From contig NZ_JAUTBF010000001.1 in assembly GCF_030818955.1 (NCBI RefSeq), positions 2,294,001 to 2,358,000 of the forward strand: a stretch of DNA of 64,000 nt, given 5' to 3'. Shown here piece by piece: positions 1 to 64,000 of the stretch (its first letter is position 1; each line of letters begins with the position of its first letter). The position numbers and the translations under genes are program-made. Source of the stretch: Microbacterium trichothecenolyticum. Its GTDB lineage: Bacteria; Actinomycetota; Actinomycetes; Actinomycetales; Microbacteriaceae. A model generated the notes under the pieces. It made no database searches. It saw only the letters and a program-made list of their open reading frames with translations, and was not told the DNA's origin.

Positions 1-855
1 CTGCTCTTCGACGCCCCCTCCTGCGACACCGCCGACGGCGACCGCTGGGGCGGCGGCTTCGTGCAGATCAACGAGATCTACTCGTACGGCGGTCTGTCGT
101 GCGTCATGACGGCGATCTCCGACATGAGCGGGCAACCGGTGCAGTTCGGGGCGATGGTGACCTTCGGCGGCGTCATCGAGATCACCAACGCCATCGGCGG
201 TGTCGAGGTCTGCCTGGCCAGCGCCATGCGCGACGAGAACACGGCGATCGACTGGCCCGCCGGCCCGCGCACGATCCAGGGCTACGAGGCGCTGCAGTTC
301 CTGCGCACCCGCTATGGAGTGGGCGGCAGCGACCTCGCGCGCATCAGCAACCAGCAGCAGTACATGTCACGCCTGGCCCGCAAACTCGTCAGCGAGGAGG
401 TGCTGTCGAACCCGGCGACGGTGTTCCGCCTCGCCTCCACGGGCCTGCGCAACGTCACCCCGACGCAGAGCCTCACCAATCCGCTGACGCTCGTGCAGAT
501 CGCCACGGCCGTGAAGGACGTGCCGTTCGAGGACATCGTCTTCGTGCAGTACCCGACCGTCACGGCCCGCAGCGATGCGAACCGGGTGGAGCCCAATTAC
601 GCGGCCGCCCAGGTGCTGTGGGACGCGCTCCTGGCGAACCAGGGGGTCGAGGTGACCGGAGAGGCCGGCGCGAACGGCGGAGTCGTGATCGCCGAGCCGG
701 CCCCGAGCGAGCCGACCCCGAGCGACACCCCGACCGAGGACGAGAGCGTCGAACCCGGCACCGTCGACCCGGTCACCGGGGCTGTGGCCCTGCCCGAGTC
801 GATCACCGGCTCCAGCGCCGCCCAGCAGACCTGCAGCGCCGGCGTGGTCAACTGA
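1..855 (+). CDS. LytR-CpsA-Psr (LCP) family glycopolymer transferase, C-terminal part
   Basis: The frame is open from the first base, so the gene is cut at its 5' end and only the last 284 residues are present. LCP enzymes move teichoic-acid-like or arabinogalactan polymers from lipid carriers to peptidoglycan outside the membrane. Visible family features are GGVIEITNAIGGVEVCL, the stretch GYEALQFLRTRYGVGGSDLARISNQQ with the Arg residues that bind pyrophosphate lipid, and a long C-terminal tail rich in Glu, Pro, Ser and Thr (about residues 225-265). The N-terminal membrane anchor is outside the window. The gene faces the VanY-type gene and shares a hairpin with it. The family is clear; the polymer is not known. 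Confidence 0.9.
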   Translation: MLFDAPSCDTADGDRWGGGFVQINEIYSYGGLSCVMTAISDMSGQPVQFGAMVTFGGVIEITNAIGGVEVCLASAMRDENTAIDWPAGPRTIQGYEALQFLRTRYGVGGSDLARISNQQQYMSRLARKLVSEEVLSNPATVFRLASTGLRNVTPTQSLTNPLTLVQIATAVKDVPFEDIVFVQYPTVTARSDANRVEPNYAAAQVLWDALLANQGVEVTGEAGANGGVVIAEPAPSEPTPSDTPTEDESVEPGTVDPVTGAVALPESITGSSAAQQTCSAGVVN

Positions 856-870
856 CACCACGGGGCGATA

Positions 871-896
871 CGGGATGCCGGGGTCCCGGCATCCCG
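871..896. terminator. bidirectional hairpin between LCP and VanY genes
   Basis: Two perfectly complementary 12-nt arms, CGGGATGCCGGG and CCCGGCATCCCG, lie between the two convergent stop codons. No T run follows, as is usual in actinobacterial terminators. Confidence 0.75.
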
Positions 897-897
897 C

Positions 898-2031
898 TCA
901 GTACGTGGGCGCCGCGGGAAGACCGAAGAACTCCTCGAGCGTGGTGTATGCGCCCTCGTGGTACGCGCGGGCCAGCTCGGGACCGATGTAGCGCAGGTGC
1001 CAGGCTTCGGGCTCGTACCCGCTGACCGACTCGCGCCCCTCGACGTACCGGGTGATGAACCCGTACTCCCAGGCGTGATCGCGCACCCAGGCTCCCTGCG
1101 AAGACGCCGCGACGTCGTCGAGCGTCGCGCACGAGCCGTCGCACGGCACGATGTCGACCGCGAGGCCCGACTGGTGCTCGCTGTATCCGGCGCGGGCGCT
1201 CTCTCGATCGGCCGCCTCGACTCCGCCCACGGCTACCCGCCCGGCGTACGTCGACTGCTGGGTCGTATACGAGCGGAAGGCGCTGAGGTAACCGATCTCC
1301 CCCGCGCCCGCATCGGAGGCGGCTCGCACCATGGCGCTCAAGGCCGTCGCCGCGGGGGCCCGCACCGCGGACTGTTCGAGAGCGCGCACGCCGTCGGGCA
1401 TCACGAGATCGTCAGGACGGTAGTCGACCGGGTCGTAGGGGCGCTGCTTGTTCACCACGACCCACTCGCGGTGGGGGTCCGACAGCGAGACGCACGGGGC
1501 GACACCGGATGCCACCGCTGCGCGGAAAGCGTTCCCGCCGCCCGCGGCGGAGATGGCCGCGGCGTCGTCGCCCGAGGCCAGCGCCGAGGTGAAGGCGGGG
1601 TCGTCGCAGGGCGTCGCGCTCGCCGCGACGGCGGCCTGCTGCGGAACCGGCAGGCCCTCGTCAGGCACCGCGGGCGGCCCTGACACCGGGGCCACCACGG
1701 AGTTGTCGGCGACGGTCGCGGAGGCGGCGGTGTCGTGGCGCGCACCGGAGGACGCCGTTGCGATCGCGCTCGCGCACACCACCGCGACGAGGGCGACACC
1801 GGCGAGGGCCGCGAGGCGCCGGCGGCGCGTCACCGGCGCGAGTCCGCTCATCGAGAGCGCTGTGGCGAGCCGGGACGAGCGCCCCGGAGACGACGACGGG
1901 GTGGCCGCGGTCTCTCGCAGGGTACGGCGCGTCGGCGAAGGCGCCGGGATCTGCGCGAGGGCCGCCGTCGCGAGTCGCTCGGCCTCCGCGCGCGCGGCGC
2001 GGCGGGGCGAGGGCTCAGCATCGTGGGACAT
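898..2031 (-). CDS. membrane-anchored D-alanyl-D-alanine carboxypeptidase, VanY/M15B family
   Basis: The 377-residue protein trims the terminal D-Ala from peptidoglycan stem peptides on the outer face of the membrane. A basic cytoplasmic segment of about 70 residues precedes one membrane helix (about 73-94). The peptidase domain shows VNKQRPYDP, SAFRSY (about 250-255), SEHQSGLAVDI (about 284-294; His and Asp zinc ligands) and EPEAWHLRYIG (about 340-350; catalytic Glu/His region), so all zinc ligands are kept. The ATG at 2031 was chosen because GGGACG lies a few bases upstream; an ATG at 2043 is also possible. It converges on an LCP cell-wall gene, which fits an envelope role. Confidence 0.9.
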   Translation of the reverse strand: MSHDAEPSPRRAARAEAERLATAALAQIPAPSPTRRTLRETAATPSSSPGRSSRLATALSMSGLAPVTRRRRLAALAGVALVAVVCASAIATASSGARHDTAASATVADNSVVAPVSGPPAVPDEGLPVPQQAAVAASATPCDDPAFTSALASGDDAAAISAAGGGNAFRAAVASGVAPCVSLSDPHREWVVVNKQRPYDPVDYRPDDLVMPDGVRALEQSAVRAPAATALSAMVRAASDAGAGEIGYLSAFRSYTTQQSTYAGRVAVGGVEAADRESARAGYSEHQSGLAVDIVPCDGSCATLDDVAASSQGAWVRDHAWEYGFITRYVEGRESVSGYEPEAWHLRYIGPELARAYHEGAYTTLEEFFGLPAAPTY

Positions 2032-2254
2032 GGGTCGTCCCATTGTGTCGCGACACTCCGCATCGGTCGAGCCCGGCCCCGGCGCGGCTGCTTCGCTGGC
2101 CTCCGCCGCACGTGTCACGACCTGACGCTGCGGCCGAGTTCACCGGCCGCGGCGAGAGCGGACCTGACGCTCGACCTCTCGGCGACGAGCAGCGGCAGCA
2201 CCCGAGAAGATCGTCGGTGTAGACGACGAAAAACGCATGCCCGTTGTCATTTCC

Positions 2255-2270
2255 TCGAACATGTGTTCGA
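2255..2270. promoter_or_regulatory. LexA (SOS) box, perfect palindrome
   Basis: TCGAACATGTGTTCGA matches the actinobacterial LexA consensus TCGAAC-N4-GTTCGA at every fixed position. It ends 8 nt before the ATG of the radical SAM gene. A possible -35 (TTGTCA, 2244-2249) and a weak -10 (TCGACT, 2267-2272) flank it with a 17-bp spacer, so bound LexA would block this promoter. The weak -10 also ends 6 nt before the ATG, which suggests a leaderless mRNA. Confidence 0.9.
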
Positions 2271-2278
2271 CTGTTCAC

Positions 2279-3382
2279 ATGAGATGGCAGGGTCAGCAGC
2301 TGGGCGTCGACGACTCCGGTGCGCTCCCGGGCATGGAACGCATAGACGGTCTGGTGCGGTCGGTGACCACACCGGAGTTCGCCGGCATGACGTTCCACGA
2401 GGTGCAGTGCAAGAGTGCCCTCAATCGCGTGCCCGGCGCCTCGGCCATGCCCTTCGACTGGACGGTGAATCCGTATCGCGGCTGCACACACCAGTGCGTG
2501 TACTGCTTCGCCCGTAAGACGCACGAGTACCTCGACCTCGACTACGGCTCCGACTTCGATTCGCAGATCGTGGTCAAGGTGAACGTCGCCGACGTGCTGC
2601 GCACCGAGTTACGGCGCGGCTCATGGACGCGGGAGCCCGTGATGCTCGGCACGAACACCGACCCGTACCAGCGCGCCGAAGGACGCTACCGGCTCATGCC
2701 CGACATCGTCGGCGCGCTGACCGAGACCGGCACACCGTTCTCGATCCTCACCAAGGGCACGCTCCTGCGGCGCGACCTCCCCCTGCTCACCGACGCGGCG
2801 CAGCAGGTGAAGGTGTCGTTGGCGATGTCGATCGCCGTCTTCGACGATGCCCTTCAGCACTCGATCGAACCCGGCACACCCGGCGCCGACGCACGACTGG
2901 CGACCGTGCGCGCCGCGACAGCGGCGGGCTTCCGCGTCACCGTCTTCCTCATGCCGATCCTGCCGCACCTGACTGACTCGATCGCCGCCCTCGACGACGC
3001 CCTCGCCCGCATTCGCGCCGCGGGCGCTGCCCGCGTGGTCTACGGCGCGCTGCACCTGCGCCCCGGCGCGAAGCAGTGGTTCTGGCAGTGGCTGGAGCGC
3101 GAGCATCCGCATCTCGTGTCGTCGTATCGCGGGCTGTACCCGGGGGTCTCGGTCTCGGCACCGAAGGCGTACCGCACGTGGCTCGCAAAGCGCATGCGAC
3201 CGCTGCTGCGGATGCACCGCCTCGACGGGTGGGACGAAGACGACCACCCCCGCGGGCGCCCGCAGCCCGGGCTCGCCGCCCGCACCTCGCCACCGAGCAG
3301 CCTCGGCCCCGTGCGCGGCACCGGGGCCTCGGCATCCGCCCGCCCGCGCGTGGCGCCGGCGAGCGAGCCGACGCTGTTCTGA
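2279..3382 (+). CDS. Rv2578c-family radical SAM protein (spore photoproduct lyase-like)
   Basis: The 367-residue protein carries the radical SAM motif CTHQCVYC inside NPYRGCTHQCVYCFARKTHE (about residues 60-80), where three Cys bind the [4Fe-4S] cluster. The opening MRWQGQQLG and the following LVRSVTTPEF / FHEVQCKSALNRVPG match the Rv2578c family of actinobacteria, whose substrate is unknown but which resembles DNA-photoproduct lyases. The start was chosen by this N-terminus; no ribosome-binding site is visible. A perfect LexA box directly upstream points to induction by DNA damage. The C-terminal 60 residues are low-complexity. An upstream ATG at 2237 would place the LexA box inside the gene and is less likely. 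Confidence 0.88.
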   Translation: MRWQGQQLGVDDSGALPGMERIDGLVRSVTTPEFAGMTFHEVQCKSALNRVPGASAMPFDWTVNPYRGCTHQCVYCFARKTHEYLDLDYGSDFDSQIVVKVNVADVLRTELRRGSWTREPVMLGTNTDPYQRAEGRYRLMPDIVGALTETGTPFSILTKGTLLRRDLPLLTDAAQQVKVSLAMSIAVFDDALQHSIEPGTPGADARLATVRAATAAGFRVTVFLMPILPHLTDSIAALDDALARIRAAGAARVVYGALHLRPGAKQWFWQWLEREHPHLVSSYRGLYPGVSVSAPKAYRTWLAKRMRPLLRMHRLDGWDEDDHPRGRPQPGLAARTSPPSSLGPVRGTGASASARPRVAPASEPTLF

Positions 3383-3388
3383 ACGCAC

Positions 3389-3420
3389 GGAACCCCCGCC
3401 GCATCAGCGACGGGGGTTCC
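3389..3420. terminator. bidirectional terminator hairpin
   Basis: GGAACCCCCG (3389-3398) pairs perfectly with CGGGGGTTCC (3411-3420) around a 12-nt loop, between the convergent radical SAM and helicase genes. Confidence 0.88.
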
Positions 3421-3431
3421 GAGTCGGCCTC

Positions 3432-5642
3432 TTACGAGGTGACGTCGGCGAGCTGACGACCCGACAGCTCTTCGATCAGGTCGTCACCGAGCTGCGCGGG
3501 CTCGAACGGCGCCTCGATCTCGGCACGATCGAGCAGCTCGGTCATGCGGCGCTGACGCTGACGCGTGATGAGCGTCACCACCGTGCCGCTGCGGCCCGCG
3601 CGACCGGTGCGGCCGGAGCGGTGCAGGTACGTCTTGTACTCATCGGGGGCGTCGGCCTGGATGACCAGGTCGATGTCGTCGACGTGGATGCCGCGAGCGG
3701 CGACGTCGGTGGCGACGAGCACGTTGACGCGGCCCGAGGTGAGCTTCTCGAGGTTGCGTGTGCGCTTCTGCTGGTTGAGGTCACCGTGCAGCGCGACGGC
3801 TGCGATACCGGCGTCGTCGAACTGCTCGGCGAGCATCTCGGCGTACGCGCGCGTGCGGGCGAAGACGAGGGTCTTACCGGGGCGGTCGACGAGCGAGCCG
3901 AGGATCTCGGCCTTGTCGCGGTGGTCGATCACGAGCACACGGTGGTCGATGGTCCCGGAGTCCTGATCTTCACCGGCCACCTCGTAGACGGCGGGCTCGA
4001 CGAGGAACTCGTCGACGAGCGCCGCGACCTCCCGGTCGAGGGTCGCCGAGAACAGCAGCTTCTGGCTGCCGTCGGCGGTCGCGCGCAGGATGCGCTGCAC
4101 GGGCTCGAGGAAGCCGAGCTCGCACATGTGGTCGGCCTCGTCGAGCACGGCCACCTGCACCTCGGACAGGTCGAGCTTGCCCTGGTTCAGCAGGTCTTCG
4201 ATGCGGCCGGGCGTGCCGATGACGATGTCGACGCCCTTCTTCAGCGCACCGACCTGACGCGCCTGGGGCACGCCACCGTAGATCTGCGTGGTGAACAGTC
4301 CGACGCTGCGCGCGATCACCTGGACGGTGCGGTCGATCTGCAGCGCCAGCTCGCGGGTGGGGGCGAGGATCAGCGCCTTGGGGGCGCGGCCGAACTCCCG
4401 GCGCTTACCGGCCTGCGCGCGCAGGATGCTCTCGACGAGCGGGGCGCCGAAGGCGATGGTCTTGCCCGAGCCGGTACGCCCGCGAGCGAGCACGTCACGG
4501 CCGTCGAGGATGGGCTTCACCGTCGCGGCCTGGATCGGGAAGGGGCTCGCCGCACCGAGACCGGCGAGGGCGCGCACGATGTTGTCGCCCAGGCCCAGTT
4601 CGGCGAAGCCGGCACCGGTCGCGGTCGCGGCGTCGACGGCCTCTGCCTGCAGGCGCTCGTGCACGACGTCGACGCGCTGCTCGTGCTCGGCCGAACGCTT
4701 CGGGGTGGCGGTCCAATCGCTGCGGCTCGGGCCGTCGGTGCGGCGCGGGCGGTCGTCGAAGGAACGGGCGGGGCGCTCGGGGCGGTCGAACGAACGGGCG
4801 GGGCGATCCTCGAACGAGCGGGCCGGGCGGTCGCCGGCGTCGCGACGAGGACGCTCGTCACGGTCGAACGAACGCGCCGGGCGGTCGCTGCGATCGAACG
4901 AGCGAGCCGGACGGTCGTCACGGGCCGGACGGTCGTCGAACGAGCGGCGAGGGCGCTCGTCACGCGCGGGACGCTCGTCCCGACGGTCGAACGACCGAGC
5001 CGGACGCTCACCGGCGTCGCGACGCGGACGCTCGTCGCGATCGAACGAACGCGTCGGACGGTCGTCGCGAGCAGGACGCTCGTCCCGACGGTCGAACGAC
5101 CGAGCCGGACGCTCACCGGCGTCGCGACGCGGACGCTCGTCGCGGAACGAAGGGCGGGCGTCGCCGAACGAACGGCGGTTGTCGCGGTCCACGCGCTCCC
5201 CGCGGGGGGCACGGTCGTCGCGCGCGGGTCGGTCGTTCCGGTCGAACGATCGCGCGGGGCGGTCGCTGCGGTCGAAGGAACGCACCGGACGGTCGTCGAA
5301 GGAACGGCGGGGGCGCTCGTCGAACGAGCGGGCGCCGCGGTCGTCACGGCGGCCGGCCGTGGCATCCCGATCCGAGCGACCGAAACGATCGTCACGGGCC
5401 GAGGTGCGGATACTGCGGGCCTCGTCGCGGCCCGCGCGGTCCGACGCGCTCCAGCGGCGCTTGTCGGGGGCGGCCTCCGCCTCGGGACGGTACCCGCGGT
5501 GGTTGGGGCTCTTGCTGCCGGGCTTGGCCGGGGCTTCGCCGCCGGGGCGGCGCTTGCGGTCCTGGAACGAGGTCTTCGCGCCGTAGCGCGGCTCGAAGTT
5601 CTTGGCGGCGCGGCCGCCGGCGGGCTTCTTGTTCTTGGGCAT
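3432..5642 (-). CDS. DEAD-box ATP-dependent RNA helicase with long Arg/Asp repeat region
   Basis: The 736-residue protein unwinds RNA, probably in cold adaptation or ribosome assembly. The helicase core starts near residue 345 and has all motifs: Q-motif region, GRTGSGKT (Walker A), PTRELALQ, TPGR, DEAD, SAT, VLVATDVAARGIHV and HRSGRTGRAG. Unusually, the N-terminal third (about residues 103-302) is a charged repeat built on RPARSFDR, DDRPARSFD and RDERPRRDAGE, probably disordered and RNA-binding. Most family members carry such tails at the C-terminus. ATG 5642 (MPKNKKPAGG) is preceded by AGAAGGA. Repeats make other frames artificially open here. Confidence 0.93.
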   Translation of the reverse strand: MPKNKKPAGGRAAKNFEPRYGAKTSFQDRKRRPGGEAPAKPGSKSPNHRGYRPEAEAAPDKRRWSASDRAGRDEARSIRTSARDDRFGRSDRDATAGRRDDRGARSFDERPRRSFDDRPVRSFDRSDRPARSFDRNDRPARDDRAPRGERVDRDNRRSFGDARPSFRDERPRRDAGERPARSFDRRDERPARDDRPTRSFDRDERPRRDAGERPARSFDRRDERPARDERPRRSFDDRPARDDRPARSFDRSDRPARSFDRDERPRRDAGDRPARSFEDRPARSFDRPERPARSFDDRPRRTDGPSRSDWTATPKRSAEHEQRVDVVHERLQAEAVDAATATGAGFAELGLGDNIVRALAGLGAASPFPIQAATVKPILDGRDVLARGRTGSGKTIAFGAPLVESILRAQAGKRREFGRAPKALILAPTRELALQIDRTVQVIARSVGLFTTQIYGGVPQARQVGALKKGVDIVIGTPGRIEDLLNQGKLDLSEVQVAVLDEADHMCELGFLEPVQRILRATADGSQKLLFSATLDREVAALVDEFLVEPAVYEVAGEDQDSGTIDHRVLVIDHRDKAEILGSLVDRPGKTLVFARTRAYAEMLAEQFDDAGIAAVALHGDLNQQKRTRNLEKLTSGRVNVLVATDVAARGIHVDDIDLVIQADAPDEYKTYLHRSGRTGRAGRSGTVVTLITRQRQRRMTELLDRAEIEAPFEPAQLGDDLIEELSGRQLADVTS
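4737..5336 (-). repeat. degenerate coding repeats (RPARSFDR units) inside the helicase gene
   Basis: About 600 bp encode many copies of an 8-20 residue unit, RPARSFDR / RDERPARDDRP / RDERPRRDAGER, with almost identical DNA in some units (compare 4981-5033 with 5071-5133). This makes the region a likely hot spot for length change and assembly collapse. Confidence 0.85.
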
Positions 5643-5983
5643 GACGATGTCCTTCTGGGTTCTGTTTCGCGCGAGACAGCAGCACCGCACAGCGGTGCGA
5701 AACCCGGACTATCGTCGGCCGGGGGCCATTCACTGATGATGGTCGAGGCCGCGATCGCGTCCTGTCCATCGGCCCCTTGGACTCACAAACCCATCCGCGC
5801 ATCACACGCGGTGTCCAGAGCCGACCGCCCCACGCTACAGGTGGCGCCTGGGAATGGCATCCATATCGCGCACTGTTCCCCTCGAGAACAGGTGATCGGC
5901 CGAGAACAGGCCCGTATCGGCGTGGGGCAGGCCTGTCCTCACCGAATCCCCTGTCCTCGCCGAACACCCACCAAGATGGACGC
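5643..5983. other. 341-bp divergent intergenic region with helicase 5' UTR
   Basis: No gene is supported. On the minus strand a -10-like GATAGT (5713-5708) would place the helicase transcript start near 5701. The leader then contains the hairpin GCACCGC-TGT-GCGGTGC (5698-5682, read on the minus strand) before the ribosome-binding site. Nearer the plus-strand gene, CTGTTC (5873-5878) and GAACAG (5886-5891) form a short inverted repeat, with another GAGAACAGG at 5912-5920. Their role is unknown. Confidence 0.45.
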
Positions 5984-6607
5984 ATGGCAGACACCGACGC
6001 CCACCCCATCACGGTGGCGATCGAGCGGCGCATCGACCCGACGCGCACCGCCGAAGCGACCTCCTGGATGCAGGCCGGCACCGACCTCGCGACCGCCTTC
6101 CCGGGCTTTCTCGGCTCGGGGTGGGTGCGTGCGGGCGAAGACAGCGACCTCTGGTACATGCTGTACCGCTTCCGCGACATCGCCACGCTCGAGGGGTGGG
6201 AGACCTCGTCGCAGCGACAGTGGTGGCTCGACTCGGGCCGCCCCTTCGCGCGCGAGGAGCGCGTCGAGCGCCGAACGGGCATCGAAGGCTGGTTCGACGC
6301 CTCGTTCGGCTCGGTCCTGGAGCCCACGGATGCCGAGACCTCACCCGTGCAGCACCCGGTCCCGCCCGCGCCACCCCGGTGGAAGCAGGCGGTCACCATC
6401 TGGGTCGGCTTCTTCCCCACGAACCTTCTGGCGTCGTGGCTGCTGGGCTTCGTCCCCGGCTTCGCCGAGATCCCGCTCGTGCTCCGGGTGCTGGCCACCA
6501 CACTCCTGCTCACCCCCGTCATGACCTACGCGGTGCTCCCGTGGGTCACCCGCCTGCTGCGCCCGTGGCTGCAGCGTCCGCCCCGCACTCGAAAGGCCTC
6601 GTCATGA
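5984..6607 (+). CDS. antibiotic biosynthesis monooxygenase-like domain protein with C-terminal membrane helices
   Basis: The 207-residue protein has an N-terminal half (about 8-100) that looks like the small dimeric alpha/beta-barrel ABM fold: ITVAIERRIDP, FPGFLGSGWVRAGEDSDLWYMLYRF and LEGWETSSQRQWWLDSG. The second half has two membrane segments (about 130-155 and 160-185). This pairing is common in uncharacterised bacterial proteins and no enzyme activity can be assigned. ATG 5984 gives the ABM start; GATGGAC upstream is a weak ribosome-binding site. Its TGA overlaps the ATG of the aldose epimerase gene (ATGA), so the two are translated together. Confidence 0.75.
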   Translation: MADTDAHPITVAIERRIDPTRTAEATSWMQAGTDLATAFPGFLGSGWVRAGEDSDLWYMLYRFRDIATLEGWETSSQRQWWLDSGRPFAREERVERRTGIEGWFDASFGSVLEPTDAETSPVQHPVPPAPPRWKQAVTIWVGFFPTNLLASWLLGFVPGFAEIPLVLRVLATTLLLTPVMTYAVLPWVTRLLRPWLQRPPRTRKASS

Positions 6608-7554
6608 CCGCCGACCCCACCGGCCAGCGCTTCCACCTGCGCGGCCCGCGCTCCTCCGCCGAGATCGCCCAGGTCGGTGCGGCGCTGCGCGCACTGACCG
6701 TCGACGGCGTCGACCTCGTACCGCGCTACCCCGACGACGTGCCCACCCCCGCGGCATCCGGGGTCGTCCTGGTCCCCTGGCCGAACCGCATCCGCGACGG
6801 CAAGTACACCTTCGACGGGGTTGACCAGCAGCTCGCCATCAGCGAGCCGAAGTTCGGCAACGCCAGCCACGGCCTCCTGCGCTTCGGCACGTACCAGCCC
6901 CTCGAGCACACCGACGAGCGGCTCGTTCTGGGCGCCGATGTCGTGCCGCAGACGGGTTACCCGTTCCACCTGCGCACCCGCGTGACCTTCGCGCTGCAGC
7001 CCGACGGCCTGCGCGTGACCCACGTCATCGAGAACGTCGGGGCAGCGACCGCGCCCGTCGCTCTCGGCGTGCACCCCTACCTTCAGATCGGCGGGGTCGC
7101 GACCGCAGACCTCGTGGTGCACGCGACCGGCACGACAACCCTCGTGCTCGACGACCGCAACATTCCCATCGACGAGGTGCCCGTCGACGACCGCACCGAC
7201 CTCCGGGCCGGCCGCCGCCTGGGCGACGCTTCGCTCGACAACGGCTACCGGGGGCTCGCGAGGGATGCCGACGGCCGCGCCGCGCACACCCTCACCGCAC
7301 CCGACGGTCGCCGCGTGCAGCTGTGGCAGGACGAGGGGTTCCGCTGGGTTCAGGTCTTCACGACGGATCGCTACCCCGGTCACGACCTCGCCGTCGCGAT
7401 CGAGCCGATGACAGCGCCGGCGAACGCATTCGCCACCGGCGCGGATCTCGACATTTCTCGAATCCGGTCAGGAAATGACGCGGGAGTGGGGGATCCGCTT
7501 TACATCGAAATGACCACTTGTCCCCCATTTGGGGGACACGGATTCCCCGGATGA
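6604..7554 (+). CDS. aldose 1-epimerase family protein, frameshifted near the C-terminus
   Basis: The protein belongs to the galactose-mutarotase fold that interconverts alpha and beta anomers of sugars. Conserved parts are VLVPWPNRIRDG, ASHGLLR, LGVHPYL and AVAIEPMTAPANAFATG. After GADLDI the frame runs into a family-unlike tail to 7554. Removing one T from the TTT at 7454-7456 restores LESGQEMTREWGIRFTSK and a TGA at 7511-7513, which matches the usual family ending, and gives 302 residues. The last ~19 residues are therefore broken by a +1 insertion, either real or a sequence error. It overlaps the upstream ABM-like gene by 4 nt. Confidence 0.85.
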   Translation: MTADPTGQRFHLRGPRSSAEIAQVGAALRALTVDGVDLVPRYPDDVPTPAASGVVLVPWPNRIRDGKYTFDGVDQQLAISEPKFGNASHGLLRFGTYQPLEHTDERLVLGADVVPQTGYPFHLRTRVTFALQPDGLRVTHVIENVGAATAPVALGVHPYLQIGGVATADLVVHATGTTTLVLDDRNIPIDEVPVDDRTDLRAGRRLGDASLDNGYRGLARDADGRAAHTLTAPDGRRVQLWQDEGFRWVQVFTTDRYPGHDLAVAIEPMTAPANAFATGADLDISRIRSGNDAGVGDPLYIEMTTCPPFGGHGFPG

Positions 7555-7618
7555 CCGGGGAAATCCTCAGGCAAGGCCTTTCCCGTGAAGTCGGCGCGAA
7601 CGTTACCATTTGGGGGAC
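7521..7618. repeat. repeated CCATTTGGGGGAC motif upstream of the DUF998 gene
   Basis: CCATTTGGGGGAC occurs at 7525-7537 and again at 7606-7618, 81 bp apart. The first copy is part of an inverted repeat, TCCCCC-ATTT-GGGGGA (7521-7536). The spacing is near eight helical turns, so both could lie on one face of the DNA and act as binding sites. The regulator is unknown. Confidence 0.5.
7540..7566 (+). terminator. hairpin after the aldose epimerase gene
   Basis: GGATTCCCCGG (7540-7550) pairs with CCGGGGAAATCC (7555-7566) with one bulged A and a 4-nt loop. It lies 26 nt after the restored stop at 7513, which supports that stop as the true end of the gene. Confidence 0.6.
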
Positions 7619-7746
7619 GGTTTCCGTCGAGGCCGGGGGCGGCCGAGGACCAGGTTCCCTCAGCTGATGCCCGAATGAGCCGACGGGGGCCGAGGGTCCC
7701 GCGCTGTGGGGGGATGCTCGTTCCGTCCTGAGGAAAGACCCCCGCA

Positions 7747-8787
7747 ATGAGCACCACGCTCCGTTTCGCCACCCCCGCTTCACTCCCGATGGCGCCCCTG
7801 CGCCGCATCGTCCGCCGCCTCGACACCGTGCCGACCCTGTACGTCGGCGCCGCGGCCCTGGCGGTCCTGATCGGGGGGCTCCTGCTCTCGATCGCGACCA
7901 CGAGCGATCCCTCGTGGTGGCAGCTGCACTTCAGTCAGCTCGGCACCTTCCACGACCTCTCCGCCGCGTTCTTCAACAACACGCTGAAGACCAGCGGCGC
8001 GATCGTGGTGCTCTTCGCCTTCCGTGTGCACAGTGACGTGCGCCGTCTCGGCCGGGGGCCCGTGCGTCGCGGTGCGGCCACCGTGGCATTCATCTGCCTG
8101 AACGTCATCGGTGTCAATCTCGCCCTCGTGGGCTGCGTCCCCCTGAACACCGACAAAGACCTGCACGACCGGGTCGCGGGATCGATGGTGCTCGGCTTCC
8201 TCGCCCTCCTGCTCACCGCCCCCGTGATGTTCCACCGCTTGGGCAAGCGTCTGGCGATCGGCACCGGTATCGCCCTGGTGTGGCTGATCGCGTCGATCGC
8301 ACTCTTCGTCACGGCCACCATCAACCTCGCCCTCTTCGAGACGGTCGCGTGCGCCGCGATGTTCGCGTGGGCGGGGCTGTTCACCCAGGTTCTGGCGGGA
8401 GGCCTCCGTGCCGCGGTCTCGAGCGCGTTGGATGCGGACACGGCCGAGCCGGGCGCACCGTCGCCGGAGTCTGGTGTGGGCGCGCGCCCCGCGTGCGCCC
8501 ACACTCGCCCGCGCCGCATGCGCCGGCCGGCGCTCCTGCGCGGCACCGGCTCGGCGAAGCGCGCGACGACGAGCGGCATCACTCGCCCGCATACCCGCCG
8601 TGCACCGGCACCGACCACGCCGCGCGCCTCACGACGCCGGCGCCCGGCATCCGCGAAGGCGGGTATCAGTGCTTCTGGCGCAGCTCGCGTCGGCTCAGCG
8701 GGTGTTCGTCGTCTGCCGGCGGGGTCTCGGGCGCTCCCTCTCGGTCTGCCCGCCGTGCTCGGCGCCGTTCACTCGCGCCCTCGATGA
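7747..8787 (+). CDS. DUF998 family membrane protein with an anomalous C-terminal extension
   Basis: The first ~225 residues have at least six membrane helices and family features such as LHFSQLGTFHDLSAAFFNNTLKTSG and GVNLALVGCVPLNTDKDLHD. The function of DUF998 is unknown. After about residue 235 the protein becomes an Arg/Ala/Pro-rich tail of ~110 residues with no family match, and it overlaps the 3' end of the convergent RND gene by 122 nt. No stop occurs in any plus-strand frame between 8400 and about 8780, so a simple frameshift does not explain the tail. The true end is uncertain. A CCTGAGGAAAGA stretch precedes the ATG. Confidence 0.7.
   Translation: MSTTLRFATPASLPMAPLRRIVRRLDTVPTLYVGAAALAVLIGGLLLSIATTSDPSWWQLHFSQLGTFHDLSAAFFNNTLKTSGAIVVLFAFRVHSDVRRLGRGPVRRGAATVAFICLNVIGVNLALVGCVPLNTDKDLHDRVAGSMVLGFLALLLTAPVMFHRLGKRLAIGTGIALVWLIASIALFVTATINLALFETVACAAMFAWAGLFTQVLAGGLRAAVSSALDADTAEPGAPSPESGVGARPACAHTRPRRMRRPALLRGTGSAKRATTSGITRPHTRRAPAPTTPRASRRRRPASAKAGISASGAARVGSAGVRRLPAGSRALPLGLPAVLGAVHSRPR
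8474..8504. terminator. hairpin downstream of the RND gene
   Basis: GTGTGGGCGC (8474-8483) and GCGCCCACAC (8495-8504) form a perfect 10-bp stem with an 11-nt loop. It lies about 160 nt past the RND stop but inside the annotated tail of the DUF998 gene, which adds doubt to that tail. Confidence 0.5.
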
Positions 8788-11700
8788 GGTTGTAGAGCGT
8801 CGGCAGCACCAGCAACGTCAAGAAAGTCGACGACACCAGACCGCCGATGACGACGACGGCCAGCGGCTGCGAGATGAAGCCGCCGTGCCCGGTGATGCCG
8901 AGCGCCATCGGCACGAGCGCGAAGATCGCGGCGAGCGCGGTCATGAGGATGGGCCGCAGACGTCGGGCACCCCCGACGATGGTCGCGTCGTGCACGCTGA
9001 GGCCGCGCGCCCGGTATTGGTTGACGAGGTCGATGAGCACGATGGCGTTGGTGACCACGATGCCGACGAGCATGAGGGCACCGATCATGCCCGCGACTCC
9101 GAGGGGTACTCCGGTGACCAGGAGCAGCAGAATGGCGCCGGTGGCGGCGAAGGGCACCGACACGAGCAGCTCGAGGGGCTGGCGCAGCGATTTGAAGGTC
9201 GCGACCATCACGACGTAGACGATGAGGATGGCCGCGAGCAGCGCGAGACCGAGCTGGGCGAAGGCGTCCTGCTGGTCGGTGACGGCGCCGCCGACCTTTG
9301 CGGTCGCCCCCTCGGGCAACGGCACGGCGGAGAGCGCGGCATTCACCGTGGCCGAGGTGCTGCCGAGATCGTCGGAGGTCGGTGTGACGGTGACGGTCGC
9401 CGTCCGCAGGCCCCGCGACGTCGTGATCGAGGGCGGGGTCTGGCTCTCTTCGACCGTGGCGATCTCGTCGAGGCGCACCGCGCCGCTCGCGGTGGGGATC
9501 TCCAGTGCCCGCAGATCGTCGATGGTGGCGGGCGGATCGGCGACCGCGAGGTAGACGGTCACGCCGCGGCCGTCGAGCTCGACGCTGCCGGCTTGCCGGG
9601 GCTGCTGCGTCGCCGACACAAGGGTGCCGACCGCGCGCTCCGACAGGCCCCGCCCCGCGGCGGCGTCGCGGTCGACGCGCACCGAGACGAAGGGCAGTGA
9701 TGCCGACAGGCTGCTGGTGACCTGACCGATGCCGTCTCGGCCCTGCAACCCGCTCACCACGGCGTCGCTGGCCTGCTGCAGCGCCTGCCCGTCGGTCGCG
9801 GTCACGTCGACGGTCACGTCTGTCGATCCGAACCCGCCGCCGGAGGAGGCGACCTCGATCTGCCCCGCGTCGGGGAGAGCCTCCAGGGCGGTGCGTACGC
9901 GTTCGCGCAGCTGCACCTGATCGGCGCCCGGCGCCGAGGTGATGGAGTAGGTGATGCCCGAGCCGCCGCCCGAGAACGCGTCACGCAGTGCCGAACCACT
10001 CGAGCCGATCGAGGTCTGCACCGTCTCGACGCCGGGGGTGTCGAGCAGCACGGCCTCGACTCTCTGGGCCGCCGCGTCTTCGGCATCCAGGCTCGGGGCC
10101 GACCCGATCTTCTGGGTGACGGTGAAGGTGTTCTGGCCCGAGTCGCCGAGGAAGTCGGTCTTCAACAGCGGCACGGTGGCGACGGTGCCGCCGAGCACGA
10201 GCACGGCGAGGGTCAGTGTGACCCAGGAGTGCCGCAGGGTCCAGCCCAGCACGGGCACGTACGCCTTCTGCAGGCGCGAGGGCGGCGCGTCGGGCGCCTC
10301 GGGATCGATCGGGTTGCCGTCGGCATCCCGGATCACCTTCCCGGGCCTCAGGAACCACGACGCCAGAACGGGCACGATCGTCAACGACACGAGCAACGAC
10401 GCGGCCATCGCGATGGTGACGGTGAGCGAGAAGGGGCGGAAGAGCTCACCGGTCACGTCTCCCACGAACGCGATCGGCAGGAACACCGCGACAGAGGTGA
10501 TCGTGGATGCCGTGATCGCAGCGGCCACCTCACGCACCGCGCGCACGATCGTGGGGATCTTGTCGGCATCGCCGACGTAGTGCCGCTTGATGTTCTCGAT
10601 GACGACGATGGAGTCGTCGACGACACGACCGATCGCGATGGTGAGCGCGCCGAGGGTGAGGATGTTGAGCGAGTAGCCGAACGCCTGGAGGCCGACGAAG
10701 GTGATGAGCACGCTCGTGGGGATCGAAATGGCGGTCACCAGTGTGGAGCGCACCGACATCAGGAACACCAGGATCACCACGACGGCGAACACGAGGCCGA
10801 GCAGGCCCTCCTGCGCGAGCGCCTCGATGGACTGCTCGACGAAGGGCGCTTGATCGAAGACGACGGTGAAGCTCGCCCCCTGGCCGAGGGCGCTCTCGAG
10901 CGTGGGCAGCGCGGCGAGCACCCCGCGCGAGACGTCGACGGTGTTGGCTGCGGGGAGTTTGGTGACGGCGATCGTGAGGGCGGGTTGGCCGTCGACGCGC
11001 GAGAGCGTGGTGACGGGATCCGCCTGCTGCTCCACGGTGGCGACGTCGGCGATGGTGGTGGCGCCGGCGCGGAACTGCGCGGCATCCGAGGGAACGAGCG
11101 GAAGAGCGGCGATCTCGTCGACGCTGGTGAGTTTGGTGCCCGTCTGCACGGTGAGGGTGCGATCGCCCTCGGTGAGAGAACCGCCGGGGAAGAGCACTCC
11201 GTTCGCGTCGAGGGCGTCGGTGATGGCCTGCTGGCTGTAGCCGCGGTCGCTCAGTCGCGTGGCGTCGGGGGTGATCGTGACGCGCTTACCGGTACCGCCG
11301 ACGATCTGCGCCGCGTTGACTCCCGCGACGTCTTCGAGGTCGGGAATGACGCTGGTCTCGAGCACGGACTGCGTCGCCTGGGCGTCGGTGAAACCGGTGA
11401 CCGCGAGCTGGATCACGGGGAAGTCGTCGATGCTCGCCGAGGCGACCGTCGTGTCGGCCGACTCCGGCAGCTGGTCGTCGATGCGGGCGATGGCGGCGAG
11501 GATCTTCTGCTGAGCGGCGGCCAGGTCGGTGCCGTAGGTGAACGACGCCGACACGATCGACGAGTTCGTCGTGCTCGTCGCGGTCGTGGACTCCAGCCCC
11601 TCGACACCACGAATGGCGTTCTCGATCGGTGTGGACACGTCGGCCTCGACCACCTCGGGAGACGCCCCGGGGTAGGTGGTGACGACCGCGAGCTGCGGGA

Positions 11701-11827
11701 ACTCGATCGAGGGGATCAGTTCTTGCTTCAGGCTCGTGAGGGCGAGTCCGCCGAAGATCGCCGCGACGATGGTGACGAGGGCGATGAGGGCGCGGTTCTT
11801 CAGGCTCAGCACGGCCAGATATGACAC
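8666..11827 (-). CDS. efflux RND transporter permease subunit (AcrB/SwrC-like)
   Basis: The 1053-residue inner-membrane exporter has the full RND plan of twelve helices and two large extracytoplasmic loops. Visible family parts are the N-terminal helix followed by SLKQELIPSIEFPQLAVVTTYPGASPEVVE, IGRVVDDSIVVIENIKRH (helix-4 proton-relay region) and VTNAIVLIDLVNQYRARG in the second half. It resembles Gram-positive SwrC/YerP proteins that work without an outer-membrane factor. The GTG at 11827 is chosen because AGAGG lies about 6 nt upstream. A 20-bp palindrome lies in the promoter region, but no regulator gene is adjacent. Substrate unknown. Confidence 0.92.
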   Translation of the reverse strand: MSYLAVLSLKNRALIALVTIVAAIFGGLALTSLKQELIPSIEFPQLAVVTTYPGASPEVVEADVSTPIENAIRGVEGLESTTATSTTNSSIVSASFTYGTDLAAAQQKILAAIARIDDQLPESADTTVASASIDDFPVIQLAVTGFTDAQATQSVLETSVIPDLEDVAGVNAAQIVGGTGKRVTITPDATRLSDRGYSQQAITDALDANGVLFPGGSLTEGDRTLTVQTGTKLTSVDEIAALPLVPSDAAQFRAGATTIADVATVEQQADPVTTLSRVDGQPALTIAVTKLPAANTVDVSRGVLAALPTLESALGQGASFTVVFDQAPFVEQSIEALAQEGLLGLVFAVVVILVFLMSVRSTLVTAISIPTSVLITFVGLQAFGYSLNILTLGALTIAIGRVVDDSIVVIENIKRHYVGDADKIPTIVRAVREVAAAITASTITSVAVFLPIAFVGDVTGELFRPFSLTVTIAMAASLLVSLTIVPVLASWFLRPGKVIRDADGNPIDPEAPDAPPSRLQKAYVPVLGWTLRHSWVTLTLAVLVLGGTVATVPLLKTDFLGDSGQNTFTVTQKIGSAPSLDAEDAAAQRVEAVLLDTPGVETVQTSIGSSGSALRDAFSGGGSGITYSITSAPGADQVQLRERVRTALEALPDAGQIEVASSGGGFGSTDVTVDVTATDGQALQQASDAVVSGLQGRDGIGQVTSSLSASLPFVSVRVDRDAAAGRGLSERAVGTLVSATQQPRQAGSVELDGRGVTVYLAVADPPATIDDLRALEIPTASGAVRLDEIATVEESQTPPSITTSRGLRTATVTVTPTSDDLGSTSATVNAALSAVPLPEGATAKVGGAVTDQQDAFAQLGLALLAAILIVYVVMVATFKSLRQPLELLVSVPFAATGAILLLLVTGVPLGVAGMIGALMLVGIVVTNAIVLIDLVNQYRARGLSVHDATIVGGARRLRPILMTALAAIFALVPMALGITGHGGFISQPLAVVVIGGLVSSTFLTLLVLPTLYNLIEGASERRRARRADREGAPETPPADDEHPLSRRELRQKH

Positions 11828-11848
11828 GGGGGCCTCTCGGATCACGTG

Positions 11849-11868
11849 TCGATACAAGTGTGTATCGA
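11849..11868. promoter_or_regulatory. TetR-type palindromic operator upstream of the RND gene
   Basis: TCGATACA and TGTATCGA form perfect 8-bp arms around AGTG. The palindrome lies 22 nt before the GTG and just downstream of a -10-like GATACT on the minus strand (11879-11874), where a bound repressor would block transcription. Confidence 0.7.
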
Positions 11869-11906
11869 AGCTCAGTATCCCATGCGCCCTCGACGCGAAG
11901 GCCGCA

Positions 11907-12272
11907 TCAGAACAGGGTCGACGCCGTCAAACCGATCGCCGCTGCGACCACCGAGCCGACGAAAGACACGACCGCGTACAGCGTCGCCGTGTGCGCGCGT
12001 CGCTCCTCGGCCAACAGCGCGGTGGTCACCGCGACGGCGCTGAATGTCGTGTACCCGCCGAGCAGCCCCGTGCCGATGATCCAGCGCCAGGCCTCGTCCG
12101 TCGGAAGCGGGCTCAGGATGCCGAGCGCCAACGCGCCCGTGAGGTTCACCACCAGGATCCCCCATGGGAACCGCTCCCCCGCCCACCGGCGCACGGCGGT
12201 GTCGAGCAGGTACCGGGCGGCGGCGCCGACGCCGCCCGCCGCGGCCACGGCGAGAAAGACCAGCGGAGTCAT
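11907..12272 (-). CDS. crcB: fluoride channel CrcB/Fluc, subunit 1
   Basis: This 121-residue, four-helix protein exports fluoride passively as part of a dual-topology channel. Family marks are GGVGAAARYLLD, FPWGILVVNLTGALALGIL and GLLGGYTTFSAVAVTT, where the Asn and the TTFS track line the pore. Its ATG overlaps the stop of the upstream crcB copy by 4 nt (ATGA), so the pair is co-translated and probably forms a heterodimer of oppositely oriented subunits, as in other Gram-positive bacteria. Confidence 0.93.
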   Translation of the reverse strand: MTPLVFLAVAAAGGVGAAARYLLDTAVRRWAGERFPWGILVVNLTGALALGILSPLPTDEAWRWIIGTGLLGGYTTFSAVAVTTALLAEERRAHTATLYAVVSFVGSVVAAAIGLTASTLF

Positions 12273-12640
12273 CGCGCCGCCCGCTTCCCCCGGCCGAGCC
12301 ACACACCGGCCCACGCCGCCGCCGTCCCGACGATCACCGTCGCCACGCCCCACCACAACAGCGCGAGGTCCGTGGACTCCACGGCGAGCGCGCTGTACGT
12401 CGTGAAGCCGCCGAGCACGCCGGTGCCGAGGAACAGCTGCGCCCGCTGCGCGCGCGACGATTCCGGCATCCGGGCTCGCCAGCCGAACAGGATGCCGATC
12501 GCGAACGCTCCGGCGACGTTGATGAGCGGCACGAGGGCGGGGCCGAGGTCGTCGCCCAGCGCCAGCGTGAGGCCGGCGCGGGCGGCGGTGCCGATCGCTC
12601 CGCCCACGGCGACGAGGACGACCTCACCCCACATGCTCAC
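12269..12640 (-). CDS. crcB: fluoride channel CrcB/Fluc, subunit 2
   Basis: The 123-residue partner of the adjacent CrcB shows GGAIGTAARAGLTL, VPLINVAGAFAIGILFGW and GVLGGFTTYSALAVES, the pore motifs of the family. GTG 12640 is chosen because TAGGGT ends exactly 6 nt upstream, the leaderless arrangement seen elsewhere in this window; ATG 12634 is the alternative. I searched the 260 bp upstream for a fluoride riboswitch and saw none. Confidence 0.92.
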   Translation of the reverse strand: MSMWGEVVLVAVGGAIGTAARAGLTLALGDDLGPALVPLINVAGAFAIGILFGWRARMPESSRAQRAQLFLGTGVLGGFTTYSALAVESTDLALLWWGVATVIVGTAAAWAGVWLGRGKRAAR

Positions 12641-12652
12641 CGCGCCACCCTA
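12641..12652 (-). promoter_or_regulatory. leaderless -10 element of the crcB pair
   Basis: On the minus strand TAGGGT is followed by 6 nt (GGCGCG) and then the GTG start at 12640. Confidence 0.55.
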
Positions 12653-12713
12653 CGCCGCCTCCGCATCCCATCGCCCGTGCCGCGTTCGCGCGCCCGCACG
12701 TCTGCCCACCCCC

Positions 12714-12774
12714 GGCGAGCGTCCGGAAGACCCGGACGATTGTCCAGAACGTCCAGGTGTCGTGGACGCTCGCC
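12714..12774. repeat. palindromic intergenic repeat, family B
   Basis: GGCGAGCGTCC (12714-12724) and GGACGCTCGCC (12764-12774) are perfect outer arms of a 61-bp imperfect palindrome between the divergent crcB and lipoprotein genes. The inner sequence GAGCGTCCACGACAC (minus strand) matches the core of the elements at 38631-38812 in 13 of 15 positions. Confidence 0.65.
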
Positions 12775-12902
12775 GCAGGAATCGGCACGCGCAACGCCGA
12801 CGAACGCGACGAGGGCGACGCAACCCCCGCGACAGCACCGGCACCGACCGCGCAGAATCTCCGCGTCCACGCAACGGAAGGCCGCAACGAAAGGCCCTCA
12901 TC

Positions 12903-13397
12903 ATGCCTCGATCGAGACCGGCGGCCGTCCTCGCCGCGGTTCTGTGCGCCCTTCTTCTCGCCGGGTGCGGCATCCACATCCCGTCCGACCCCGCCGGAAC
13001 GCTCGAGCACGTCGAGAGCGGCGTCCTGCGCGCCGGCATCTCCCCCAATGACGGATGGGTCGAGATCGACGGAACCGAGCCCTCCGGCACCGAGGTCGAG
13101 GCTCTCGTCGACTTCGCCGACTCCCTCGACGCCGACGTGGAGTGGACCGTCGGCTCGGAGGAGTCGCTCGTGCGCGGTCTCGAGAACGGCGACCTCGACG
13201 TCGTCACCGGGGGCCTCACCGACGAGACGCCCTGGACGAACAAGGCCGGAACGACCCGCCCCTGGGCCGAGACCACGCTGGACGACGGCAACAAGGTGAA
13301 GCTCGTGATGCTGGTGCCCCTCGGCGAGAACGCCTTCCTCTCGCGACTCGAGACCTTCCTGACCGAGGAAGCGCAGCGCAAGGGGATCGCCCCGTGA
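12903..13397 (+). CDS. small lipoprotein, solute-binding-like
   Basis: The 164-residue protein has a basic start, a hydrophobic segment and a lipobox LLAGC with Cys22, so it should be lipid-anchored outside the membrane. The rest (GVLRAGISPNDGWVEIDG, VEWTVGSEESLVRGLENGDLD, VVTGGLTD, MLVPLGENAFLSRLETFL) resembles a short family-3 solute-binding domain, but it is only about 140 residues and probably not a full transport receptor. GAAAGG precedes the ATG. Its TGA overlaps the GTG of the CDF transporter (GTGA), suggesting a joint role, perhaps metal sensing or delivery. Confidence 0.75.
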   Translation: MPRSRPAAVLAAVLCALLLAGCGIHIPSDPAGTLEHVESGVLRAGISPNDGWVEIDGTEPSGTEVEALVDFADSLDADVEWTVGSEESLVRGLENGDLDVVTGGLTDETPWTNKAGTTRPWAETTLDDGNKVKLVMLVPLGENAFLSRLETFLTEEAQRKGIAP

Positions 13398-14389
13398 GCG
13401 GCGAGGTCGTGCGCTTCGGGCGCACCGAGCTTCCGCCGAGGCAGGTCGAGGCCCTGCGCCGCGCGGTGCGCCTGGAGTGGCTCACGATCGGCGTGCTCGT
13501 GGTCACCGCGACGCTCGTGTTCATCGTGCTCGGCAGCTCCCAGGCCATGAAGGCGGCCTGGTCGGAGGACCTGCTGTCGTTCATCCCGCCCATCGCGTTC
13601 CTCATCGCCGTTCGGCTCGCGCGGCGTCCGCCGAACAAGCAGCATCCGTACGGCTTCCACCGCTCCGTCGCGGTCGGCCACCTCGTCGCCGCGGTCGCCC
13701 TGACCGGCATGGGCACGTTCCTTCTCGTGGACTCCGCGATCAACCTCCTGCGCGGCGAGCACCCCACGATCGGCACGGTCAACCTCTTCGGCATCACGAT
13801 CTGGCTCGGCTGGTTGATGATCGCCGTCATGGCCGTGACCGGCATCCCGCCCGTGATCCTCGGCCGCATGAAGCTCAGCCTCGCGCGCGAGCTGCACAAC
13901 AAAGTGCTCTACGCCGACGCCGACATGAACAAGGCCGACTGGCAGACCTCGCTCGGCACGATCATCGGCGTGCTCGGCATCGGGGTGGGTCTGTGGTGGA
14001 TGGATGCCGCGGCCGCCATCTTCATCTCGGGCAGCATCCTGCACGACGGCGTCAGCAACCTCCGGGCGGCGGTCGTCGACCTGATGGACGCCCGCGCGAC
14101 GACGTTCGACGACAACCACCCGCACCCGCTCGCCGGCCGCGTCGACCAGTACCTCGCGAGCCTGCCCTGGGTGGCGGCCGCAGGAAGCCGCGTGCGGGAC
14201 GAGGGCCATGTCTTCCACATCGAGGCGTTCGTCGTGCCGCGCCGCCGCAAAGTGGCGCTCGCCGACATCGAAGGGGCGCGGCAGGGGTGCGTGGCGCTCG
14301 ATTGGAAGGTGCAGGACGTCGTCATCGTGCCCGTCCCCCGGTTGCCCGAGGTGGTCGACGCCGTCACTCCCCCAGGATCAGCCGCCTGA
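13394..14389 (+). CDS. cation diffusion facilitator (CDF) family transporter
   Basis: This 331-residue protein has the CDF layout of about six helices and a C-terminal cytoplasmic domain. Marks are RRPPNKQHPYGFHRSVAVGHL, VLYADADMNKADWQTSLGTI (the acidic metal-site helix) and a tail starting at VDLMDARAT. The usual HxxxD sites are modified (DADMNKAD), so the metal cannot be predicted; Zn, Mn, Co or Fe efflux are typical. The GTG start overlaps the lipoprotein stop. Its last 26 bp overlap the end of the convergent topoisomerase gene. Confidence 0.87.
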   Translation: MSGEVVRFGRTELPPRQVEALRRAVRLEWLTIGVLVVTATLVFIVLGSSQAMKAAWSEDLLSFIPPIAFLIAVRLARRPPNKQHPYGFHRSVAVGHLVAAVALTGMGTFLLVDSAINLLRGEHPTIGTVNLFGITIWLGWLMIAVMAVTGIPPVILGRMKLSLARELHNKVLYADADMNKADWQTSLGTIIGVLGIGVGLWWMDAAAAIFISGSILHDGVSNLRAAVVDLMDARATTFDDNHPHPLAGRVDQYLASLPWVAAAGSRVRDEGHVFHIEAFVVPRRRKVALADIEGARQGCVALDWKVQDVVIVPVPRLPEVVDAVTPPGSAA

Positions 14390-15329
14390 TCGCGGCATCC
14401 CTCGATCCGCCGAGGTCCATCGTGCGCCCCTTGCGGTAGAGCGAGAAGACCCGCGGATCGATGTAGCTCGACCGCGCCACGGCAGGGGTGTTCCCCAGCG
14501 CCTCGGCGGTCGCGCGGACGGCTGCGACCTCGGCCTTCTTACGCTCGTTCTTCCCGCCCACCGTGCCGGCCTTCGCCAGCGACTCGGCCGCGAGGATCGT
14601 ACCCCGCAGCGTCCGGAAGTCCTTCGCGCTGAACGCACCTCCCGTGAGCGTGCGGACGTACGCGTTGACGTCGGCGGGGGTCAGTGGCACCCGCCGACGA
14701 CCGCGCCGGTAGCTGAGCAGCGCGGCGCGCGAGCGTCCCACGGCGAGTTGCTCGACGAGGGATGCCAGTTCGGCATCGCGCACACGCAGATCGGCGCGCT
14801 TGCCGCTCTTGGCGGGGAAGGACAGGCGGATCAGGTCGCCCTCGACCGCGGCATCCCGCCGCTGCAACGTCGTGAGGCCGCGGCTGCCGTTCGTGACGAA
14901 ATACCGGGCGTTGCCGACGCGCGGGGCCACGAGGTCGAGGAGGCGGAACGACACCGCGAGCACCCGCTCACGGTCGATATCGGAGCGTCGAAGCGACCGC
15001 GTCACCCGGGCGCGGGCTCGGGGGAGCGTCTCCGCCAGGTGCAGCGCCCGCGCGAACTTGCCCTTGTCCTGCCGTTTCGCCCAGTCCGCGTGGTACGTGT
15101 ACTGCCGCCGCCCGGCTTCGTCGGTACCGACCGCCTGGATGTGCGCGTTCGGCTCCTTCGCGATCCACACCTCGCGCCACGCGGGCGGGATGACCAAGCC
15201 CCGGGCACGCTCCGCGTCACGCTCGGGAACGGCCGTCCCCGTGTGGTCGACGAAGCGGAAGCCCGACCCCGACCGCACCCGGCGGTAGCCCGGGTCTTCG
15301 TACGGCCGGGCGCGGATGAGACGCGGCAT
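14364..15329 (-). CDS. DNA topoisomerase IB (poxvirus-like)
   Basis: The 321-residue enzyme relaxes supercoils by cutting one strand through a 3'-phosphotyrosine. The catalytic Tyr lies in ARSSYIDPRVF (about residue 289). Other family parts are IPPAWREVWIAKEPNAHIQA, GRRQYTYHADWAKRQDKGKF, RVGNARYFVTNGSRGLTTLQ and GGAFSAKDFRTLRGT. Bacterial poxvirus-type enzymes are usually 320-350 residues. ATG 15329 lies 5 nt after the stop of the Rho-N domain gene, so it is translated by coupling; no separate ribosome-binding site is seen. Confidence 0.92.
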   Translation of the reverse strand: MPRLIRARPYEDPGYRRVRSGSGFRFVDHTGTAVPERDAERARGLVIPPAWREVWIAKEPNAHIQAVGTDEAGRRQYTYHADWAKRQDKGKFARALHLAETLPRARARVTRSLRRSDIDRERVLAVSFRLLDLVAPRVGNARYFVTNGSRGLTTLQRRDAAVEGDLIRLSFPAKSGKRADLRVRDAELASLVEQLAVGRSRAALLSYRRGRRRVPLTPADVNAYVRTLTGGAFSAKDFRTLRGTILAAESLAKAGTVGGKNERKKAEVAAVRATAEALGNTPAVARSSYIDPRVFSLYRKGRTMDLGGSRDAAIRRLILGE

Positions 15330-15334
15330 GGACG

Positions 15335-15604
15335 TCAGTGATGGCGAAGCAGGTCGATCAGCTCCGCCTTCTTCTTGCCGGAGTAGCCGGTGATGCCGAG
15401 TTCTTTCGCGCGCGTCTTCAGCTCGTCGACCGTGCGGTCCTCGTAGTTCTCGGCGTGACCGCCCTTCTCGCCGACCTTGCTGCGACCCTGAGCCGCGGCG
15501 GCGTTCGAGATGCGCGCCGCCTTCTGCTTCGAGTCTCCCTGCTTGCGCAGTTCCTCGTAGAGCTCGGGGTCCTTCAGACTGTTCGATCCGCGTCCCTGGG
15601 GCAT
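15335..15604 (-). CDS. Rho N-terminal/SAP-like domain small protein
   Basis: This 89-residue basic protein ends in YEDRTVDELKTRAKELGITGYSGKKKAELIDLLRHH, a Rho-N/SAP helix-extension-helix fold that binds nucleic acid. The front half (GSNSLKDPELYEELRKQGDSKQKAARISNAAAAQG) is a small conserved stress-protein module in actinobacteria. AAGGAGA precedes the ATG. It is the first gene of a two-gene unit with topoisomerase IB, so a role in DNA topology or protection is likely but inferred. Confidence 0.8.
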   Translation of the reverse strand: MPQGRGSNSLKDPELYEELRKQGDSKQKAARISNAAAAQGRSKVGEKGGHAENYEDRTVDELKTRAKELGITGYSGKKKAELIDLLRHH

Positions 15605-15889
15605 GATCGTCTCCTTCCGTCGGGACACCGACGCTACGACGCCGAGCACGGGGCCATCGTCGGGGTTGACAGTGCAGGATGCCACGACCCACCGCTCAGG
15701 CCGGGCGCACAGCGCGCTCGCGGGAACGCCGATCCCGCGCGTGACGACGGGACGCGGTGGGAACGTGGACGCGCCGACTCGCCAGGCTCCGCGTTTCGAC
15801 GCGAATGCGACAGGGAGCCCCCGTCCTCGCCGAGGACGCGCATCGGCCTTCTCGGGCGATCTCGTGGCACCGACGTCGAGGGCCGACAC
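15605..15889. other. intergenic region upstream of the DUF4097/PadR promoter
   Basis: No gene, repeat or RNA is recognised. It holds the unassigned minus-strand promoter of the Rho-N/topoisomerase pair. Confidence 0.5.
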
Positions 15890-15940
15890 TTGACAGGAAC
15901 GCGATATATCTCGATACTCGTCACAACGCGATATATCGCG
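15890..15940 (+). promoter_or_regulatory. DUF4097-padR promoter with two PadR operators
   Basis: TTGACA (15890-15895), a 17-bp spacer and GATACT (15913-15918) form a near-consensus promoter. AACGCGATATATC occurs twice, at 15898-15910 in the spacer and at 15925-15937 just after the start point, 27 bp apart. The second copy extends to the perfect palindrome CGCGATATATCGCG (15927-15940). ATATATCGCG-type sites are typical for PadR repressors, so the downstream PadR probably represses its own operon. Confidence 0.85.
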
Positions 15941-15956
15941 AGTGAGGAGATCACCC

Positions 15957-16802
15957 ATGGAGAAATGGATCATTCATCCCGGCGAGACCCGGGTCATCGA
16001 CCTCGAGTCGCTTCGCGAGCTGAAGGTCGGCCTCGTCGGCGGACAGATCGACGTGATCGCCCACGACGAGCCCGACGCGCGCGTCGAGGTGCACCGGGTG
16101 ACTGTCAAAGACCTGCGTATCGAGATGGTCGACGGCCGGCTCGAGATCGACCATCCACAGCTGCGGTGGGACAACTTCCTCGAGGTCTTCCGCAACTTCG
16201 GCGCCGGCGGGCCCAAGGCCGAGATCAGCGTCGCCGTGCCCCGCACCGTCGCCCTCACTCTCGGCGTCGTCAGCGCGAGCGCCCTGGTGTCGGGCCTGCG
16301 CACCGATGCCCGCCTCAACACGGTGTCGGGCGACATCATCGTCGACGGCCTCACCGGCGACGTCACCCTCAACGCCGTCTCGGGCGACGTGCAGGTGCGC
16401 GAGCTCGAGGGCGCGCTCAGCGCCAACAGCGTCTCCGGCGACGTCGCGGTCACCGGCCGCGTGACGAAGGCATCCATCGACACCGTGTCGGGAGCCATGC
16501 TCGTCGACTCGACCGGACCGACGCAGTCGATCTCCCTCAACTCCGTCAACGGCTCCGCCACCGTCCGCCTCGACCGCTCGCTGCCCGCGAACTACGTCTC
16601 GCGCTCGGTCAGCGGCCGCGTGCAGATCGACGGTCAGGTGCGCTCAGGGTCGGGACCCACGAACTACACCGGGTCGACCGGCACCCTCGCCGGGTCGTTC
16701 GTCGACGTGCGCGCCAACACCGTCTCGGGCGAGATCACGGTGCTGCGCCGCGGCATCTCGGGGCTGCGCCCCGAGGAACTCGCCGGAGAGGAGGAGTGGT
16801 GA
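15957..16802 (+). CDS. DUF4097 family beta-strand repeat protein
   Basis: The 281-residue protein has about seven turns of a short repeat, NTVSGDI, NAVSGDV, NSVSGDV, DTVSGAM, NSVNGSA, RSVSGRV, NTVSGEI (about residues 115-265), which should form a right-handed beta-solenoid. There is no signal peptide or membrane helix, so it is probably cytoplasmic. The molecular role of the family is not known; it is often encoded beside PadR regulators or sensor systems. ATG 15957 has GTGAGGAG upstream. Its TGA overlaps the padR ATG by one base. Confidence 0.85.
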   Translation: MEKWIIHPGETRVIDLESLRELKVGLVGGQIDVIAHDEPDARVEVHRVTVKDLRIEMVDGRLEIDHPQLRWDNFLEVFRNFGAGGPKAEISVAVPRTVALTLGVVSASALVSGLRTDARLNTVSGDIIVDGLTGDVTLNAVSGDVQVRELEGALSANSVSGDVAVTGRVTKASIDTVSGAMLVDSTGPTQSISLNSVNGSATVRLDRSLPANYVSRSVSGRVQIDGQVRSGSGPTNYTGSTGTLAGSFVDVRANTVSGEITVLRRGISGLRPEELAGEEEW

Positions 16803-17407
16803 TGAGCCCCGTCTTCTCGCACGGCGACCTGCGCCTGTACATCCTGAGCCTGCTCGACGAAGCCCCGCGCCACGGCTACGACCTCATGCAGGCACTGACC
16901 GATCGCACCGGTGGCACCTACTCGCCCTCCGCCGGCACCATCTACCCCCGCCTGGCCAAGCTCGAGGAGGAGGGGCTGGTGACCAAGACCGTCGACGGCC
17001 GCAAGACCGTCTACGAGATCACGGATGCCGGGCGCACCGAGGTCGCGGACCGCTCCGGCGACCTCGAGGGCATTCGGGCGGGCCTCGCCGACAGCGTGCG
17101 CCTCATCGCCGACGAGGTGCGCGGGAGTGTTCGCGACGCCATGCGGAGCCTGCGCGCCGATCTCGCCGCCGCCGCCCGCGACGAGCGGGATCACTCCCCG
17201 TCCGTCCCCGCCGACGACACTCGCGCCCGCAGCCGTGAGCAGCTCTCCCGCGCCGATGCGGCGATCAACGAGTTCCGCGGCCGGGTACGCTCCGAGCTTC
17301 GCGCGCACGTGGCTCGCGGCGGCGAGCTCGTGGCATCCGGGGTCGACGAGATCGAGGCGGCGCTGCGCCAGGCGTCCGAAGCAGCCTCCCGCGCAATGCG
17401 CGGCTGA
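16802..17407 (+). CDS. PadR family transcriptional regulator
   Basis: The 201-residue regulator has an N-terminal winged helix (about 10-85: LRLYILSLLDEAPRHGYDLMQAL, SAGTIYPRLAKLEEEGLVTK, KTVYEITDAG) and a long charged C-terminal helical region (about 95-200) likely used for dimerisation. It is translated together with the DUF4097 gene. Two ATATATCGCG-like sites in the shared promoter make it a probable autorepressor. The inducer is unknown. Confidence 0.9.
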   Translation: MSPVFSHGDLRLYILSLLDEAPRHGYDLMQALTDRTGGTYSPSAGTIYPRLAKLEEEGLVTKTVDGRKTVYEITDAGRTEVADRSGDLEGIRAGLADSVRLIADEVRGSVRDAMRSLRADLAAAARDERDHSPSVPADDTRARSREQLSRADAAINEFRGRVRSELRAHVARGGELVASGVDEIEAALRQASEAASRAMRG

Positions 17408-17410
17408 GCC

Positions 17411-17926
17411 TCACCCCTCCCAGGGCAGGTGCTCGTCGGGGCCGGCCGGCTCGTCCACGGGAACCACCAGCACCGGACGATGCTGACGGTGGGTCAGCCG
17501 GGCGGCGACGGAACCGGTGAGGAACTCCCGCAACGACTCCCCCAGCCCCCGCTTGCGCGTTCCCACCACCAGCAGCGACGCCCCCACCTCGTCGGCGAGA
17601 CCCATGAGCGCGAGAGCGGGGTCACCGAACACCTGTCGAACGCGCCACGCGGCGGTGCTGCCGGCGAGGGCCGCGTCGGCGGCACGCTGTACCTCTTCGA
17701 GGGCGGCTCGCGCCGCGGCCCCCGCCAGATCGACGGTCGACGGGTGCACGTAGCCGTCGGGGTCCTCGAAGGCCACGAAGCGGGTGGTGTCGACGTGGGC
17801 GACGACGAGTTCGGTGTACGCCAGGGCGGCGTAGCGCGCCGCCTCCTGCACGACGCGGGGAGACTGCCCCGGCACGACCCCCGCGATGACGGGACCGGAT
17901 GCCGCGGGGCGAGGGAGATCGGTCAT
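17411..17926 (-). CDS. universal stress protein (UspA family), single domain
   Basis: The 171-residue protein has one Usp domain: PVIAGVVPGQSPRVVQEAARYA at the front, ELVVAHVDTTRF, and the nucleotide-binding end LLVVGTRKRGLGESLREFLTGSVAARL followed by HRPVLVVPVDEP, which fits the GxxGx(9)GS ATP-binding pattern with small changes. Such proteins help survival under starvation or low oxygen. It converges on the padR gene with only 3 nt between stops. Confidence 0.88.
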   Translation of the reverse strand: MTDLPRPAASGPVIAGVVPGQSPRVVQEAARYAALAYTELVVAHVDTTRFVAFEDPDGYVHPSTVDLAGAAARAALEEVQRAADAALAGSTAAWRVRQVFGDPALALMGLADEVGASLLVVGTRKRGLGESLREFLTGSVAARLTHRQHRPVLVVPVDEPAGPDEHLPWEG

Positions 17927-17960
17927 GCGCGAAGGCCTTTCGTCGGTGCCGTCACGGCGG

Positions 17961-17987
17961 CCGCCCAGCCGCTCGACGGCTGGGCGG
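17961..17987. other. perfect hairpin between the divergent usp and DUF3073 genes
   Basis: CCGCCCAGCCG (17961-17971) and CGGCTGGGCGG (17977-17987) form an 11-bp stem with a 5-nt loop. It lies 35 bp from the usp start and could be a leader structure of usp or a protein-binding site; its role is unknown. Confidence 0.5.
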
Positions 17988-18093
17988 GAAAGCGCCGTGA
18001 TATCCTGGCTGCTACTCTTACCGGCTCGGTCCGGAACCGCAATACGCAGGGCCCAGAGCGCGGCCCTCGACGTCGATCGTGAGGGGGTCTCGC

Positions 18094-18276
18094 ATGGGGC
18101 GTGGCCGTCAGAAGGCGAAGAACACCAAGATCGCCCGTGAGCTGAAGTACGACACCTACTCGGTGAACTACTCGGCTCTCGAGCGCGAGCTGGGCGCACC
18201 CGAATCGGGTGAAGACGCGTACGTCGACAAGTGGGCCGACCAGTACAGCGACGAGTACGAAGACGAGAAGGCGTAA
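18094..18276 (+). CDS. DUF3073 family small protein
   Basis: This 60-residue protein begins MGRGRQKAKNTKIARELKY and ends in an acidic tail (YVDKWADQYSDEYEDEKA), the typical DUF3073 pattern. The family is restricted to actinobacteria and its role is unknown; the basic head suggests contact with RNA or DNA. GAGGGGG lies upstream of the ATG. It stands alone between the divergent usp gene and the convergent MFS gene. Confidence 0.92.
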   Translation: MGRGRQKAKNTKIARELKYDTYSVNYSALERELGAPESGEDAYVDKWADQYSDEYEDEKA

Positions 18277-18287
18277 GCCGCCCGTCG

Positions 18288-19505
18288 TCACCAGGTGCGG
18301 CCGGTGCGCCGTTCCCACGCCTGCTCGATCGTTTCGTTCCGCGAGACGACGACCGCGGCGGGAATGATGCACAGCACCGCTGCGCCGAGCAGGACGATCC
18401 CCGCGGTCCAACCGCCGGTGATCTCGTGCGTGACCCCGATCGCCAGCGGCATGAGCGCGGCGAGCCCGTAACCGACGCTCTGCACGAACCCGCTGAGAGC
18501 AACGGCGGTGTCGTGCGAGCGGGTGCGCATCCCGAACAGCACCAGCACCATCGGGAACATCAGGGGCACGAGTCCGACCAGCACGACCCAGAGGGTCGTT
18601 GCGGCGGCCGGTGCGAGCAGCAGCCCGGCGACTCCGACGAGCCCGCACACGACCGCGACGGCGTAGAACGGCGTCGTCCGACGAACGCGGCTGACGATCA
18701 CCGGCACCACGAGGGCGACGGGCATGCCCATGAACGAGAACAGCGCGAGCAGTCCGCCGGCCTGCACGGCACCCACTCCCGCGACGTCGACGAGCAGGGG
18801 CGGGAGCCAGGCGAACAGCCCGTAGGCGGCAGATGAGTTGACCGCGAACGTGACGACCAGCGCCCAGGTCTGCGGCACCCGCACGACCCTCGCCAGCACC
18901 GACGCACGCGGCTCCTCGATCTCGTCGGCGTGCGACGCGCGAGCGCGCAGCAGCATCGCCACCCAGGGAACGACGGCCGCGACGGCGACCGCCGCCCACA
19001 CCAGGAACGAACCGCGCCAGCCGATCGCCCCCGCGAGAGGGACCGCGACCAGCGGCGGCACGAAGGTCGCGACCGCCATCGTCGAGGAGTACACCGTGGT
19101 CATCAGCCCGATGCGAGACGGGAAGTACTTCTTCACCACGGCCGGGAGCAGCACGTTGGCCACACCGACGGCAGCGAACACACCCGCCGTCGCCGCCAAG
19201 AGCCCGGCCGCCTCGACCGCGACCGCCCGCAGCACGAGCATCGCCGCGGCGAGCGCCGCTGCCACCAGCACCAGACGTTCCAATCCGATACGTCGCTCGA
19301 TGGACGGGGCGAACATCCCCGCCAGCGCGAACGCCGCCGGCGGTGCCATGCCGATGAGCCCGACGACGGCGGCCGGCACGTCGAAGTCGCGTTGGATCGC
19401 CGTCAACAGCGGCGACAGCGACGCGACCGCGATGCGCAGCGTCAATGCGAGCAGGACGACGGCGGCCGCAGCGAGCGCGACCATCCCCGCCCCGCGGCGG
19501 GTCAA
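18288..19505 (-). CDS. MFS transporter, CynX/NimT-like
   Basis: The 405-residue protein has twelve predicted helices and resembles the cyanate/nitroimidazole transporter group (RIAVASLSPLLTAIQRDFDVPAAVVGLIGMAPP, LLPAVVKKYFPSRIGLMTTVYSS, MRTRSHDTAVALSGFVQSVGYGLAALMPLAIG). Substrate unknown. A TTG at 19505 overlaps the purF stop (TTGA) with AGGAG close by; an internal ATG at 19484 is the alternative. Position after purM-purF suggests co-transcription with purine synthesis genes, so a nucleobase-related substrate is possible but unproven. Confidence 0.82.
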   Translation of the reverse strand: MTRRGAGMVALAAAAVVLLALTLRIAVASLSPLLTAIQRDFDVPAAVVGLIGMAPPAAFALAGMFAPSIERRIGLERLVLVAAALAAAMLVLRAVAVEAAGLLAATAGVFAAVGVANVLLPAVVKKYFPSRIGLMTTVYSSTMAVATFVPPLVAVPLAGAIGWRGSFLVWAAVAVAAVVPWVAMLLRARASHADEIEEPRASVLARVVRVPQTWALVVTFAVNSSAAYGLFAWLPPLLVDVAGVGAVQAGGLLALFSFMGMPVALVVPVIVSRVRRTTPFYAVAVVCGLVGVAGLLLAPAAATTLWVVLVGLVPLMFPMVLVLFGMRTRSHDTAVALSGFVQSVGYGLAALMPLAIGVTHEITGGWTAGIVLLGAAVLCIIPAAVVVSRNETIEQAWERRTGRTW

Positions 19506-20977
19506 GACTCCTGGCTGCCCTCGACCCAGGCGAGGTACTCCTCCGACACGGTGCCGGTGACGTAGCGACCGTCGAAGCAGCTCATGTCGAGGTCGACCAG
19601 GTCGGTTCCCTCCATGATGGCGGCCTTGAGATCCTCGACCTCCTGGTACACCAGGTAGTCGCAGCCCAGCTCTTCGGCGATCTCGGGGATCGTGCGGCCG
19701 TGGGCGACGAGCTCGTGGCGCGAGGGCATGTTGATGCCGTACACGTGGGGAAAGCGCACGGGAGGTGCGGCGGAGGCGAACGTCACGCTCTTGGCCCCGG
19801 CATCCCGAGCCATCTGGATGATCTCGCGGCTGGTCGTACCGCGCACGATCGAGTCATCGACGAGCAGGACGTTCTTGCCCTGGAACTCCGTCGACATGGC
19901 GTTCAGCTTCTGACGCACGCTCTTCTTGCGCACCGCCTGGCCCGGCATGATGAAGGTGCGACCGACGTAGCGGTTCTTGTAGAAGCCCTCGCGGTACTCG
20001 ATGCCGAGCTTGCGGGCCACCTGCATCGCCGCCGGGCGCGCGGAGTCGGGGATCGGCATGACCACGTCGATCGACCCCGCCGGGGTGTACTTGGCGACCG
20101 TGTCGGCCAGGCGCTCGCCCATGCGCAAGCGCGTCTCGTACACCGAGACGCCGTTCATGACCGAGTCGGGACGGGCGAGGTAGACGTACTCGAACGAACA
20201 CGGCGCGAGCGTCGGGTTCACCGCGCACTGCTGCGCGTGCAGCGTGCCGTCGAGGCTGATGAACACGGCCTCTCCGGGCTCGATGTCGCGGACGACCTCG
20301 AAGCCGGCGTTCTCGAGCACGAGAGACTCGGATGCCACGATGTACTCGTCGCGCGGCTCGCCGCCGGGCACCTGGGCCGCGGGGCGCTTTCCGAGGATCA
20401 GGGGACGGATGCCGAACGGGTCGCGGAAGGCGAGCAGACCGTAGCCGGCGATGAGGGCGATCGAGGCGTAGGAGCCCTCGACGCGCTCGTGCACGCGGCC
20501 GACCGCGCGGAACACCTGTGCGGGGTCGAGGTCGGGTCCGGTGATCTCGGACTGCAGCTCGGAGCCGAGGATGTTCACAAGCAGCTCGGTGTCGCTGCTG
20601 GTGTTGAGGTGACGACGGTCCTTGCTGAACAGCTCGCGGGTGAGCTCGCGCGTGTTCGTCAGGTTGCCGTTGTGCACGAGCACGATGCCGTAGGGCGCGT
20701 TGACGTAGAAGGGCTGTGCCTCTTCCTCGTTCGACGCGGTGCCCTTGGTGGCGTAGCGCACGTGCCCGAGGCCGATGTCGCCGAGGAGGGCCCGCATGTC
20801 GCGGGTGCGGAACGCCTCGCGCACCTGACCCCGGGCCTTGTGGATGTGGAAGACGCCGCTGGACTCCGCCGTGGCCATACCCGTGGAGTCCTGTCCCCGG
20901 TGCTGGAGGAGGAGGAGCGCGTCGTAGATCTCCTGATTGACCGGGCCCTGCCCGGCCATGCCGACGATGCCGCACAT
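19502..20977 (-). CDS. purF: amidophosphoribosyltransferase
   Basis: PurF makes 5-phosphoribosylamine from PRPP and glutamine, the first committed step of purine synthesis. The 491-residue protein starts MCGIVGMAGQG, with the catalytic Cys2 of the N-terminal nucleophile domain and no propeptide. YDALLLLQHRGQDSTGM and NGNLTNTRELT are glutaminase-site motifs, and NVLLVDDSIVRGTTSREI (about residue 360) is the PRPP-binding loop. It follows purM with a 6-nt gap on the same strand. Confidence 0.98.
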   Translation of the reverse strand: MCGIVGMAGQGPVNQEIYDALLLLQHRGQDSTGMATAESSGVFHIHKARGQVREAFRTRDMRALLGDIGLGHVRYATKGTASNEEEAQPFYVNAPYGIVLVHNGNLTNTRELTRELFSKDRRHLNTSSDTELLVNILGSELQSEITGPDLDPAQVFRAVGRVHERVEGSYASIALIAGYGLLAFRDPFGIRPLILGKRPAAQVPGGEPRDEYIVASESLVLENAGFEVVRDIEPGEAVFISLDGTLHAQQCAVNPTLAPCSFEYVYLARPDSVMNGVSVYETRLRMGERLADTVAKYTPAGSIDVVMPIPDSARPAAMQVARKLGIEYREGFYKNRYVGRTFIMPGQAVRKKSVRQKLNAMSTEFQGKNVLLVDDSIVRGTTSREIIQMARDAGAKSVTFASAAPPVRFPHVYGINMPSRHELVAHGRTIPEIAEELGCDYLVYQEVEDLKAAIMEGTDLVDLDMSCFDGRYVTGTVSEEYLAWVEGSQES

Positions 20978-20983
20978 GGGGTG

Positions 20984-22126
20984 TTACTTCGCTCCGTTCG
21001 CCGGGGTCCCGGCATCCGCGTAGGTTCCGACCAGGCGCACGGCGCCCCCGTCGACGCCCTTCGCGCCCTGTTCGTAGTCGCCCTCGGGGCGGATGTCATC
21101 GCGCACGACACCGACCTGCCAGGTCGCGATGCCGTCGGCCTGCAGCGCCGCGATCGCGGCATCCGCGATCTCGGGGGCGACGACGGCGAGGAAGCCGATG
21201 CCGAGGTTCCAGGTGCCCTCGGTCGCGGTCAGCTCGAGGCCGCCGAGATCGGCGAGCACGCGGAACACCGGCGAGGGGCTCCATGTCGAGCGGTCGACAT
21301 CGACCCACGTATTCTGCGGCAGCACGCGCGCGAGGTTGGCCGCGATGCCGCCACCGGTGACGTGGCTGAGCGAGTGGATGCCGGTGCCCACGGCCTCGTC
21401 GTCGAGCAGGCGCAGCAGCGGCGAGGTGTACAGGCGCGTGGGCTCGAGCAGCGCTTCGCCCCAGGTGCCGCCGAGGTCGGCGGAGAGGGAGCCGTAGGCG
21501 ATGCCCGCGCCCGTGATGATGTGGCGAACGAGCGAGTAGCCGTTGGAGTGCAGGCCGCTGGAGGCCAGCGCCAGCACCACGTCGCCGCTCTTGACCCGGT
21601 CAGCACCCAGCACGCGGTCGGCCTCGACCACGCCGGTCGCCGCTCCCGCGACGTCGTAGTCGTCGATGCCGAGCAGACCCGGGTGTTCGGCGGTCTCGCC
21701 ACCGACCAGCGCGGTGCCGGTGGCAGAGCACCCGCGCGCGATGCCGGCGACGATGTCGGCGATGCGCTGCGGCACGACCTTGCCGCACGCGATGTAGTCG
21801 GTCATGAAGAGCGGACGAGCGCCCACCACGACGATGTCGTCGACGACCATGCCGACGAGGTCTTCGCCGATGGTGTCGTGCTTGTCGATCGCCTGGGCGA
21901 TGGCGACCTTCGTGCCGACGCCGTCGGTGCTCGTCGCGAGCAGCGGCTTGGCGTAATCGCGCAGAGCGGAGGCGTCGAAGAGACCGGCGAAGCCGCCCAC
22001 GCCACCGAGCACCTCGGGTCCGTGGGTACGGCGCACGGCCGACTTCATCAGTTCGACGGCGAGATCTCCGGCGGCGGTGTCGACGCCTGCGACGGAGTAC
22101 GGGTTTTCGTGGGGAGCTGAGGCCAC
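20984..22126 (-). CDS. purM: phosphoribosylformylglycinamidine cyclo-ligase (AIR synthetase)
   Basis: PurM closes the imidazole ring of aminoimidazole ribotide using ATP. The 380-residue protein shows STDGVGTKVAIA, MVVDDIVVVGARPLFMTDYI, GGETAEHPG and ALASSGLHSNGYSLVR, all family signatures. The GTG at 22126 is set by the start MASAPHENPYSVAGVD and by a -10 hexamer ending 6 nt upstream (leaderless). purM is the first gene of the purM-purF-MFS unit, and a G-rich tract lies directly upstream. Confidence 0.98.
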   Translation of the reverse strand: MASAPHENPYSVAGVDTAAGDLAVELMKSAVRRTHGPEVLGGVGGFAGLFDASALRDYAKPLLATSTDGVGTKVAIAQAIDKHDTIGEDLVGMVVDDIVVVGARPLFMTDYIACGKVVPQRIADIVAGIARGCSATGTALVGGETAEHPGLLGIDDYDVAGAATGVVEADRVLGADRVKSGDVVLALASSGLHSNGYSLVRHIITGAGIAYGSLSADLGGTWGEALLEPTRLYTSPLLRLLDDEAVGTGIHSLSHVTGGGIAANLARVLPQNTWVDVDRSTWSPSPVFRVLADLGGLELTATEGTWNLGIGFLAVVAPEIADAAIAALQADGIATWQVGVVRDDIRPEGDYEQGAKGVDGGAVRLVGTYADAGTPANGAK

Positions 22127-22138
22127 CGCAACAGACTA
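22127..22138 (-). promoter_or_regulatory. leaderless -10 element of purM
   Basis: On the minus strand TAGTCT (22138-22133) is followed by GTTGCG and then the GTG start codon. No Shine-Dalgarno sequence is present. Confidence 0.75.
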
Positions 22139-22179
22139 CCCGGGGTGGGCCCGCGCGCGTCGCGCGGGGTCGTCGACCG

Positions 22180-22303
22180 GGCGGGCGGGGCGCGCGGGGC
22201 GCGGGGCGCGGGGCGCGCGGGGTGCGGGGCGGGGGGCGGGGGGCGCGGGGCGCGGGGCGCGTCGCGCGGGCCCGGGCGTGCGGGGCGGGGCGCGGGGCGC
22301 GGC
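22180..22303. repeat. G-rich low-complexity tract
   Basis: About 120 bp consist almost only of GGGGCGC / GGGGC units on the plus strand, with many runs of four to six G. It has strong G-quadruplex potential and begins about 40 bp upstream of the purM -10. No gene is supported here. Confidence 0.8.
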
Positions 22304-22391
22304 GGGACGAGCGGAGGATCGGGGACGCGGGGAGGAGCATCTCGCGCGAAGCATCCTCCGCCCGTCCCTCAGCCTCCGCTCGTCACGCCGC
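22299..22391. repeat. palindromic repeat, family A, copy 1
   Basis: A 93-bp imperfect palindrome. The left arm begins GCGGCGGGACGAGCGGAGG and the right arm ends CCTCCGCTCGTCACGCCGC. The same layout, with closely related sequence, recurs at 22497-22589. Confidence 0.85.
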
Positions 22392-22496
22392 GCGCCGGCG
22401 GCGGCACTTCGCGGCACAGCGGCAACGCGCGGCAGGGCGGCAAGGCGGGGCGCGGCGGCAGCAGCCCGGGGCGCGGCGGGCTCAGGTGTCGCCGGC

Positions 22497-22589
22497 GCAG
22501 CGGGACGAGCGGAGGATCGGGGATGAGGGGAGGACTGATGCGCTCGAAGCATCCTCCGCCCGTCCCTCAGCCTCCGCTCGTCACGCCGC
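22497..22589. repeat. palindromic repeat, family A, copy 2
   Basis: Also 93 bp and nearly identical to copy 1 in both arms; differences cluster in the central loop. It ends 22 bp before the stop of the DUF559 gene. Confidence 0.85.
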
Positions 22590-22610
22590 CTGCGCCACTT
22601 CGTCGCCCGG

Positions 22611-23459
22611 TCATCGCTTACGCGCGAGGTGCAGGCCCTGCGCGATAGCGCGCGAGATCAGATACTGCACGCTCGGCCAGTCGTCGACGATCTGGCGATA
22701 GCCGACGCGGATCACGTGATACCCGTTGAGCGTGAGGAGGGCGTCGTGACGGATGTCTTCGGCCCGTTGCTCGCCCACGTGATGCGCGCCGTCGATCTGC
22801 AGGACGAGCCTTTCGCCGATCAGCAGGTCGACGCGGTGACCGTGGAGAAAGGCCTGCGGCAGAAGGCGCACCTTCATCCACCGAAGACGGAAGATCACGA
22901 TGCTCTCCAGGCCGGAGTCGGCGAAGGGCTGCACCTCGTCGAGGAGCGACCGAGCGCGGCCGGGCAAGGCCAGGCGGGAGAGCGACTCGGCGGATGCCAT
23001 CTGCTTGTTGAGTGCCGATTCCCAGACGATCACGGCCTCTTCGCGGGGTATGCACGTAGCGACGAGGACGAGCACGTTCTCCACCGAGTCCACCAGCGCA
23101 TCGGGATGCCGCGGCACGACGGGATGCGCTCGGTGAACGCGCGTACCGGCCGCCACCTCCACGCGACCGGCGTGCGGCGACGCCGCGACGTGCGCCCCGC
23201 GGGGCCGGGCGACCCAGAGGCCGAGATGTTCGGCAGCGCTCAGACAGGAGACCACGACGCCCCCGCGAGCGGCCGCGCGCAGCGACGCATCGGCATCCGG
23301 TAAGGCGAGCCACGACCGGCGGATACGAAGAAGCCGCCCCGCAGCGACGGCGTCCGCAACCGCTCGCCAGGACAGCCCCTCGTCCTTCAACCGCACGCTG
23401 CGGACGACCCCGCCTGCCCCTCGAACGAACTCGACCGGATCAGACGGGAGGGATGCCAT
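22611..23459 (-). CDS. AbiEi-like N-terminus with DUF559/Vsr-like endonuclease domain
   Basis: The 282-residue protein has an N-terminal winged-helix-like part (DEGLSWRAVADAVAAGRLLRIRRSWLALPDAD) as in AbiEi-type proteins. Its C-terminal domain (about 185-280: GHRVDLLIGERLVLQIDGAHH, RAEDIRHDALLTLNGYHVIRVGYRQI) is of the DUF559 class, related to Vsr and PD-(D/E)XK nucleases. The acidic residues Asp in VDLLI and Asp in QIDG are kept, but the usual Glu before IDG is Gln. ATG 23459 (MASLPSDPVEF) fits the family start. Palindromic repeats lie on both sides. Function unproven; such genes are common in Microbacteriaceae. Confidence 0.75.
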   Translation of the reverse strand: MASLPSDPVEFVRGAGGVVRSVRLKDEGLSWRAVADAVAAGRLLRIRRSWLALPDADASLRAAARGGVVVSCLSAAEHLGLWVARPRGAHVAASPHAGRVEVAAGTRVHRAHPVVPRHPDALVDSVENVLVLVATCIPREEAVIVWESALNKQMASAESLSRLALPGRARSLLDEVQPFADSGLESIVIFRLRWMKVRLLPQAFLHGHRVDLLIGERLVLQIDGAHHVGEQRAEDIRHDALLTLNGYHVIRVGYRQIVDDWPSVQYLISRAIAQGLHLARKR

Positions 23460-23568
23460 GAGCACAGCGTCGCGGAGAGTCGGCCTCTCTCGGGCGGGCC
23501 GTCGAGTGAATGGGGAGAACGACTCCGAAGCAGACGTTGTGCAGGAGGGGCAGCCCCTCGGTCGGCCG

Positions 23569-23651
23569 GTGACGGGCGGAGGATGAGGGACGAACGGAGG
23601 ACAGCACGACCGGACAGACCCTCCGCTCGTCCCTCGCCCTCCACTCATCAC
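23569..23651. repeat. palindromic repeat, family A, copy 3 (diverged)
   Basis: GTGACGGGCGGAGG at 23569 and the complementary right arm ending ACTCATCAC at 23651 match over 26 of 32 positions. The left arm matches the right arm of copies 1 and 2 read on the other strand. It lies about 110 bp upstream of the DUF559 gene start. Confidence 0.75.
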
Positions 23652-23730
23652 GGCCGCGCCGCCGAGCAACCCGCACACCGGGTGTCACACACGCGGCGCA
23701 AGGCCCATCGCCCGGCCCGCGCCCCGTCTT

Positions 23731-23742
23731 TACAATGACGCC
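23731..23742 (+). promoter_or_regulatory. leaderless -10 element of the 23743 gene
   Basis: TACAAT (23731-23736) plus GACGCC leads straight into ATG 23743; this is the best -10 match of the leaderless set. Confidence 0.75.
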
Positions 23743-24354
23743 ATGACGGGCGGCCAGCCGGAGTGGGTGATCCGCGAGGACGCGGCGAAGTCGGTGCTGG
23801 TCGCGCTGTATCTGCGGCAGGTGCTCGGCATCCGCTCACCGGAGGAGCTCCCCGCTCTGCGCCGCGTGCCGCCGCCGGTCGTCCGAGACGAGACGGATGC
23901 CGCGCACGCGCAACTCGAACGCGAGTGGCGCGTCTTCTGGGCGATGGCCGTCGAGCCTCAGGCGCATCCCTCGCCGGTGCCGCTGGAGCTCGTCGACGGT
24001 TTCGAGGGCCTCGTCGCACGGCCGGTGGACGGCGCGGACGCACTGCGGCGCGCCATCTCCTCGCATGCCGACGACGCCGTCGACTTCGCCCGGCTCGCGC
24101 ACGACCGCTATGCACGGGAGTCGGCCGCGCGGCCGGGGGTGTCGTACCGGGCCTACGCGAGCGCAATCGCCGCGCACGAGAGGGCGGTGGGCCGCCGGGC
24201 GCACTCCTTCGAGCTGAACGTGCAGGTGCTGCCGCTGGCTCAGCGCGGGGTGTGGTGGATCGGATCGCTCACGGTGGCCGTCACCGATGGCCTGCGCGGT
24301 GACGTGGCGGCGTTCGACTCCGCGATCCACCCGATCATCGCGGAGCTCGCCTGA
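23743..24354 (+). CDS. conserved hypothetical protein
   Basis: I do not recognise this 203-residue protein. It has no signal peptide or membrane segment. The middle is rich in Ala, Asp and Arg, with hydrophobic patches EWRVFWAMAVEPQAH, VPLELVDGFEGLVARPVDG and ELNVQVLPLAQRGVWWIGSLTVAVTDGLRGD, suggesting a globular alpha/beta fold. The strong -10 (TACAAT) 6 nt before ATG indicates a leaderless mRNA. Codon use is like the neighbours. It converges on the next gene with a 3-nt gap between the stops. Confidence 0.75.
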   Translation: MTGGQPEWVIREDAAKSVLVALYLRQVLGIRSPEELPALRRVPPPVVRDETDAAHAQLEREWRVFWAMAVEPQAHPSPVPLELVDGFEGLVARPVDGADALRRAISSHADDAVDFARLAHDRYARESAARPGVSYRAYASAIAAHERAVGRRAHSFELNVQVLPLAQRGVWWIGSLTVAVTDGLRGDVAAFDSAIHPIIAELA

Positions 24355-24357
24355 GGC

Positions 24358-24693
24358 TCAGACCTCGTGCTGCTCGTGGTCGACGATGACCTGCCGCGTG
24401 CGCCGGCCGAGCACCCGCTCGAACACCAGCGCCACGATGGCGGCCAGGGCCACACCGGCGACGACGCAGATGAGAGCGGTGAAGGCGAACACCTGCAGCT
24501 CCGAGTACACGACCTGCGTGTAGGGGCTGACGTCGGTGCCGTCGATGGCGACCGTGAGCACGAGGGCGACGAGGATGCCGAGGAACGCACCCGCCGCGAG
24601 GAAGACGCCGTACTTGGGCGCGCGGCGCACCGTCGCCCTCTCGATGCCATCGCGGATGTACATCGGTCGTTCGGGAACGGGCTGCTCGACCAT
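24358..24693 (-). CDS. small membrane protein, two helices
   Basis: The 111-residue protein has two membrane segments (about 30-52 and 68-98), a basic N-terminal region (ERPMYIRDGIERATVRRAPKYG) and an ERVLGRRTRQVIVDHEQHEV tail. The family is common in Microbacteriaceae next to purine genes, but I know of no function. The start ATG has GAGAAT ending 6 nt upstream, so a leaderless mRNA is possible; GGGAG further upstream could instead serve as ribosome-binding site. Confidence 0.75.
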   Translation of the reverse strand: MVEQPVPERPMYIRDGIERATVRRAPKYGVFLAAGAFLGILVALVLTVAIDGTDVSPYTQVVYSELQVFAFTALICVVAGVALAAIVALVFERVLGRRTRQVIVDHEQHEV

Positions 24694-24705
24694 GTGCCCA
24701 TTCTC
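24694..24705 (-). promoter_or_regulatory. possible leaderless -10 element of the 24693 gene
   Basis: GAGAAT on the minus strand (24705-24700), then GGGCAC, then ATG at 24693. Confidence 0.45.
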
Positions 24706-24721
24706 CCACCGCGGGGCGCAC

Positions 24722-24870
24722 AGCGGGTCGAGGTCTCTCGACGTGAAACTGCGCGCGAGCGCGAGGGGTCGCGGCGCCGGCCAGGTCGATGTCGTCGATA
24801 CCGACGATGCTGACGTCGTCGGGACATGTCAGGCCCCGTTCGGCCAAACCGGCTTCGAGGCCGAGGGCAG
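24722..24870 (-). pseudogene. remnant of a LacI family regulator
   Basis: One minus-strand frame reads AALGLEAGLAERGLTCPDDVSIVGIDDIDLAG, which matches the LacI effector-domain core (GLxxPDDVSIVGxDDI). The fragment starts exactly where the ABC permease ends and lacks the DNA-binding domain, the rest of the core and a start codon. It is a decayed gene piece left beside the ABC exporter. The short length makes this a moderate call. Confidence 0.55.
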
Positions 24871-27132
24871 CTACTCCACCCCCTTCAGCGCGCCCAGCAT
24901 GTCGAGTCGACGAAGACGGAGCGCGAGCAGCAATGACGCGCTCAAACCGCACACCACGACGACCACGACGCACACACCGGTGGCGATCGTCGAAGGCGCG
25001 GGCGAGTAGTCCACACGGTCGGTGCTGAAAACGGCGAGGTAGGCCGAGAGGAAGCCCATCCCCGCCGGAATGCCGAGGAGCGCACCGGCCAGGGTGGTGG
25101 CCACGTTCTCGCGAAGGAGCAAGGCACGGATCTCGCGCGACCGCACCCCCAGCACGATGAGCGTCGCGTAATCGCGCGTGCGTTCGGCAAAGGCCAAGGA
25201 CCCGAGGTTCAGCAGCACGACGATGGTCAGCATGAGCCCGAACCCCTTGATGAGCGCGAACACGTCGCCGAGACCATCGATCACCTGCTCGGCGTTCGCG
25301 CGCCGGGCGTCGCGGGAAAGCACACTCGCGATTCCGGGGCGGCTCATCAACGTCTCTGCCGCGGCGGGCCCGCCGGCCAGCAGCGTGCTCGGCGAGAAGA
25401 CACCGCCCGAGCGCTCCCAGGCGGACCGCGACAAGAAGAGCCCCTGCGGCTCGCCCACATCGACGATTCCTCGCACCGTCGTCGCTGTGCGCGTCGCCGA
25501 GCCGGGCGGGAGCACCGTCACGCGGTCACCGACACTGATTCCGCGTGCCTCGGCGTAAGCGACGCTCACGAGCGCGCCGTCGGTAGGCAGCGGGACGCCG
25601 CCGTCACCGTCGCTCAGCCTGTAGAGGTCGCCGTCTGAGAGCACGGTGACGGCCGCCCAACCCGTGTCCCCCTCATCCGGCGACAGGAATGACATCTGCC
25701 ACTGCACCTCCTCGATCCCGGATGCCAGATGCTCGCCGTCTCGAGCCCACGCGCCCGGAATGAGTCGGGCTTGTGCGTCGAAGACGTATCGCTGCTCGAA
25801 AGAGCGATCGACCTGATGATGTAGTGAGTCCGGCATCCCGAATCCTGCGATGAGGAGAGTGGTGCCCCCGACCGTGGCGGCGAGCGCGGTGAGCAGCCGC
25901 GCGCGAGCCGTCGCGAGCTCGCGGAGCCCCCATGCGTTCAGGGGCGACATACGCCCGAGCCGGGGAGGGACTCGCCGTTGCGTCGCCAGACCTCCGCGCA
26001 TCGCCGCGGCCGGCTCGGTGTACCGCATGGATCGGGTGGCGACGACCGACACGAGCGACGCCCCCACGACCAGGGCGATTGCCAGGACCGCGGGAGCCGG
26101 CGTGTAAGCCGGGACCCAGGCGACCAGCCCGAAGCTCGGTCGCTGCGACTGCAGGACGAAGAGCGAGAGCACGGGTGCCACCGCCGAGCCGACGAGGGCA
26201 CCGACGGCGACCACGACGGCGTACTGGGAATAATGCGTGCGCAGGTGCGCGTCGGAGACACCCAGCGCCTTCAGCGTGGCGATGTCCCGCTGCTGTATGT
26301 CGACCAGGCGTCGCATCGAGGTGAACACCGCGAGCATCGCCACCGTGAGGAAGAGGCTGAGGAAGAGCAGCGAGAGGCTTCGGATCTGATGGATGCGATC
26401 GGTGAGCCCGACCACTCCGGGCAGCGACTCCTCATCGAACATCGCCAGCCGTGCCGCGCCCAGCACACGGGGCGCCTCGGACAGGATGCGCTCCGTCGGA
26501 CCCGCGAGGGCGATCGACATCCGGGTCGGTCCGAGAGAATCCATCTGCGCAGGCGAGACGTACGCGTACCCGTACGCCGAGGGATCGGGGGCGTACAGAC
26601 CGTCGGGGCCGTTGTCCGAGACCCGGTCGGCGGCGCGCACCAGTGACGCGACGGTGAAGCGATGCTCTTCTCCCGCGATCTGCAGCGACACGATGTCGTC
26701 GGTGTGCAGCGCGTGTGCTTCCGCGAAGGCCGCGTCCAGAGCGATCTCGTCATCGGCGAGCCCGTCGACCACTCCCGCAACCGGCTCCGGAAGATTCATG
26801 CGCTCCGACAGCGCACTCACCACGAGCGAACCTCGACCGTCCTCTTCCGCCGCATCGACGAGGCCTGACGCTTCGACATCCGACACCCCGGGGATGTCCC
26901 GCAATGCGTCGAGCTGCTCCGGCGACACAGATGAGGCGGTGATCCAGACATCCGCGAGGTGGGCCGCGGCATCCATTCGCTCCTGCTCGACCTGCATCCC
27001 CCGCCAGCCACCCTCGAGTCCGCCGTAGACGGCGAGGCAGAGGAGGCTCATGACGAAGACCGCGGCGAATTGGGGAGCGTGCCGTCGCAGGTCGCGACGC
27101 AGTTTGCGCCGGAGGAGGGCGGCGACGCTCAT
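24871..27132 (-). CDS. ABC transporter permease, MacB/FtsX type, two FtsX domains
   Basis: The 753-residue protein has an N-terminal helix, a large extracytoplasmic domain (about 40-250), a first FtsX three-helix unit (SLSLLFLSLFLTVAMLAVFTSMRRL, about 265-400), a second extracytoplasmic domain and a second FtsX unit at the C-terminus (GFGLMLTIVVLLNLGSLAFAERTRDYATLIVLGV onward). This ten-helix plan is typical of lipid or peptide exporters of Gram-positive bacteria. ATG 27132 overlaps the ATPase stop by 4 nt. No substrate can be named. A KAS III remnant and a LacI remnant flank the pair. Confidence 0.88.
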   Translation of the reverse strand: MSVAALLRRKLRRDLRRHAPQFAAVFVMSLLCLAVYGGLEGGWRGMQVEQERMDAAAHLADVWITASSVSPEQLDALRDIPGVSDVEASGLVDAAEEDGRGSLVVSALSERMNLPEPVAGVVDGLADDEIALDAAFAEAHALHTDDIVSLQIAGEEHRFTVASLVRAADRVSDNGPDGLYAPDPSAYGYAYVSPAQMDSLGPTRMSIALAGPTERILSEAPRVLGAARLAMFDEESLPGVVGLTDRIHQIRSLSLLFLSLFLTVAMLAVFTSMRRLVDIQQRDIATLKALGVSDAHLRTHYSQYAVVVAVGALVGSAVAPVLSLFVLQSQRPSFGLVAWVPAYTPAPAVLAIALVVGASLVSVVATRSMRYTEPAAAMRGGLATQRRVPPRLGRMSPLNAWGLRELATARARLLTALAATVGGTTLLIAGFGMPDSLHHQVDRSFEQRYVFDAQARLIPGAWARDGEHLASGIEEVQWQMSFLSPDEGDTGWAAVTVLSDGDLYRLSDGDGGVPLPTDGALVSVAYAEARGISVGDRVTVLPPGSATRTATTVRGIVDVGEPQGLFLSRSAWERSGGVFSPSTLLAGGPAAAETLMSRPGIASVLSRDARRANAEQVIDGLGDVFALIKGFGLMLTIVVLLNLGSLAFAERTRDYATLIVLGVRSREIRALLLRENVATTLAGALLGIPAGMGFLSAYLAVFSTDRVDYSPAPSTIATGVCVVVVVVCGLSASLLLALRLRRLDMLGALKGVE

Positions 27133-27842
27133 GAAACCGGGGGGTGCGAATCGGCCACGACGCGGCCGTCGCGCATCTCGACGACGTGGTCGGCGACATC
27201 GCGGATCGTCGGATCGTGCGTGACCACCGCCACCACGGCAAGCCCCTCGCGAGCGATGTCGATCAGCAAAGTCATCACCTCGACGCCGGATGCCGAGTCG
27301 AGAGCCCCCGTGGGTTCGTCGCACAACAGCAGAGCAGGGCGCTTCGCGAGCGCGCGCGCGATCGAGACCCTCTGCATCTGCCCGCCTGACAGCTGTTGCG
27401 GGAAATGGTCCGCACGGTCTCCCAGACCGACGCGGTCAAGCAATTGCGCCGACGTCTGCACATCGACACCGTGATGAGATGGCAGGCGCCGCGCCAACTC
27501 GACGTTCTCGAGCGCGGTGAGTTGAGGCAGGAGGTTGTAGAACTGGAACACGAAACCGACATGGTTGCGTCGGAACTCTGTGAGCTTGCGAGAGCCCATC
27601 CCGGTGAACGCGATGCCGTTCAGCGCGGCGTGACCCGCGTCGGGCGTGTCCATCCCTCCGAGAACGTTCAACAGCGTGCTCTTGCCCGATCCGGAGGGGC
27701 CGACGATGGCCGCGAGCCGACCCGTATGAAGGTGCACGTTCACGTCATCGAGCGCAGATACCCGCGCCGCGCCCGCACCGTAGCTGCGGGAGAGGCCGGT
27801 AGCGTGCAGACCTGTCTCGAGTGGCATCGGATGCGCCTTCAT
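27129..27842 (-). CDS. ABC transporter ATP-binding protein, LolD/MacB type
   Basis: The 237-residue ATPase has Walker A GPSGSGKST, Q-loop in GFVFQFYNLLPQLTALENVEL, signature LSGGQMQRVSIARAL, Walker B LLLCDEPTGALD and the His switch THD. It energises the overlapping FtsX-type permease. ATG 27842 overlaps the upstream KAS III fragment stop (TGATG); an ATG at 27827 (MPLETGL) has AAGGCG upstream and is an alternative start. Confidence 0.94.
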   Translation of the reverse strand: MKAHPMPLETGLHATGLSRSYGAGAARVSALDDVNVHLHTGRLAAIVGPSGSGKSTLLNVLGGMDTPDAGHAALNGIAFTGMGSRKLTEFRRNHVGFVFQFYNLLPQLTALENVELARRLPSHHGVDVQTSAQLLDRVGLGDRADHFPQQLSGGQMQRVSIARALAKRPALLLCDEPTGALDSASGVEVMTLLIDIAREGLAVVAVVTHDPTIRDVADHVVEMRDGRVVADSHPPVS

Positions 27843-28075
27843 CAGTGCTGGTAGATAAGGCCGCCGTAAAGCGTTCCCGCCCCCGTGCCCACCAGTAGCA
27901 GACGCTCGCCTTCAGCGACCCGCGCTCGGTGAAGTGCGGCGGGGATGCTCGCAGCGATGGTGTTCCCGAGCTCCGGGAGCGTGACGATGACCTTTTCCGG
28001 CGACCACAACCTCGCCATGAACTGGATCCCCGCGCGACTCGTCTGATGCGGAACCACCCTGTCGTCCGTCCCAGA
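27842..28075 (-). pseudogene. C-terminal fragment of a 3-oxoacyl-ACP synthase III (KAS III) gene
   Basis: The last 77 residues of the frame read VVPHQTSRAGIQF, PELGNTIAASIPAALHRAR and LLLVGTGAGTLYGGLIYQH, which match the C-terminus of FabH-like enzymes, including the catalytic His of VPHQ and the Asn of GNT. The N-terminal ~250 residues with the active Cys are missing, and the sequence upstream has no FabH similarity. The remnant is translationally joined to the ABC exporter genes. The full locus probably once made and exported an acyl-derived product. Confidence 0.72.
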
Positions 28076-28442
28076 CACACGGCATGACAAAAGCGACATC
28101 AATAGCCCCCCGGTAATCGACAGCGCCACCGTCGCGACGCCTGCGACCGACGCTGAACGCGCCGGGACTCCGCAGTCGTCAGTGTGGTCCGTCCATACGA
28201 GAGGGTGAGGTGAAGGATTCCCACCCGAGAATCCGGAGCGGAAGGCAGTTTTTCGCGACAACAAGTACGTCAGAACACTTCGCCTGCCGACTCGCCCTGC
28301 CACGTGCGTCCGGCCAACGAAACCCCAGTGGCACGCGAGACGAGACGGCGGGCCGGGACCAGCCAGCGCCGTAGCGGTCCAGCCGTCCGACCCCAACGCG
28401 TGCGCGTCGTCCGACGCTCACGGCTCGGCGGTTCCGCCGAAG
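28076..28442. other. 367-bp region without a supported gene
   Basis: The sequence is less GC-rich than its surroundings and no frame resembles a known protein. It begins at the break point of the KAS III fragment and may be leftover DNA from the lost part of that locus. Confidence 0.5.
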
Positions 28443-28799
28443 CTACGGCCGCAGCGGTAGCAGCGCGCTCAGGTCGGCACGCACGCCGGATGCCACGATC
28501 CGGCCGGACGACACGGCATCCGCCCAGTGCTCCTCGCCGGTGGCGACGGCGATCCAGGTGGCGGCATCGGTCTCGACGACGTTGGGCGGGGTCCCGCGCG
28601 TGTGGCGGGGGCCCTCGATCACCTGCACCGCGCCGAAGGGCGGCACGCGCATCTCGACCGAGTTGCCCGGCGCCTTCTCGACCAACAACTGCAGCAGATA
28701 GCGCACCGCCGTGGCCGTCACGGCCCGCGGAGCGTCTCCGGCGGCGACGGCAGCGAGCGCGTCGCGGCCGTCACCGGTCTCGATACGGCGGGGAGGCAT
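28443..28799 (-). CDS. sterol carrier (SCP2-like) family protein
   Basis: The 118-residue protein has [57 protein letters not shown] and [26 protein letters not shown], typical of the short actinobacterial SCP2-like family that binds lipids or hydrophobic ligands. The exact ligand is unknown. It is divergent from purD, a common arrangement in Microbacteriaceae. A GTG at 28808, in frame three codons upstream, is an alternative start. Confidence 0.85.
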
Positions 28800-28962
28800 G
28801 GCATCCACGGTACTCGGGGGTCGGGAAGGCGGAGCCCGTCGTCGGAACCGCCCCCGCGACGACGCACGACTCCGGCATATCGGCGTTCGCGGGTCGGGCG
28901 ACGGCCCGAGCCTGCGGTTTCTTCCTGAGTTGTGTCCTTCGAAGCGGCCACCCCTCGCTCGA

Positions 28963-28974
28963 TAGGCTGGCCGG
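28963..28974 (+). promoter_or_regulatory. leaderless -10 element of purD
   Basis: TAGGCT (28963-28968) plus GGCCGG precede the GTG start at 28975; there is no Shine-Dalgarno sequence. Confidence 0.7.
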
Positions 28975-30246
28975 GTGAGAATCCTGGTCCTCGGTTCGGG
29001 CGCGCGCGAGCACGCCATCATCCTCGCCCTGCGCTCCGAGCAGGAGTCGCACGCGATCTTCGCCGCGCCCGGCAACGCCGGCATCGCCCGCGAAGCCCAC
29101 CTGGTCGACCTGGATCCCCTCGACCCCGAGGCCGTGCTGGTGTTCGCCAAGGCCGAGGCGATCGACCTCGTCGTCGTCGGCCCCGAAGCCCCGCTGGTCG
29201 CCGGCGTCGCCGACCCGCTGCGTGCCCACGGCATCCCCGTCTTCGGTCCGGGCAAGGCCGCGGCCCAGCTCGAGGGTTCCAAGACCTATGCGAAGCGCAT
29301 CATGGATGCCGCGGGCGTCCCCACCGGACGCTCGGTGCGCGCGCACGACCTCGTCACCGTCGAGGCCGCCCTCGACGAATACGGCGCCCCGTTCGTGGTG
29401 AAGGCCGACGGGCTGGCCGCGGGTAAGGGCGTCATCGTCACCTCCGACCGTGAGGCCGCTCTCGCGCACGCCGAGACGTACCTGCCGACCGGCGCCGTGC
29501 TCATCGAGGAGTTCCTCTCGGGGCCGGAGGTGTCACTGTTCTTCCTCAGCGACGGCGATCACGTCGCCCCGCTCAGCCCCGCGCAGGACTTCAAGCGCCT
29601 GCGCGACGGCGACGAAGGCCCCAATACCGGCGGCATGGGCGCGTACTCGCCGCTGCCCTGGTTGAGCGAGCGCTTCGGCGGCGAAGACGAGTTCGTCGAC
29701 CACGTCACGCGCGTGATCGCCGAGCCCGTGATCCGACAGATGGATGCCGAGGGCACCCCGTTCATCGGACTGCTCTACGCGGGCCTCATCCTCACCGAGC
29801 AGGGTGTGAAGGTCATCGAGTTCAACGCCCGCTTCGGCGACCCCGAGACCCAGGTCGTGCTGCCCCGCCTGGTCGACCCGCTGTCGCGACTGCTGTTGAC
29901 CGCCGCTTCCGGCACCCTCGAGAACGAGCCCCGACCGGCCTTCGCCGATGCTGCCGCCGTCACCGTGGTGCTGGCGAGCGAAGGCTACCCCGAGGCGCCG
30001 CTCACCGGGCGCGTGCTCACCGGGATCGACGAGGCCGAAGAGGTCGACGGCGTGCACGTGGCCCACGCCGCGACGGCTCAGCGCGACGGCGATCTGATCG
30101 CGACGGGCGGACGCGTGCTGAGCGTCGTCGCCACCGGCACGACGTTCTCGCAAGCGCGGGCGGCCGCCTACGCCGGTCTCGAACGCATCGGTCTCGAGGG
30201 CGGGCAGTACCGCACCGATATCGCCGCGCGCGTCGCCCGGGACTGA
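28975..30246 (+). CDS. purD: phosphoribosylamine-glycine ligase (GAR synthetase)
   Basis: PurD joins glycine to phosphoribosylamine, the second step of purine synthesis. The 423-residue protein shows [30 protein letters not shown]-grasp parts [15 protein letters not shown] and [19 protein letters not shown] and the metal site [14 protein letters not shown]. The GTG start is fixed by the family N-terminus and the -10 hexamer 6 nt upstream. The stop codon lies inside a 28-bp tandem repeat, so the last six residues are encoded by repeat sequence. Confidence 0.98.
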
Positions 30247-30297
30247 CCGACCCGTTCGCGTCGCCCGGGACTGACCGACCCGTTCGCGTCGCCCGGG
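30229..30297 (+). repeat. 28-bp tandem repeat across the purD stop codon
   Basis: Unit one (30229-30256) and unit two (30257-30284) are identical over 28 bp, and a third unit is partial (30285-30297). Each begins CGCGTCGCCCGGG and contains ACTGACCGACCCGTT. Each full unit carries the in-frame TGA of purD. A diverged piece (CCCGTTCGCGCGTCGCCCGG) recurs at about 30339-30358. Confidence 0.9.
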
Positions 30298-30520
30298 CAG
30301 TCTTCACCGTCACGGTGGAGGACGAGCGCAGGGCAGGCCCGTTCGCGCGTCGCCCGGACCGAGCCTCGCTCGTCACCCCGCATCGCACGCTCGGCCGGCG
30401 CCGGCGGCCGCCGCGCACCCGTGCACATCGCACAAGCCGGTCGAAGCGTTGCGCGAAGTGGCCTGCGTGAGTTTCACCCCCATCGATACGGTGAGAAAAA
30501 CGCGCGAAAGGCAGTTCACC

Positions 30521-31669
30521 ATGGTCGAGGATACGTCCGCGGACGACGCCGTCGCTCGGATCGGGCTGTTGGACACACCGCCCGAAGAGCGGTTCGACCG
30601 CATCACACGCCTGGCGAAAGAGGTCTTCGACGTCGACTACGCGGTCGTCAACGTGGTCAACTCCGAGACGGTCTACACGAAGTCACAGCCACCCGCGTCG
30701 CACTTCGTGCACACGCCCATCGCGGATTCGTTCTGCCAGGAGGCGGTCAAGGAGCCACAGCTGCTCGAGGTGTCCGACGGCCGCGCCGACCCCCGTTTCG
30801 CGGATCGGGCGATCGTGGCGGAGCACGGCATGCGCTTCTACGCGGGCATCCCGTTGCGCACCGAAGACGGCCACGCCGTCGGCACCCTCTGCCTGCTGGA
30901 TGCCGAGCCCGGTCGCCTCGACGACCGCCAACGCGATGCATTCGAGCGGTTCGGCCGGTGGGCCGAGGCGGAGATGCGCCAGAGCGAGCCGGTCGAGCAA
31001 TCGCCCGCGCCGGTCCGCCCCGACGTGCGTGACGTCGTCGGCGACGAGGTGCGCCTGGCATCGTTCGCCCTCCCCCACGGTGCGGTCAGCGGCGACCGAA
31101 GCGGGTGGCAGCACGTGGACGGTCGCGTCGTGGTGACGCTCGCCGACGTCATGGGCAAGGGCGAGGCGGCCGGACGCGTGGCGGAGGAACTGCTCGCCGC
31201 TCTGCAGGAACTGCGGGATGCCGCTCCGCTCGACGCGCTCGTCGCCGTCGAGGACGAGGGGCGCCGACGGGGCCGCTACAGCAACACCTTCGCAACCGTG
31301 TTCCACGCCGTGATCGACACGCGCTCGGGGGTGGTCGACTTCGTCGATGCCGGTCACGGACTGACCCTGGTACTGCACGCCGACGGCAGCACCGAGCGTC
31401 TGAGCTCGCGCAACCTGCCGCTGGGGCTGCGGCCCGACGACATCCCCTGGGAACCGGGTCGCGTGTCGGTTCGCCGCGGAGACCTTCTGGTGAGCGTCTC
31501 CGACGGCGCCCTCGACGCGTACGATTCCACGCTCGAGAGCCTGCGGATGCTGGCCGACGACCTGCGACGCGCCGCCGGCCCCGCCGGCTTCTTCGATCAG
31601 CTCGCCGTCCGCGTGACGGCGCAGAAGGTCGACGACGACGTCACCGCGATCGTGGCATCCGTGCACTGA
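30521..31669 (+). CDS. GAF domain PP2C/SpoIIE-type serine phosphatase
   Basis: The 382-residue protein has an N-terminal GAF sensor (about 10-150: LLDTPPEERFDRITRLAKEVFDVDYAVVNVV, HTPIADSFCQEAVKEPQLLEVSD, FYAGIPLRTEDGHAVGTLCLLD) and a C-terminal SpoIIE-like phosphatase domain (about 180-382). Metal-binding acids can be seen in VTLADVMGKGEA, VDFVDAGHGLTL, LLVSVSDGALD and VDDDVTAIV. Such proteins act in partner-switch control of sigma factors. No anti-sigma partner is adjacent. GAAAGG precedes the ATG at 30521. Confidence 0.88.
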   Translation: MVEDTSADDAVARIGLLDTPPEERFDRITRLAKEVFDVDYAVVNVVNSETVYTKSQPPASHFVHTPIADSFCQEAVKEPQLLEVSDGRADPRFADRAIVAEHGMRFYAGIPLRTEDGHAVGTLCLLDAEPGRLDDRQRDAFERFGRWAEAEMRQSEPVEQSPAPVRPDVRDVVGDEVRLASFALPHGAVSGDRSGWQHVDGRVVVTLADVMGKGEAAGRVAEELLAALQELRDAAPLDALVAVEDEGRRRGRYSNTFATVFHAVIDTRSGVVDFVDAGHGLTLVLHADGSTERLSSRNLPLGLRPDDIPWEPGRVSVRRGDLLVSVSDGALDAYDSTLESLRMLADDLRRAAGPAGFFDQLAVRVTAQKVDDDVTAIVASVH

Positions 31670-31701
31670 CCCCGGCCGAAAGGTCCCGCCGCGCGCCGTC
31701 G

Positions 31702-32988
31702 TCAGACCGGTTCGGCGAGCAGCGCCTCGATGTCGTCGACGAGACCGGGGGCGCCCGGCGCGACGGCGATGGACGCGCCGATGCGATGGGCGCGGGCGGC
31801 GTACGCGGGATCATCGAGGATCCGCAGGACCGCCGAGCGGATGGCATCCGGGGTCGGACGGCCCGTGCGCAGGTTGACACCCACGCCGGCGTACTGCACG
31901 CGGGCGGAGGTCTCGACCTTGTCTTCCGAGTCGCCCGCGATCACGATCGGCACGCCGTGACGCATCGCGTGATGCAGTCCGCCGTAGCCGCCGTTGGTGA
32001 CGAGCACGCTGGTGCGAGAGAGGAGATCGTCGTAGGGCAGGTAGCTCGCGGCGAAGGCGTTGGCGGGCAGCACCGGCAGGGTGTCGACATCGCGACCCCC
32101 GGTGGTGACCGCGACCTGCACGGGCAGGTCGGCGAGGGCCGTCAGGGTCGGCTCGATGACCTCGCTGTAATCGGTGTTCGCGACCGTGCCCTGGGTCACG
32201 TGCACGAGGGGCAGGTCGGGATCGAGGTCGGCGAACCAGGACGGCGCGGGCACCGGCTGCGCGGCGGCCGTCGCCATCGGCCCGTAGAAGCGCAGCTTGT
32301 CGGGAGCGTCGCTGCGGACGTACTCGAACTCGGCGACCGTGAACTGGGCGAGCAGGTCGCTGCGCGAGAGGGCGTCCATGAAGAACGCCCCCTTCAGCGG
32401 CGGCGCGCCGACACCCGCCAGGAAGAAATCCATCGACCGGTGCACCGGTCGCAGCACGGCCTGGGCGATCGCGCCCAGCACGCGGTTGCGGATGCGATTG
32501 AGTGCGCGGTGGGGCAGCGGTGTGATGCCGAGCCCGTAGGGGGCGGTGTCACGGCTCGAAAACCCGGCGGGGCCGATGCCGCAGAGCACGGTGAGCGGGC
32601 GCTGCTCCCGCGGCCGGCTGAAGAGCGTCTGCACGCCCAGGAAGGTCATGTCGTGCAGCACGACGTCGACGGGCTCCTCGGCCAGGATCTCTTCGAGGGC
32701 CGCGGCGGCGGGTCCGGCCGGATCGACAAAGGCCTGCTCGACGCCGCGGTTGATCGTGGCGAGACCGCGGTTGCGCCCCTCATCGCCCGCCCCGATGCCG
32801 TCGAGGGTGTCGGCCTCGGCCGGCAGGGGGAGGAAGGGGACGCCGGCCCGCTCGACCATCGCGCGGTAGTTGGCGCCGGTCAGCACCCGAACGTGCCAGC
32901 CGCGACGCTGCAACTCTTGCGCGACGACGAGGATCGGGCCGACGTGACCGACGGCGGGCATGCTGCACAGGAGGGCGGAACGGGTCAT
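31702..32988 (-). CDS. glycosyltransferase, MGT/UGT-like (GT1)
   Basis: The 428-residue protein has the GT-B fold of macrolide and UDP-sugar transferases: the acceptor domain starts CSMPAVGHVGPILVVAQELQRRGWHVRVLTG with the catalytic-type His, and the donor domain has VHVTQGTVANTDYSEVIEPTL and the motif FAASYLPYDDLLSRTSVLVTNGGYGGLHHAMRHGVPIVI. It may glycosylate and inactivate small molecules. It lies last in a membrane protein-TetR-glycosyltransferase unit on the minus strand, which suggests regulation by that TetR protein. Confidence 0.88.
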   Translation of the reverse strand: MTRSALLCSMPAVGHVGPILVVAQELQRRGWHVRVLTGANYRAMVERAGVPFLPLPAEADTLDGIGAGDEGRNRGLATINRGVEQAFVDPAGPAAAALEEILAEEPVDVVLHDMTFLGVQTLFSRPREQRPLTVLCGIGPAGFSSRDTAPYGLGITPLPHRALNRIRNRVLGAIAQAVLRPVHRSMDFFLAGVGAPPLKGAFFMDALSRSDLLAQFTVAEFEYVRSDAPDKLRFYGPMATAAAQPVPAPSWFADLDPDLPLVHVTQGTVANTDYSEVIEPTLTALADLPVQVAVTTGGRDVDTLPVLPANAFAASYLPYDDLLSRTSVLVTNGGYGGLHHAMRHGVPIVIAGDSEDKVETSARVQYAGVGVNLRTGRPTPDAIRSAVLRILDDPAYAARAHRIGASIAVAPGAPGLVDDIEALLAEPV

Positions 32989-33039
32989 ATCGGTGTCTTT
33001 CGAGGACGAGACCCACCGCCCACGCGGGGCGGGGGGGGT

Positions 33040-33669
33040 CTAGGCGAGGTTGTCGGAGAGATGCACGAGCTGGGCCGTGAGCCACGACCGGTAGGCGTCG
33101 ACATCCCAGCCGCGGGCGACGGTGAAGTGGGTCCACGGGTCGGGCCCCGTGACGAGGCCGAGCACGTCGGCGGCGATTGCGACCTGGTCGACGCGGATGC
33201 GCTCGCGCTGGAGGAACCAGCCGGCCGCGATCGTCATGTCGCGATGACGCCGCATCTCGAGGTCGAGGTAGGCGACGCGTACCTCCGGGTCGCTGTCGGC
33301 GGCGGCGAGCATGGCCCGCACGATCGCCGCGGAGCGCTGGTTGGCTTCGATGAGGAAGTCGACGTAGCGAGCGATCGCGGTGTCGGTGTCGGGCTCGCCC
33401 ATGATCGCCCTGAGCTCGGGGCGCTCTGCGAGCGAGTGCCGCCCCTCGTCGCCGGCGAAGCTGCGTTCGAAGGCGGCGATGAGCAGGGCGTGTTTGGGAC
33501 CGTTCAGGTGCACCGTGGGGATCGACACCCCCGCTTCGGCGGCGATGGCCTTGATCGAGGTCGCGACGTAGCCGTCGGTGACGAAGAGTCGGCCGGCGGC
33601 GTCGACGATGTTCGCGCGCGTGGCCGCGGCGTCGGCCTGTCGTTGGGGGGAGTGATAGCTGCGGGGCAC
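33040..33669 (-). CDS. TetR family transcriptional regulator
   Basis: The 209-residue regulator has an N-terminal TetR helix-turn-helix (TRANIVDAAGRLFVTDGYVATSIKAIAAEAGVSIPTVHLN, about 15-60) and a variable ligand domain. The GTG start at 33669 gives the family-like MPRSYHSPQRQ; TAGCGT lies 7 nt upstream and no Shine-Dalgarno is visible. It lies 10 nt after the membrane protein gene and 51 nt before the glycosyltransferase gene. A near-palindrome at 34388-34399 is a candidate operator. Confidence 0.88.
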   Translation of the reverse strand: MPRSYHSPQRQADAAATRANIVDAAGRLFVTDGYVATSIKAIAAEAGVSIPTVHLNGPKHALLIAAFERSFAGDEGRHSLAERPELRAIMGEPDTDTAIARYVDFLIEANQRSAAIVRAMLAAADSDPEVRVAYLDLEMRRHRDMTIAAGWFLQRERIRVDQVAIAADVLGLVTGPDPWTHFTVARGWDVDAYRSWLTAQLVHLSDNLA

Positions 33670-33679
33670 GTCGGAAACG

Positions 33680-34318
33680 CTACTTCGCCACGCCGATGCC
33701 CGCCCGGGCGATGAGGAGTCCGGCGACGATCTGCGCCCCGGTGGACACGAAGTACATCGTGTTGGTGAGCGCCTCGACCGAGCTGGTGGCGACGACGACG
33801 CCGAGCGCGAAGGCGATGATCGACAGCGCGAGGATCGCCCACCGTGCCGCCCCGGTGAGCACGCGAGCACGCACGATGACGAGGCCGCCGACGAGGAGCA
33901 GGATGCCTTGCACGGCCCTCATCCCCACGAGGAAGACCGTGGCGCCGTCGGTGGGCTCCGCTGTCGGCAGCAGGGAGGCCACCAGCAGGTACAGGCTCTG
34001 GCTCGCGAGGAAGAACGCCGCGAAGCCGAGCAACGCGAGCTTGCCGACGGTCGACGAGCCCACGGCGCCCTCACCATCGCCACGACCGAGGGCGAGCGGG
34101 AACATCGCCGTGACGTGGGCGAGCGTGCTCGCGAGGAACAGCACGCGGAAGGCGAGCGCCGGGCCGGTGTCGACGGCGACGTCGGTTCCGATCTCCAGAG
34201 CCGTCGCCGCCGTCAGCAGCACGCCTCCGGTGAGGATCAGGATGCCGGCGACGCGGGGCCACGAGGGGCGGGAGGTGGTCGCGGCGGAAGGGCGGACGGT
34301 TGTGGCGGGAGCGGTCAT
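33680..34318 (-). CDS. six-helix membrane protein of unknown function
   Basis: The 212-residue protein has six hydrophobic segments (about 25-47, 55-77, 93-120, 125-150, 160-180 and 185-208) and no recognised catalytic motif. AAGGAG lies at ideal distance from the ATG. It is the first gene of a unit with TetR and glycosyltransferase genes; the family often occurs with TetR-type regulators. Function unknown. Confidence 0.75.
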   Translation of the reverse strand: MTAPATTVRPSAATTSRPSWPRVAGILILTGGVLLTAATALEIGTDVAVDTGPALAFRVLFLASTLAHVTAMFPLALGRGDGEGAVGSSTVGKLALLGFAAFFLASQSLYLLVASLLPTAEPTDGATVFLVGMRAVQGILLLVGGLVIVRARVLTGAARWAILALSIIAFALGVVVATSSVEALTNTMYFVSTGAQIVAGLLIARAGIGVAK

Positions 34319-34387
34319 GATGTCTCCTTCGAGAGGCGAGGGCAGGAGCGCGGTCGAGGTGAGAGTACCCCGGATCAGGTTTTGACC

Positions 34388-34399
34388 ATACACGCGTAT
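34388..34399. promoter_or_regulatory. possible TetR operator
   Basis: ATACACGCGTAT is a 12-bp near-palindrome (one mismatched pair) about 70 bp upstream of the membrane protein start, in an unusually AT-rich stretch (34380-34415). Tentative. Confidence 0.35.
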
Positions 34400-34588
34400 A
34401 AGCGAATTTGGGTAGTCATCCGACCGGCATAACCGAGCGCACCGCCCCGCTCATCCCTTATTTGCACATACAGCCACACAAGCGAAATCTGAGCAAGCGT
34501 CGCTCGAGAGGCAGGCGTCCCCGAGAGACCGAGTCCTGTCAGGACCTGCGCGCCGCGCCCGACGAAGATGCGGCGCGTACCTCGCGCC

Positions 34589-36267
34589 TCACTGGTGGGG
34601 TGTCGTGATCTGCGCAGCGGGGCAGTCGAGGACCGGACCGTTCACGGGGATATCGAAGGTGAACGTCAGGCCGGCACCGGGAGCGCTGTCGATCGAGATG
34701 CGACCCTGATGCGCCGACACGATCGAGCGCACGGTGGTGAGACCGAGGCCGTACCCCTGAATGGCGTGCGCACGGGCATGGGAAGTGCGGTAAAAGCGGT
34801 CGAAGACCCGTCGCTGCTCCGCGGGTGTCAGACCCGCGCCCTCATTCGACACCGTCACCCACGTGTGCTCGCCGTCCGATCCGCACGCGAGGGTGATCCG
34901 GGTTCCCGATTCCCCGAACTTGACGGCGTTGGTGAGCACCTCCGTGACCGCGGTCTCGATCCGCGCGCGGTCGGCACGAACGGGCAGAGGACCCACCGAA
35001 CTCACCTCGATCTGATTGCCCCGCACGTCGGCGAGGGCCCGGACGTAGAGAGCAGCAGCGTCGACGGCCTCGCGCAGGTCGAAATCGACCAGGCTCAGCG
35101 GGCGGTCGTCGTCGGTCGCGACCACGAGATCCGAGATGCGCCGGAGCAGGTCGTCCGCACGCCGCATGACGACCTCGATGTACTGCCGCACTTTGGTGTC
35201 ATGGGGATCGAGGGCATCGTCGATGAGCGAGAGGAAGCCCGTGACGCTCGTGAGAGGGGTGCGCAACTCGTGCGAGGCGGTGCGCAGGAACTGCTCCCTC
35301 ACCTCGACCGCCTCGACGAACTCGGTGACGTCGTGCACGATGATCACGGTCCCCCGCACCGAGCCGTCGTTTCGGCGGAGCGGGGTGGCCGACGCGATGG
35401 TCGCCACCTGCGCCCCCGGCGGACCGATCCAGGCGAGGTGCCCGCGAATGGACCTCGCCCCGCAGAGCGCGGGGGACGAGCTGGTCAGCCGGAGCTGTGG
35501 GCGCCGACCGATCCGCACCCGTGGCGTGAACGCCGGCGTAGGGCGGTTCGTCCAGGCGGAACCCGACGGCGTGCGCCATACGGTGCGCCATCGCGTTGGC
35601 GAGCTCGAGACGACCTCTGGCGTCGAAGAACGCCACCCCCGCATCGACGGTCTCGAGGATGCCGAGGACCAGTGTCTCGGCATCCTGCGCATCGGCGAGC
35701 GCGAGAGCCTGGGCCTTTTGCGCGCGCGCCTCCCGGTCGATGTGATGACGCAGGCGACGGGCAGCCGAGGCGGCGATCACCGCGAGTCCGACATAGGCCA
35801 GGGGAAGGGTCGCGGCATTGGCCCATTCGGCGCCGTCGCGCGGCGGTCCTCCCACCCAGACGAAGCGGAGCGCGGCGATGAACGTCGCACCGAGGACGGA
35901 GAGCACGATTCCCCACCAGCCGGCGACGAAGGCGACCCACAGAATCGGCAGGAATCGCCAGCATCGTGACACCGGGGAACACCGTCACCACGTCGGCCGT
36001 GATGGCCGCGACGGCCACGATATCGAGGACGGGAATCTGGATCATCCATCCCGCGTACAAGCTCTTCCAGGGCAGAACCAGCGCCAGAACGGTCGCTGCG
36101 ATGCCGATGAGCACTCCCCCGGGCACCAGCGGCCGAGTGAAGGACGCGGGCTGGATGATGACGATCACCACGACGACGTAGGCGAGTCCGACGATGAACG
36201 GCAGTTGGGTGCGCACGAAGATGGCGCGACGGTCGACCGCGTTGTGCCGCAGACCGAGTAACGGCAT
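34589..36267 (-). pseudogene. sensor histidine kinase broken by two +1 frameshifts
   Basis: Three frames together encode one membrane histidine kinase of about 558 residues. Frame one (36267 to ~35955) starts MPLLGLRHNAVDRR and holds membrane helices. Frame two (~35950 to ~35445) continues ILWVAFVAGWWGIVLSVLG and a PAS-like domain with FDARGRLELANAMAHRM. Frame three has HDVTEFVEAVEV, the H-box TASHELRTPLTSVTG, N-box LTNAVKFGESG and G-boxes SNEGAGL and GYGLGLTTV. Deleting one G at 35951-35952 and one C at 35441-35443 restores a single frame, and 1679 nt minus 2 is a whole number of codons. No response regulator gene is adjacent. Confidence 0.85.
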
Positions 36268-36338
36268 CGGTCGCCCCCGCCTACTACGCCGTTCGAACTG
36301 TGACAAACGGCCCGAAAACGAACGAAACATACCACAGA

Positions 36339-36376
36339 AGAAGGCGTCGCCGCCCTGACGGGCGACGACGCCTTCT
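36339..36376 (-). terminator. terminator hairpin after the DHA2 MFS gene
   Basis: AGAAGGCGTCG (36339-36349) pairs with CGACGCCTTCT (36366-36376). It starts 14 nt after the MFS stop codon. Confidence 0.8.
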
Positions 36377-36389
36377 CTCGGCGTCCGGA

Positions 36390-37928
36390 CTACTCGGCAG
36401 CGCGAGCGGGCTCCGCACGCAGTGCCGGGGCGGCGTCTCGCGAAGTCCCGTGCGGTCGGACCACCGACGGGCGACGCAGAAAGAGCACGGCGATCAGGCC
36501 GACGCCGATCACGGCGACGGGCAAGAACAGCGACTGCCCCATGGCCTGAGAGAACCCGGCGACGATCTGCGGCGGCAGCGAACCGGCGCCGAAGCTCGCC
36601 GTGGCATCCCCTGCGCCCGGCAGGTTCGCCTCGAGACGCGCCTGCATGAACGCGGCGATGGATGCCGAGCCGATGACCGAACCGACGGTACGGGTCGTGT
36701 TGTAGATACCCGCGCCGGCGCCCGCCTGCCGCGGCGGCAGGTTGCGCGTGGCGGTCGTCGCGAGCGGGCCCCACATGCCGGCGTTACCGACGCCCATGAG
36801 GGCCGAGGGGATGAGGAACGCCCAGATCGGGGCGTCGCTGAGGATCAGCACGGTGTAGAGCCCGAGCGAACCGCCGACCAGCAGAAGACCGGGGACGAGC
36901 AGGAATCGGGGGTCGGTGCGGTCGAGGAGCTTGCCGGCGAACGGCGCGAGCACGCCCGACAGGATCGCGAGCGGGATCAGCAGCAGCGCCGACTCCGTGG
37001 GGGTGAGGCCGCGAGCGAGCTGGAGGTAGAACATCTGCGGCAGCGCCATGCTCGTGACGGTGAAGCCGACGGTGGCGATGGCCAGGTTCGCGATCGAGAA
37101 GTTGCGGTCGCGGAACAGGGCGAGCGGAACGAGGGGCTCCCCCGTGCTGCGGGCCTGCGTCCAGACGAAGACGCCCATCACCACGACGCCCGCCGCCACC
37201 ATGCCCCAGATCCACGCGGCCCAGGAGTAGTGCTCGCCCTCCTGCAGGCCGAACACGATGAGGAAGAGCCCGAGCGCGCTCAGCACGACACCGAGGATGT
37301 CGAACTTGTGGGAGCTACGCGGCAGCTGCGGAACCAGGATGAGCGCGGCGATGAAACCGATCACCCCGACGGGGATGTTGATGAAGAAGATCCACTCCCA
37401 CCCGAGGCCGTCGACGAGCAGGCCGCCCGCGAGCGGGCCGACGAGCACCGCGACACCGGCCGTCGCCCCCCACAGGCCCATCGCGGCGCCTCGGCGCTGC
37501 GGCGGGAAGGTGCGGGTGATGACCGCCATCGTCTGCGGCGTGACGAGGGCGGCCCCCAGTCCCTGGATGGCGCGAGCGACGATGAGCATCTCGAGCGATG
37601 ACGACAGTCCGCACGCGAGCGAGGCCAGCGTGAAGAGAGCGAGCCCGACGAGGTAGATGTTCTTGGGGCCGAACCGGTCGCCGAGGCGGCCGGTGATCAG
37701 CAGGGGCACGGCGTAGGTCAGCAGGTAGGCGCTGGTCACCCACACGACGTTGTCGAGGTTGCCGGTGTGGGGATCGAGCGCGGCCTTGATGGCGGGGTTG
37801 GCCACCGAGACGATCGTGGTGTCGACCAGGATCATGAAGAACCCGATGACGAGCGCCCAGAGAGCGGGCCAGGGGTTGCGTTCGGAAGTCGAGGGGGATG
37901 CCGTGGATGCGGCGCGGGAGTCGGTCAT
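36390..37928 (-). CDS. MFS drug exporter, DHA2 (QacA-like, 14-helix) family
   Basis: The 512-residue protein has about fourteen helices. Motifs are VDTTIVSVANPAIKAAL, VWVTSAYLLTYAVPLLITGRLGDRFGPKNIYL (motif A) and GLGAALVTPQTMAVITRTFPPQRRGAAMGLWGATAGVAVLVGPLAGGLL (motif C), which mark proton-coupled drug efflux. AAGGAG precedes the ATG, which overlaps the padR stop by 4 nt. Regulation by that PadR is likely, as in many actinobacterial padR-MFS pairs. Drug range unknown. Confidence 0.92.
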   Translation of the reverse strand: MTDSRAASTASPSTSERNPWPALWALVIGFFMILVDTTIVSVANPAIKAALDPHTGNLDNVVWVTSAYLLTYAVPLLITGRLGDRFGPKNIYLVGLALFTLASLACGLSSSLEMLIVARAIQGLGAALVTPQTMAVITRTFPPQRRGAAMGLWGATAGVAVLVGPLAGGLLVDGLGWEWIFFINIPVGVIGFIAALILVPQLPRSSHKFDILGVVLSALGLFLIVFGLQEGEHYSWAAWIWGMVAAGVVVMGVFVWTQARSTGEPLVPLALFRDRNFSIANLAIATVGFTVTSMALPQMFYLQLARGLTPTESALLLIPLAILSGVLAPFAGKLLDRTDPRFLLVPGLLLVGGSLGLYTVLILSDAPIWAFLIPSALMGVGNAGMWGPLATTATRNLPPRQAGAGAGIYNTTRTVGSVIGSASIAAFMQARLEANLPGAGDATASFGAGSLPPQIVAGFSQAMGQSLFLPVAVIGVGLIAVLFLRRPSVVRPHGTSRDAAPALRAEPARAAE

Positions 37929-38548
37929 GGGGTGGTCTCCTTCGAGACGCGGTTCTTCTTCGTGAGGTGTTCGGGAATCTCGGCGACGCCCCACGGCAGG
38001 GAGCGGTCGGCGAGACGGGCGCGCAGGCCGTCCTGCCAGGCGACCTCCGCGTCGAGCAGAGCGGCCTGCCGCTGCATCTCGACGAGGAACTGCTCGGGGA
38101 TGGCGTTGTCCGCCGCCCACGCGAGGCTCGCGCGATGCGCGTCGACGGACTCGACGAGCAGCGCGCGACGTTGGTCGAGCAGGCCGACGACGTCGTCGCG
38201 CTCGAGGTTGTGGGCTTCGGAGAGGGCGACGCGGAAGTCGCTCTGTCGGTCGATCTGCGGCAGCTCGACCCGGATCCACTCCTCGACGGCGTGACGACCC
38301 GCGTCCAGCAGCGTGTACGTGGTGCGTTCGGGACGGTTGCCGTCGCGATCGACGCCGACCTCGGCGAGAAGGCCGTCGCGCTCGAGACGGGCGACCGTGT
38401 GGTAGATCGTGCCCTTCTGCAGGGGAACGAGCCGATCGTCGCGGCGCTCCTTCAACAAGCGCATCAGCTCGTACGGGTGCATGTCGCTCTCGCGGAGCGT
38501 GGCGAGGATCATGACCGCGAGCGGGGTGAGGCGGGTCTGCTCCGGCAT
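37925..38548 (-). CDS. PadR family transcriptional regulator of the MFS exporter
   Basis: The 207-residue repressor has the PadR winged helix (LAVMILATLRESDMHPYELMRLLKERRDDRLVPLQKGTIYHTVARLERDGLLAEV) and a C-terminal coiled region (about 110-190). GAGGAGGA lies directly upstream of the ATG. Its gene overlaps the MFS gene, and a 16-bp palindrome overlaps its own -10, so it should repress both genes. Confidence 0.92.
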   Translation of the reverse strand: MPEQTRLTPLAVMILATLRESDMHPYELMRLLKERRDDRLVPLQKGTIYHTVARLERDGLLAEVGVDRDGNRPERTTYTLLDAGRHAVEEWIRVELPQIDRQSDFRVALSEAHNLERDDVVGLLDQRRALLVESVDAHRASLAWAADNAIPEQFLVEMQRQAALLDAEVAWQDGLRARLADRSLPWGVAEIPEHLTKKNRVSKETTP

Positions 38549-38574
38549 CCGTCCTCCTCATGGTCCGTGTCGAC

Positions 38575-38592
38575 TAGTCCACATGGACTATA
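38575..38592 (-). promoter_or_regulatory. PadR operator overlapping the padR-MFS promoter
   Basis: TAGTCCA (38575-38581) and TGGACTA (38584-38590) are perfect 7-bp arms with a 2-bp centre. On the minus strand TATAGT (38592-38587) is a -10 element that shares bases with the operator. Confidence 0.78.
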
Positions 38593-38630
38593 CGCCCTCC
38601 CCGCGCGGCGCGCGAGGCGCCCGAGTGAAC

Positions 38631-38812
38631 GTCGAGTGTCCAAGACACGCCGCGCCCTCCCCGCGCTGGACGGCATGTTCTGGACGCTCGACGAAGTGGG
38701 CGGGGCTTGAGGGGGGCGGATGCCGGGGCGCGGTGCGGGGCATCCAGGGGGGTGAGTGTCGGGGACACGCCGCGTTCGACGCTGGTCACGCGGCGTGTCT
38801 TGGACACTCGAC
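38631..38812. repeat. intergenic palindromic repeats, family B, two hairpins
   Basis: The outer 24-bp arms, 38631-38654 and 38789-38812, are perfect inverted copies (starting GTCGAGTGTCCAAGACACGC). Diverged inner copies at 38671-38692 and 38751-38774 split the element into two tandem hairpins (38631-38692 and 38751-38812). It lies between the PadR and BCCT genes. Confidence 0.88.
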
Positions 38813-38827
38813 GGGTGGAAGAGGCGG

Positions 38828-40546
38828 CTACGCGCCGGGCGACGGGGGCGCCTCGGCGGAGGGGGCGGCCGCGCGACGCCGGCCCCACCGCGCGGGCAAC
38901 CCGAAGATGCCGCGCTGGTTGGGTTCTTCGACCTCGAGTCCGTAGTGCTCCCCGATCGCATCGCGAAGCGCTGCCCGCTCCGCGCGGTCGTACGCCCGCA
39001 TCTCGCGCCGGAAGGCCGTCACCGTGGCCCCGCAGATCGCCAGCAGCACGAGGCTGAACGGCAGGGCGATGCTGATCGCGGCGGTCTGCAACGCGGTGAG
39101 ACCACCCGCCAGCAGCAGCGCGAAGGCGATGAGCGAGGTCGCAAGGGTGAAGAAGATGCGCACCCAGCGTTTGGGCTCCTCCTCGCCGCCCGTCGCGATC
39201 ATGCCCATCACCAGGGCGCCGGAGTCGGCCGAGGTCACGAAGAAGATCCCGATCAGGATGAGGAAACCGACCGACAGGAAGACGGTGCCGGGCACGCTCT
39301 CGAGCAGCTGGAACAGCGCGGTCGACACGTTCACCGACCCGTCCGCCCCCACCAATGAGACCGTGCCGGTCAGCTCGCCGTAGATGGCGGTGCCACCGAG
39401 CACCGTGAACCACAGGATGCCGACGAGCGTGGGAACCAGGATCACCCCGGTGACGAACTCTCGCACGGTACGACCGCGGGAGATGCGCGCGATGAAGATG
39501 CCGACGAAGGGGGCCCACGAGATCCACCAGCCCCAGTAGAACGAGGTCCAGACGCCCTGCCAGGCCACCCCCTCTTCGCCGGAGTACGCGCTCGTGGTGA
39601 ACGACAGACCGACGAAGTTCTGGATGTAGTTGCCGATCGACTGCACGACGTCGCGCAGCAGGAACTCGGTGGGACCGGCGAACAGCAGGTACAGCATCAG
39701 CAGACCCGCGAGCACGAGGTTGATGTTCGACAGCCATTTCATGCCCTTGCCGACGCCGGACAGCACCGAGAACAGCACGAAGCCGGTGATGATGCCGACG
39801 ATGATGGCCTCGCTGATCACCGACGGCGACGCGATGCCGAGGTAGTCCAGACCGGCGCTGATCTGGATGACGCCGAGCCCCAGCGAGGTGGCGACACCGA
39901 AGAGCGTGCCGACGAGGGCGGCGACATCGACGGCGTTGCCCCATGCTCCTTGCACGAGCCGCGCGCCGAGAAGGGGCTCGAGCGCCCAGCGGATCGTACG
40001 CGGGCGCCTGCGCCGGTGGAACGCGTACGCGAGAGCGAGACCGATGACGACATAGATCGACCATGCGTGCACGCCCCAGTGCAGGAACGTCTGTGACATC
40101 GCCTGCTGCGCGAGCTGGCTCGGCGTGCCGGCGACGCCCGGGCGCGGCTCGACGAAGTGGCTGAGCGGCTCGCTCACGCCGTAGAACACCAGGCCGATCC
40201 CCATCCCGGCGGCGAAGAGGAGCGAGAACCACGACATCGTCGAGAACTCGGGCTCGTCGTCGTCCTGTCCGAGCGTGATCGACCCGAACCGGCTGAACCC
40301 CATCGCCAGCGCGAACACCACGAAGAAGGCTGCGATCAGGACGTAGTACCAGTTGAACGCCGAGACGATCGTGGTCTGCACCGCGCCGAAGGTCGCTTCG
40401 GCCGCAGACGGGAAGATCATCGCGAACGCGATGAACGCCAGGGCGATCGCGGCGGCGGGCCAGAACACCCACCCCCGGATGGTCGCGTGCCGGCTTCCGG
40501 CGTGGGGATCGATGGACACCGCGGTATCGGGGATTGCCTCGGTCAT
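38828..40546 (-). CDS. BCCT family betaine/choline/carnitine transporter
   Basis: The 572-residue protein has twelve helices and the BCCT signatures LFAAGMGIGLVFYGVSEPLSHF, MSQTFLHWGVHAWSIYVVIGLALAY, GVWTSFYWGWWISWAPFVGIFIARISRGRTVREF and VTSADSGALVMGM. These carry substrate-binding Trp residues and the sodium-site region. It imports a quaternary-ammonium osmolyte, probably with sodium. A basic C-terminal tail may sense osmotic state. The ATG has TACCCT ending 6 nt upstream. The gene is divergent from purC. Confidence 0.93.
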   Translation of the reverse strand: MTEAIPDTAVSIDPHAGSRHATIRGWVFWPAAAIALAFIAFAMIFPSAAEATFGAVQTTIVSAFNWYYVLIAAFFVVFALAMGFSRFGSITLGQDDDEPEFSTMSWFSLLFAAGMGIGLVFYGVSEPLSHFVEPRPGVAGTPSQLAQQAMSQTFLHWGVHAWSIYVVIGLALAYAFHRRRRPRTIRWALEPLLGARLVQGAWGNAVDVAALVGTLFGVATSLGLGVIQISAGLDYLGIASPSVISEAIIVGIITGFVLFSVLSGVGKGMKWLSNINLVLAGLLMLYLLFAGPTEFLLRDVVQSIGNYIQNFVGLSFTTSAYSGEEGVAWQGVWTSFYWGWWISWAPFVGIFIARISRGRTVREFVTGVILVPTLVGILWFTVLGGTAIYGELTGTVSLVGADGSVNVSTALFQLLESVPGTVFLSVGFLILIGIFFVTSADSGALVMGMIATGGEEEPKRWVRIFFTLATSLIAFALLLAGGLTALQTAAISIALPFSLVLLAICGATVTAFRREMRAYDRAERAALRDAIGEHYGLEVEEPNQRGIFGLPARWGRRRAAAPSAEAPPSPGA

Positions 40547-40558
40547 CCTTCGAGGGTA
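40547..40558 (-). promoter_or_regulatory. leaderless -10 element of the BCCT gene
   Basis: TACCCT (40558-40553 on the minus strand), then CGAAGG, then ATG at 40546. Confidence 0.6.
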
Positions 40559-40644
40559 GCCAGGCCGCCCCGCACGCCTCCGGGGCAGGCGCGCGGGGCG
40601 GGGGTGTGACACAATCCGCACGGGCACCCGGGCCCGGCACCCGC

Positions 40645-40656
40645 GATAATGGGCGG
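40645..40656 (+). promoter_or_regulatory. leaderless -10 element of purC
   Basis: GATAAT (40645-40650) plus GGGCGG precede the GTG start at 40657. Confidence 0.75.
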
Positions 40657-41589
40657 GTGACCTCCGCTCCCCCGCTCGAGCTTCCCGGCTGGCGCCACGT
40701 CTATTCCGGCAAGGTGCGCGACCTCTACGTCCCCGCCGACACCGCCGAGAACGCCCGCCCCGCGCACCTGCTCGTCGTCGCCAGCGACCGCGTCAGCGCG
40801 TTCGACCACGTGCTCTCCCCCGGCATCCCCGACAAGGGCGTACTGCTGACGACGTTGAGCCTGTGGTGGTTCGACCAGCTCGCCGGTGCCGACGGCGGCC
40901 GCGGCATCCCCAATCACCTCGCCGCGGAACACGCTCTCGTGGGCGACGACGCCGTGAGCCTGATCCCGGATGCCGTGCAGGGGCGCGCGATGCTGGTTCG
41001 CTCGCTCGACATGCAGCCGATCGAGTGCGTCGTGCGCGGGTATCTCACCGGCTCCGGCTGGGCCGAGTACCAGTCATCGGGCACCGTGTGCGGCATCCCC
41101 CTCCCCGAGGGGCTGAACGACGGCGACCGCCTGCCGGAGCCGCTGTACACCCCCGCGTTCAAGGCGCCGATGGGCGAGCACGACGAGAACATCAGCTTCG
41201 AGCGCTCCGCCGAGATCGTCGGCGTCGACACGGCGGAGGCGCTTCGCGACCTCTCGCTCGAGATCTACCGCCGGGCCTCGACGACCGCCGAGGCCCGGGG
41301 CCTGATCCTGGCCGACACGAAGTTCGAGTTCGGCTTCGACGCCGATGGTGTGCTGACCCTCGCCGACGAGGTGCTGACGTCGGACTCGTCGCGCTACTGG
41401 GACGCCGAGGCCTGGCGCACCGGCGAGACCCCCGCCGAGCGCATGGCGAGCTTCGACAAGCAGATCGTGCGCAACTGGCTCGCGGCGAACTGGGACAAGC
41501 AGGGCGAGCCGCCCGCCCTCCCCGCCGAGATCGTCGAGAGAACCCGCGACCGCTACGCGGAGCTGCTGCAGCTGCTCACGGCATCCTGA
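40657..41589 (+). CDS. purC: phosphoribosylaminoimidazole-succinocarboxamide synthase (SAICAR synthetase)
   Basis: PurC couples aspartate to CAIR with ATP. The 310-residue protein, longer than the short bacterial form, has YSGKVRDLYVPAD, VVASDRVSAFDHVL, IECVVRGYLTGSGW, LILADTKFEFGFD and TLADEVLTSDSSRYWDAE. GTG 40657 is set by MTSAPPLELPGW and by GATAAT ending 6 nt upstream. It is followed by a nucleobase permease gene on the same strand. Confidence 0.98.
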   Translation: MTSAPPLELPGWRHVYSGKVRDLYVPADTAENARPAHLLVVASDRVSAFDHVLSPGIPDKGVLLTTLSLWWFDQLAGADGGRGIPNHLAAEHALVGDDAVSLIPDAVQGRAMLVRSLDMQPIECVVRGYLTGSGWAEYQSSGTVCGIPLPEGLNDGDRLPEPLYTPAFKAPMGEHDENISFERSAEIVGVDTAEALRDLSLEIYRRASTTAEARGLILADTKFEFGFDADGVLTLADEVLTSDSSRYWDAEAWRTGETPAERMASFDKQIVRNWLAANWDKQGEPPALPAEIVERTRDRYAELLQLLTAS

Positions 41590-41667
41590 TCGTCGCCCCG
41601 CGGCGGCGTGTGACCGCCCGCCGCCCGCGCGATCTCGGCATCCCTTCCCGCCCCCATGAGGAGACAC

Positions 41668-43005
41668 ATGTTCCGCTGGACCCTGCACGGAAACGGCCGC
41701 ACCGTCGAACCCGGAGCGGTCGTCGCGCCGGGTGAGCGCCTGAACTGGGCCGCCACGATCGCGATCGGCCTGCAGCACGTGATCGCCATGTTCGGCGCCA
41801 CGTTCCTCGTGCCGGTGCTGACCGGCTTCCCCGTGTCGACGACGCTGATGTTCTCGGGCGTCGGCACCCTGCTGTTCCTCCTCGTCACCCGCAATCGGCT
41901 GCCCAGTTACCTCGGTTCCTCGTTCGCGTTCATCGCGCCGGTCACGGCGGCCACCGCGACCGCCGGCATGGGCTCCGCCCTGGCCGGCATCGTCGCCGTC
42001 GGCATTCTGCTGGCCGCGATCGGGCTTGTCGTGCAGTTCGTCGGGCTCGGGTGGGTCGATCGGGTCATGCCGCCCGTCGTCGCGGGGGCCATCGTCGCCC
42101 TCATCGGCTTCAACCTGGCACCGGTCGCCTGGCAGAGCTTCCAGAAGCAGCCCCTTCCGGGCACGATCACGCTGGTCGCCGTCATCCTGTTCAGCGTGCT
42201 GTTCCGCGGGTTCCTGGGCCGCATCTCGATCTTCCTCGGGGTGATCGTCGGCTACGTCGCGACGGTGCTGATCCAGGCCGCCACCGGCGAGACCCTCATC
42301 GACTTCGCCGCCGTCGAGACCGCCCCGTGGGTGGGACTGCCGACCTTCCACGTCGCCGACTTCGCCTCGCCCCAGACGTGGTCGGTGATCGCGATGTTCC
42401 TGCCCGTCGTGCTCGTGCTCGTCGCCGAGAACGTCGGTCACGTGCGCGGCGTCGCGGCGATGACGGATGCCACGGCCAACCGTTCCACCGGACGCGCCCT
42501 CATCGCCGACGGCGTCGCCACCACCCTGGCCGGCACCTTCGGCGGCTCGGGAACCACGACCTACGGCGAGAACATCGGCGTGATGGCCGCGACGCGCGTG
42601 TACTCCACGGCGGTGTACTGGGTGGCCGGTCTCGCAGCGATCCTGCTGAGCCTGTCGCCCAAGGTCGGCGCGGTCTTCAACACCATCCCGCCGGGGGTGC
42701 TCGGCGGTGTGACGACCGCGCTGTACGGCCTGATCGGCATCATCGGCATCAAGATCTGGGTCGACAACCGCGTCGATTTCTCGCGCCCGGTCAACCAGTA
42801 CACCGGCGCGGTGGCCCTGGTGCTCGCGATCGCCGGCTTCACGATGCAGTTCGGCGACTTCCAGCTCGGTGCCATCGTGCTCGGCTCCGTCGCGGCGCTG
42901 GTCATCTACCACCTCGGCAACGCCATCGCCCGGGCCCGCCACACCGGCGCCGACGACGGCGGTCCGATCCCCGCGGTGGGCCCGCTGGGCGGCGACCCGG
43001 TCTGA
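41668..43005 (+). CDS. uraA: uracil/xanthine permease family (NCS2/NAT) transporter
   Basis: The 445-residue protein has fourteen helices and the NAT signatures LGSSFAFIAPV, VLVAENVGHV and GGSGTTTYGENIGVMAATRVYS, the last being typical of UraA uracil permeases rather than xanthine carriers. GAGGAGA lies 5 nt before ATG 41668, so this start is preferred to ATG 41656. It imports uracil or a related base with protons. Position after purC suggests shared control of nucleotide supply. Confidence 0.9.
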   Translation: MFRWTLHGNGRTVEPGAVVAPGERLNWAATIAIGLQHVIAMFGATFLVPVLTGFPVSTTLMFSGVGTLLFLLVTRNRLPSYLGSSFAFIAPVTAATATAGMGSALAGIVAVGILLAAIGLVVQFVGLGWVDRVMPPVVAGAIVALIGFNLAPVAWQSFQKQPLPGTITLVAVILFSVLFRGFLGRISIFLGVIVGYVATVLIQAATGETLIDFAAVETAPWVGLPTFHVADFASPQTWSVIAMFLPVVLVLVAENVGHVRGVAAMTDATANRSTGRALIADGVATTLAGTFGGSGTTTYGENIGVMAATRVYSTAVYWVAGLAAILLSLSPKVGAVFNTIPPGVLGGVTTALYGLIGIIGIKIWVDNRVDFSRPVNQYTGAVALVLAIAGFTMQFGDFQLGAIVLGSVAALVIYHLGNAIARARHTGADDGGPIPAVGPLGGDPV

Positions 43006-43092
43006 CCCGGCACGCCCGCCGATCCTCGCCCCGCGCCGGGGAAGGGAGGCGGCGGGCCGGGCGGCGACCCGTCGCGACACCCGTCGGCTGAT

Positions 43093-43301
43093 CCGTCACG
43101 CGGAGAACGGTCTCGACACGCCGGGTGTGGGCTCCCCTGGACGGCGTGTCGCTGGGCGACTCCGCACGACGGCCCACACGTACGGCACCCCCGGGCGATC
43201 GCCCCGGCCCCGGGGCGCGGACCGTCACGCGGAGAACGGCCAAGACACGCCGCGTGGGGGCTCCTCGGCGCGGCGCGCCGCACCTGGACTCCGCACGACG
43301 G
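43093..43301. repeat. tandem intergenic repeat of 129-bp period, family B-related
   Basis: CCGTCACGCGGAGAACGG occurs at 43093-43110 and 43222-43239, and GACTCCGCACGACGG at 43158-43172 and 43287-43301, each pair 129 bp apart. The first unit holds a perfect hairpin, CGACACGCCG (43114-43123) with CGGCGTGTCG (43142-43151). The second contains CCAAGACACGCCGCG (43240-43254), identical to part of the element at 38631. No gene is supported in 43006-43501. Confidence 0.85.
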
Positions 43302-43501
43302 TCCGAACCTCGAGCCCGCACGGCAACCCACAGCCGCCGCGCCCGAGCCCACGCCCCGACCTGACGCCCCGGCCCGACGCCGCGACCGAACATCGCGACC
43401 CGATGCAACGACCGAATGCCGCGACCACCCGCCGCACGCACCGTTGCCGGACCGTTACTTGACAGAGACCCCCGCAGACCTCCACACTGATCTCGGTCGC
43501 T

Positions 43502-43538
43502 GATAAATCGTTTTATCGGCACGGTAAATCGATTATCC
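43502..43538 (+). promoter_or_regulatory. twin LacI operators upstream of the 43555 regulator
   Basis: GATAAATCGTTTTATC (43502-43517) and GGTAAATCGATTATCC (43523-43538) both have the central CG and AT-rich arms of LacI-family operators. Their centres are 21 bp apart, two helical turns, so two dimers could bind on one face. Confidence 0.82.
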
Positions 43539-43554
43539 AATGGAGGGTGGAGCG

Positions 43555-44607
43555 ATGACTCGAGTGCGTCTCGCCGACGTCGCGAAAGCGGCCGGTGTCT
43601 CTCCCGCGACCGTCTCGCTCGTGCTGAACGACGCCGAGTCGCGCATCTCCGACGAGACCAAAGAGCGTGTTCGCCGCGTCGCCGACGAGGTGGGTTACTC
43701 CCCCAACCCGATCGCCCGGAGTCTTCGCACTCGCGTGACCGGCACCATCGGCCTCGTCTCCGACCGCATCGCCACGACGCCCTTCGCCGGCCGCATGCTC
43801 GCCGGGGCGCAAGAGGTCGCCCGCGAGAACGGCCGGCTCGTCATCCTCGTCGACACCGACGGGCATCCCGAGATCGAATCCGAGGCCATCTCGACCCTGG
43901 TGAACCACCGCGTCGACGGCATGGTCTACGCCTCCATGTACCACCAGATCATCCCCGCCCCCGCGGGCCTGCCCGCCGGCACGGTCTTCCTCGACTGCCG
44001 CCCCGAGGGCGGCGGCTACCCCGCCGTGGTGCCCGACGACTACGCCGGCGGGCGCGCCGCCACCCAGGAGCTCGTCGACGCCGGCCACCGCCGCATCGCC
44101 TACATCGACGACGGCGACGACGACCGCCCGATCGCCGCGCAGCTGCGCCTCGAGGGCTACGTCGACGTGCTCACCGAAGCCGGTATCGAGCCCGACCCCG
44201 CGCTGCACGTCTTCGCCGTCACCGCGGCGGCGGGTGGCCAGCGCGCCATCGCCGAGCTGATGTCGCTGCCCGAAGACCAGCGCCCCACGGCCGTCTTCGC
44301 CTTCAACGACCGCATCGCGGCCGGTGTCGTGATGTGGGCGCACCGCCACGGCATCCGCATCCCCGAAGACCTGTCCGTCGTCGGTTACGACGACCAGCAG
44401 CTGGTCGCGGCAGAGCTCGACCCGCCGCTGACCACCGTCTCGCTCCCCCACGCGGCCATGGGCCGTTGGGCCATGGAGGTCGCCCTCGGCCTCCGCGCGG
44501 CGGACACCGATTCCCCCCACCTCATGGACTGCCCGATCGTTCGTCGGGCTTCCGTCGCCCCTCCCGCGCACCTCGGCAGCGCGCGGGATCCCCGGGTCAC
44601 GGACTGA
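43555..44607 (+). CDS. LacI family repressor of the fructoside-type operon
   Basis: The 350-residue regulator begins with the LacI headpiece VRLADVAKAAGVSPATVSLVLNDAE and hinge YSPNPIARSLRT, followed by a sugar-binding core (GTIGLVSDRIATTPFAGRML, AYIDDGDDDRPIAAQLRLEGY, IPEDLSVVGYDDQQLVAAELDPPLTTVSLP). GGAGGGTGGAG precedes ATG 43555. It is the first gene of a run with a binding protein, two permeases, a PfkB kinase and a glycoside hydrolase. Twin operators at its promoter imply autorepression. Confidence 0.92.
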   Translation: MTRVRLADVAKAAGVSPATVSLVLNDAESRISDETKERVRRVADEVGYSPNPIARSLRTRVTGTIGLVSDRIATTPFAGRMLAGAQEVARENGRLVILVDTDGHPEIESEAISTLVNHRVDGMVYASMYHQIIPAPAGLPAGTVFLDCRPEGGGYPAVVPDDYAGGRAATQELVDAGHRRIAYIDDGDDDRPIAAQLRLEGYVDVLTEAGIEPDPALHVFAVTAAAGGQRAIAELMSLPEDQRPTAVFAFNDRIAAGVVMWAHRHGIRIPEDLSVVGYDDQQLVAAELDPPLTTVSLPHAAMGRWAMEVALGLRAADTDSPHLMDCPIVRRASVAPPAHLGSARDPRVTD

Positions 44608-44632
44608 CGCCGCACCGGCGTCCTCTCACGAT

Positions 44633-44650
44633 GGCGACAGCGATGTCGCC
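44633..44650 (+). other. hairpin with GCGA tetraloop before the binding-protein gene
   Basis: GGCGACA and TGTCGCC form a 7-bp stem closed by GCGA, a stable GNRA-type loop, 19 nt before the next ATG. It may protect or process the mRNA between the regulator and transport genes. Confidence 0.5.
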
Positions 44651-44669
44651 GCACACCGAAAGGAACACG

Positions 44670-45962
44670 ATGAAGAAATCCTTCATCCCGCTCGCCGCGA
44701 CGGGCGTGGCTGCCGCGCTGGTGATGACCGGCTGCGGTCAGGCAGGCCAGGGCGGCGCGACGACCGAAGACGGTCGTACCGTGCTGACGATGTGGACGCA
44801 CTCGGCCGGCAACCCCGCCGAGCTCGCGGTCTACGAGCAGATCATCAGCGACTTCAACGCCTCGCAGGAGAAGTACACGGTCAAGACCGAGTCGTTCCCG
44901 CAGGGCGCGTACAACGACGCGATCGTCGCGGCGGCGGCCTCGGGCGACCTGCCGTGCCTGCTCGACCTCGACGGTCCGATCATGCCCAACTGGGCGTGGG
45001 CGAACTACCTGCAGCCGCTGAACATCTCCAGCGACATCACCGACAAGCTGCTTCCCACGGCGGTCGGAAAGTACAACGGTGAGATCTACTCGGCCGGGTA
45101 CTGGGATGCCGCTCTCGGCATCTTCGCGCGCAAGTCGGTGCTCGATGCCAATGGCATCCGCATCCCCTCCATCGAGCAGCCGTGGACCGAGACCGAGTTC
45201 GACCAGGCGCTGGCCACCCTGAAGGCCGCCGGGTACGAGACGCCGATCGACATCGGCGCCGAAGACAAGGGTGAGTGGTGGCCCTACGCCTACTCGCCGT
45301 TCCTGCAGAGCTTCGGCGGCGACCTCATCGACCGCGACACCATGCTGTCTGCCGACGGCGCGCTGAACGGCCCGGATGCCGTGAAGTGGGGCACCTGGTT
45401 CCAGGACCTCTTCAAGAAGGGTTACGCCAACAGCGGCGGCACCGTGGGCAACCAGGAGTTCGTCGACGGCGATGTCGCCCTCAGCTACACGGGTGTGTGG
45501 AACGGTCTCGCCGCGGTGGATGCCGTGGGCGACGACCTGCTGATCCTGCCGCCGCCGGACCTCGGCAACGGCCCCAAGATCGGTGGCGGTTCGTGGCAGT
45601 GGGGCATCTCGTCGTCGTGCGCCGACGCCGACGGCGCTCGCCAGTACCTGGAGTTCAGCTTCGACGACAAGTACATCACCCAGTTCGCCGACGAGCAGCT
45701 CGTGATCCCGGCCACCGAGGCCGCGACCGAGGCGTCGAAGTACTTCAACTCCACCGACGGCGCCCTGGCCCCCTTCGCGGAGTTCTCGAAGGAGTACGCG
45801 GTGCTGCGCCCCGAGACCCCCGCCTACGCGGTGATCTCGACCACGTTCGAGACGGCGGCCAAAGACATCATGAACGGCGCCGACGTGCAGTCGGCTCTGG
45901 ATGCCGCGGTCACCGAGATCGACACCAACATCTCCTCCAACGACGGCTACGGCGCGAACTGA
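44670..45962 (+). CDS. sugar ABC transporter substrate-binding lipoprotein
   Basis: The 430-residue protein has a signal peptide with lipobox LVMTGC (Cys22) and a family-1 solute-binding fold (VLTMWTHSAGNPAELAVYEQIISDFNAS, YNGEIYSAGYWDAALGIFARKSVLD, EFVDGDVALSYTGVWNGL). It captures an oligosaccharide outside the cell for the two permeases that follow. AAAGGAA precedes the ATG. The linked kinase and hydrolase suggest a fructose-containing sugar. A perfect 13-bp hairpin after the stop may raise its expression over the permeases. Confidence 0.93.
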   Translation: MKKSFIPLAATGVAAALVMTGCGQAGQGGATTEDGRTVLTMWTHSAGNPAELAVYEQIISDFNASQEKYTVKTESFPQGAYNDAIVAAAASGDLPCLLDLDGPIMPNWAWANYLQPLNISSDITDKLLPTAVGKYNGEIYSAGYWDAALGIFARKSVLDANGIRIPSIEQPWTETEFDQALATLKAAGYETPIDIGAEDKGEWWPYAYSPFLQSFGGDLIDRDTMLSADGALNGPDAVKWGTWFQDLFKKGYANSGGTVGNQEFVDGDVALSYTGVWNGLAAVDAVGDDLLILPPPDLGNGPKIGGGSWQWGISSSCADADGARQYLEFSFDDKYITQFADEQLVIPATEAATEASKYFNSTDGALAPFAEFSKEYAVLRPETPAYAVISTTFETAAKDIMNGADVQSALDAAVTEIDTNISSNDGYGAN

Positions 45963-45974
45963 CGCCCGCGCCCA

Positions 45975-46004
45975 GCGGTGGGGGTCCAGCCGGACCCCCA
46001 CCGC
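45975..46004 (+). terminator. intra-operon hairpin after the binding-protein gene
   Basis: GCGGTGGGGGTCC (45975-45987) and GGACCCCCACCGC (45992-46004) form a perfect 13-bp stem with a 4-nt loop, 12 nt past the stop. It probably acts as a partial terminator or 3'-end stabiliser. Confidence 0.8.
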
Positions 46005-46025
46005 GCCCCGCGAAAGAAGAACCTG

Positions 46026-46967
46026 ATGACCGTGTCACCTCCGGTCGCCGCGGCGAAGCAGCCGCGCCGATCCCTCAGCCGCTTCCGCTCCGCACGCGGA
46101 CGCGAGACGTGGGCGGGCCTGGCGATGATGGCCCCCGCAGCCCTCCTGCTCCTGCTCTTCCTCATCGTCCCCGTGCTGCTGGCCTTCACGCTGTCGTTCA
46201 CGAACGCCCGCCTGATCTCGCCCAACCCGCCGCGCTTCGTCGGACTCGACAACTTCCTGCGTGCCTTCACCGCCGACCCGGTCTTCCTGCAGTCGGCGCT
46301 GAACACCTTCCTCTTCGCCCTCGTCGTCGTTCCCGTGCAGGCCGGTCTCGGCCTGTTCCTGGCGGTGCTGGTCAACCAGCGCCTGCGCGGGACGACGTTC
46401 TTCCGCGTCGTCTTCTTCATCCCCGTCGTCACCTCGATCGTCGTGGTGTCGATCCTGTGGCGCTTCATGTACCAGAGCGACGGCCTCATCAACTCGATGA
46501 TCGACACGCTCACCTTCGGGGCCCTGCAGGGCGCCGACTGGCTGAACGACCCGAGCACGGCGCTGCCCGCCATCATCGTGCTCTCGATCTGGCAGGCCGT
46601 CGGCTTCCACATGATCATCTGGCTCGCGGGACTGCAGACCATCCCCGAAGAGCTCTACGAAGCCGCCCGCATGGACGGCGCCAGCCGCTGGCGCCAGTTC
46701 ACCAACGTCACCTGGCCCGGCCTTCGCCCCACCATGGTGTTCGTCCTCGTCACGATCACCATCGCCGCGCTCGGCCTGTTCGTGCAGGTCGACGTGATGA
46801 CGCAGGGCGGTCCCCTCAACTCGACGTCGACCGTCGTGTTCCACGCGGTGCGCAAGGGCTACGAGCAGCAGGAGATCGGCTATGCCGCCTCGATCTCGCT
46901 GCTGTTCTTCGTGGCCGTGCTCATCATCGCGCTCATCCAGCGTCGGTTGACCCGAGAGAAGAACTGA
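46026..46967 (+). CDS. sugar ABC transporter permease (MalF/UgpA-like)
   Basis: The 313-residue membrane protein has six helices and the permease EAA loop IPEELYEAARMDGASRWRQFTNVTWPGLRP, which contacts the ATPase. Family start region LAMMAPAALLLLLFLIVPVLLAFTLSFTN. It pairs with the next permease (1-nt gap) and the lipoprotein upstream. No ATPase gene is present in the operon, so a shared MsiK-like ATPase is needed. Confidence 0.93.
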   Translation: MTVSPPVAAAKQPRRSLSRFRSARGRETWAGLAMMAPAALLLLLFLIVPVLLAFTLSFTNARLISPNPPRFVGLDNFLRAFTADPVFLQSALNTFLFALVVVPVQAGLGLFLAVLVNQRLRGTTFFRVVFFIPVVTSIVVVSILWRFMYQSDGLINSMIDTLTFGALQGADWLNDPSTALPAIIVLSIWQAVGFHMIIWLAGLQTIPEELYEAARMDGASRWRQFTNVTWPGLRPTMVFVLVTITIAALGLFVQVDVMTQGGPLNSTSTVVFHAVRKGYEQQEIGYAASISLLFFVAVLIIALIQRRLTREKN

Positions 46968-46968
46968 C

Positions 46969-47922
46969 ATGACCAGCACCCTCGAGCGCCCCGAGCGCGC
47001 GACGCGTTCCTCGCGTCCCTCCTCGCCCGCCCGTCAGCGCACCCGCTCATCGGAGGGCCGCAGGGGCCGCATCCTCACGTACGTGTCGATGTCGATCCTC
47101 GCCGTGTTCTTCCTCTTCCCGCTCGTGTTCATGTTCGTCTCGAGCCTGAAGCCCGACGCCCAGATCCTGCGCGACATCAACTCCCCCGCCGCGTTCCTGC
47201 CAACCGGCGAGATCAGCCTCGACAACTACTTCGGGGTGTTCGACCGCGTCCCGGTCGCGCAGTTCCTGTTCAACTCGATCCTGGTGACGGTGCTCACCGT
47301 CGGACTCGGCCTGATCGTCAACTCCCTCGCCGGGTTCGCCCTGTCGCGGCTGCGCTGGAAGGGTCGCGTGGTGGTGCTGGCGCTCATCATCGCGACGCTC
47401 ATCGTGCCGTTCGAGACGATCGCGGTGCCGATGGTCTACTGGGTCAATCAGCTCCCCACCCTCGTCATGGAGGGCGGCGTGCTGAAGTACGACTTCGGCT
47501 GGCTGAACACCTATCAGGTGCAGATCGTGCCGTTCATCGCGAACGCCTTCTCGATCTTCCTGTTCGCGCAGTACTTCTCCACCATCCCGGCGTCGCTCGA
47601 CGAGGCCGCACGCATCGACGGCGCGAGCTGGTTCACCATCTACCGCCGCATCATCGTGCCGCTGTCGGGTCCCGCGTTCGCGACGGTGGCGATCCTGACC
47701 TTCCTGCCGGCGTGGAACCAGTACCTGTGGCCTCTCATGGTGGTGCAGAAAGAGGAGCTGCGCCCCGTCATGGTCGGCATGCAGTACTTCTTCCAGCTCA
47801 ACACCGCGTGGGGCGAGGTGATGGCCTACACCTCGCTCATCACCCTTCCCGTGCTCATCGTCTTCCTCATCTTCCAGCGGGCGTTCGTCAGCAGCATCGC
47901 CGCATCGGGGGTCAAGGGATGA
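46969..47922 (+). CDS. sugar ABC transporter permease (MalG/UgpE-like)
   Basis: The 317-residue protein has a basic N-terminal tail, six helices and the EAA loop IPASLDEAARIDGASWFTIYRRIIVPLSGP. It forms the channel heterodimer with the preceding permease. The stop overlaps the kinase start by 4 nt (ATGA), so permease and kinase are co-translated. Confidence 0.93.
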   Translation: MTSTLERPERATRSSRPSSPARQRTRSSEGRRGRILTYVSMSILAVFFLFPLVFMFVSSLKPDAQILRDINSPAAFLPTGEISLDNYFGVFDRVPVAQFLFNSILVTVLTVGLGLIVNSLAGFALSRLRWKGRVVVLALIIATLIVPFETIAVPMVYWVNQLPTLVMEGGVLKYDFGWLNTYQVQIVPFIANAFSIFLFAQYFSTIPASLDEAARIDGASWFTIYRRIIVPLSGPAFATVAILTFLPAWNQYLWPLMVVQKEELRPVMVGMQYFFQLNTAWGEVMAYTSLITLPVLIVFLIFQRAFVSSIAASGVKG

Positions 47923-48857
47923 GTCCAGAACTCGATGTCGTCGTGCTCGGCGAAGCACTCATCGACATCGTCACCACTTCCGCCGGGGCGGCCGAGCGCC
48001 CCGGCGGAAGCCCGGCCAACGTCACGGTCGCCCTCGGGCGGCTGGGGCGGCGGACGGCCCTCGTGGCCCGCGTCGCCGACGACGAGCGCGGCCGCGTGCT
48101 GAACGACTGGCTCTCGGCATCCGGAGTCACCCTTCACCCGGCGGGATCGCCGGAGCACACGGCCACGGCGAACGCGATGATCGACGCCGTCGGCAACGCC
48201 ACGTACGAGTTCGACATCGACTGGGTGCTGCCCGTCCCGGTCGAGGTGCCGGCCGCGCGCGTCTTCCACACCGGATCGGTCGCCGCGACCCTGGCCCCCG
48301 GCGCCGACGAGGTGCGTGCGACCGCCGAGCGCGCCCGGGCGACGGCCCTGGTGAGCTACGACCCGAACATCCGGCCGGCCCTCACCGGCGGCGTCGATGA
48401 CGCGCGCCAGCGCGTCGAGGCCCTCGTCGCCCTGAGCGACGTGGTCAAGGCCAGCGCCGAAGACGCCGAGTGGCTCTACCCCGGCGTGCCGGCCCTCGAG
48501 GTGGCGCGCGCCTGGGTCGCCCTCGGCGCGGGACTCGCCGTCATCACCGACGGGGATGCCGGTTCGCTCGGCGTCACCGCCCACGGCAGCGTCGAGATCC
48601 CCGCGGTCCCGACGCGCGTGGTCGACACGGTCGGGGCGGGCGACACCTTCATGGGGACGCTGCTCGACGGCATCCTGAACCTTCCCGGCGACGTCGATGA
48701 GCTGCGCACCGCCGTGCGCGCCCTCGACGACGCCGCCCTTGCTCCCCTGCTCCGCCGCGCCGCGGCCGCCGCCGCCATCACGGTCGGACGCGAGGGCATG
48801 GACCCCCCGACCCGAGAAGACCTGCAGCACACCGCTGCGCTGAAAGAGAGTGCCTGA
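47919..48857 (+). CDS. PfkB family carbohydrate kinase, fructokinase-like
   Basis: The 312-residue kinase has the ribokinase-fold motifs: PGGSPANVTVALGRLG near the N-terminus, VSYDPNIRP, and the C-terminal ATP/catalytic motif VVDTVGAGDTFMGTLLDGIL with the base Asp. The fit is best to fructokinases. It would phosphorylate fructose released by the glycoside hydrolase that overlaps its end, linking uptake to glycolysis. Confidence 0.9.
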   Translation: MSPELDVVVLGEALIDIVTTSAGAAERPGGSPANVTVALGRLGRRTALVARVADDERGRVLNDWLSASGVTLHPAGSPEHTATANAMIDAVGNATYEFDIDWVLPVPVEVPAARVFHTGSVAATLAPGADEVRATAERARATALVSYDPNIRPALTGGVDDARQRVEALVALSDVVKASAEDAEWLYPGVPALEVARAWVALGAGLAVITDGDAGSLGVTAHGSVEIPAVPTRVVDTVGAGDTFMGTLLDGILNLPGDVDELRTAVRALDDAALAPLLRRAAAAAAITVGREGMDPPTREDLQHTAALKESA

Positions 48858-49830
48858 CGTGTTCGACCTCGCCGATTCCTACGTGTGGGATTTCTGGTTC
48901 GCCGACGACGGCGACGCCTATCACCTGTTCTTCCTGTACGCCTCGCGCGCACTGCACGATCCGGAAGACCGCCACTACCGCGCCTCGGTGGGCCACGCCG
49001 TCTCGACCGACCTGGTGTCGTGGGAGCGCGTCGCCGACGCCCTCGTTCGCGGCGGGGCCGACGACTTCGACGCCCTCGCCACCTGGACCGGCTCGACCGT
49101 GCGCCGCGAAGACGGCACCTGGTTTCTCTTCTACACGGGCTCCCGCCTGGGCGACGACGGCCGCAACGTACAGCGCGTCGGCTACGGGACCAGCGACGAC
49201 CTCTCCACCTGGCACAAGAACCCGGCGGGTGCGGTGCTCGAAGCAGACGGCACGATCTACGAGCGTCTCGACACCAGCGACTGGCACGACGAGGCCTTCC
49301 GCGACCCGTGGGTGTTCGCCGACCCCGCGGGCGACGGCTGGCACATGTACGTCACGGCGCGCGCGACGGAGGGTCCGTTCAACGGCCGCGGCGTCGTCGC
49401 GCACGCGACCTCGCGCGACCTCGAGACCTGGGAGCTGCAGGCCCCGGTCAGCGAGCCCACCGACGAGGGCTTCGGTCAGCTCGAGGTGACGCAGGTCGAG
49501 GAGGTCGACGGCCGCCCGGTTCTGCTGTTCTCGTGCATGCCCGCCCAGGCGATGGATGCCGTGCGCGCACGCCACCCGCGCGGGGCGGTGTGGGCGGTGG
49601 CCGCCGACAGCGTGCTCGGGCCGTTCGACATCGCGGCCGCCACACCGATCACCGACGACGACCTGTATGTCGGTCGCCTCATCCGCGACCGCGCGGGCGC
49701 GTGGCAGCTCCTGGCCTTCCGCAACGTCGGCCCCGACGGCCGCTTCGTGGGCGGTGTCACCGACCCGATGCCGGTCGGCTGGGACGGTGACCGCCTCGTC
49801 GTGAAGCAGTCGGCGGCACTGTCGGCCTGA
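48850..49830 (+). CDS. glycoside hydrolase, five-bladed beta-propeller (GH32/GH68/GH43-like)
   Basis: The 326-residue protein has the propeller motifs of beta-fructosidase-like enzymes: DSYVWDFWFADDGDAYHLFFLYA (first blade, acidic nucleophile), ATWTGSTVRREDGTWFLFYTG, FRDPWVFADP (the RDP motif) and GQLEVTQVEEVDGRPVLLFSC with the probable acid Glu. There is no signal peptide, so it works on imported sugar. GTG 48850 overlaps the kinase stop; GTG 48859 is also possible. With the kinase it would yield fructose 6-phosphate, but the exact GH family is uncertain. Confidence 0.82.
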   Translation: MPDVFDLADSYVWDFWFADDGDAYHLFFLYASRALHDPEDRHYRASVGHAVSTDLVSWERVADALVRGGADDFDALATWTGSTVRREDGTWFLFYTGSRLGDDGRNVQRVGYGTSDDLSTWHKNPAGAVLEADGTIYERLDTSDWHDEAFRDPWVFADPAGDGWHMYVTARATEGPFNGRGVVAHATSRDLETWELQAPVSEPTDEGFGQLEVTQVEEVDGRPVLLFSCMPAQAMDAVRARHPRGAVWAVAADSVLGPFDIAAATPITDDDLYVGRLIRDRAGAWQLLAFRNVGPDGRFVGGVTDPMPVGWDGDRLVVKQSAALSA

Positions 49831-49837
49831 ACCGGCT

Positions 49838-49885
49838 CCACGTGGAACGCGCGCGTCCTCCCCGGGGCGTGCGCGTTCCACGTGG
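49838..49885 (+). terminator. operon terminator hairpin
   Basis: CCACGTGGAACGCGC (49838-49852) pairs perfectly with GCGCGTTCCACGTGG (49871-49885), a 15-bp stem starting 8 nt after the hydrolase stop. Confidence 0.88.
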
Positions 49886-49926
49886 CACGCACGGCCCTCC
49901 CCTCGACGGCCGCACGGCCCGCCCGG

Positions 49927-49932
49927 TAAGAT
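49927..49932 (+). promoter_or_regulatory. -10 element of nhaA
   Basis: TAAGAT lies 62 bp before the nhaA ATG, just after the upstream terminator. No clear -35 is seen. Confidence 0.5.
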
Positions 49933-49993
49933 CGGCAGCGGTGTGTCGGGAAGCCTGGTCGACGATCCGTCGATCGATCACCCAGGAGCCGTC

Positions 49994-51325
49994 ATGACTC
50001 ACGACATCGTCCGCACACCGAGCTGGCCCGGCTCCGCCGAGGTGCAGCGCGTCACCGCCCTGCTGCGCCGTGAGTCCGTCGGGGGCCTGCTGCTCGTCGT
50101 GGCGGCCATCGCCGCGATCGTCTGGGCGAACTCGCCGGCGTCGGCGGCCTACTTCGCCCTACGCGATCTGCGCTTCGGCTACGAACCGTGGCATCTCGAA
50201 CTCAGCGTGGGCGCGTGGGCGGCCGACGGCCTGCTCGCCGTGTTCTTCTTCCTCGTGGGCCTCGAACTCAAACGCGAGATCGTCGCCGGGAGCCTGCGTC
50301 GACGGAGCACGGCCGTCGTGCCCGTCACGGCGGCGTTCGCCGGTGTGGCCGTGCCGGCACTCGTCTATGTCGCCGTCGTGCACGCGCAGCCGAGCCTGCT
50401 CGCCGGCTGGGCCATCCCCACCGCGACCGACATCGCGTTCGCCGTCGCGGTGCTCGCGCTGGTCGGCTCGCACCTGCCCGGCCCGCTGCGTATCTTCCTG
50501 CTCACCCTCGCCGTCGTCGACGACCTCATCGCCATCGCGATCATCGCGATCTTCTACACCAGCGACATCTCGGTTCTGCCCCTGGCCGTCTTCGCGGTCC
50601 TCGTGGCGATCTACGGCGCGATCGCGCACCGGGGGCGAGCATGGTTCGCGCGCCACGCCTGCGGTGCCTGGGTCGTCCTCCTGCCGATCGGCTTCGCCGC
50701 GTGGGCGTTCCTGCACGCGTCGGGCGTGCACGCCACCATCGCGGGCGTCGCCCTGGCGTTCACCGTGCCCGTCGCCGCCTCACGCCGGCAGCCGCAAGCT
50801 CGCGGGATGGATCTCGCGGAGCAGTTCGAGCACCGCTTCCGCCCCCTTTCGGCGGGCGTCGCCGTGCCGATCTTCGCCTTCTTCGCCGCGGGCGTCTCGG
50901 TGGGCGGGGGCGACGGACTCCTGCGGGCTGCGACCGACCCCGTGACCATCGGCATCGTCGCGGGACTCGTGCTCGGCAAGCCCCTCGGCATCCTGCTCGG
51001 CGTTCGCCTGCTGACGCTGGTCACGCGGGTGCGACTCGACCCCGCGCTGCGATGGATCGATCTGGCGGGAGTGGGACTTCTCGCCGGTATCGGCTTCACG
51101 GTGTCGCTCCTGATCGCCGAGCTCAGCTTCCCCGGGGGCTCGGCGCACACCGACGACGCGAAGATCGCCATCATGGCGGCGTCGCTGCTGGCATCCGTGC
51201 TGGCGTCGTGCGTGCTTCTCGTGCGCAATCGCCGGTATAAGCGGCTCGCCCTCGACGAAGAGGTGGATGCCGACGGCGACGACGTTCCGGACGTCTACCA
51301 GCAGCCCCCCGGGCCGGGACTGTGA
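49994..51325 (+). CDS. nhaA: Na+/H+ antiporter NhaA
   Basis: NhaA exports sodium in exchange for protons. The 443-residue protein has twelve helices and the signatures FFFLVGLELKREIVAGSL, IPTATDIAFAVAVLALVG (Asp corresponding to E. coli D133) and LLTLAVVDDLIAIAIIAIFY with the adjacent Asp pair that binds sodium. The hydrophilic C-terminal tail is longer than in E. coli. AGGAG lies 8 nt before ATG 49994. Confidence 0.97.
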   Translation: MTHDIVRTPSWPGSAEVQRVTALLRRESVGGLLLVVAAIAAIVWANSPASAAYFALRDLRFGYEPWHLELSVGAWAADGLLAVFFFLVGLELKREIVAGSLRRRSTAVVPVTAAFAGVAVPALVYVAVVHAQPSLLAGWAIPTATDIAFAVAVLALVGSHLPGPLRIFLLTLAVVDDLIAIAIIAIFYTSDISVLPLAVFAVLVAIYGAIAHRGRAWFARHACGAWVVLLPIGFAAWAFLHASGVHATIAGVALAFTVPVAASRRQPQARGMDLAEQFEHRFRPLSAGVAVPIFAFFAAGVSVGGGDGLLRAATDPVTIGIVAGLVLGKPLGILLGVRLLTLVTRVRLDPALRWIDLAGVGLLAGIGFTVSLLIAELSFPGGSAHTDDAKIAIMAASLLASVLASCVLLVRNRRYKRLALDEEVDADGDDVPDVYQQPPGPGL

Positions 51326-51328
51326 CGA

Positions 51329-51364
51329 CGAGTGCCCCGCACCGGGAGAGGTACGGGGCACTCG
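51329..51364. terminator. bidirectional terminator after nhaA
   Basis: CGAGTGCCCCG (51329-51339) pairs with CGGGGCACTCG (51354-51364), with additional ACC/GGT pairing inside. It lies between convergent genes. Confidence 0.85.
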
Positions 51365-51376
51365 CGAACGTGCGGG

Positions 51377-51718
51377 TCAGGCGGCGGCGGCGAGCTGCAC
51401 GCGGTGCCCGGCTTCCTGCTGTTGCCAAGTGGCCGCGTTGAGCGTCAGACCCGACGACAGCGCGGCCTGGTCGGCCAGCTGCCGCAGGTAGCCCCCCGAC
51501 AGCCGCTCGGCCTCTGCGCTCGCGTAGTGGAAACGCAGCGAGATCGAGGGCTGGATCCACAGCGTCGTACGGGCGTGTTCGGCCTCGGTGTCGGTCCAGG
51601 TGATGGTGAACGATTCGCTGCGGCGGAGCTTGGTCGACAGAACCACCTGCAGGTACTGCAGCAGGCGGTCGTCGATGTCGATCGGCTTCGGGTCGGAACC
51701 GTAGAAGAGCTTGCCCAT
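51377..51718 (-). CDS. DUF7882-type small protein
   Basis: The 113-residue protein starts MGKLFYGSDPKPIDIDDRLLQYLQVVLSTKLRRSESFTITW and continues TLWIQPSISLRFHYASAEAERLSGGYLRQL. This matches a small family frequent in Microbacteriaceae that is often mislabelled as ATP-dependent DNA ligase; it has no ligase motif. Function unknown. A 55-residue membrane protein gene lies 24 nt upstream on the same strand and the two probably share a promoter. Confidence 0.8.
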   Translation of the reverse strand: MGKLFYGSDPKPIDIDDRLLQYLQVVLSTKLRRSESFTITWTDTEAEHARTTLWIQPSISLRFHYASAEAERLSGGYLRQLADQAALSSGLTLNAATWQQQEAGHRVQLAAAA

Positions 51719-51742
51719 GAGGAGTCCTGTGCGGGGTGAGGG

Positions 51743-51910
51743 TCAGAAGACGAGGGGGCCGACGAGACCGACGCCGGCGGCCGAGACGACGACAGCGGCG
51801 GCAACGACGATGTGGCGCACCCGGCGCACGGCGACATCGGCGGGCGACGGCACGAAGGTCGAGCGGCGGGCAGATGCGATGGGCGTGCCTGTGAACATGA
51901 TGCTGGTCAT
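51743..51910 (-). CDS. 55-residue single-helix membrane protein
   Basis: The frame starts at ATG 51910 (MTSIMFTGTPIASARRS) and ends at TGA 51743. A hydrophobic segment, HIVVAAAVVVSAAGVGLVGP, near the C-terminus should span the membrane once. GGAAGGAAG lies at correct spacing upstream, which strongly supports translation despite the small size. It is followed after 24 nt by the DUF7882-type gene and is divergent from a marR gene. I do not recognise a family. Confidence 0.7.
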   Translation of the reverse strand: MTSIMFTGTPIASARRSTFVPSPADVAVRRVRHIVVAAAVVVSAAGVGLVGPLVF

Positions 51911-51959
51911 GACGTTCTTCCTTCCGTCGGATTCCCGCGACGCTCAGTCCCGGTGATCA

Positions 51960-52001
51960 TCAACATAGCATGTAATCAACACCGTTAGGTAATCTTGTTG
52001 A
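51960..52001. promoter_or_regulatory. possible MarR operator region
   Basis: TCAACA occurs at 51960-51965 and 51976-51981, and TGTTGA at 51996-52001, giving half-sites in an AT-rich stretch between the divergent small membrane protein and marR genes. The arrangement suggests joint control by MarR; the exact site is uncertain. Confidence 0.45.
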
Positions 52002-52067
52002 GAGTCACGTACGCTGATATTCACGGTGGGTGATGATCAGTCTGGCAACTTTAGGAGGTTAGGTATA

Positions 52068-52586
52068 GTGATCCGGGACATACGGAATGTGGGGAGCAGG
52101 TCGATGACCGCAGAACCGGGCGACACCTCGCCTCTGATGACAGCGCTGATGCTGTACTCCCGGGAGCGCGAAGCGGCTGCGGCGCAGGCGCGCAAGCAGC
52201 TCGGCGTGAACGAGCTCGACGCGAGGGCCCTCGCCTTCGTCGGAGCCCACCCCGGCGTGCGCCCCTCAGCGCTGGCCGCGCACCTCGGCGTCACCTCCGC
52301 CGGCGTCACGACCATGGTGGAGCGCCTCGTGCGGCGCGGCATCCTGCGTCGCGAAGCGGACGAGACCGACCGACGCGTCAACCACATCTACGTCGCTGTC
52401 GACCTCGAGAACGAACCCTGGTCGCAGCTCGCGCACTTCGACAACACCTGCCGCCGGATCATCGCCACGCTCGATCCGAGGGTCGAGGCCGACCTCGCGT
52501 CGTTCCTGACCCACACGGCCCTCGCCGCACGCGAGCAGGCCGGACTCGCCGACCGGGCGACGACCGGAGACGCCTCGGCGGCCTGA
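52068..52586 (+). CDS. MarR family transcriptional regulator
   Basis: The 172-residue regulator has the MarR winged helix: ELDARALAFVGAHPGVRPSALAAHLGVTSAGVTTMVERLVRRGILRREADETDRRVNHIYV (about 50-115), flanked by dimerisation helices. A strong AGGAGG (52053-52058) lies 9 nt before GTG 52068, which is chosen; ATG 52104 would give a shorter product. It ends base-to-base with the next gene, which is convergent. Confidence 0.87.
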   Translation: MIRDIRNVGSRSMTAEPGDTSPLMTALMLYSREREAAAAQARKQLGVNELDARALAFVGAHPGVRPSALAAHLGVTSAGVTTMVERLVRRGILRREADETDRRVNHIYVAVDLENEPWSQLAHFDNTCRRIIATLDPRVEADLASFLTHTALAAREQAGLADRATTGDASAA

Positions 52587-52946
52587 TCAGTCCTCGGCGT
52601 CGGCCGCGAGTCGCGCCACGTGCTCGACGGACTTGCGCTGCAAGAACGCGCACAGATCCGCCGCCTGCGTGATCTCACGGCACAGATCGTAGACGGCGTC
52701 GGGAGAGAGTTCCGTCACCTCCGGCTGCGCCTCGAACGTCACACGCCAATCCGGCTCGCCCACCGCGACCGGAGCCAGATACACCGACGTCGTCGCATTG
52801 GCCAACGGGAAGATGACGAGGCCGCCGTCGACGCCATCGACCGGCTCCTGGTCGGCGACGTACGCGCTCGCGCCCCCGCCGGTGACACCGGTGGCGGCGA
52901 ACTCCGCGAGCCATGCCTGCAACGTGTCTTTACTGCGAAACGGCAC
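52587..52946 (-). CDS. conserved hypothetical protein
   Basis: I do not recognise a named family. The 119-residue protein, starting at GTG 52946 (MPFRSKDTLQAWLAEF) with AAGGGG upstream, is acidic and has two beta-rich patches, GGLVIFPLANATTSVYLAPVAVGEPDWRVTFEAQPEVTEL and a helical end VYDLCREITQAADLCAFLQRKSVEHV. It has no signal peptide or membrane helix. Confidence 0.65.
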   Translation of the reverse strand: MPFRSKDTLQAWLAEFAATGVTGGGASAYVADQEPVDGVDGGLVIFPLANATTSVYLAPVAVGEPDWRVTFEAQPEVTELSPDAVYDLCREITQAADLCAFLQRKSVEHVARLAADAED

Positions 52947-53072
52947 CGTGCGCACCCCTTGGTATCTTGGTGGCCCCTGTTCCCACCAGGAAGATCGTAC
53001 GACAGGTTGGACGCAGGCCATCAATAGGGTGCCGCAGCGTCCGCCGCCCTCGATCGCCGCGCTCGGGCTGTC

Positions 53073-54086
53073 TCATGCCGAGCGGCGTTCCACCACTTCT
53101 GTGGGCAGGATCGTCGCGTGAACGGCCGGTCGGCCGGCAAGGATGTCCAGCAGAACGGATGCCATGTGTCGCCCCTGCGACAGCGAGGGCTGCCGAACGG
53201 TGGTCAACGCCGGGTGCAGGGCCGTCGAGACCGCGGAGTCGTCGAAGCCGATGATGGCGATGTCGCGTCCCGCCTCGAGCCCGCGCTCGCGCAGCGCGGT
53301 GTAGGCGCCGCGAGCCATGAGGTCGCTCGCGACGAAGAGCGCATCGGGCAGCGGACCCGCCGCGAGGATTCGATTCATCGCCAGCGCCCCGCCCATCTCG
53401 GTGAAATCGCCGTCTTCGACCGCCGCCGGCTCGAGCCCCGCGTCGGCGAGCGCTTCGCGGAAACCCCGCAGACGGTCGATGGCCGCCGGCATGTCGAGCG
53501 GACCCGAGATCGTGCCGATCCGACGGTGGCCGCGCCCGAGCAGATAGCCGGTGGCGACCCGCCCGCCCTCGACGTTGTCGACATCGACGTAGTAGTCGTC
53601 GGGCCGCACACGAGACGGGCGGCCGCCGTAGACGACGGGCACGACGTCGGCGAGGCGTTCGAGAAAGGTGTCGCTGGTGTGGTGCGAGGCCACGATCGCA
53701 CCGTCGACACTGCCGCCGCGCAGGTAGGCGAGCGCCTTGGCGCTGGCGTCGTCGCTGGCGATCAGCATGTTCATGACGTAGTCCGACGCGCTGATGACCT
53801 CGCCGATGCCCGCCACGATGGAGGCGAAGAACGGGTCGCCGAAGAAGCGGTCGGTCTGCTCCGGGATGACGAGGGCGATCGACCGCGTCTGTCGGCTGGC
53901 GAGGGAGCGCGCCGCGCGATTGGGAACGTACTGCAGTTCATCGATCGCGCGGCGCACGGCCTCGAGGGCGGAGGGCGAGACGGCGGTGGAGCCGTTGACG
54001 ACGCGCGACACCGTCGAGCGCGACACCCCGGCTCGCGCCGCGACCTCTTCGATGGTGGCGGTGCCCCGCACGGGTGCGAGTTCCAT
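53073..54086 (-). CDS. cebR: LacI family repressor CebR
   Basis: The 337-residue regulator has the headpiece ATIEEVAARAGVSRSTVSRVVNGST and hinge VPNRAARSLASRQT, then a sugar-binding core (SIALVIPEQTDRFFGDPFFASIVAGI, GHRRIGTISGPLDMPAAIDRLRGF, IAIIGFDDSAVSTALHPALTTVRQP). The headpiece and its linkage to bglC and cebEFG match CebR of Streptomyces, the cellobiose-responsive repressor. Three TGGGAGCGCTCCCA-type boxes precede the operon. Here cebR is the last gene of the operon (31 nt after bglC), so it would regulate its own expression. Confidence 0.9.
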   Translation of the reverse strand: MELAPVRGTATIEEVAARAGVSRSTVSRVVNGSTAVSPSALEAVRRAIDELQYVPNRAARSLASRQTRSIALVIPEQTDRFFGDPFFASIVAGIGEVISASDYVMNMLIASDDASAKALAYLRGGSVDGAIVASHHTSDTFLERLADVVPVVYGGRPSRVRPDDYYVDVDNVEGGRVATGYLLGRGHRRIGTISGPLDMPAAIDRLRGFREALADAGLEPAAVEDGDFTEMGGALAMNRILAAGPLPDALFVASDLMARGAYTALRERGLEAGRDIAIIGFDDSAVSTALHPALTTVRQPSLSQGRHMASVLLDILAGRPAVHATILPTEVVERRSA

Positions 54087-54117
54087 CGCGCTCCCTCCTC
54101 CGGGCCCTCGCGCGAAT

Positions 54118-55572
54118 TCACACCGCGGGTGCGGTGGCCAGAGAGCGCTCGGCGATGATGCGAGCGTACTGCCGGCCGGAGTCCTTCACGGTCCGTTCCT
54201 GGGTCTGGTAGTCGACGTAGACGATGCCGAAGCGCTTGGCATAGCCCCAGGCCCACTCGAAGTTGTCCATGAGCGACCAGTAGAAATAGCCGCGCACGTC
54301 GACGCCTCGATCGACCGCGTCCAGGACGGCGGCCAGGTGGGCCTCGACGAACTCGACCCGGTCGATGTCGTGCACGCGGGACTCTCCGGCATCCTCGACC
54401 AGCTCATCGTCGTACGCAGCCCCGTTCTCGGTCACGTAGAGGGCGACGTCGTCTTGCGCCGCATACTCCTCGCTGACCCGCTCGAGCAGGCGGGTGAGTC
54501 CCTCGGGCTGCACCTCCCACCCCATGTTGGTGCGCGCGAGGCCGCGGTCGTGCCAGTAGAGGTTCTCGTGGGCCGGGAACGGCTTGCCGATGGGTCGGGG
54601 CGTCGGGGCGTCGCCGGCGGGCGGGGCGACCTGCGGCGGTGTGCCGCCGACGAACTCGCCGTGGTAGTAGTTCACACCGAGCGAGTCGATGGGCGTCGAG
54701 ATGATCTCGAGGTCGCCCGGCTGCACGGCCGCCTGCCACCGCGCGACGGCCTCGGTGTCGGTATCGCGGAAGTCCTTGATGATGTCGGCCGGGTACGCGC
54801 CTCGGAACACCGGGTCGAGGAACCAGCGGTTGAACTGCCCGTCGATACGGCGTGCGGCATCGAGGTCGGCGGGGGCGGCCGGGTCGACGGGGTCGGCGAC
54901 CGTCAGATTGAGCGTGAGCCCGAGGGTGAGCGACGAGTCACGAGCGCGCAGTTCGCGCACGGCCTGACCGTGACCGAGCAGCAGGTGGTGAGCGGCGAGC
55001 ATGCCCTCGGCCTGCGAGTAATGGCCGGGGGCATGGGCGCCGGCGGTGTAGCTGAGGAACGACGAGCACCATGGCTCGTTGAGGGTGGTCCAGACGTTCA
55101 CACGGTCGCCCAGCGCGTCGTGCATGTCGAGGGCGTACTCGGTGAAGAGGTCGCTGGTCTCGCGCACGGTCCAGCCGCCGCGCTCCTGCAGCGCCTGCGG
55201 CAGATCCCAGTGATAGAGCGTGAGCCAGGGCAGGATGCCGGCATCCAAGAGCTCATCGACGAGACGCTTGTAGAAGTCGACGCCTCTCGGGTTGAGGGCG
55301 CCGCCGTCGGGGCGCACGCGCGACCACGAGGTCGAGAATCGGTAGGTCTGCAGTCCGAGACTCTTCATCAGCTGCACGTCGCCGGCGTAGCGGTGATAGT
55401 GATCGCACGCGACATCGCCGTTGTCGGCGTTGATCACGGCGTCGGGCACACGGCTGAACGCGTCCCAGATCGAGGCGGTGCGCCCGTCTTCGAACGCGGC
55501 GCCCTCGATCTGGTACGCCGCGGTCGCGGCCCCGAAGAGGAAGCCCTCGGGAAAGGCTCGAGTATCGGACAT
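54118..55572 (-). CDS. bglC: GH1 beta-glucosidase, cellobiose-hydrolysing
   Basis: The 484-residue cytoplasmic enzyme cuts imported cellobiose and cello-oligosaccharides to glucose. GH1 marks are FPEGFLFGAATAAYQIEGA, YRFSTSWSRVRPDG, the acid/base Glu in VWTTLNEPWC and the nucleophile Glu in LYVTENGAAYDD, plus YFYWSLMDNFEWAWGYAKRFGIVYVDY at the end. ATG 55572 has GGAAGGA upstream. It follows cebG with a 29-nt gap, the same order as in Streptomyces. Confidence 0.95.
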   Translation of the reverse strand: MSDTRAFPEGFLFGAATAAYQIEGAAFEDGRTASIWDAFSRVPDAVINADNGDVACDHYHRYAGDVQLMKSLGLQTYRFSTSWSRVRPDGGALNPRGVDFYKRLVDELLDAGILPWLTLYHWDLPQALQERGGWTVRETSDLFTEYALDMHDALGDRVNVWTTLNEPWCSSFLSYTAGAHAPGHYSQAEGMLAAHHLLLGHGQAVRELRARDSSLTLGLTLNLTVADPVDPAAPADLDAARRIDGQFNRWFLDPVFRGAYPADIIKDFRDTDTEAVARWQAAVQPGDLEIISTPIDSLGVNYYHGEFVGGTPPQVAPPAGDAPTPRPIGKPFPAHENLYWHDRGLARTNMGWEVQPEGLTRLLERVSEEYAAQDDVALYVTENGAAYDDELVEDAGESRVHDIDRVEFVEAHLAAVLDAVDRGVDVRGYFYWSLMDNFEWAWGYAKRFGIVYVDYQTQERTVKDSGRQYARIIAERSLATAPAV

Positions 55573-55601
55573 GGTTCGGGTTCCTTCCGTGGGCGCGAGG
55601 G

Positions 55602-56501
55602 TCATCCCTTGACCGCCCCTTGCATGATGCCACTGACCAGCTGTCTGCCCGCGAAGACGAACAGCAGCAGCAGCGGGATCGTCGACAGCAGCACGCCCGC
55701 GAGCACGACCGAGTAGTCGACGAAGTAGTTCGACTGCAACAGCGACAGCGCGACCGGCAGCGTGGGGTTCTGCCGGTCGAGCACGATGAACGGCCAGAAG
55801 AAGTTGTTCCATGCCGTCACGAACGTGAACAGACCGAGCATCGCCGCGGCGGGTCGTGCGGCCGGGACGCCGACCGTCAGGAACGTGCGGAACGAGCTCG
55901 CACCGTCGACCCGCGCGGCCTCGATGAGCTCATCGGGCACGGCCTGCCGCAGATACTGCGTCATCCAGAAGACGCCGAACGCGCTCGTCAGCGCGGGGAC
56001 GATGATCGCCCCGATCTCCCCCGTCCAACCGAGCTCGCTGAACAGGATGTACAGCGGCACGACGCCCAGCTGGGTGGGCACGGCCATCGTCGCCACGACG
56101 AACAGCAACAGCCACGGGCCGCCGCGGAACCGCAGCTTCGCGAACGCCCAGCCCGCCAGCGTGGAGAAGAAGACGACGGATGCCGCGATGATCGCCGAAC
56201 TGAAGATCGAGTTCCACAGTCCCGCCCAGAAGTTCACGGCGGGGTTGCCGAGCACGGCGGCGGCGTTGGCGAAGAAGTTGCCGCCCGGGATCCAGGACAA
56301 CTCGGGGTTGCGGATCGTCGCGGAGTCGCCGGAGCCGATCAGCAGCGCCCAGTAGTAAGGGACGAGAGCGGCCAGCAGGACGACGCCGAGGCTGGCGTAG
56401 ACGAACCAGCCGGGCCGCGAGCCGCGGACCGCCCGGGGGCGTCGGCGGGCGGGGCGAGGGTCGGCCGCCCCGGTGACGGGCGAGGTGTCGATGACGCTCA
56501 C
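55602..56501 (-). CDS. cebG: cello-oligosaccharide ABC transporter permease CebG
   Basis: The 299-residue protein has six helices and the EAA loop VPDELIEAARVDGASSFRTFLTVGVPAARP. It pairs with CebF. The GTG at 56501 overlaps the cebF stop (GTGA), and AAAGGA lies upstream. The gene name rests on the operon context and CebR boxes rather than on sequence alone. Confidence 0.9.
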   Translation of the reverse strand: MSVIDTSPVTGAADPRPARRRPRAVRGSRPGWFVYASLGVVLLAALVPYYWALLIGSGDSATIRNPELSWIPGGNFFANAAAVLGNPAVNFWAGLWNSIFSSAIIAASVVFFSTLAGWAFAKLRFRGGPWLLLFVVATMAVPTQLGVVPLYILFSELGWTGEIGAIIVPALTSAFGVFWMTQYLRQAVPDELIEAARVDGASSFRTFLTVGVPAARPAAAMLGLFTFVTAWNNFFWPFIVLDRQNPTLPVALSLLQSNYFVDYSVVLAGVLLSTIPLLLLFVFAGRQLVSGIMQGAVKG

Positions 56502-57574
56502 GGACGGACGTCCTTTCCTGTCGATGCGGCGAGCCGCTGCCGCGCGGCGCGGGCGGCGGCCCGGCGCTGGGCTCGGGTGAGGCCGTCGCGCGAGCCCTCG
56601 TCGCGCACGAGCGACCGGCTCACGAAGAGGTTGACCGCCCCGATCACGAGGATGATGAGGAACAGGATCCACGCGAGCGCCGCTGCGCGACCGAAGTTCC
56701 ACTCGCCCCAGCCGAGGTTGTAGAGGTACAGCGAGATGGTCAGCCACTGGTTGTCGGACCCGCCGGTGCCGGACTGATCGAACATGCGGGGCTCGTCGAA
56801 GATCTGCAAGCCGCCGATGGTCGAGGTGATGATGACGAAGATGAGCGTCGGCTTCAGGCTCGGCAGCGTGATCGAGAAGAACTGGCGCACCTTGCCGGCG
56901 CCGTCGACGGTGGCCGCCTCGTAGTACTCCCGCGGCACGGCTTGCATCGCGGCCAGCAGGATGAGGGTGTTGTACCCCGTCCACCGGAAGTTGACCATCG
57001 TCGCGATGGCGATGTGGCTGGCGAACGCGTCGGAGTGCCAGCCGACCCCGGGCAGGCCGAAGCGGGCGAGCAGGGTGTTGATGATGCCGTACTGGTCGCC
57101 GAACATGTTGCTGAAGATCAGCGCGACCGCGACAGGGGCCATGACGTACGGCACGAGTACGCCCATGCGCCAGAGGGTCTTCGCGCGGATGTTCTGGTCG
57201 AGCATCGCCGCGATGAAGACCGCGAGGATGAGCTGCGGCACCGTCGAGAGCACGAAGATGCTGAAGGTGTTGCGCAGCGCGTCCCAGAATGCGGGCTGCG
57301 ACAGCACGTAGGCGTACTGGTCGAAGCCGACGAACGTCCCCGAGCCGCGGATCTGATCCCAGTCCATGAACGAGATGACGCCCGTGTAGAGGATCGGGAA
57401 GAGCCCCGTGACGAGGAAGAGCACGAAGAACGGGGAGATGTAGAGGTACGGGGAGAGCTTGAGATCCCAGGCGCTGAGCGTCGAGCCGAACCCGACGCGA
57501 CGAGGCGTGCGGGCGGAGAGACCGTCGGGGGCGGATGCCGCGGGGGTTGCGGGCGGCTGCAGTGTCGTGGTCAC
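56498..57574 (-). CDS. cebF: cello-oligosaccharide ABC transporter permease CebF
   Basis: The 358-residue protein has a short cytoplasmic head, six helices (starting LSPYLYISPFFVLFLVTGLFPILYTGVISF) and the EAA loop VPREYYEAATVDGAGKVRQFFSITLPSLKP. The C-terminus is unusually long and basic (RDGLTRAQRRAAARAARQRLAAS). GTG 57574 has GGAAGGAA upstream. No ATPase gene is linked, as in Streptomyces, where MsiK serves the system. Confidence 0.92.
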   Translation of the reverse strand: MTTTLQPPATPAASAPDGLSARTPRRVGFGSTLSAWDLKLSPYLYISPFFVLFLVTGLFPILYTGVISFMDWDQIRGSGTFVGFDQYAYVLSQPAFWDALRNTFSIFVLSTVPQLILAVFIAAMLDQNIRAKTLWRMGVLVPYVMAPVAVALIFSNMFGDQYGIINTLLARFGLPGVGWHSDAFASHIAIATMVNFRWTGYNTLILLAAMQAVPREYYEAATVDGAGKVRQFFSITLPSLKPTLIFVIITSTIGGLQIFDEPRMFDQSGTGGSDNQWLTISLYLYNLGWGEWNFGRAAALAWILFLIILVIGAVNLFVSRSLVRDEGSRDGLTRAQRRAAARAARQRLAASTGKDVRP

Positions 57575-57592
57575 GAGATTCCTTCCGGGGGT

Positions 57593-57623
57593 GCGGGCCG
57601 GGCGCACACGGCGCCCGGCCCGC
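57593..57623 (-). terminator. intra-operon hairpin between cebE and cebF
   Basis: GCGGGCCGGGCGC (57593-57605) pairs perfectly with GCGCCCGGCCCGC (57611-57623), a 13-bp stem and 5-nt loop, 12 nt past the cebE stop. It would let the binding protein be made in excess over the permeases. Confidence 0.8.
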
Positions 57624-57634
57624 GGGGTCCGGCG

Positions 57635-58912
57635 TCAGCCGATGGCATCCACCTGCGAGACCCACTGGTCCCACGAGGCCTGGGCGTCCTGCGTGTTGCT
57701 CTCGACGCGGGTGAGCGCCTTCTGCATCGCGTCGTTGACCTGGAAGTAGTACTCGCCCTTGAACGGGGTCACACTGACCGCTTCGGCGCGCGCGCTGAAG
57801 ATCTCGCCGATGGCGGCGTCGCCGAAGTAGGCGTTGGTGGCTTCGAGCAGCTCGGGCGCCTTGAGGGCGTCGACCTGGCTCGGGAAGGTGCCCGCCTGCT
57901 GGAAGAACTTCACCTGCTGCTCGGGCGAGGTCAGCCAGTCGGCCAGCGCCTGGGCCTCGGCAACGTGGGCCCCGTTGGCGGGAACGGTCAGATACGAACC
58001 GCCCCAGTTACCGCCGCCGTTGGGGAAGACGTCGGCGATCTTCCAGCCCGCGACCTCGGGGGCGTTGCCCTCGATCTGCGTCAGCATCCAGCCCGGGCAC
58101 ATGAGCGTCGCGAAAGCGCCGTTGGCCATGCCCGCGTACCAGTCGGTCGACCACTGCTCGAAATGCGCGGACTGGGTCTTCGCGGCGTCGAGCGTCTGCG
58201 TGTAGATCTTCTTGACCTCGGGGTTGGTCGTGGCCGTGATCTCCCCGGAGTCGGGGTTCTCGTAGGCGGCCTCGACCTGGTTGATCATGCCCTGGTACAC
58301 GCTGCCGGCGGAGTCGAAGAACGGCTTGCCCGTGGCGGCGACGTACGTGTCGCCCATGGCGAAGTAGGCGGACCAGTCGCCCTGGAGGGCGGAGGCGACC
58401 TCGGCCGGGTCGGACGGCAGACCCGCGGCCTCGAACAGGTCGGCCCGGTAGCAGACGGCCTCGGGGCCGATGTCGGTGCCGTAGCCGATGAGGTTGCCGG
58501 CCGAATCCGTCGCCGCCTTCTCCTTCCAGTCGAGCCACCGGCCCTGCAGATCGGTGGGAACGGGAGCGAGGAGGTCGGAGTACTTCATGACCTCGGGCAG
58601 CCAATCGACCTCGATGGCTTCGATGTCGGCCAGGCCCGACTTGCCCAGCTTCTGGAAGTAGTTGGCGCGGGCGTCGTTCGACTTGGCGGCGCGGTTGTGG
58701 ACGATCTTCACGTTCGGGTGCTCCGCGGTGTACGCGGCGAGCAGTTCGTCGGTGTAACCGAAGTCGTTGAACGTGGCGACGGTGAGGGTGACCTCCTCGT
58801 CGCCGCCGCCCGCGGCGGCACCGCCGCCACCGGAGCACCCGGCGAGCACGAGGGCGGATGTGGAAGCGACGGCCGCCGTGAGGGCGATGCGGCGCAGGGC
58901 ACGTGATTTCAC
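57635..58912 (-). CDS. cebE: cello-oligosaccharide-binding lipoprotein CebE
   Basis: The 425-residue lipoprotein has a signal peptide with lipobox LVLAGC (Cys26) followed by a Gly/Ala/Ser linker and a family-1 solute-binding domain ([78 protein letters not shown]). It captures cellobiose and cellotriose for CebFG. GTG 58912 has AAAGGAG upstream. Its promoter contains three CebR boxes. Confidence 0.93.
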
Positions 58913-58973
58913 AGAACACTCCTTTGTGGTGGATGCGAATCGGCGAGGTGCGCGGCTCTCGCTGCCTCGAACG

Positions 58974-59041
58974 TGGGAGCGCTCTCACCGATGGGGACGA
59001 CAGTATGGGATCGCTCCCACGTCGTCAAGAGAGCGCTCCCA
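58974..59041 (-). promoter_or_regulatory. cebE promoter with three CebR boxes
   Basis: TGGGAGCGCTCTCA (58974-58987), TGGGATCGCTCCCA (59006-59019) and AGAGAGCGCTCCCA (59028-59041) match the CebR box TGGGAGCGCTCCCA in 13, 13 and 12 of 14 positions. On the minus strand TTGACG (59028-59023), a 17-bp spacer and TACTGT (59005-59000) form the promoter. The middle box fills the spacer, one box touches the -35 and one lies downstream of the start point. Confidence 0.93.
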
Positions 59042-59080
59042 CACAGCAACGGCGTGCCGCGGCGCCAGGCGAGCCTCGCG

Positions 59081-59086
59081 TAGAAT
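59081..59086 (+). promoter_or_regulatory. -10 element of purS-purQ
   Basis: TAGAAT lies 34 bp before the purS GTG and is close to the cebE promoter on the other strand. Unlike purM, purD and purC, this transcript has a leader with GGAG. Confidence 0.6.
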
Positions 59087-59119
59087 GGCGGGACAACCCC
59101 ACCGACTTCTGGAGCTGCT

Positions 59120-59368
59120 GTGCCCACCATCGTCGTCGACGTCATGCCCAAGGCCGAGCTTCTCGACCCGCAGGGGAAGGCCGTCGCCGGCGCCCTCTCG
59201 CGGCTCGGCGAGAACCGTTTCTCCGATGTGCGCATCGGCAAGCGCTTCGAGCTCACCGTCGAGGGAGAGGTCGACGAAGCCACCCTGGCCCGCGCGCGCG
59301 AGCTCGCCGACGACATGCTGTCGAACGCGGTCATCGAGGATGTCGTGAACATCGAGGTCGTCGAGTGA
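59120..59368 (+). CDS. purS: phosphoribosylformylglycinamidine synthase subunit PurS
   Basis: PurS is the small bridging subunit of the three-part FGAM synthase. The 82-residue protein shows [38 protein letters not shown] and [17 protein letters not shown], all family-typical. GTG 59120 has GGAG 7 nt upstream. Its stop overlaps the purQ start by 4 nt. Confidence 0.96.
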
Positions 59369-60072
59369 CGGCTCGCATCGGGGTCATCACCTTCCCCGGC
59401 TCGCTCGACGACCGCGACGCGCAGCGCGCGATCCGTCTCGCCGGTGGCGAGCCCGTCGCCCTGTGGCACGGTGAACACGACCTGAAGGGCGTCGACGCCC
59501 TCGTCCTGCCCGGCGGGTTCAGCTACGGCGACTACCTGCGCGCCGGCGCCATCGCGGCGTTCGCGCCGATCATGGCCGAGGTCAAAGACGCCGCCGCCAA
59601 GGGTATGCCCGTGCTCGGCATCTGCAACGGCTTCCAGATGCTCGTCGAGGCGCACCTGCTGCCGGGCGGTCTGATCCGCAACGCGCACCAGCAGTTCATC
59701 CGTCGCGACCAGCGCCTGCGCGTCGAGAACGCCTCCACCGCGTGGACGAGCGACTTCACCGAAGGCGACGAGATCGTCATCCCGCTCAAGAACGCCGACG
59801 GCGGATACATCGCCGACACCGAGACCCTCGCGCGGGTCAACGGCGAGGGCCTCGTGGCCTTCCGCTACCTGGGCGTCAACCCCAACGGCTCGCTCGATGA
59901 CATCGCCGGCCTCACCAACGAGCGCGGGAACGTCGTCGGTCTCATGCCGCACCCCGAGCACGCGGTCGAGCCGGGCTTCGGCCCCGGTACCTCCGCCGCG
60001 ATGCGTTCGGGCGTCGACGGCCTGGGCTTCTTCACCTCGGCGATCGCCGCCGTGGTGGGCGCCGCGGCCTGA
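59365..60072 (+). CDS. purQ: phosphoribosylformylglycinamidine synthase glutaminase subunit PurQ
   Basis: PurQ supplies ammonia from glutamine to PurL. The 235-residue class-I amidotransferase has [18 protein letters not shown], the nucleophile Cys in [13 protein letters not shown] and the His/Glu pair in [12 protein letters not shown]. purL, the third subunit, is not in the window. A GntR regulator gene follows after 11 nt. Confidence 0.97.
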
Positions 60073-60083
60073 CCACGCACGCC

Positions 60084-60797
60084 GTGACCGACAAGCGCGC
60101 TCCCGACCAGGACGCGCTGATCGATCGCATCTTGCACCTCTGGCGAGCGGATGCCGACACCCTGCCGTCGGAACCGCGTCTCGCCGAACTGACCGGCGCG
60201 AGCCGCAACTCGGTGCGCGAGGCCCTCATCCGCCTCGAGGAGCGGGGCTACGTGCACCGCACCCAGGGAGCCCGCACGTCGCCGAACCGCCGCCTGCCCG
60301 GCGTCGGCCGGCGTATCGATGAGCAGTTCGACCACTCGCTGTCGATTCGCGCAGCGGGGTACGAGCCGACGCTCGAGGTCGTCTCCGCCGACCGCATGAC
60401 CCTCGCCGCGGGGACGCAACGGTACGACGACCTCCCCGACGGGGCCGACGTGCTGCGCACGACGAAGATGTGGCGCGTCGACGGCGCCCCCTACGCCCTG
60501 GCCGAAGACCTCGTCCCCGTGACCCGGGTGGTCGACCTCGACCCGCAACGACCCGTGTTCGACCTCGCCGAGGCGGCCAACGGCATCCGCGTCGCCTGGG
60601 AGACCATGTGGATCGACGCGATCGCCCTGGATGCCGCGCGTGCCGCGATCCTGGATGCCGAGCCCGGCACGCCCGTGATCGAGATGACCTACTGCGGCTA
60701 CGGGGCCGACGACGCGATCGGTTACTGGTCGCGCGAGGTGCAGCTGACCGCGCCCGCGGGCTTGCGCAACGCCCTCATCCGCCGCGTGCGCTCCTGA
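60084..60797 (+). CDS. GntR family regulator, HutC/UTRA type
   Basis: The 237-residue regulator has an N-terminal winged helix (ILHLWRADADTLPSEPRLAELTGASRNSVREALIRLEERGYVHRTQGA) and a C-terminal UTRA ligand domain (about 90-235). It is encoded 11 nt after purQ on the same strand, so it is probably co-transcribed with purS-purQ. The ligand is unknown. A GntR-type palindrome at 62625-62639 is a possible target. Confidence 0.87.
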   Translation: MTDKRAPDQDALIDRILHLWRADADTLPSEPRLAELTGASRNSVREALIRLEERGYVHRTQGARTSPNRRLPGVGRRIDEQFDHSLSIRAAGYEPTLEVVSADRMTLAAGTQRYDDLPDGADVLRTTKMWRVDGAPYALAEDLVPVTRVVDLDPQRPVFDLAEAANGIRVAWETMWIDAIALDAARAAILDAEPGTPVIEMTYCGYGADDAIGYWSREVQLTAPAGLRNALIRRVRS

Positions 60798-60859
60798 TCG
60801 TCGCGCTGCTCTGAGCGTTCGACGACCCTTCTCGACCGAGGAACACGTGCGGGCTGTGT

Positions 60860-62308
60860 CTACTCGCCGTCGAGGAAGAAGTCGCGCGCGTCCAGATACT
60901 CCACCGCGCCTTTCCGGTCCGTCACGTTCAGCTTCTTGTAGAGGGTCCGCAATTGCGCTTTCACCGTATTCACGCTCGACCCCGCCGATGATGCGAGTTC
61001 CGAATTGGAGAGTGCGCGATAAAGACCCCATGCCAACTCACGCTCCCGGCCGGTGAGGCGCGGAAGTGAGACGGATTCGGATCTTCCACCTTTTCTTTCA
61101 ATGAATTCGATGATCGCAGCCACCATCGAGGTGAGTTCCGGCGAGATGTTATCGAGCGATAACAGAGCGGATTTCAGATCCCCGGCGTCGAGGCCGATGA
61201 ACGAGGTGAAAGAGACCTCCGCACGCAGAGCCAATTGCAAGCCGTCGATGAAATGCTGTCGCGCACGAGCACGTTGACCGAGACGGAAGCAGGAAAGACC
61301 CCGCACCATGGCCAGCGGCACCATGACGCGGATGCTGTGGCCGGTCAACCGCGACATGCACATCGACGTCTCGCGGAGAACCCTCCGGTCGTCGCGCATG
61401 AGCGAGTACGCGTAGGCACGCTGCACGTTCCCGCACGTCACCGACCCGGGAGGTTCCGGCTGCGCCTCGAGCACGGACAACGCCCGCCGAGGTTCTCCGC
61501 GGATGAGGTACGCGTCGAAGATCACGCTCGCCAGGAGGGCGCGAACCATGGCCTGTCCTGCGCGAGCGCCCAGCGATAGCAGAGCCATCCCCGACGCGAT
61601 CCCCTCGTCCACCGAGCCCTCGAGAATCTGCGCCTGGACGAGCGCCGCCTCCGCCGCCATGCGTCGGTAGTCCAAGCCCGCGCCCACGAACCGCAGGTCG
61701 GACGCGACATTGCGGAGTTCTCGCGCATCGGCGCTGGCGGAGGCGATGAGAACACGCGCCAGCGCCCGCGGGTAGATGCCCCGCACCGAGGAGTCGAGCT
61801 CGCTCCCGTCCGGGAGGTCGCTCTCGCCCAAGAGCGTGACCGCCCGGCCGATGTCGCCATGCAATGCGATGCACAGGGCTGACAACGCCTTGCTCTTCGC
61901 CTGCTGGAAGGGCCCGCTCGCGAAGCTCAGCGAGCGATTCGCATGGACGCGTGCGTGCGAGGGCTCACCCAGGGCGCACCACGCCTCGGCCGCGCTGGTC
62001 TCGAGGACGAATGTCGAGGCGTCGCGCAGGGTTCCCGCGAACACGAACAGGCTGTCACGCCAGTAGCGCGCGAGGATCGCGCGACACCGAGCCAGATCGT
62101 CGAGACGGGCGGAGGCGAGAAGACACGCACCGACGTGAATGGCGTCGTCGTCGCCGGTAACGACGGGCGGAAGATCGGGATAGATCGACCACGCGGTCGT
62201 CAAGGCCATATCGGTAACGAGATCCGGATCACCGAGGACGGCCTGCGCAACGGCATCTCCCCCACATCGAGCGCGACGATCACTCATCGTCGATAGTGAG
62301 ACATTCAT
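60860..62308 (-). CDS. LuxR family transcriptional regulator with large helical N-terminal region
   Basis: The 482-residue protein ends in a LuxR/GerE helix-turn-helix (RLTGRERELAWGLYRALSNSELASSAGSSVNTVKAQLRTLYKKLNVTDRKGAVEYL, about 415-475). The first 400 residues are Ala/Leu-rich helices resembling TPR-like arrays of MalT/LAL regulators, but no ATPase domain is present. ATG 62308 was chosen because AAGGAG lies 9 nt upstream; an ATG at 62326 overlaps that ribosome-binding site. Such orphan LuxR proteins occur in several copies in Microbacteriaceae. Target and signal unknown. Confidence 0.83.
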   Translation of the reverse strand: MNVSLSTMSDRRARCGGDAVAQAVLGDPDLVTDMALTTAWSIYPDLPPVVTGDDDAIHVGACLLASARLDDLARCRAILARYWRDSLFVFAGTLRDASTFVLETSAAEAWCALGEPSHARVHANRSLSFASGPFQQAKSKALSALCIALHGDIGRAVTLLGESDLPDGSELDSSVRGIYPRALARVLIASASADARELRNVASDLRFVGAGLDYRRMAAEAALVQAQILEGSVDEGIASGMALLSLGARAGQAMVRALLASVIFDAYLIRGEPRRALSVLEAQPEPPGSVTCGNVQRAYAYSLMRDDRRVLRETSMCMSRLTGHSIRVMVPLAMVRGLSCFRLGQRARARQHFIDGLQLALRAEVSFTSFIGLDAGDLKSALLSLDNISPELTSMVAAIIEFIERKGGRSESVSLPRLTGRERELAWGLYRALSNSELASSAGSSVNTVKAQLRTLYKKLNVTDRKGAVEYLDARDFFLDGE

Positions 62309-62624
62309 CCGGGCGGGCTCCTTCATGTATTCACATCGCACGAAACATCTATCGCATCGATACGGAACCATCGTTCCGCGGACTCAGTTATACACCGGAC
62401 CCATAAGCACCAACGGCCGAATATCTATGGACCGACTTCTCGATGGCATACTCACTGAACAGGTAGTAACCGGGTACTAATGATTCGCGCCGCTCTCCAG
62501 AATTCGAGTATGCAGGACCAGATCGAAGAAAATCCCCCCGGAGCGAGTAAGCGCGTCTCGACGACTCCTCGCGTATTTCTGCGACGTAACCGGTGGATGA
62601 CGTTGTCGACACTGCGCGCAGTAA
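62309..62624. other. AT-richer intergenic region between the LuxR and lyase genes
   Basis: About 315 bp with lower GC than anywhere else nearby. No gene is supported: the one longer minus-strand frame (62819 to 62388) is antisense to the lyase gene and has no family match. The LuxR promoter should be here. Confidence 0.45.
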
Positions 62625-62639
62625 ACTTGTTGGACAAGT
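62625..62639 (+). promoter_or_regulatory. GntR/FadR-type operator before the lyase gene
   Basis: ACTTGT and ACAAGT are perfect 6-bp arms around TGG. The core TTGTTGGACAA fits the general GntR half-site pattern (TnGT...ACnA). It lies 35 bp before the GTG start. Confidence 0.6.
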
Positions 62640-62673
62640 GTACGCTCGGGCTACCCGATGAAAGCGAGTCGCC

Positions 62674-63169
62674 GTGTCCGACACCCTCACCCCCCACGTC
62701 CTGACATCCGAGATCGTCACCCCCGCCGGCTTCGACCCGTTCGGTGTGGTGCTCACCCCCATGGAGGACGGCACCCCGTTCACGGCCGAGGAGGCCGTGC
62801 TCGACGTGTCCAACGGCATCCCCCGCTTCTACCTCATGCACCTCGAAGACAAGCCCGCGGAGTTCGTGCGAGTGACCCGGCACCTCGAAACCACGCAGAC
62901 GCTGATGTCGGTGGGCGACGTCGAATGGACCATCGCCGTCGCCGCGCCCGGGTATCGACGCGCCCACGCTCGACGATCTGCGTGCTTTCCGCATCCCGCC
63001 GCGTACGGCGATCACGATGCGCAAGGGCACCTGGCACGCGGGGCCTTTCTTCGCCGAACCGAGCATGGACTTCGTCAACCTCGAACTCGACGACACCAAC
63101 GTCACCGATCACCACAATCATCGCCTCGACGACGCCTTCGGCGTACGTGTCGTGATCGACGAGCGCTGA
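62674..63169 (+). pseudogene. ureidoglycolate lyase-like gene with one +1 frameshift
   Basis: GTG 62674 opens MSDTLTPHVLTSEIVTPAGFDPFGVVL, an AllA-like start, and continues through LDVSNGIPRFYLMHL to VEWTIAVAAPG. The frame then changes: removing the T at 62953 restores IDAPTLDDLRAFRIPP, the conserved MRKGTWHAGPFFAEPSMDFVNLELDDTNVTDHH and a TGA at 63167-63169, giving 164 residues. AllA-type enzymes split ureidoglycolate in purine breakdown, though this subgroup may use another substrate. Its stop overlaps the next start. Confidence 0.82.
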
Positions 63170-64000
63170 TGATGCTCACGCCCCTGCCCGACGCTCCCGC
63201 CCGACTGGCCGGCCTCGAGCGCGAGGCGACACACCAAGCCGCCCTCAGCACGGGCGAGGAGCGTCCCTGGGTGCGGACCCGACAGGGCATCCGCCCCGTC
63301 GTCATCGTCGGTGCCGGCCAGGCGGGGCTCGTGCTCGCGCGTGGTCTGCGTCGGCGCGGCGTGTCCGACGTCGTCGTGCTCGACGCCGCACCCGCGGGCG
63401 CGGCGGGCCCGTGGACGACCTACGCCCGCATGCACACGCTGCGAACCCCCAAAGACATCGCCTGGCCCACGTGGGGCACCCCCGCGGTGACCCCGCGCGC
63501 CTGGTTCGAGGCGGTCTACGGCGACGCCGCATGGGAGGCGCTGGAATACTTCCCCACGACGGCGTGGCAGGGCTTTCTACGGTGGTACCGCGAGGTCTCC
63601 GACATCACGGTGGTGACCGACACCCGGGTACGCGCGATCACTCCGACCACCGACGACGGCCCCCTCGACCTCTTCCTCGACGGGCCCGACGGGCAGTGGA
63701 TCCTGCCGGCACACCACGTCGTGCTCGCCACCGGCATCGAAGGAGCCGGCGGCCGGTACATCCCGCCCCTGCTCGCCGACCTCCCCGCCGACCGCGTGCA
63801 CCACACGCACGACGACATCGATTTCACCGCCCTCGCCGGCCTGCGGGTCGGCATCCTCGGCGCGGGCACCGGGGCCTTCGACAACGCCGCGACCGCATTG
63901 GAGCACGGTGCCGCACGCGTCGACGTGCACATGCGCCGCCCGGCCATGCCCCAGGTGAGCCCGTACCGGTGGATGGAGTTCATCGGCCTGATCGAGAATT
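63169..64000 (+). CDS. FAD/NAD(P)-binding oxidoreductase, N-terminal part
   Basis: The gene runs off the window; 277 residues are visible. After a lead of about 40 residues comes the dinucleotide-binding motif VVIVGAGQAGLVLARGLRRRG, then RTPKDIAWPTWGTP, HHVVLATGIEGAGG and a second nucleotide motif LRVGILGAGTGAFDNAATALEHGA. The pattern fits single-component flavin monooxygenases or related oxidoreductases. The ATG pair at 63169/63172 overlaps the lyase stop, so both genes form one unit, perhaps for breakdown of a purine-derived or other nitrogen compound. Confidence 0.85.
   Translation, partial: MMLTPLPDAPARLAGLEREATHQAALSTGEERPWVRTRQGIRPVVIVGAGQAGLVLARGLRRRGVSDVVVLDAAPAGAAGPWTTYARMHTLRTPKDIAWPTWGTPAVTPRAWFEAVYGDAAWEALEYFPTTAWQGFLRWYREVSDITVVTDTRVRAITPTTDDGPLDLFLDGPDGQWILPAHHVVLATGIEGAGGRYIPPLLADLPADRVHHTHDDIDFTALAGLRVGILGAGTGAFDNAATALEHGAARVDVHMRRPAMPQVSPYRWMEFIGLIEN

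Follow-up and report, generated by a model that had tools for sequence, protein, structure and literature searches.

A gene of Microbacterium trichothecenolyticum that encodes a radical SAM protein of the Rv2578c family lies directly behind a LexA box. We hold, with moderate confidence, that its product is an SOS-induced, clamp-tethered repair enzyme resembling spore photoproduct lyase (SPL), which would act on a lesion other than the spore photoproduct. The features that bear on this reading are the following, numbered within the window (the whole stretch of 64,000 nucleotides that was analysed):

2244..2249, + strand: candidate -35 element TTGTCA, 17 nt before the candidate -10 hexamer
2255..2270, + strand: LexA (SOS) box TCGAACATGTGTTCGA, an exact match whose position is kept in orthologues
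2267..2272, + strand: candidate -10 hexamer TCGACT, proposed on a comparative basis and sharing bases with the right half of the LexA box
2279..3382, + strand: Rv2578c-family radical SAM protein of 367 aa (NF038135, 1.2e-148; PF04055), with a probable leaderless ATG at 2279
2483..2506, + strand: codons of the [4Fe-4S] cluster motif C69-x3-C73-x2-C76, invariant in 60/60 orthologues and 18/18 wider relatives
3236..3379, + strand: codons of residues 320-367, the C-terminal tail predicted to be disordered (pLDDT <50 in the AlphaFold2 model)
3365..3379, + strand: codons of the terminal EPTLF, at the place of a clamp-binding-like motif that reads QPTLF, QLSLF or QLSLL in relatives

The LexA box and its conservation

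The original prediction placed a perfect LexA palindrome directly before an Rv2578c-family radical SAM gene, and both parts were borne out. The exact 16-mer TCGAACATGTGTTCGA occupies 2255-2270 (+) and is separated from the ATG at 2279-2281 by eight bases, and the reading frame that follows scores 494.3 bits against NF038135 over residues 1-315 (curated cut-off, 430). At up to three mismatches, and besides the reverse strand of the site itself, the window contains one other match, at 4120 (three mismatches), with 0.56 expected by chance; a looser two-mismatch pattern is uninformative in the window (90 found vs. 74 expected). In the whole genome of 3.735 Mb, the 14-bp core pattern CGAACRNNNGTTCG occurs at 10 distinct places and the reversed control pattern at none. 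Only two of these 10 sites carry the full TCGAAC-N4-GTTCGA palindrome, flanks included: that of the radical SAM gene and that of recA, where it is found 198 nt before the gene. A one-mismatch box also stands 21 nt before the start of ruvA. Because recA and ruvA of the same genome have such boxes, the box at the radical SAM gene is, as far as its sequence tells, of the same kind as those on the genome's own SOS genes.

The scan of Microbacteriaceae orthologues that had been suggested as a check found the position of the box conserved in most of them. Among 100 genomes drawn evenly from Microbacteriaceae, the gene exceeds the cut-off in 69, of which 68 have upstream sequence and were counted (G066 ends at a contig edge). 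A box 6-12 nt before the start is present with at most one core mismatch in 55/68 and with at most two in 64/68. The remaining four comprise two genes without a box (G004 and G087), one with a decayed box at the same place (G001) and one with a perfect box 40 nt upstream and a Shine-Dalgarno-like motif between box and start (G037). With at most one mismatch, the short-gap box also precedes 33/48 genes of the class sample and 60/75 named loci, the latter including Mycobacterium, Rhodococcus, Nocardia, Gordonia, Geodermatophilus, Pseudonocardia, Cellulomonas, Demequina, Brevibacterium and Arthrobacter. The class count rises to 38/48 when boxes within 80 nt are admitted, since the box of the Streptomyces-like group sits about 30 nt upstream. 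Control positions at least 120 nt upstream matched with at most one mismatch at 1/17,755, 1/14,098 and 2/19,345, and with at most two at 27/17,755, 20/14,098 and 26/19,345.

Conservation is weaker in the genus itself. Across 75 Microbacterium promoters, the core is free of mismatches in four, whereas 23 have at most one, 53 at most two and 71 at most three; the half that overlaps the promoter, on the right, is kept (at most one mismatch in 74/75), and the left half is often decayed. The palindrome of the window is thus exceptionally well preserved within its genus and ordinary within its family. The earlier suggestion that the link may be conserved across actinobacteria is supported by the many other Actinomycetes that share the box. 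The gene has, conserved in its orthologues, a promoter box of the TCGAAC-N4-GTTCGA type of the actinobacterial LexA regulon; in Microbacterium itself this box is mostly imperfect. In many species of the genus with a decayed main box, TTCGAA or a TCGAACAT-like half site can be seen by eye farther upstream, about 45-60 nt before the start, and this is possibly a second, weak LexA site.

These counts leave out class-sample matches that score under the cut-off (G113, G115, G154, G192 and another match of G186, its second) or were already in the family set (G079 and G000), named loci whose match does not begin at residue 1 (L141, L144, L147, L160 and L205) and one genus gene below the cut-off (G631); L237, which belongs to G192, was not used. 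For G173, G186 and G217, whose match begins at residue 14-28, the position of the start is an extrapolation. The genome sets partly overlap, some named loci being sample genomes (e.g., L138/G615 and L188/G165).

Promoter layout and start codon

The box had been said to overlap the presumed promoter and to leave a leaderless-looking start with no ribosome-binding site, and comparison supports both statements. Of 191 rows, 175 with a box at a gap of 6-12 were compared. The last bases of the box and the two that come after it form a hexamer, which is TCGAAT in 97, TCGACT in 29 and TCTAAT in 23, the rest being scattered, and which lies 5-7 nt before the start in 174. Where this -10-like hexamer begins with TCG, a TTG -35 element precedes it at a spacer of 17 or 18 nt in 121/135 orthologues. 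A generic sigma-70 consensus scan called no promoter here, and the candidate -10 lacks an A at position 2.

No Shine-Dalgarno-like motif was found before the ATG at 2279, nor in any short-gap promoter of the family (0/65), class (0/35), named (0/73) or genus (0/67) sets. It does occur in rows classed as long-gap (10/13 class and 1/1 family, with 0/2 named and 0/6 genus). In the eight long-gap rows that have no motif, we judge that an additional site farther upstream scored better than the one at the short gap, so these are not proven to be leadered; the contrast between leadered and leaderless forms is drawn from 14 class and family rows, mostly Streptomyces-like. Because the short-gap promoters carry no Shine-Dalgarno-like motif, the transcript of the window gene probably starts at ATG 2279 and is leaderless, with which the fixed spacing of hexamer and start agrees. 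An operator placed over a probably leaderless promoter would be a compact design for SOS repression that dispenses with a 5' leader.

Two in-frame ATGs upstream, at 2237 and, inside the box, at 2261, were rejected as starts: orthologues begin with MRW (M1, R2 and W3 do not vary among 60 aligned sequences), and no ATG is conserved within the N4 of the box. A gene caller choosing the ATG within the box would explain longer database entries such as P0004. A trade-off between operator and promoter was likewise rejected. A -10 beginning with TCT, which resembles the LexA box less and a promoter more, went together with loss of the TTG -35 (TTG in 9/36 vs. 121/135; Fisher p 6.5e-14 with relatedness ignored), but the association is not significant once relatedness is considered (9 independent pairs, median p 0.125), and in Microbacterium a TTG is mostly retained alongside hexamers in TCT or TCC.

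The lexA gene of this isolate

The only lexA match of the genome (1310973-1311542) appears to be frameshifted inside the DNA-binding domain, the frame changing between '...HGYPP' and 'SMREIG...' (L261, about 1384-1560). In the genus sample, the LexA model is matched from residue 2 or 3 on in 22/24 genomes, and the exception other than this genome is a lexA fragment. The frameshift may be a real mutation or a sequencing or assembly error. If it is real, repression may be absent, and the radical SAM gene would then be permanently on in this strain.

The C-terminal tail

The match to NF038135 stops at residue 315, before the predicted disordered tail (residues 320-367). The last two residues of this tail, L366 and F367, are each shared by at least 90% of the 60 orthologues aligned and belong to the best-kept residues of the protein; the tail of the window protein ends in LF with E in place of the canonical Q. 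Family-wide, a C-terminal Q-x-x-[LM]-hydrophobic peptide is found far more often than in shuffled tails. Within the last nine residues, it occurs in 38/47 complete class proteins (maximum of 500 shuffles, 2) and 40/74 named proteins (shuffle maximum 2), and an [LM][FL] end occurs in 31/47 and 70/74, respectively (shuffle maxima 4 and 5). The closest homologues of the window protein, taken as the best 120 of 8000 scored and with Microbacterium as the closest named, have the Q-form in 3/120 and the [LM][FL] end in 117/120 (shuffle maximum 4). Among PA0069-type proteins, again the best 120 of 8000 scored, Q-x-x-L-F/L stands within the last 12 residues of 113/120 (shuffles: 2.8 on average, maximum 8), mostly as QLSLF (53) or QLSLL (28); of the remaining seven, six read QLSLW, QLNLW, QLDMW or QLSFW. 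Both lists of 120 are uneven samples of close relatives. Two tails were left out, one from a frame that ends at 58 aa (L208) and one without a complete frame (G217). None of the shorter or more distant proteins of Paenibacillus, Runella, Selenomonas, Nostoc and Haladaptatus ends in the motif, and partial forms occur in Monoglobus (FEQLGF) and Gemmatirosa (QLSLGI).

Q-x-x-L-F/L is the consensus of bacterial sliding-clamp (DnaN) partners, and W-ending variants also occur among clamp binders. The conserved tail thus suggests that the enzyme works on the replication clamp, where a fork has stalled or a gap is left. Alternatively, the tail could be a degradation signal, or dock a LexA-controlled, SPL-like repair enzyme to some other repair protein. 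That the Q is missing in Microbacterium and likewise in Rhodococcus, while LF stays, would suit such a role; we nevertheless consider it unlikely, given that the Q-forms in the 113 PA0069-type proteins (best 120 of 8000) and the 38 class proteins, together with the W-ending variants, have the form found in bacterial clamp binders.

A literature search that covered few subscription papers gave no report linking SplB-like radical SAM proteins of bacteria to clamp binding. As far as searched, the presence of a clamp-binding-like tail across both the Rv2578c and PA0069 families appears to be new, as do the constant layout with its probably leaderless start and the lack of the SPL cysteine described below. 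Taken together, tail, layout and missing cysteine are read, with fair but not full assurance, as marks of a different, clamp-tethered repair enzyme.

Relatives outside Actinomycetota

The PA0069 family (NF033668) shares with the window protein the cluster motif, a TDPYQ-type motif and an upstream LexA-type box. Its proteins end in the canonical QLSLF/QLSLL, at the place of EPTLF here. The two are about 30% identical, and the window protein scores 207.8 bits against NF033668, below the cut-off of 360. Upstream of the PA0069-type gene, GTTC-N7-GTTC, the LexA box of Alphaproteobacteria, is found in 7/8 alphaproteobacterial plasmid loci chosen from a longer list (a count for which no chance rate was computed), and with one mismatch in the eighth (Pseudorhodobacter). 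An Aeromonas locus has CTGTATATATAAACAG upstream, and a Legionella locus has neither form. CTGT-N8-ACAG is named as the LexA box of Betaproteobacteria in PMC6595937. With LexA-type boxes preceding PA0069-type genes too, SOS control seems to be kept although the box itself differs.

Catalytic core and fold

The three cysteines of the CxxxCxxC cluster motif, C69, C73 and C76, are invariant in these alignments. Apart from these, the window protein has only C44, and none after residue 76; the best-filled non-cluster cysteine columns among 60 orthologues are 220 (35/60, absent from the window protein) and 44 (18/60). The solved fold closest to the predicted structure is SPL, followed in the fold list by lipoyl synthase and others, which upholds the claim of an SPL-related enzyme.

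In SPL, Cys140 serves as the hydrogen donor. No counterpart downstream of the cluster was found among all cysteines of the window protein, and because this donor is missing, the substrate lesion is probably not the spore photoproduct. A true SPL equivalent, reversing UV thymine lesions by the SPL mechanism, would account for the fold, the cluster motif and the EPGT-type motif that the window protein has in common with SplB (PDB 4fhc and mutants). We regard it as very improbable, for besides the missing Cys140 equivalent, identity to SplB is about 15% and, to our knowledge, Microbacterium makes no spores. SplB is under sporulation control, whereas the window gene has an SOS-type box and its protein an extra disordered tail with a clamp-like motif. 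A 2026 paper describes the likeness of the family to B. subtilis SplB as weak (17.6% identity, RMSD over 4 Å; PMC12924846), which counts against the SPL-like reading preferred here. Least probable of all is a merely damage-induced enzyme outside repair (e.g., for RNA or protein modification). The radical SAM fold does serve many substrates, and lipoyl synthase is in the fold list, but LexA-type boxes of three forms in two phyla and a clamp-like tail point to DNA.

Published regulation and known systems

LexA control of this type of gene is already published and hence not new. S. venezuelae vnz_31145 is induced 19.97-fold by mitomycin C, has a LexA ChIP peak and encodes a radical SAM protein said to resemble thymine-lesion repair enzymes (PMC9380542); a 'DNA repair photolyase' of M. 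tuberculosis is RecA-dependent (PMC8151990); 'a radical SAM protein' belongs to the core SOS regulon of Gram-positive bacteria in a study that covers Leifsonia xyli among others (PMC7739468); and COG1533 SplB is present in several SOS regulons (PMC8565304). The first two are, in our reading, Rv2578c orthologues, so that the proposed link to DNA damage is in print for probable relatives. The original prediction also counted the mycobacterial homologue among LexA-controlled genes; no paper that names both Rv2578c and LexA was found among those searched.

The relationship of vnz_31145 is supported by its published 14-mer, which lies in the promoter region of an NF038135-type gene in a Streptomyces-like genome (G239); this promoter differs from that of the window in having a leader with a GAGGAGG motif. 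There, the 14-mer extends from -38 to -25, and the stated position of -61 was not reproduced. It is also not the best box, as GGGAACAGGTGTTCTA adjoins it (L244), and this sequence resembles the site kept in other Streptomyces-like genomes. The published assignment of the SOS box may therefore be displaced by one site. In none of 392 Streptomyces-like genomes is the 14-mer followed by TGTTCT at a distance of 2-32 nt. The bare 14-mer occurs at four places in 3/15 chosen genomes: one is the radical SAM gene promoter of G239, on the opposite strand, and a quick reading of one direction revealed no such gene start at the other three.

We know of no established lesion or place of action for SplB-like proteins of non-sporing bacteria. 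In archaea, several genomes place nreB next to an SplB-like gene, and Nre proteins carry a C-terminal PCNA-binding PIP motif (PMC4929162). In both cases an SplB-like enzyme is linked to a sliding clamp, with the clamp motif on a separate protein in archaea and on the SplB-like enzyme itself here. The archaeal pairing is an independent link between such enzymes and clamps. SplB-like radical SAM proteins recur in SOS regulons (PMC7739468 and PMC8565304), and the tail would indicate where they act.

Proposed mechanism

The uncharacterised DNA-repair enzyme of the original prediction finds support in the SPL-like fold, the SOS-type box and the published damage link. In undamaged cells, LexA would sit on the box over the -10 region and keep the promoter shut. 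Upon damage, activated RecA would lead to cleavage of LexA, a transcript beginning at or next to the ATG would be made, and the enzyme would be produced; other groups have demonstrated damage induction and LexA binding in probable relatives. The barrel that holds the active site (about residues 25-315) would bind the [4Fe-4S] cluster and S-adenosylmethionine and generate a 5'-deoxyadenosyl radical that acts on a DNA lesion. The disordered tail would dock the enzyme on the DnaN clamp through its QLxLF-type peptide, weakened to EPTLF here, and so bring it to work at replication forks or gaps. The leaderless start, clamp binding, repair chemistry and substrate are the parts that we infer, and the box with its position and conservation, the missing Shine-Dalgarno motif, the predicted fold and the tail motif are observed.

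More tentatively, the Rv2578c and PA0069 families could form one widespread, SOS-induced, clamp-riding pathway that reverses or opens a cross-link-type lesion other than the spore photoproduct, with the NreB-SplB pairs as its archaeal counterpart; we find this conceivable but not quite probable.

Inserted elements and the neighbouring gene

The homologue P0013 carries an intein (PF14890) at the third cluster cysteine, which is residue 76 of the window protein (about 2504 of the window). PF14890 is also present in other listed homologues, and match length indicates an insert in 21/76 genes of the genus sample. According to PMC12924846, prophage Samy integrates into the Streptomyces orthologue SAM40697_5543. 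Inteins as well as a phage integrase thus target the Rv2578c-family gene. A search of phage records for relatives of the protein returned two distant matches. The convergent neighbour (3432-5690, minus strand) encodes a DEAD-box RNA helicase whose long N-terminal region is repetitive and abounds in ARSFD and RDDR.
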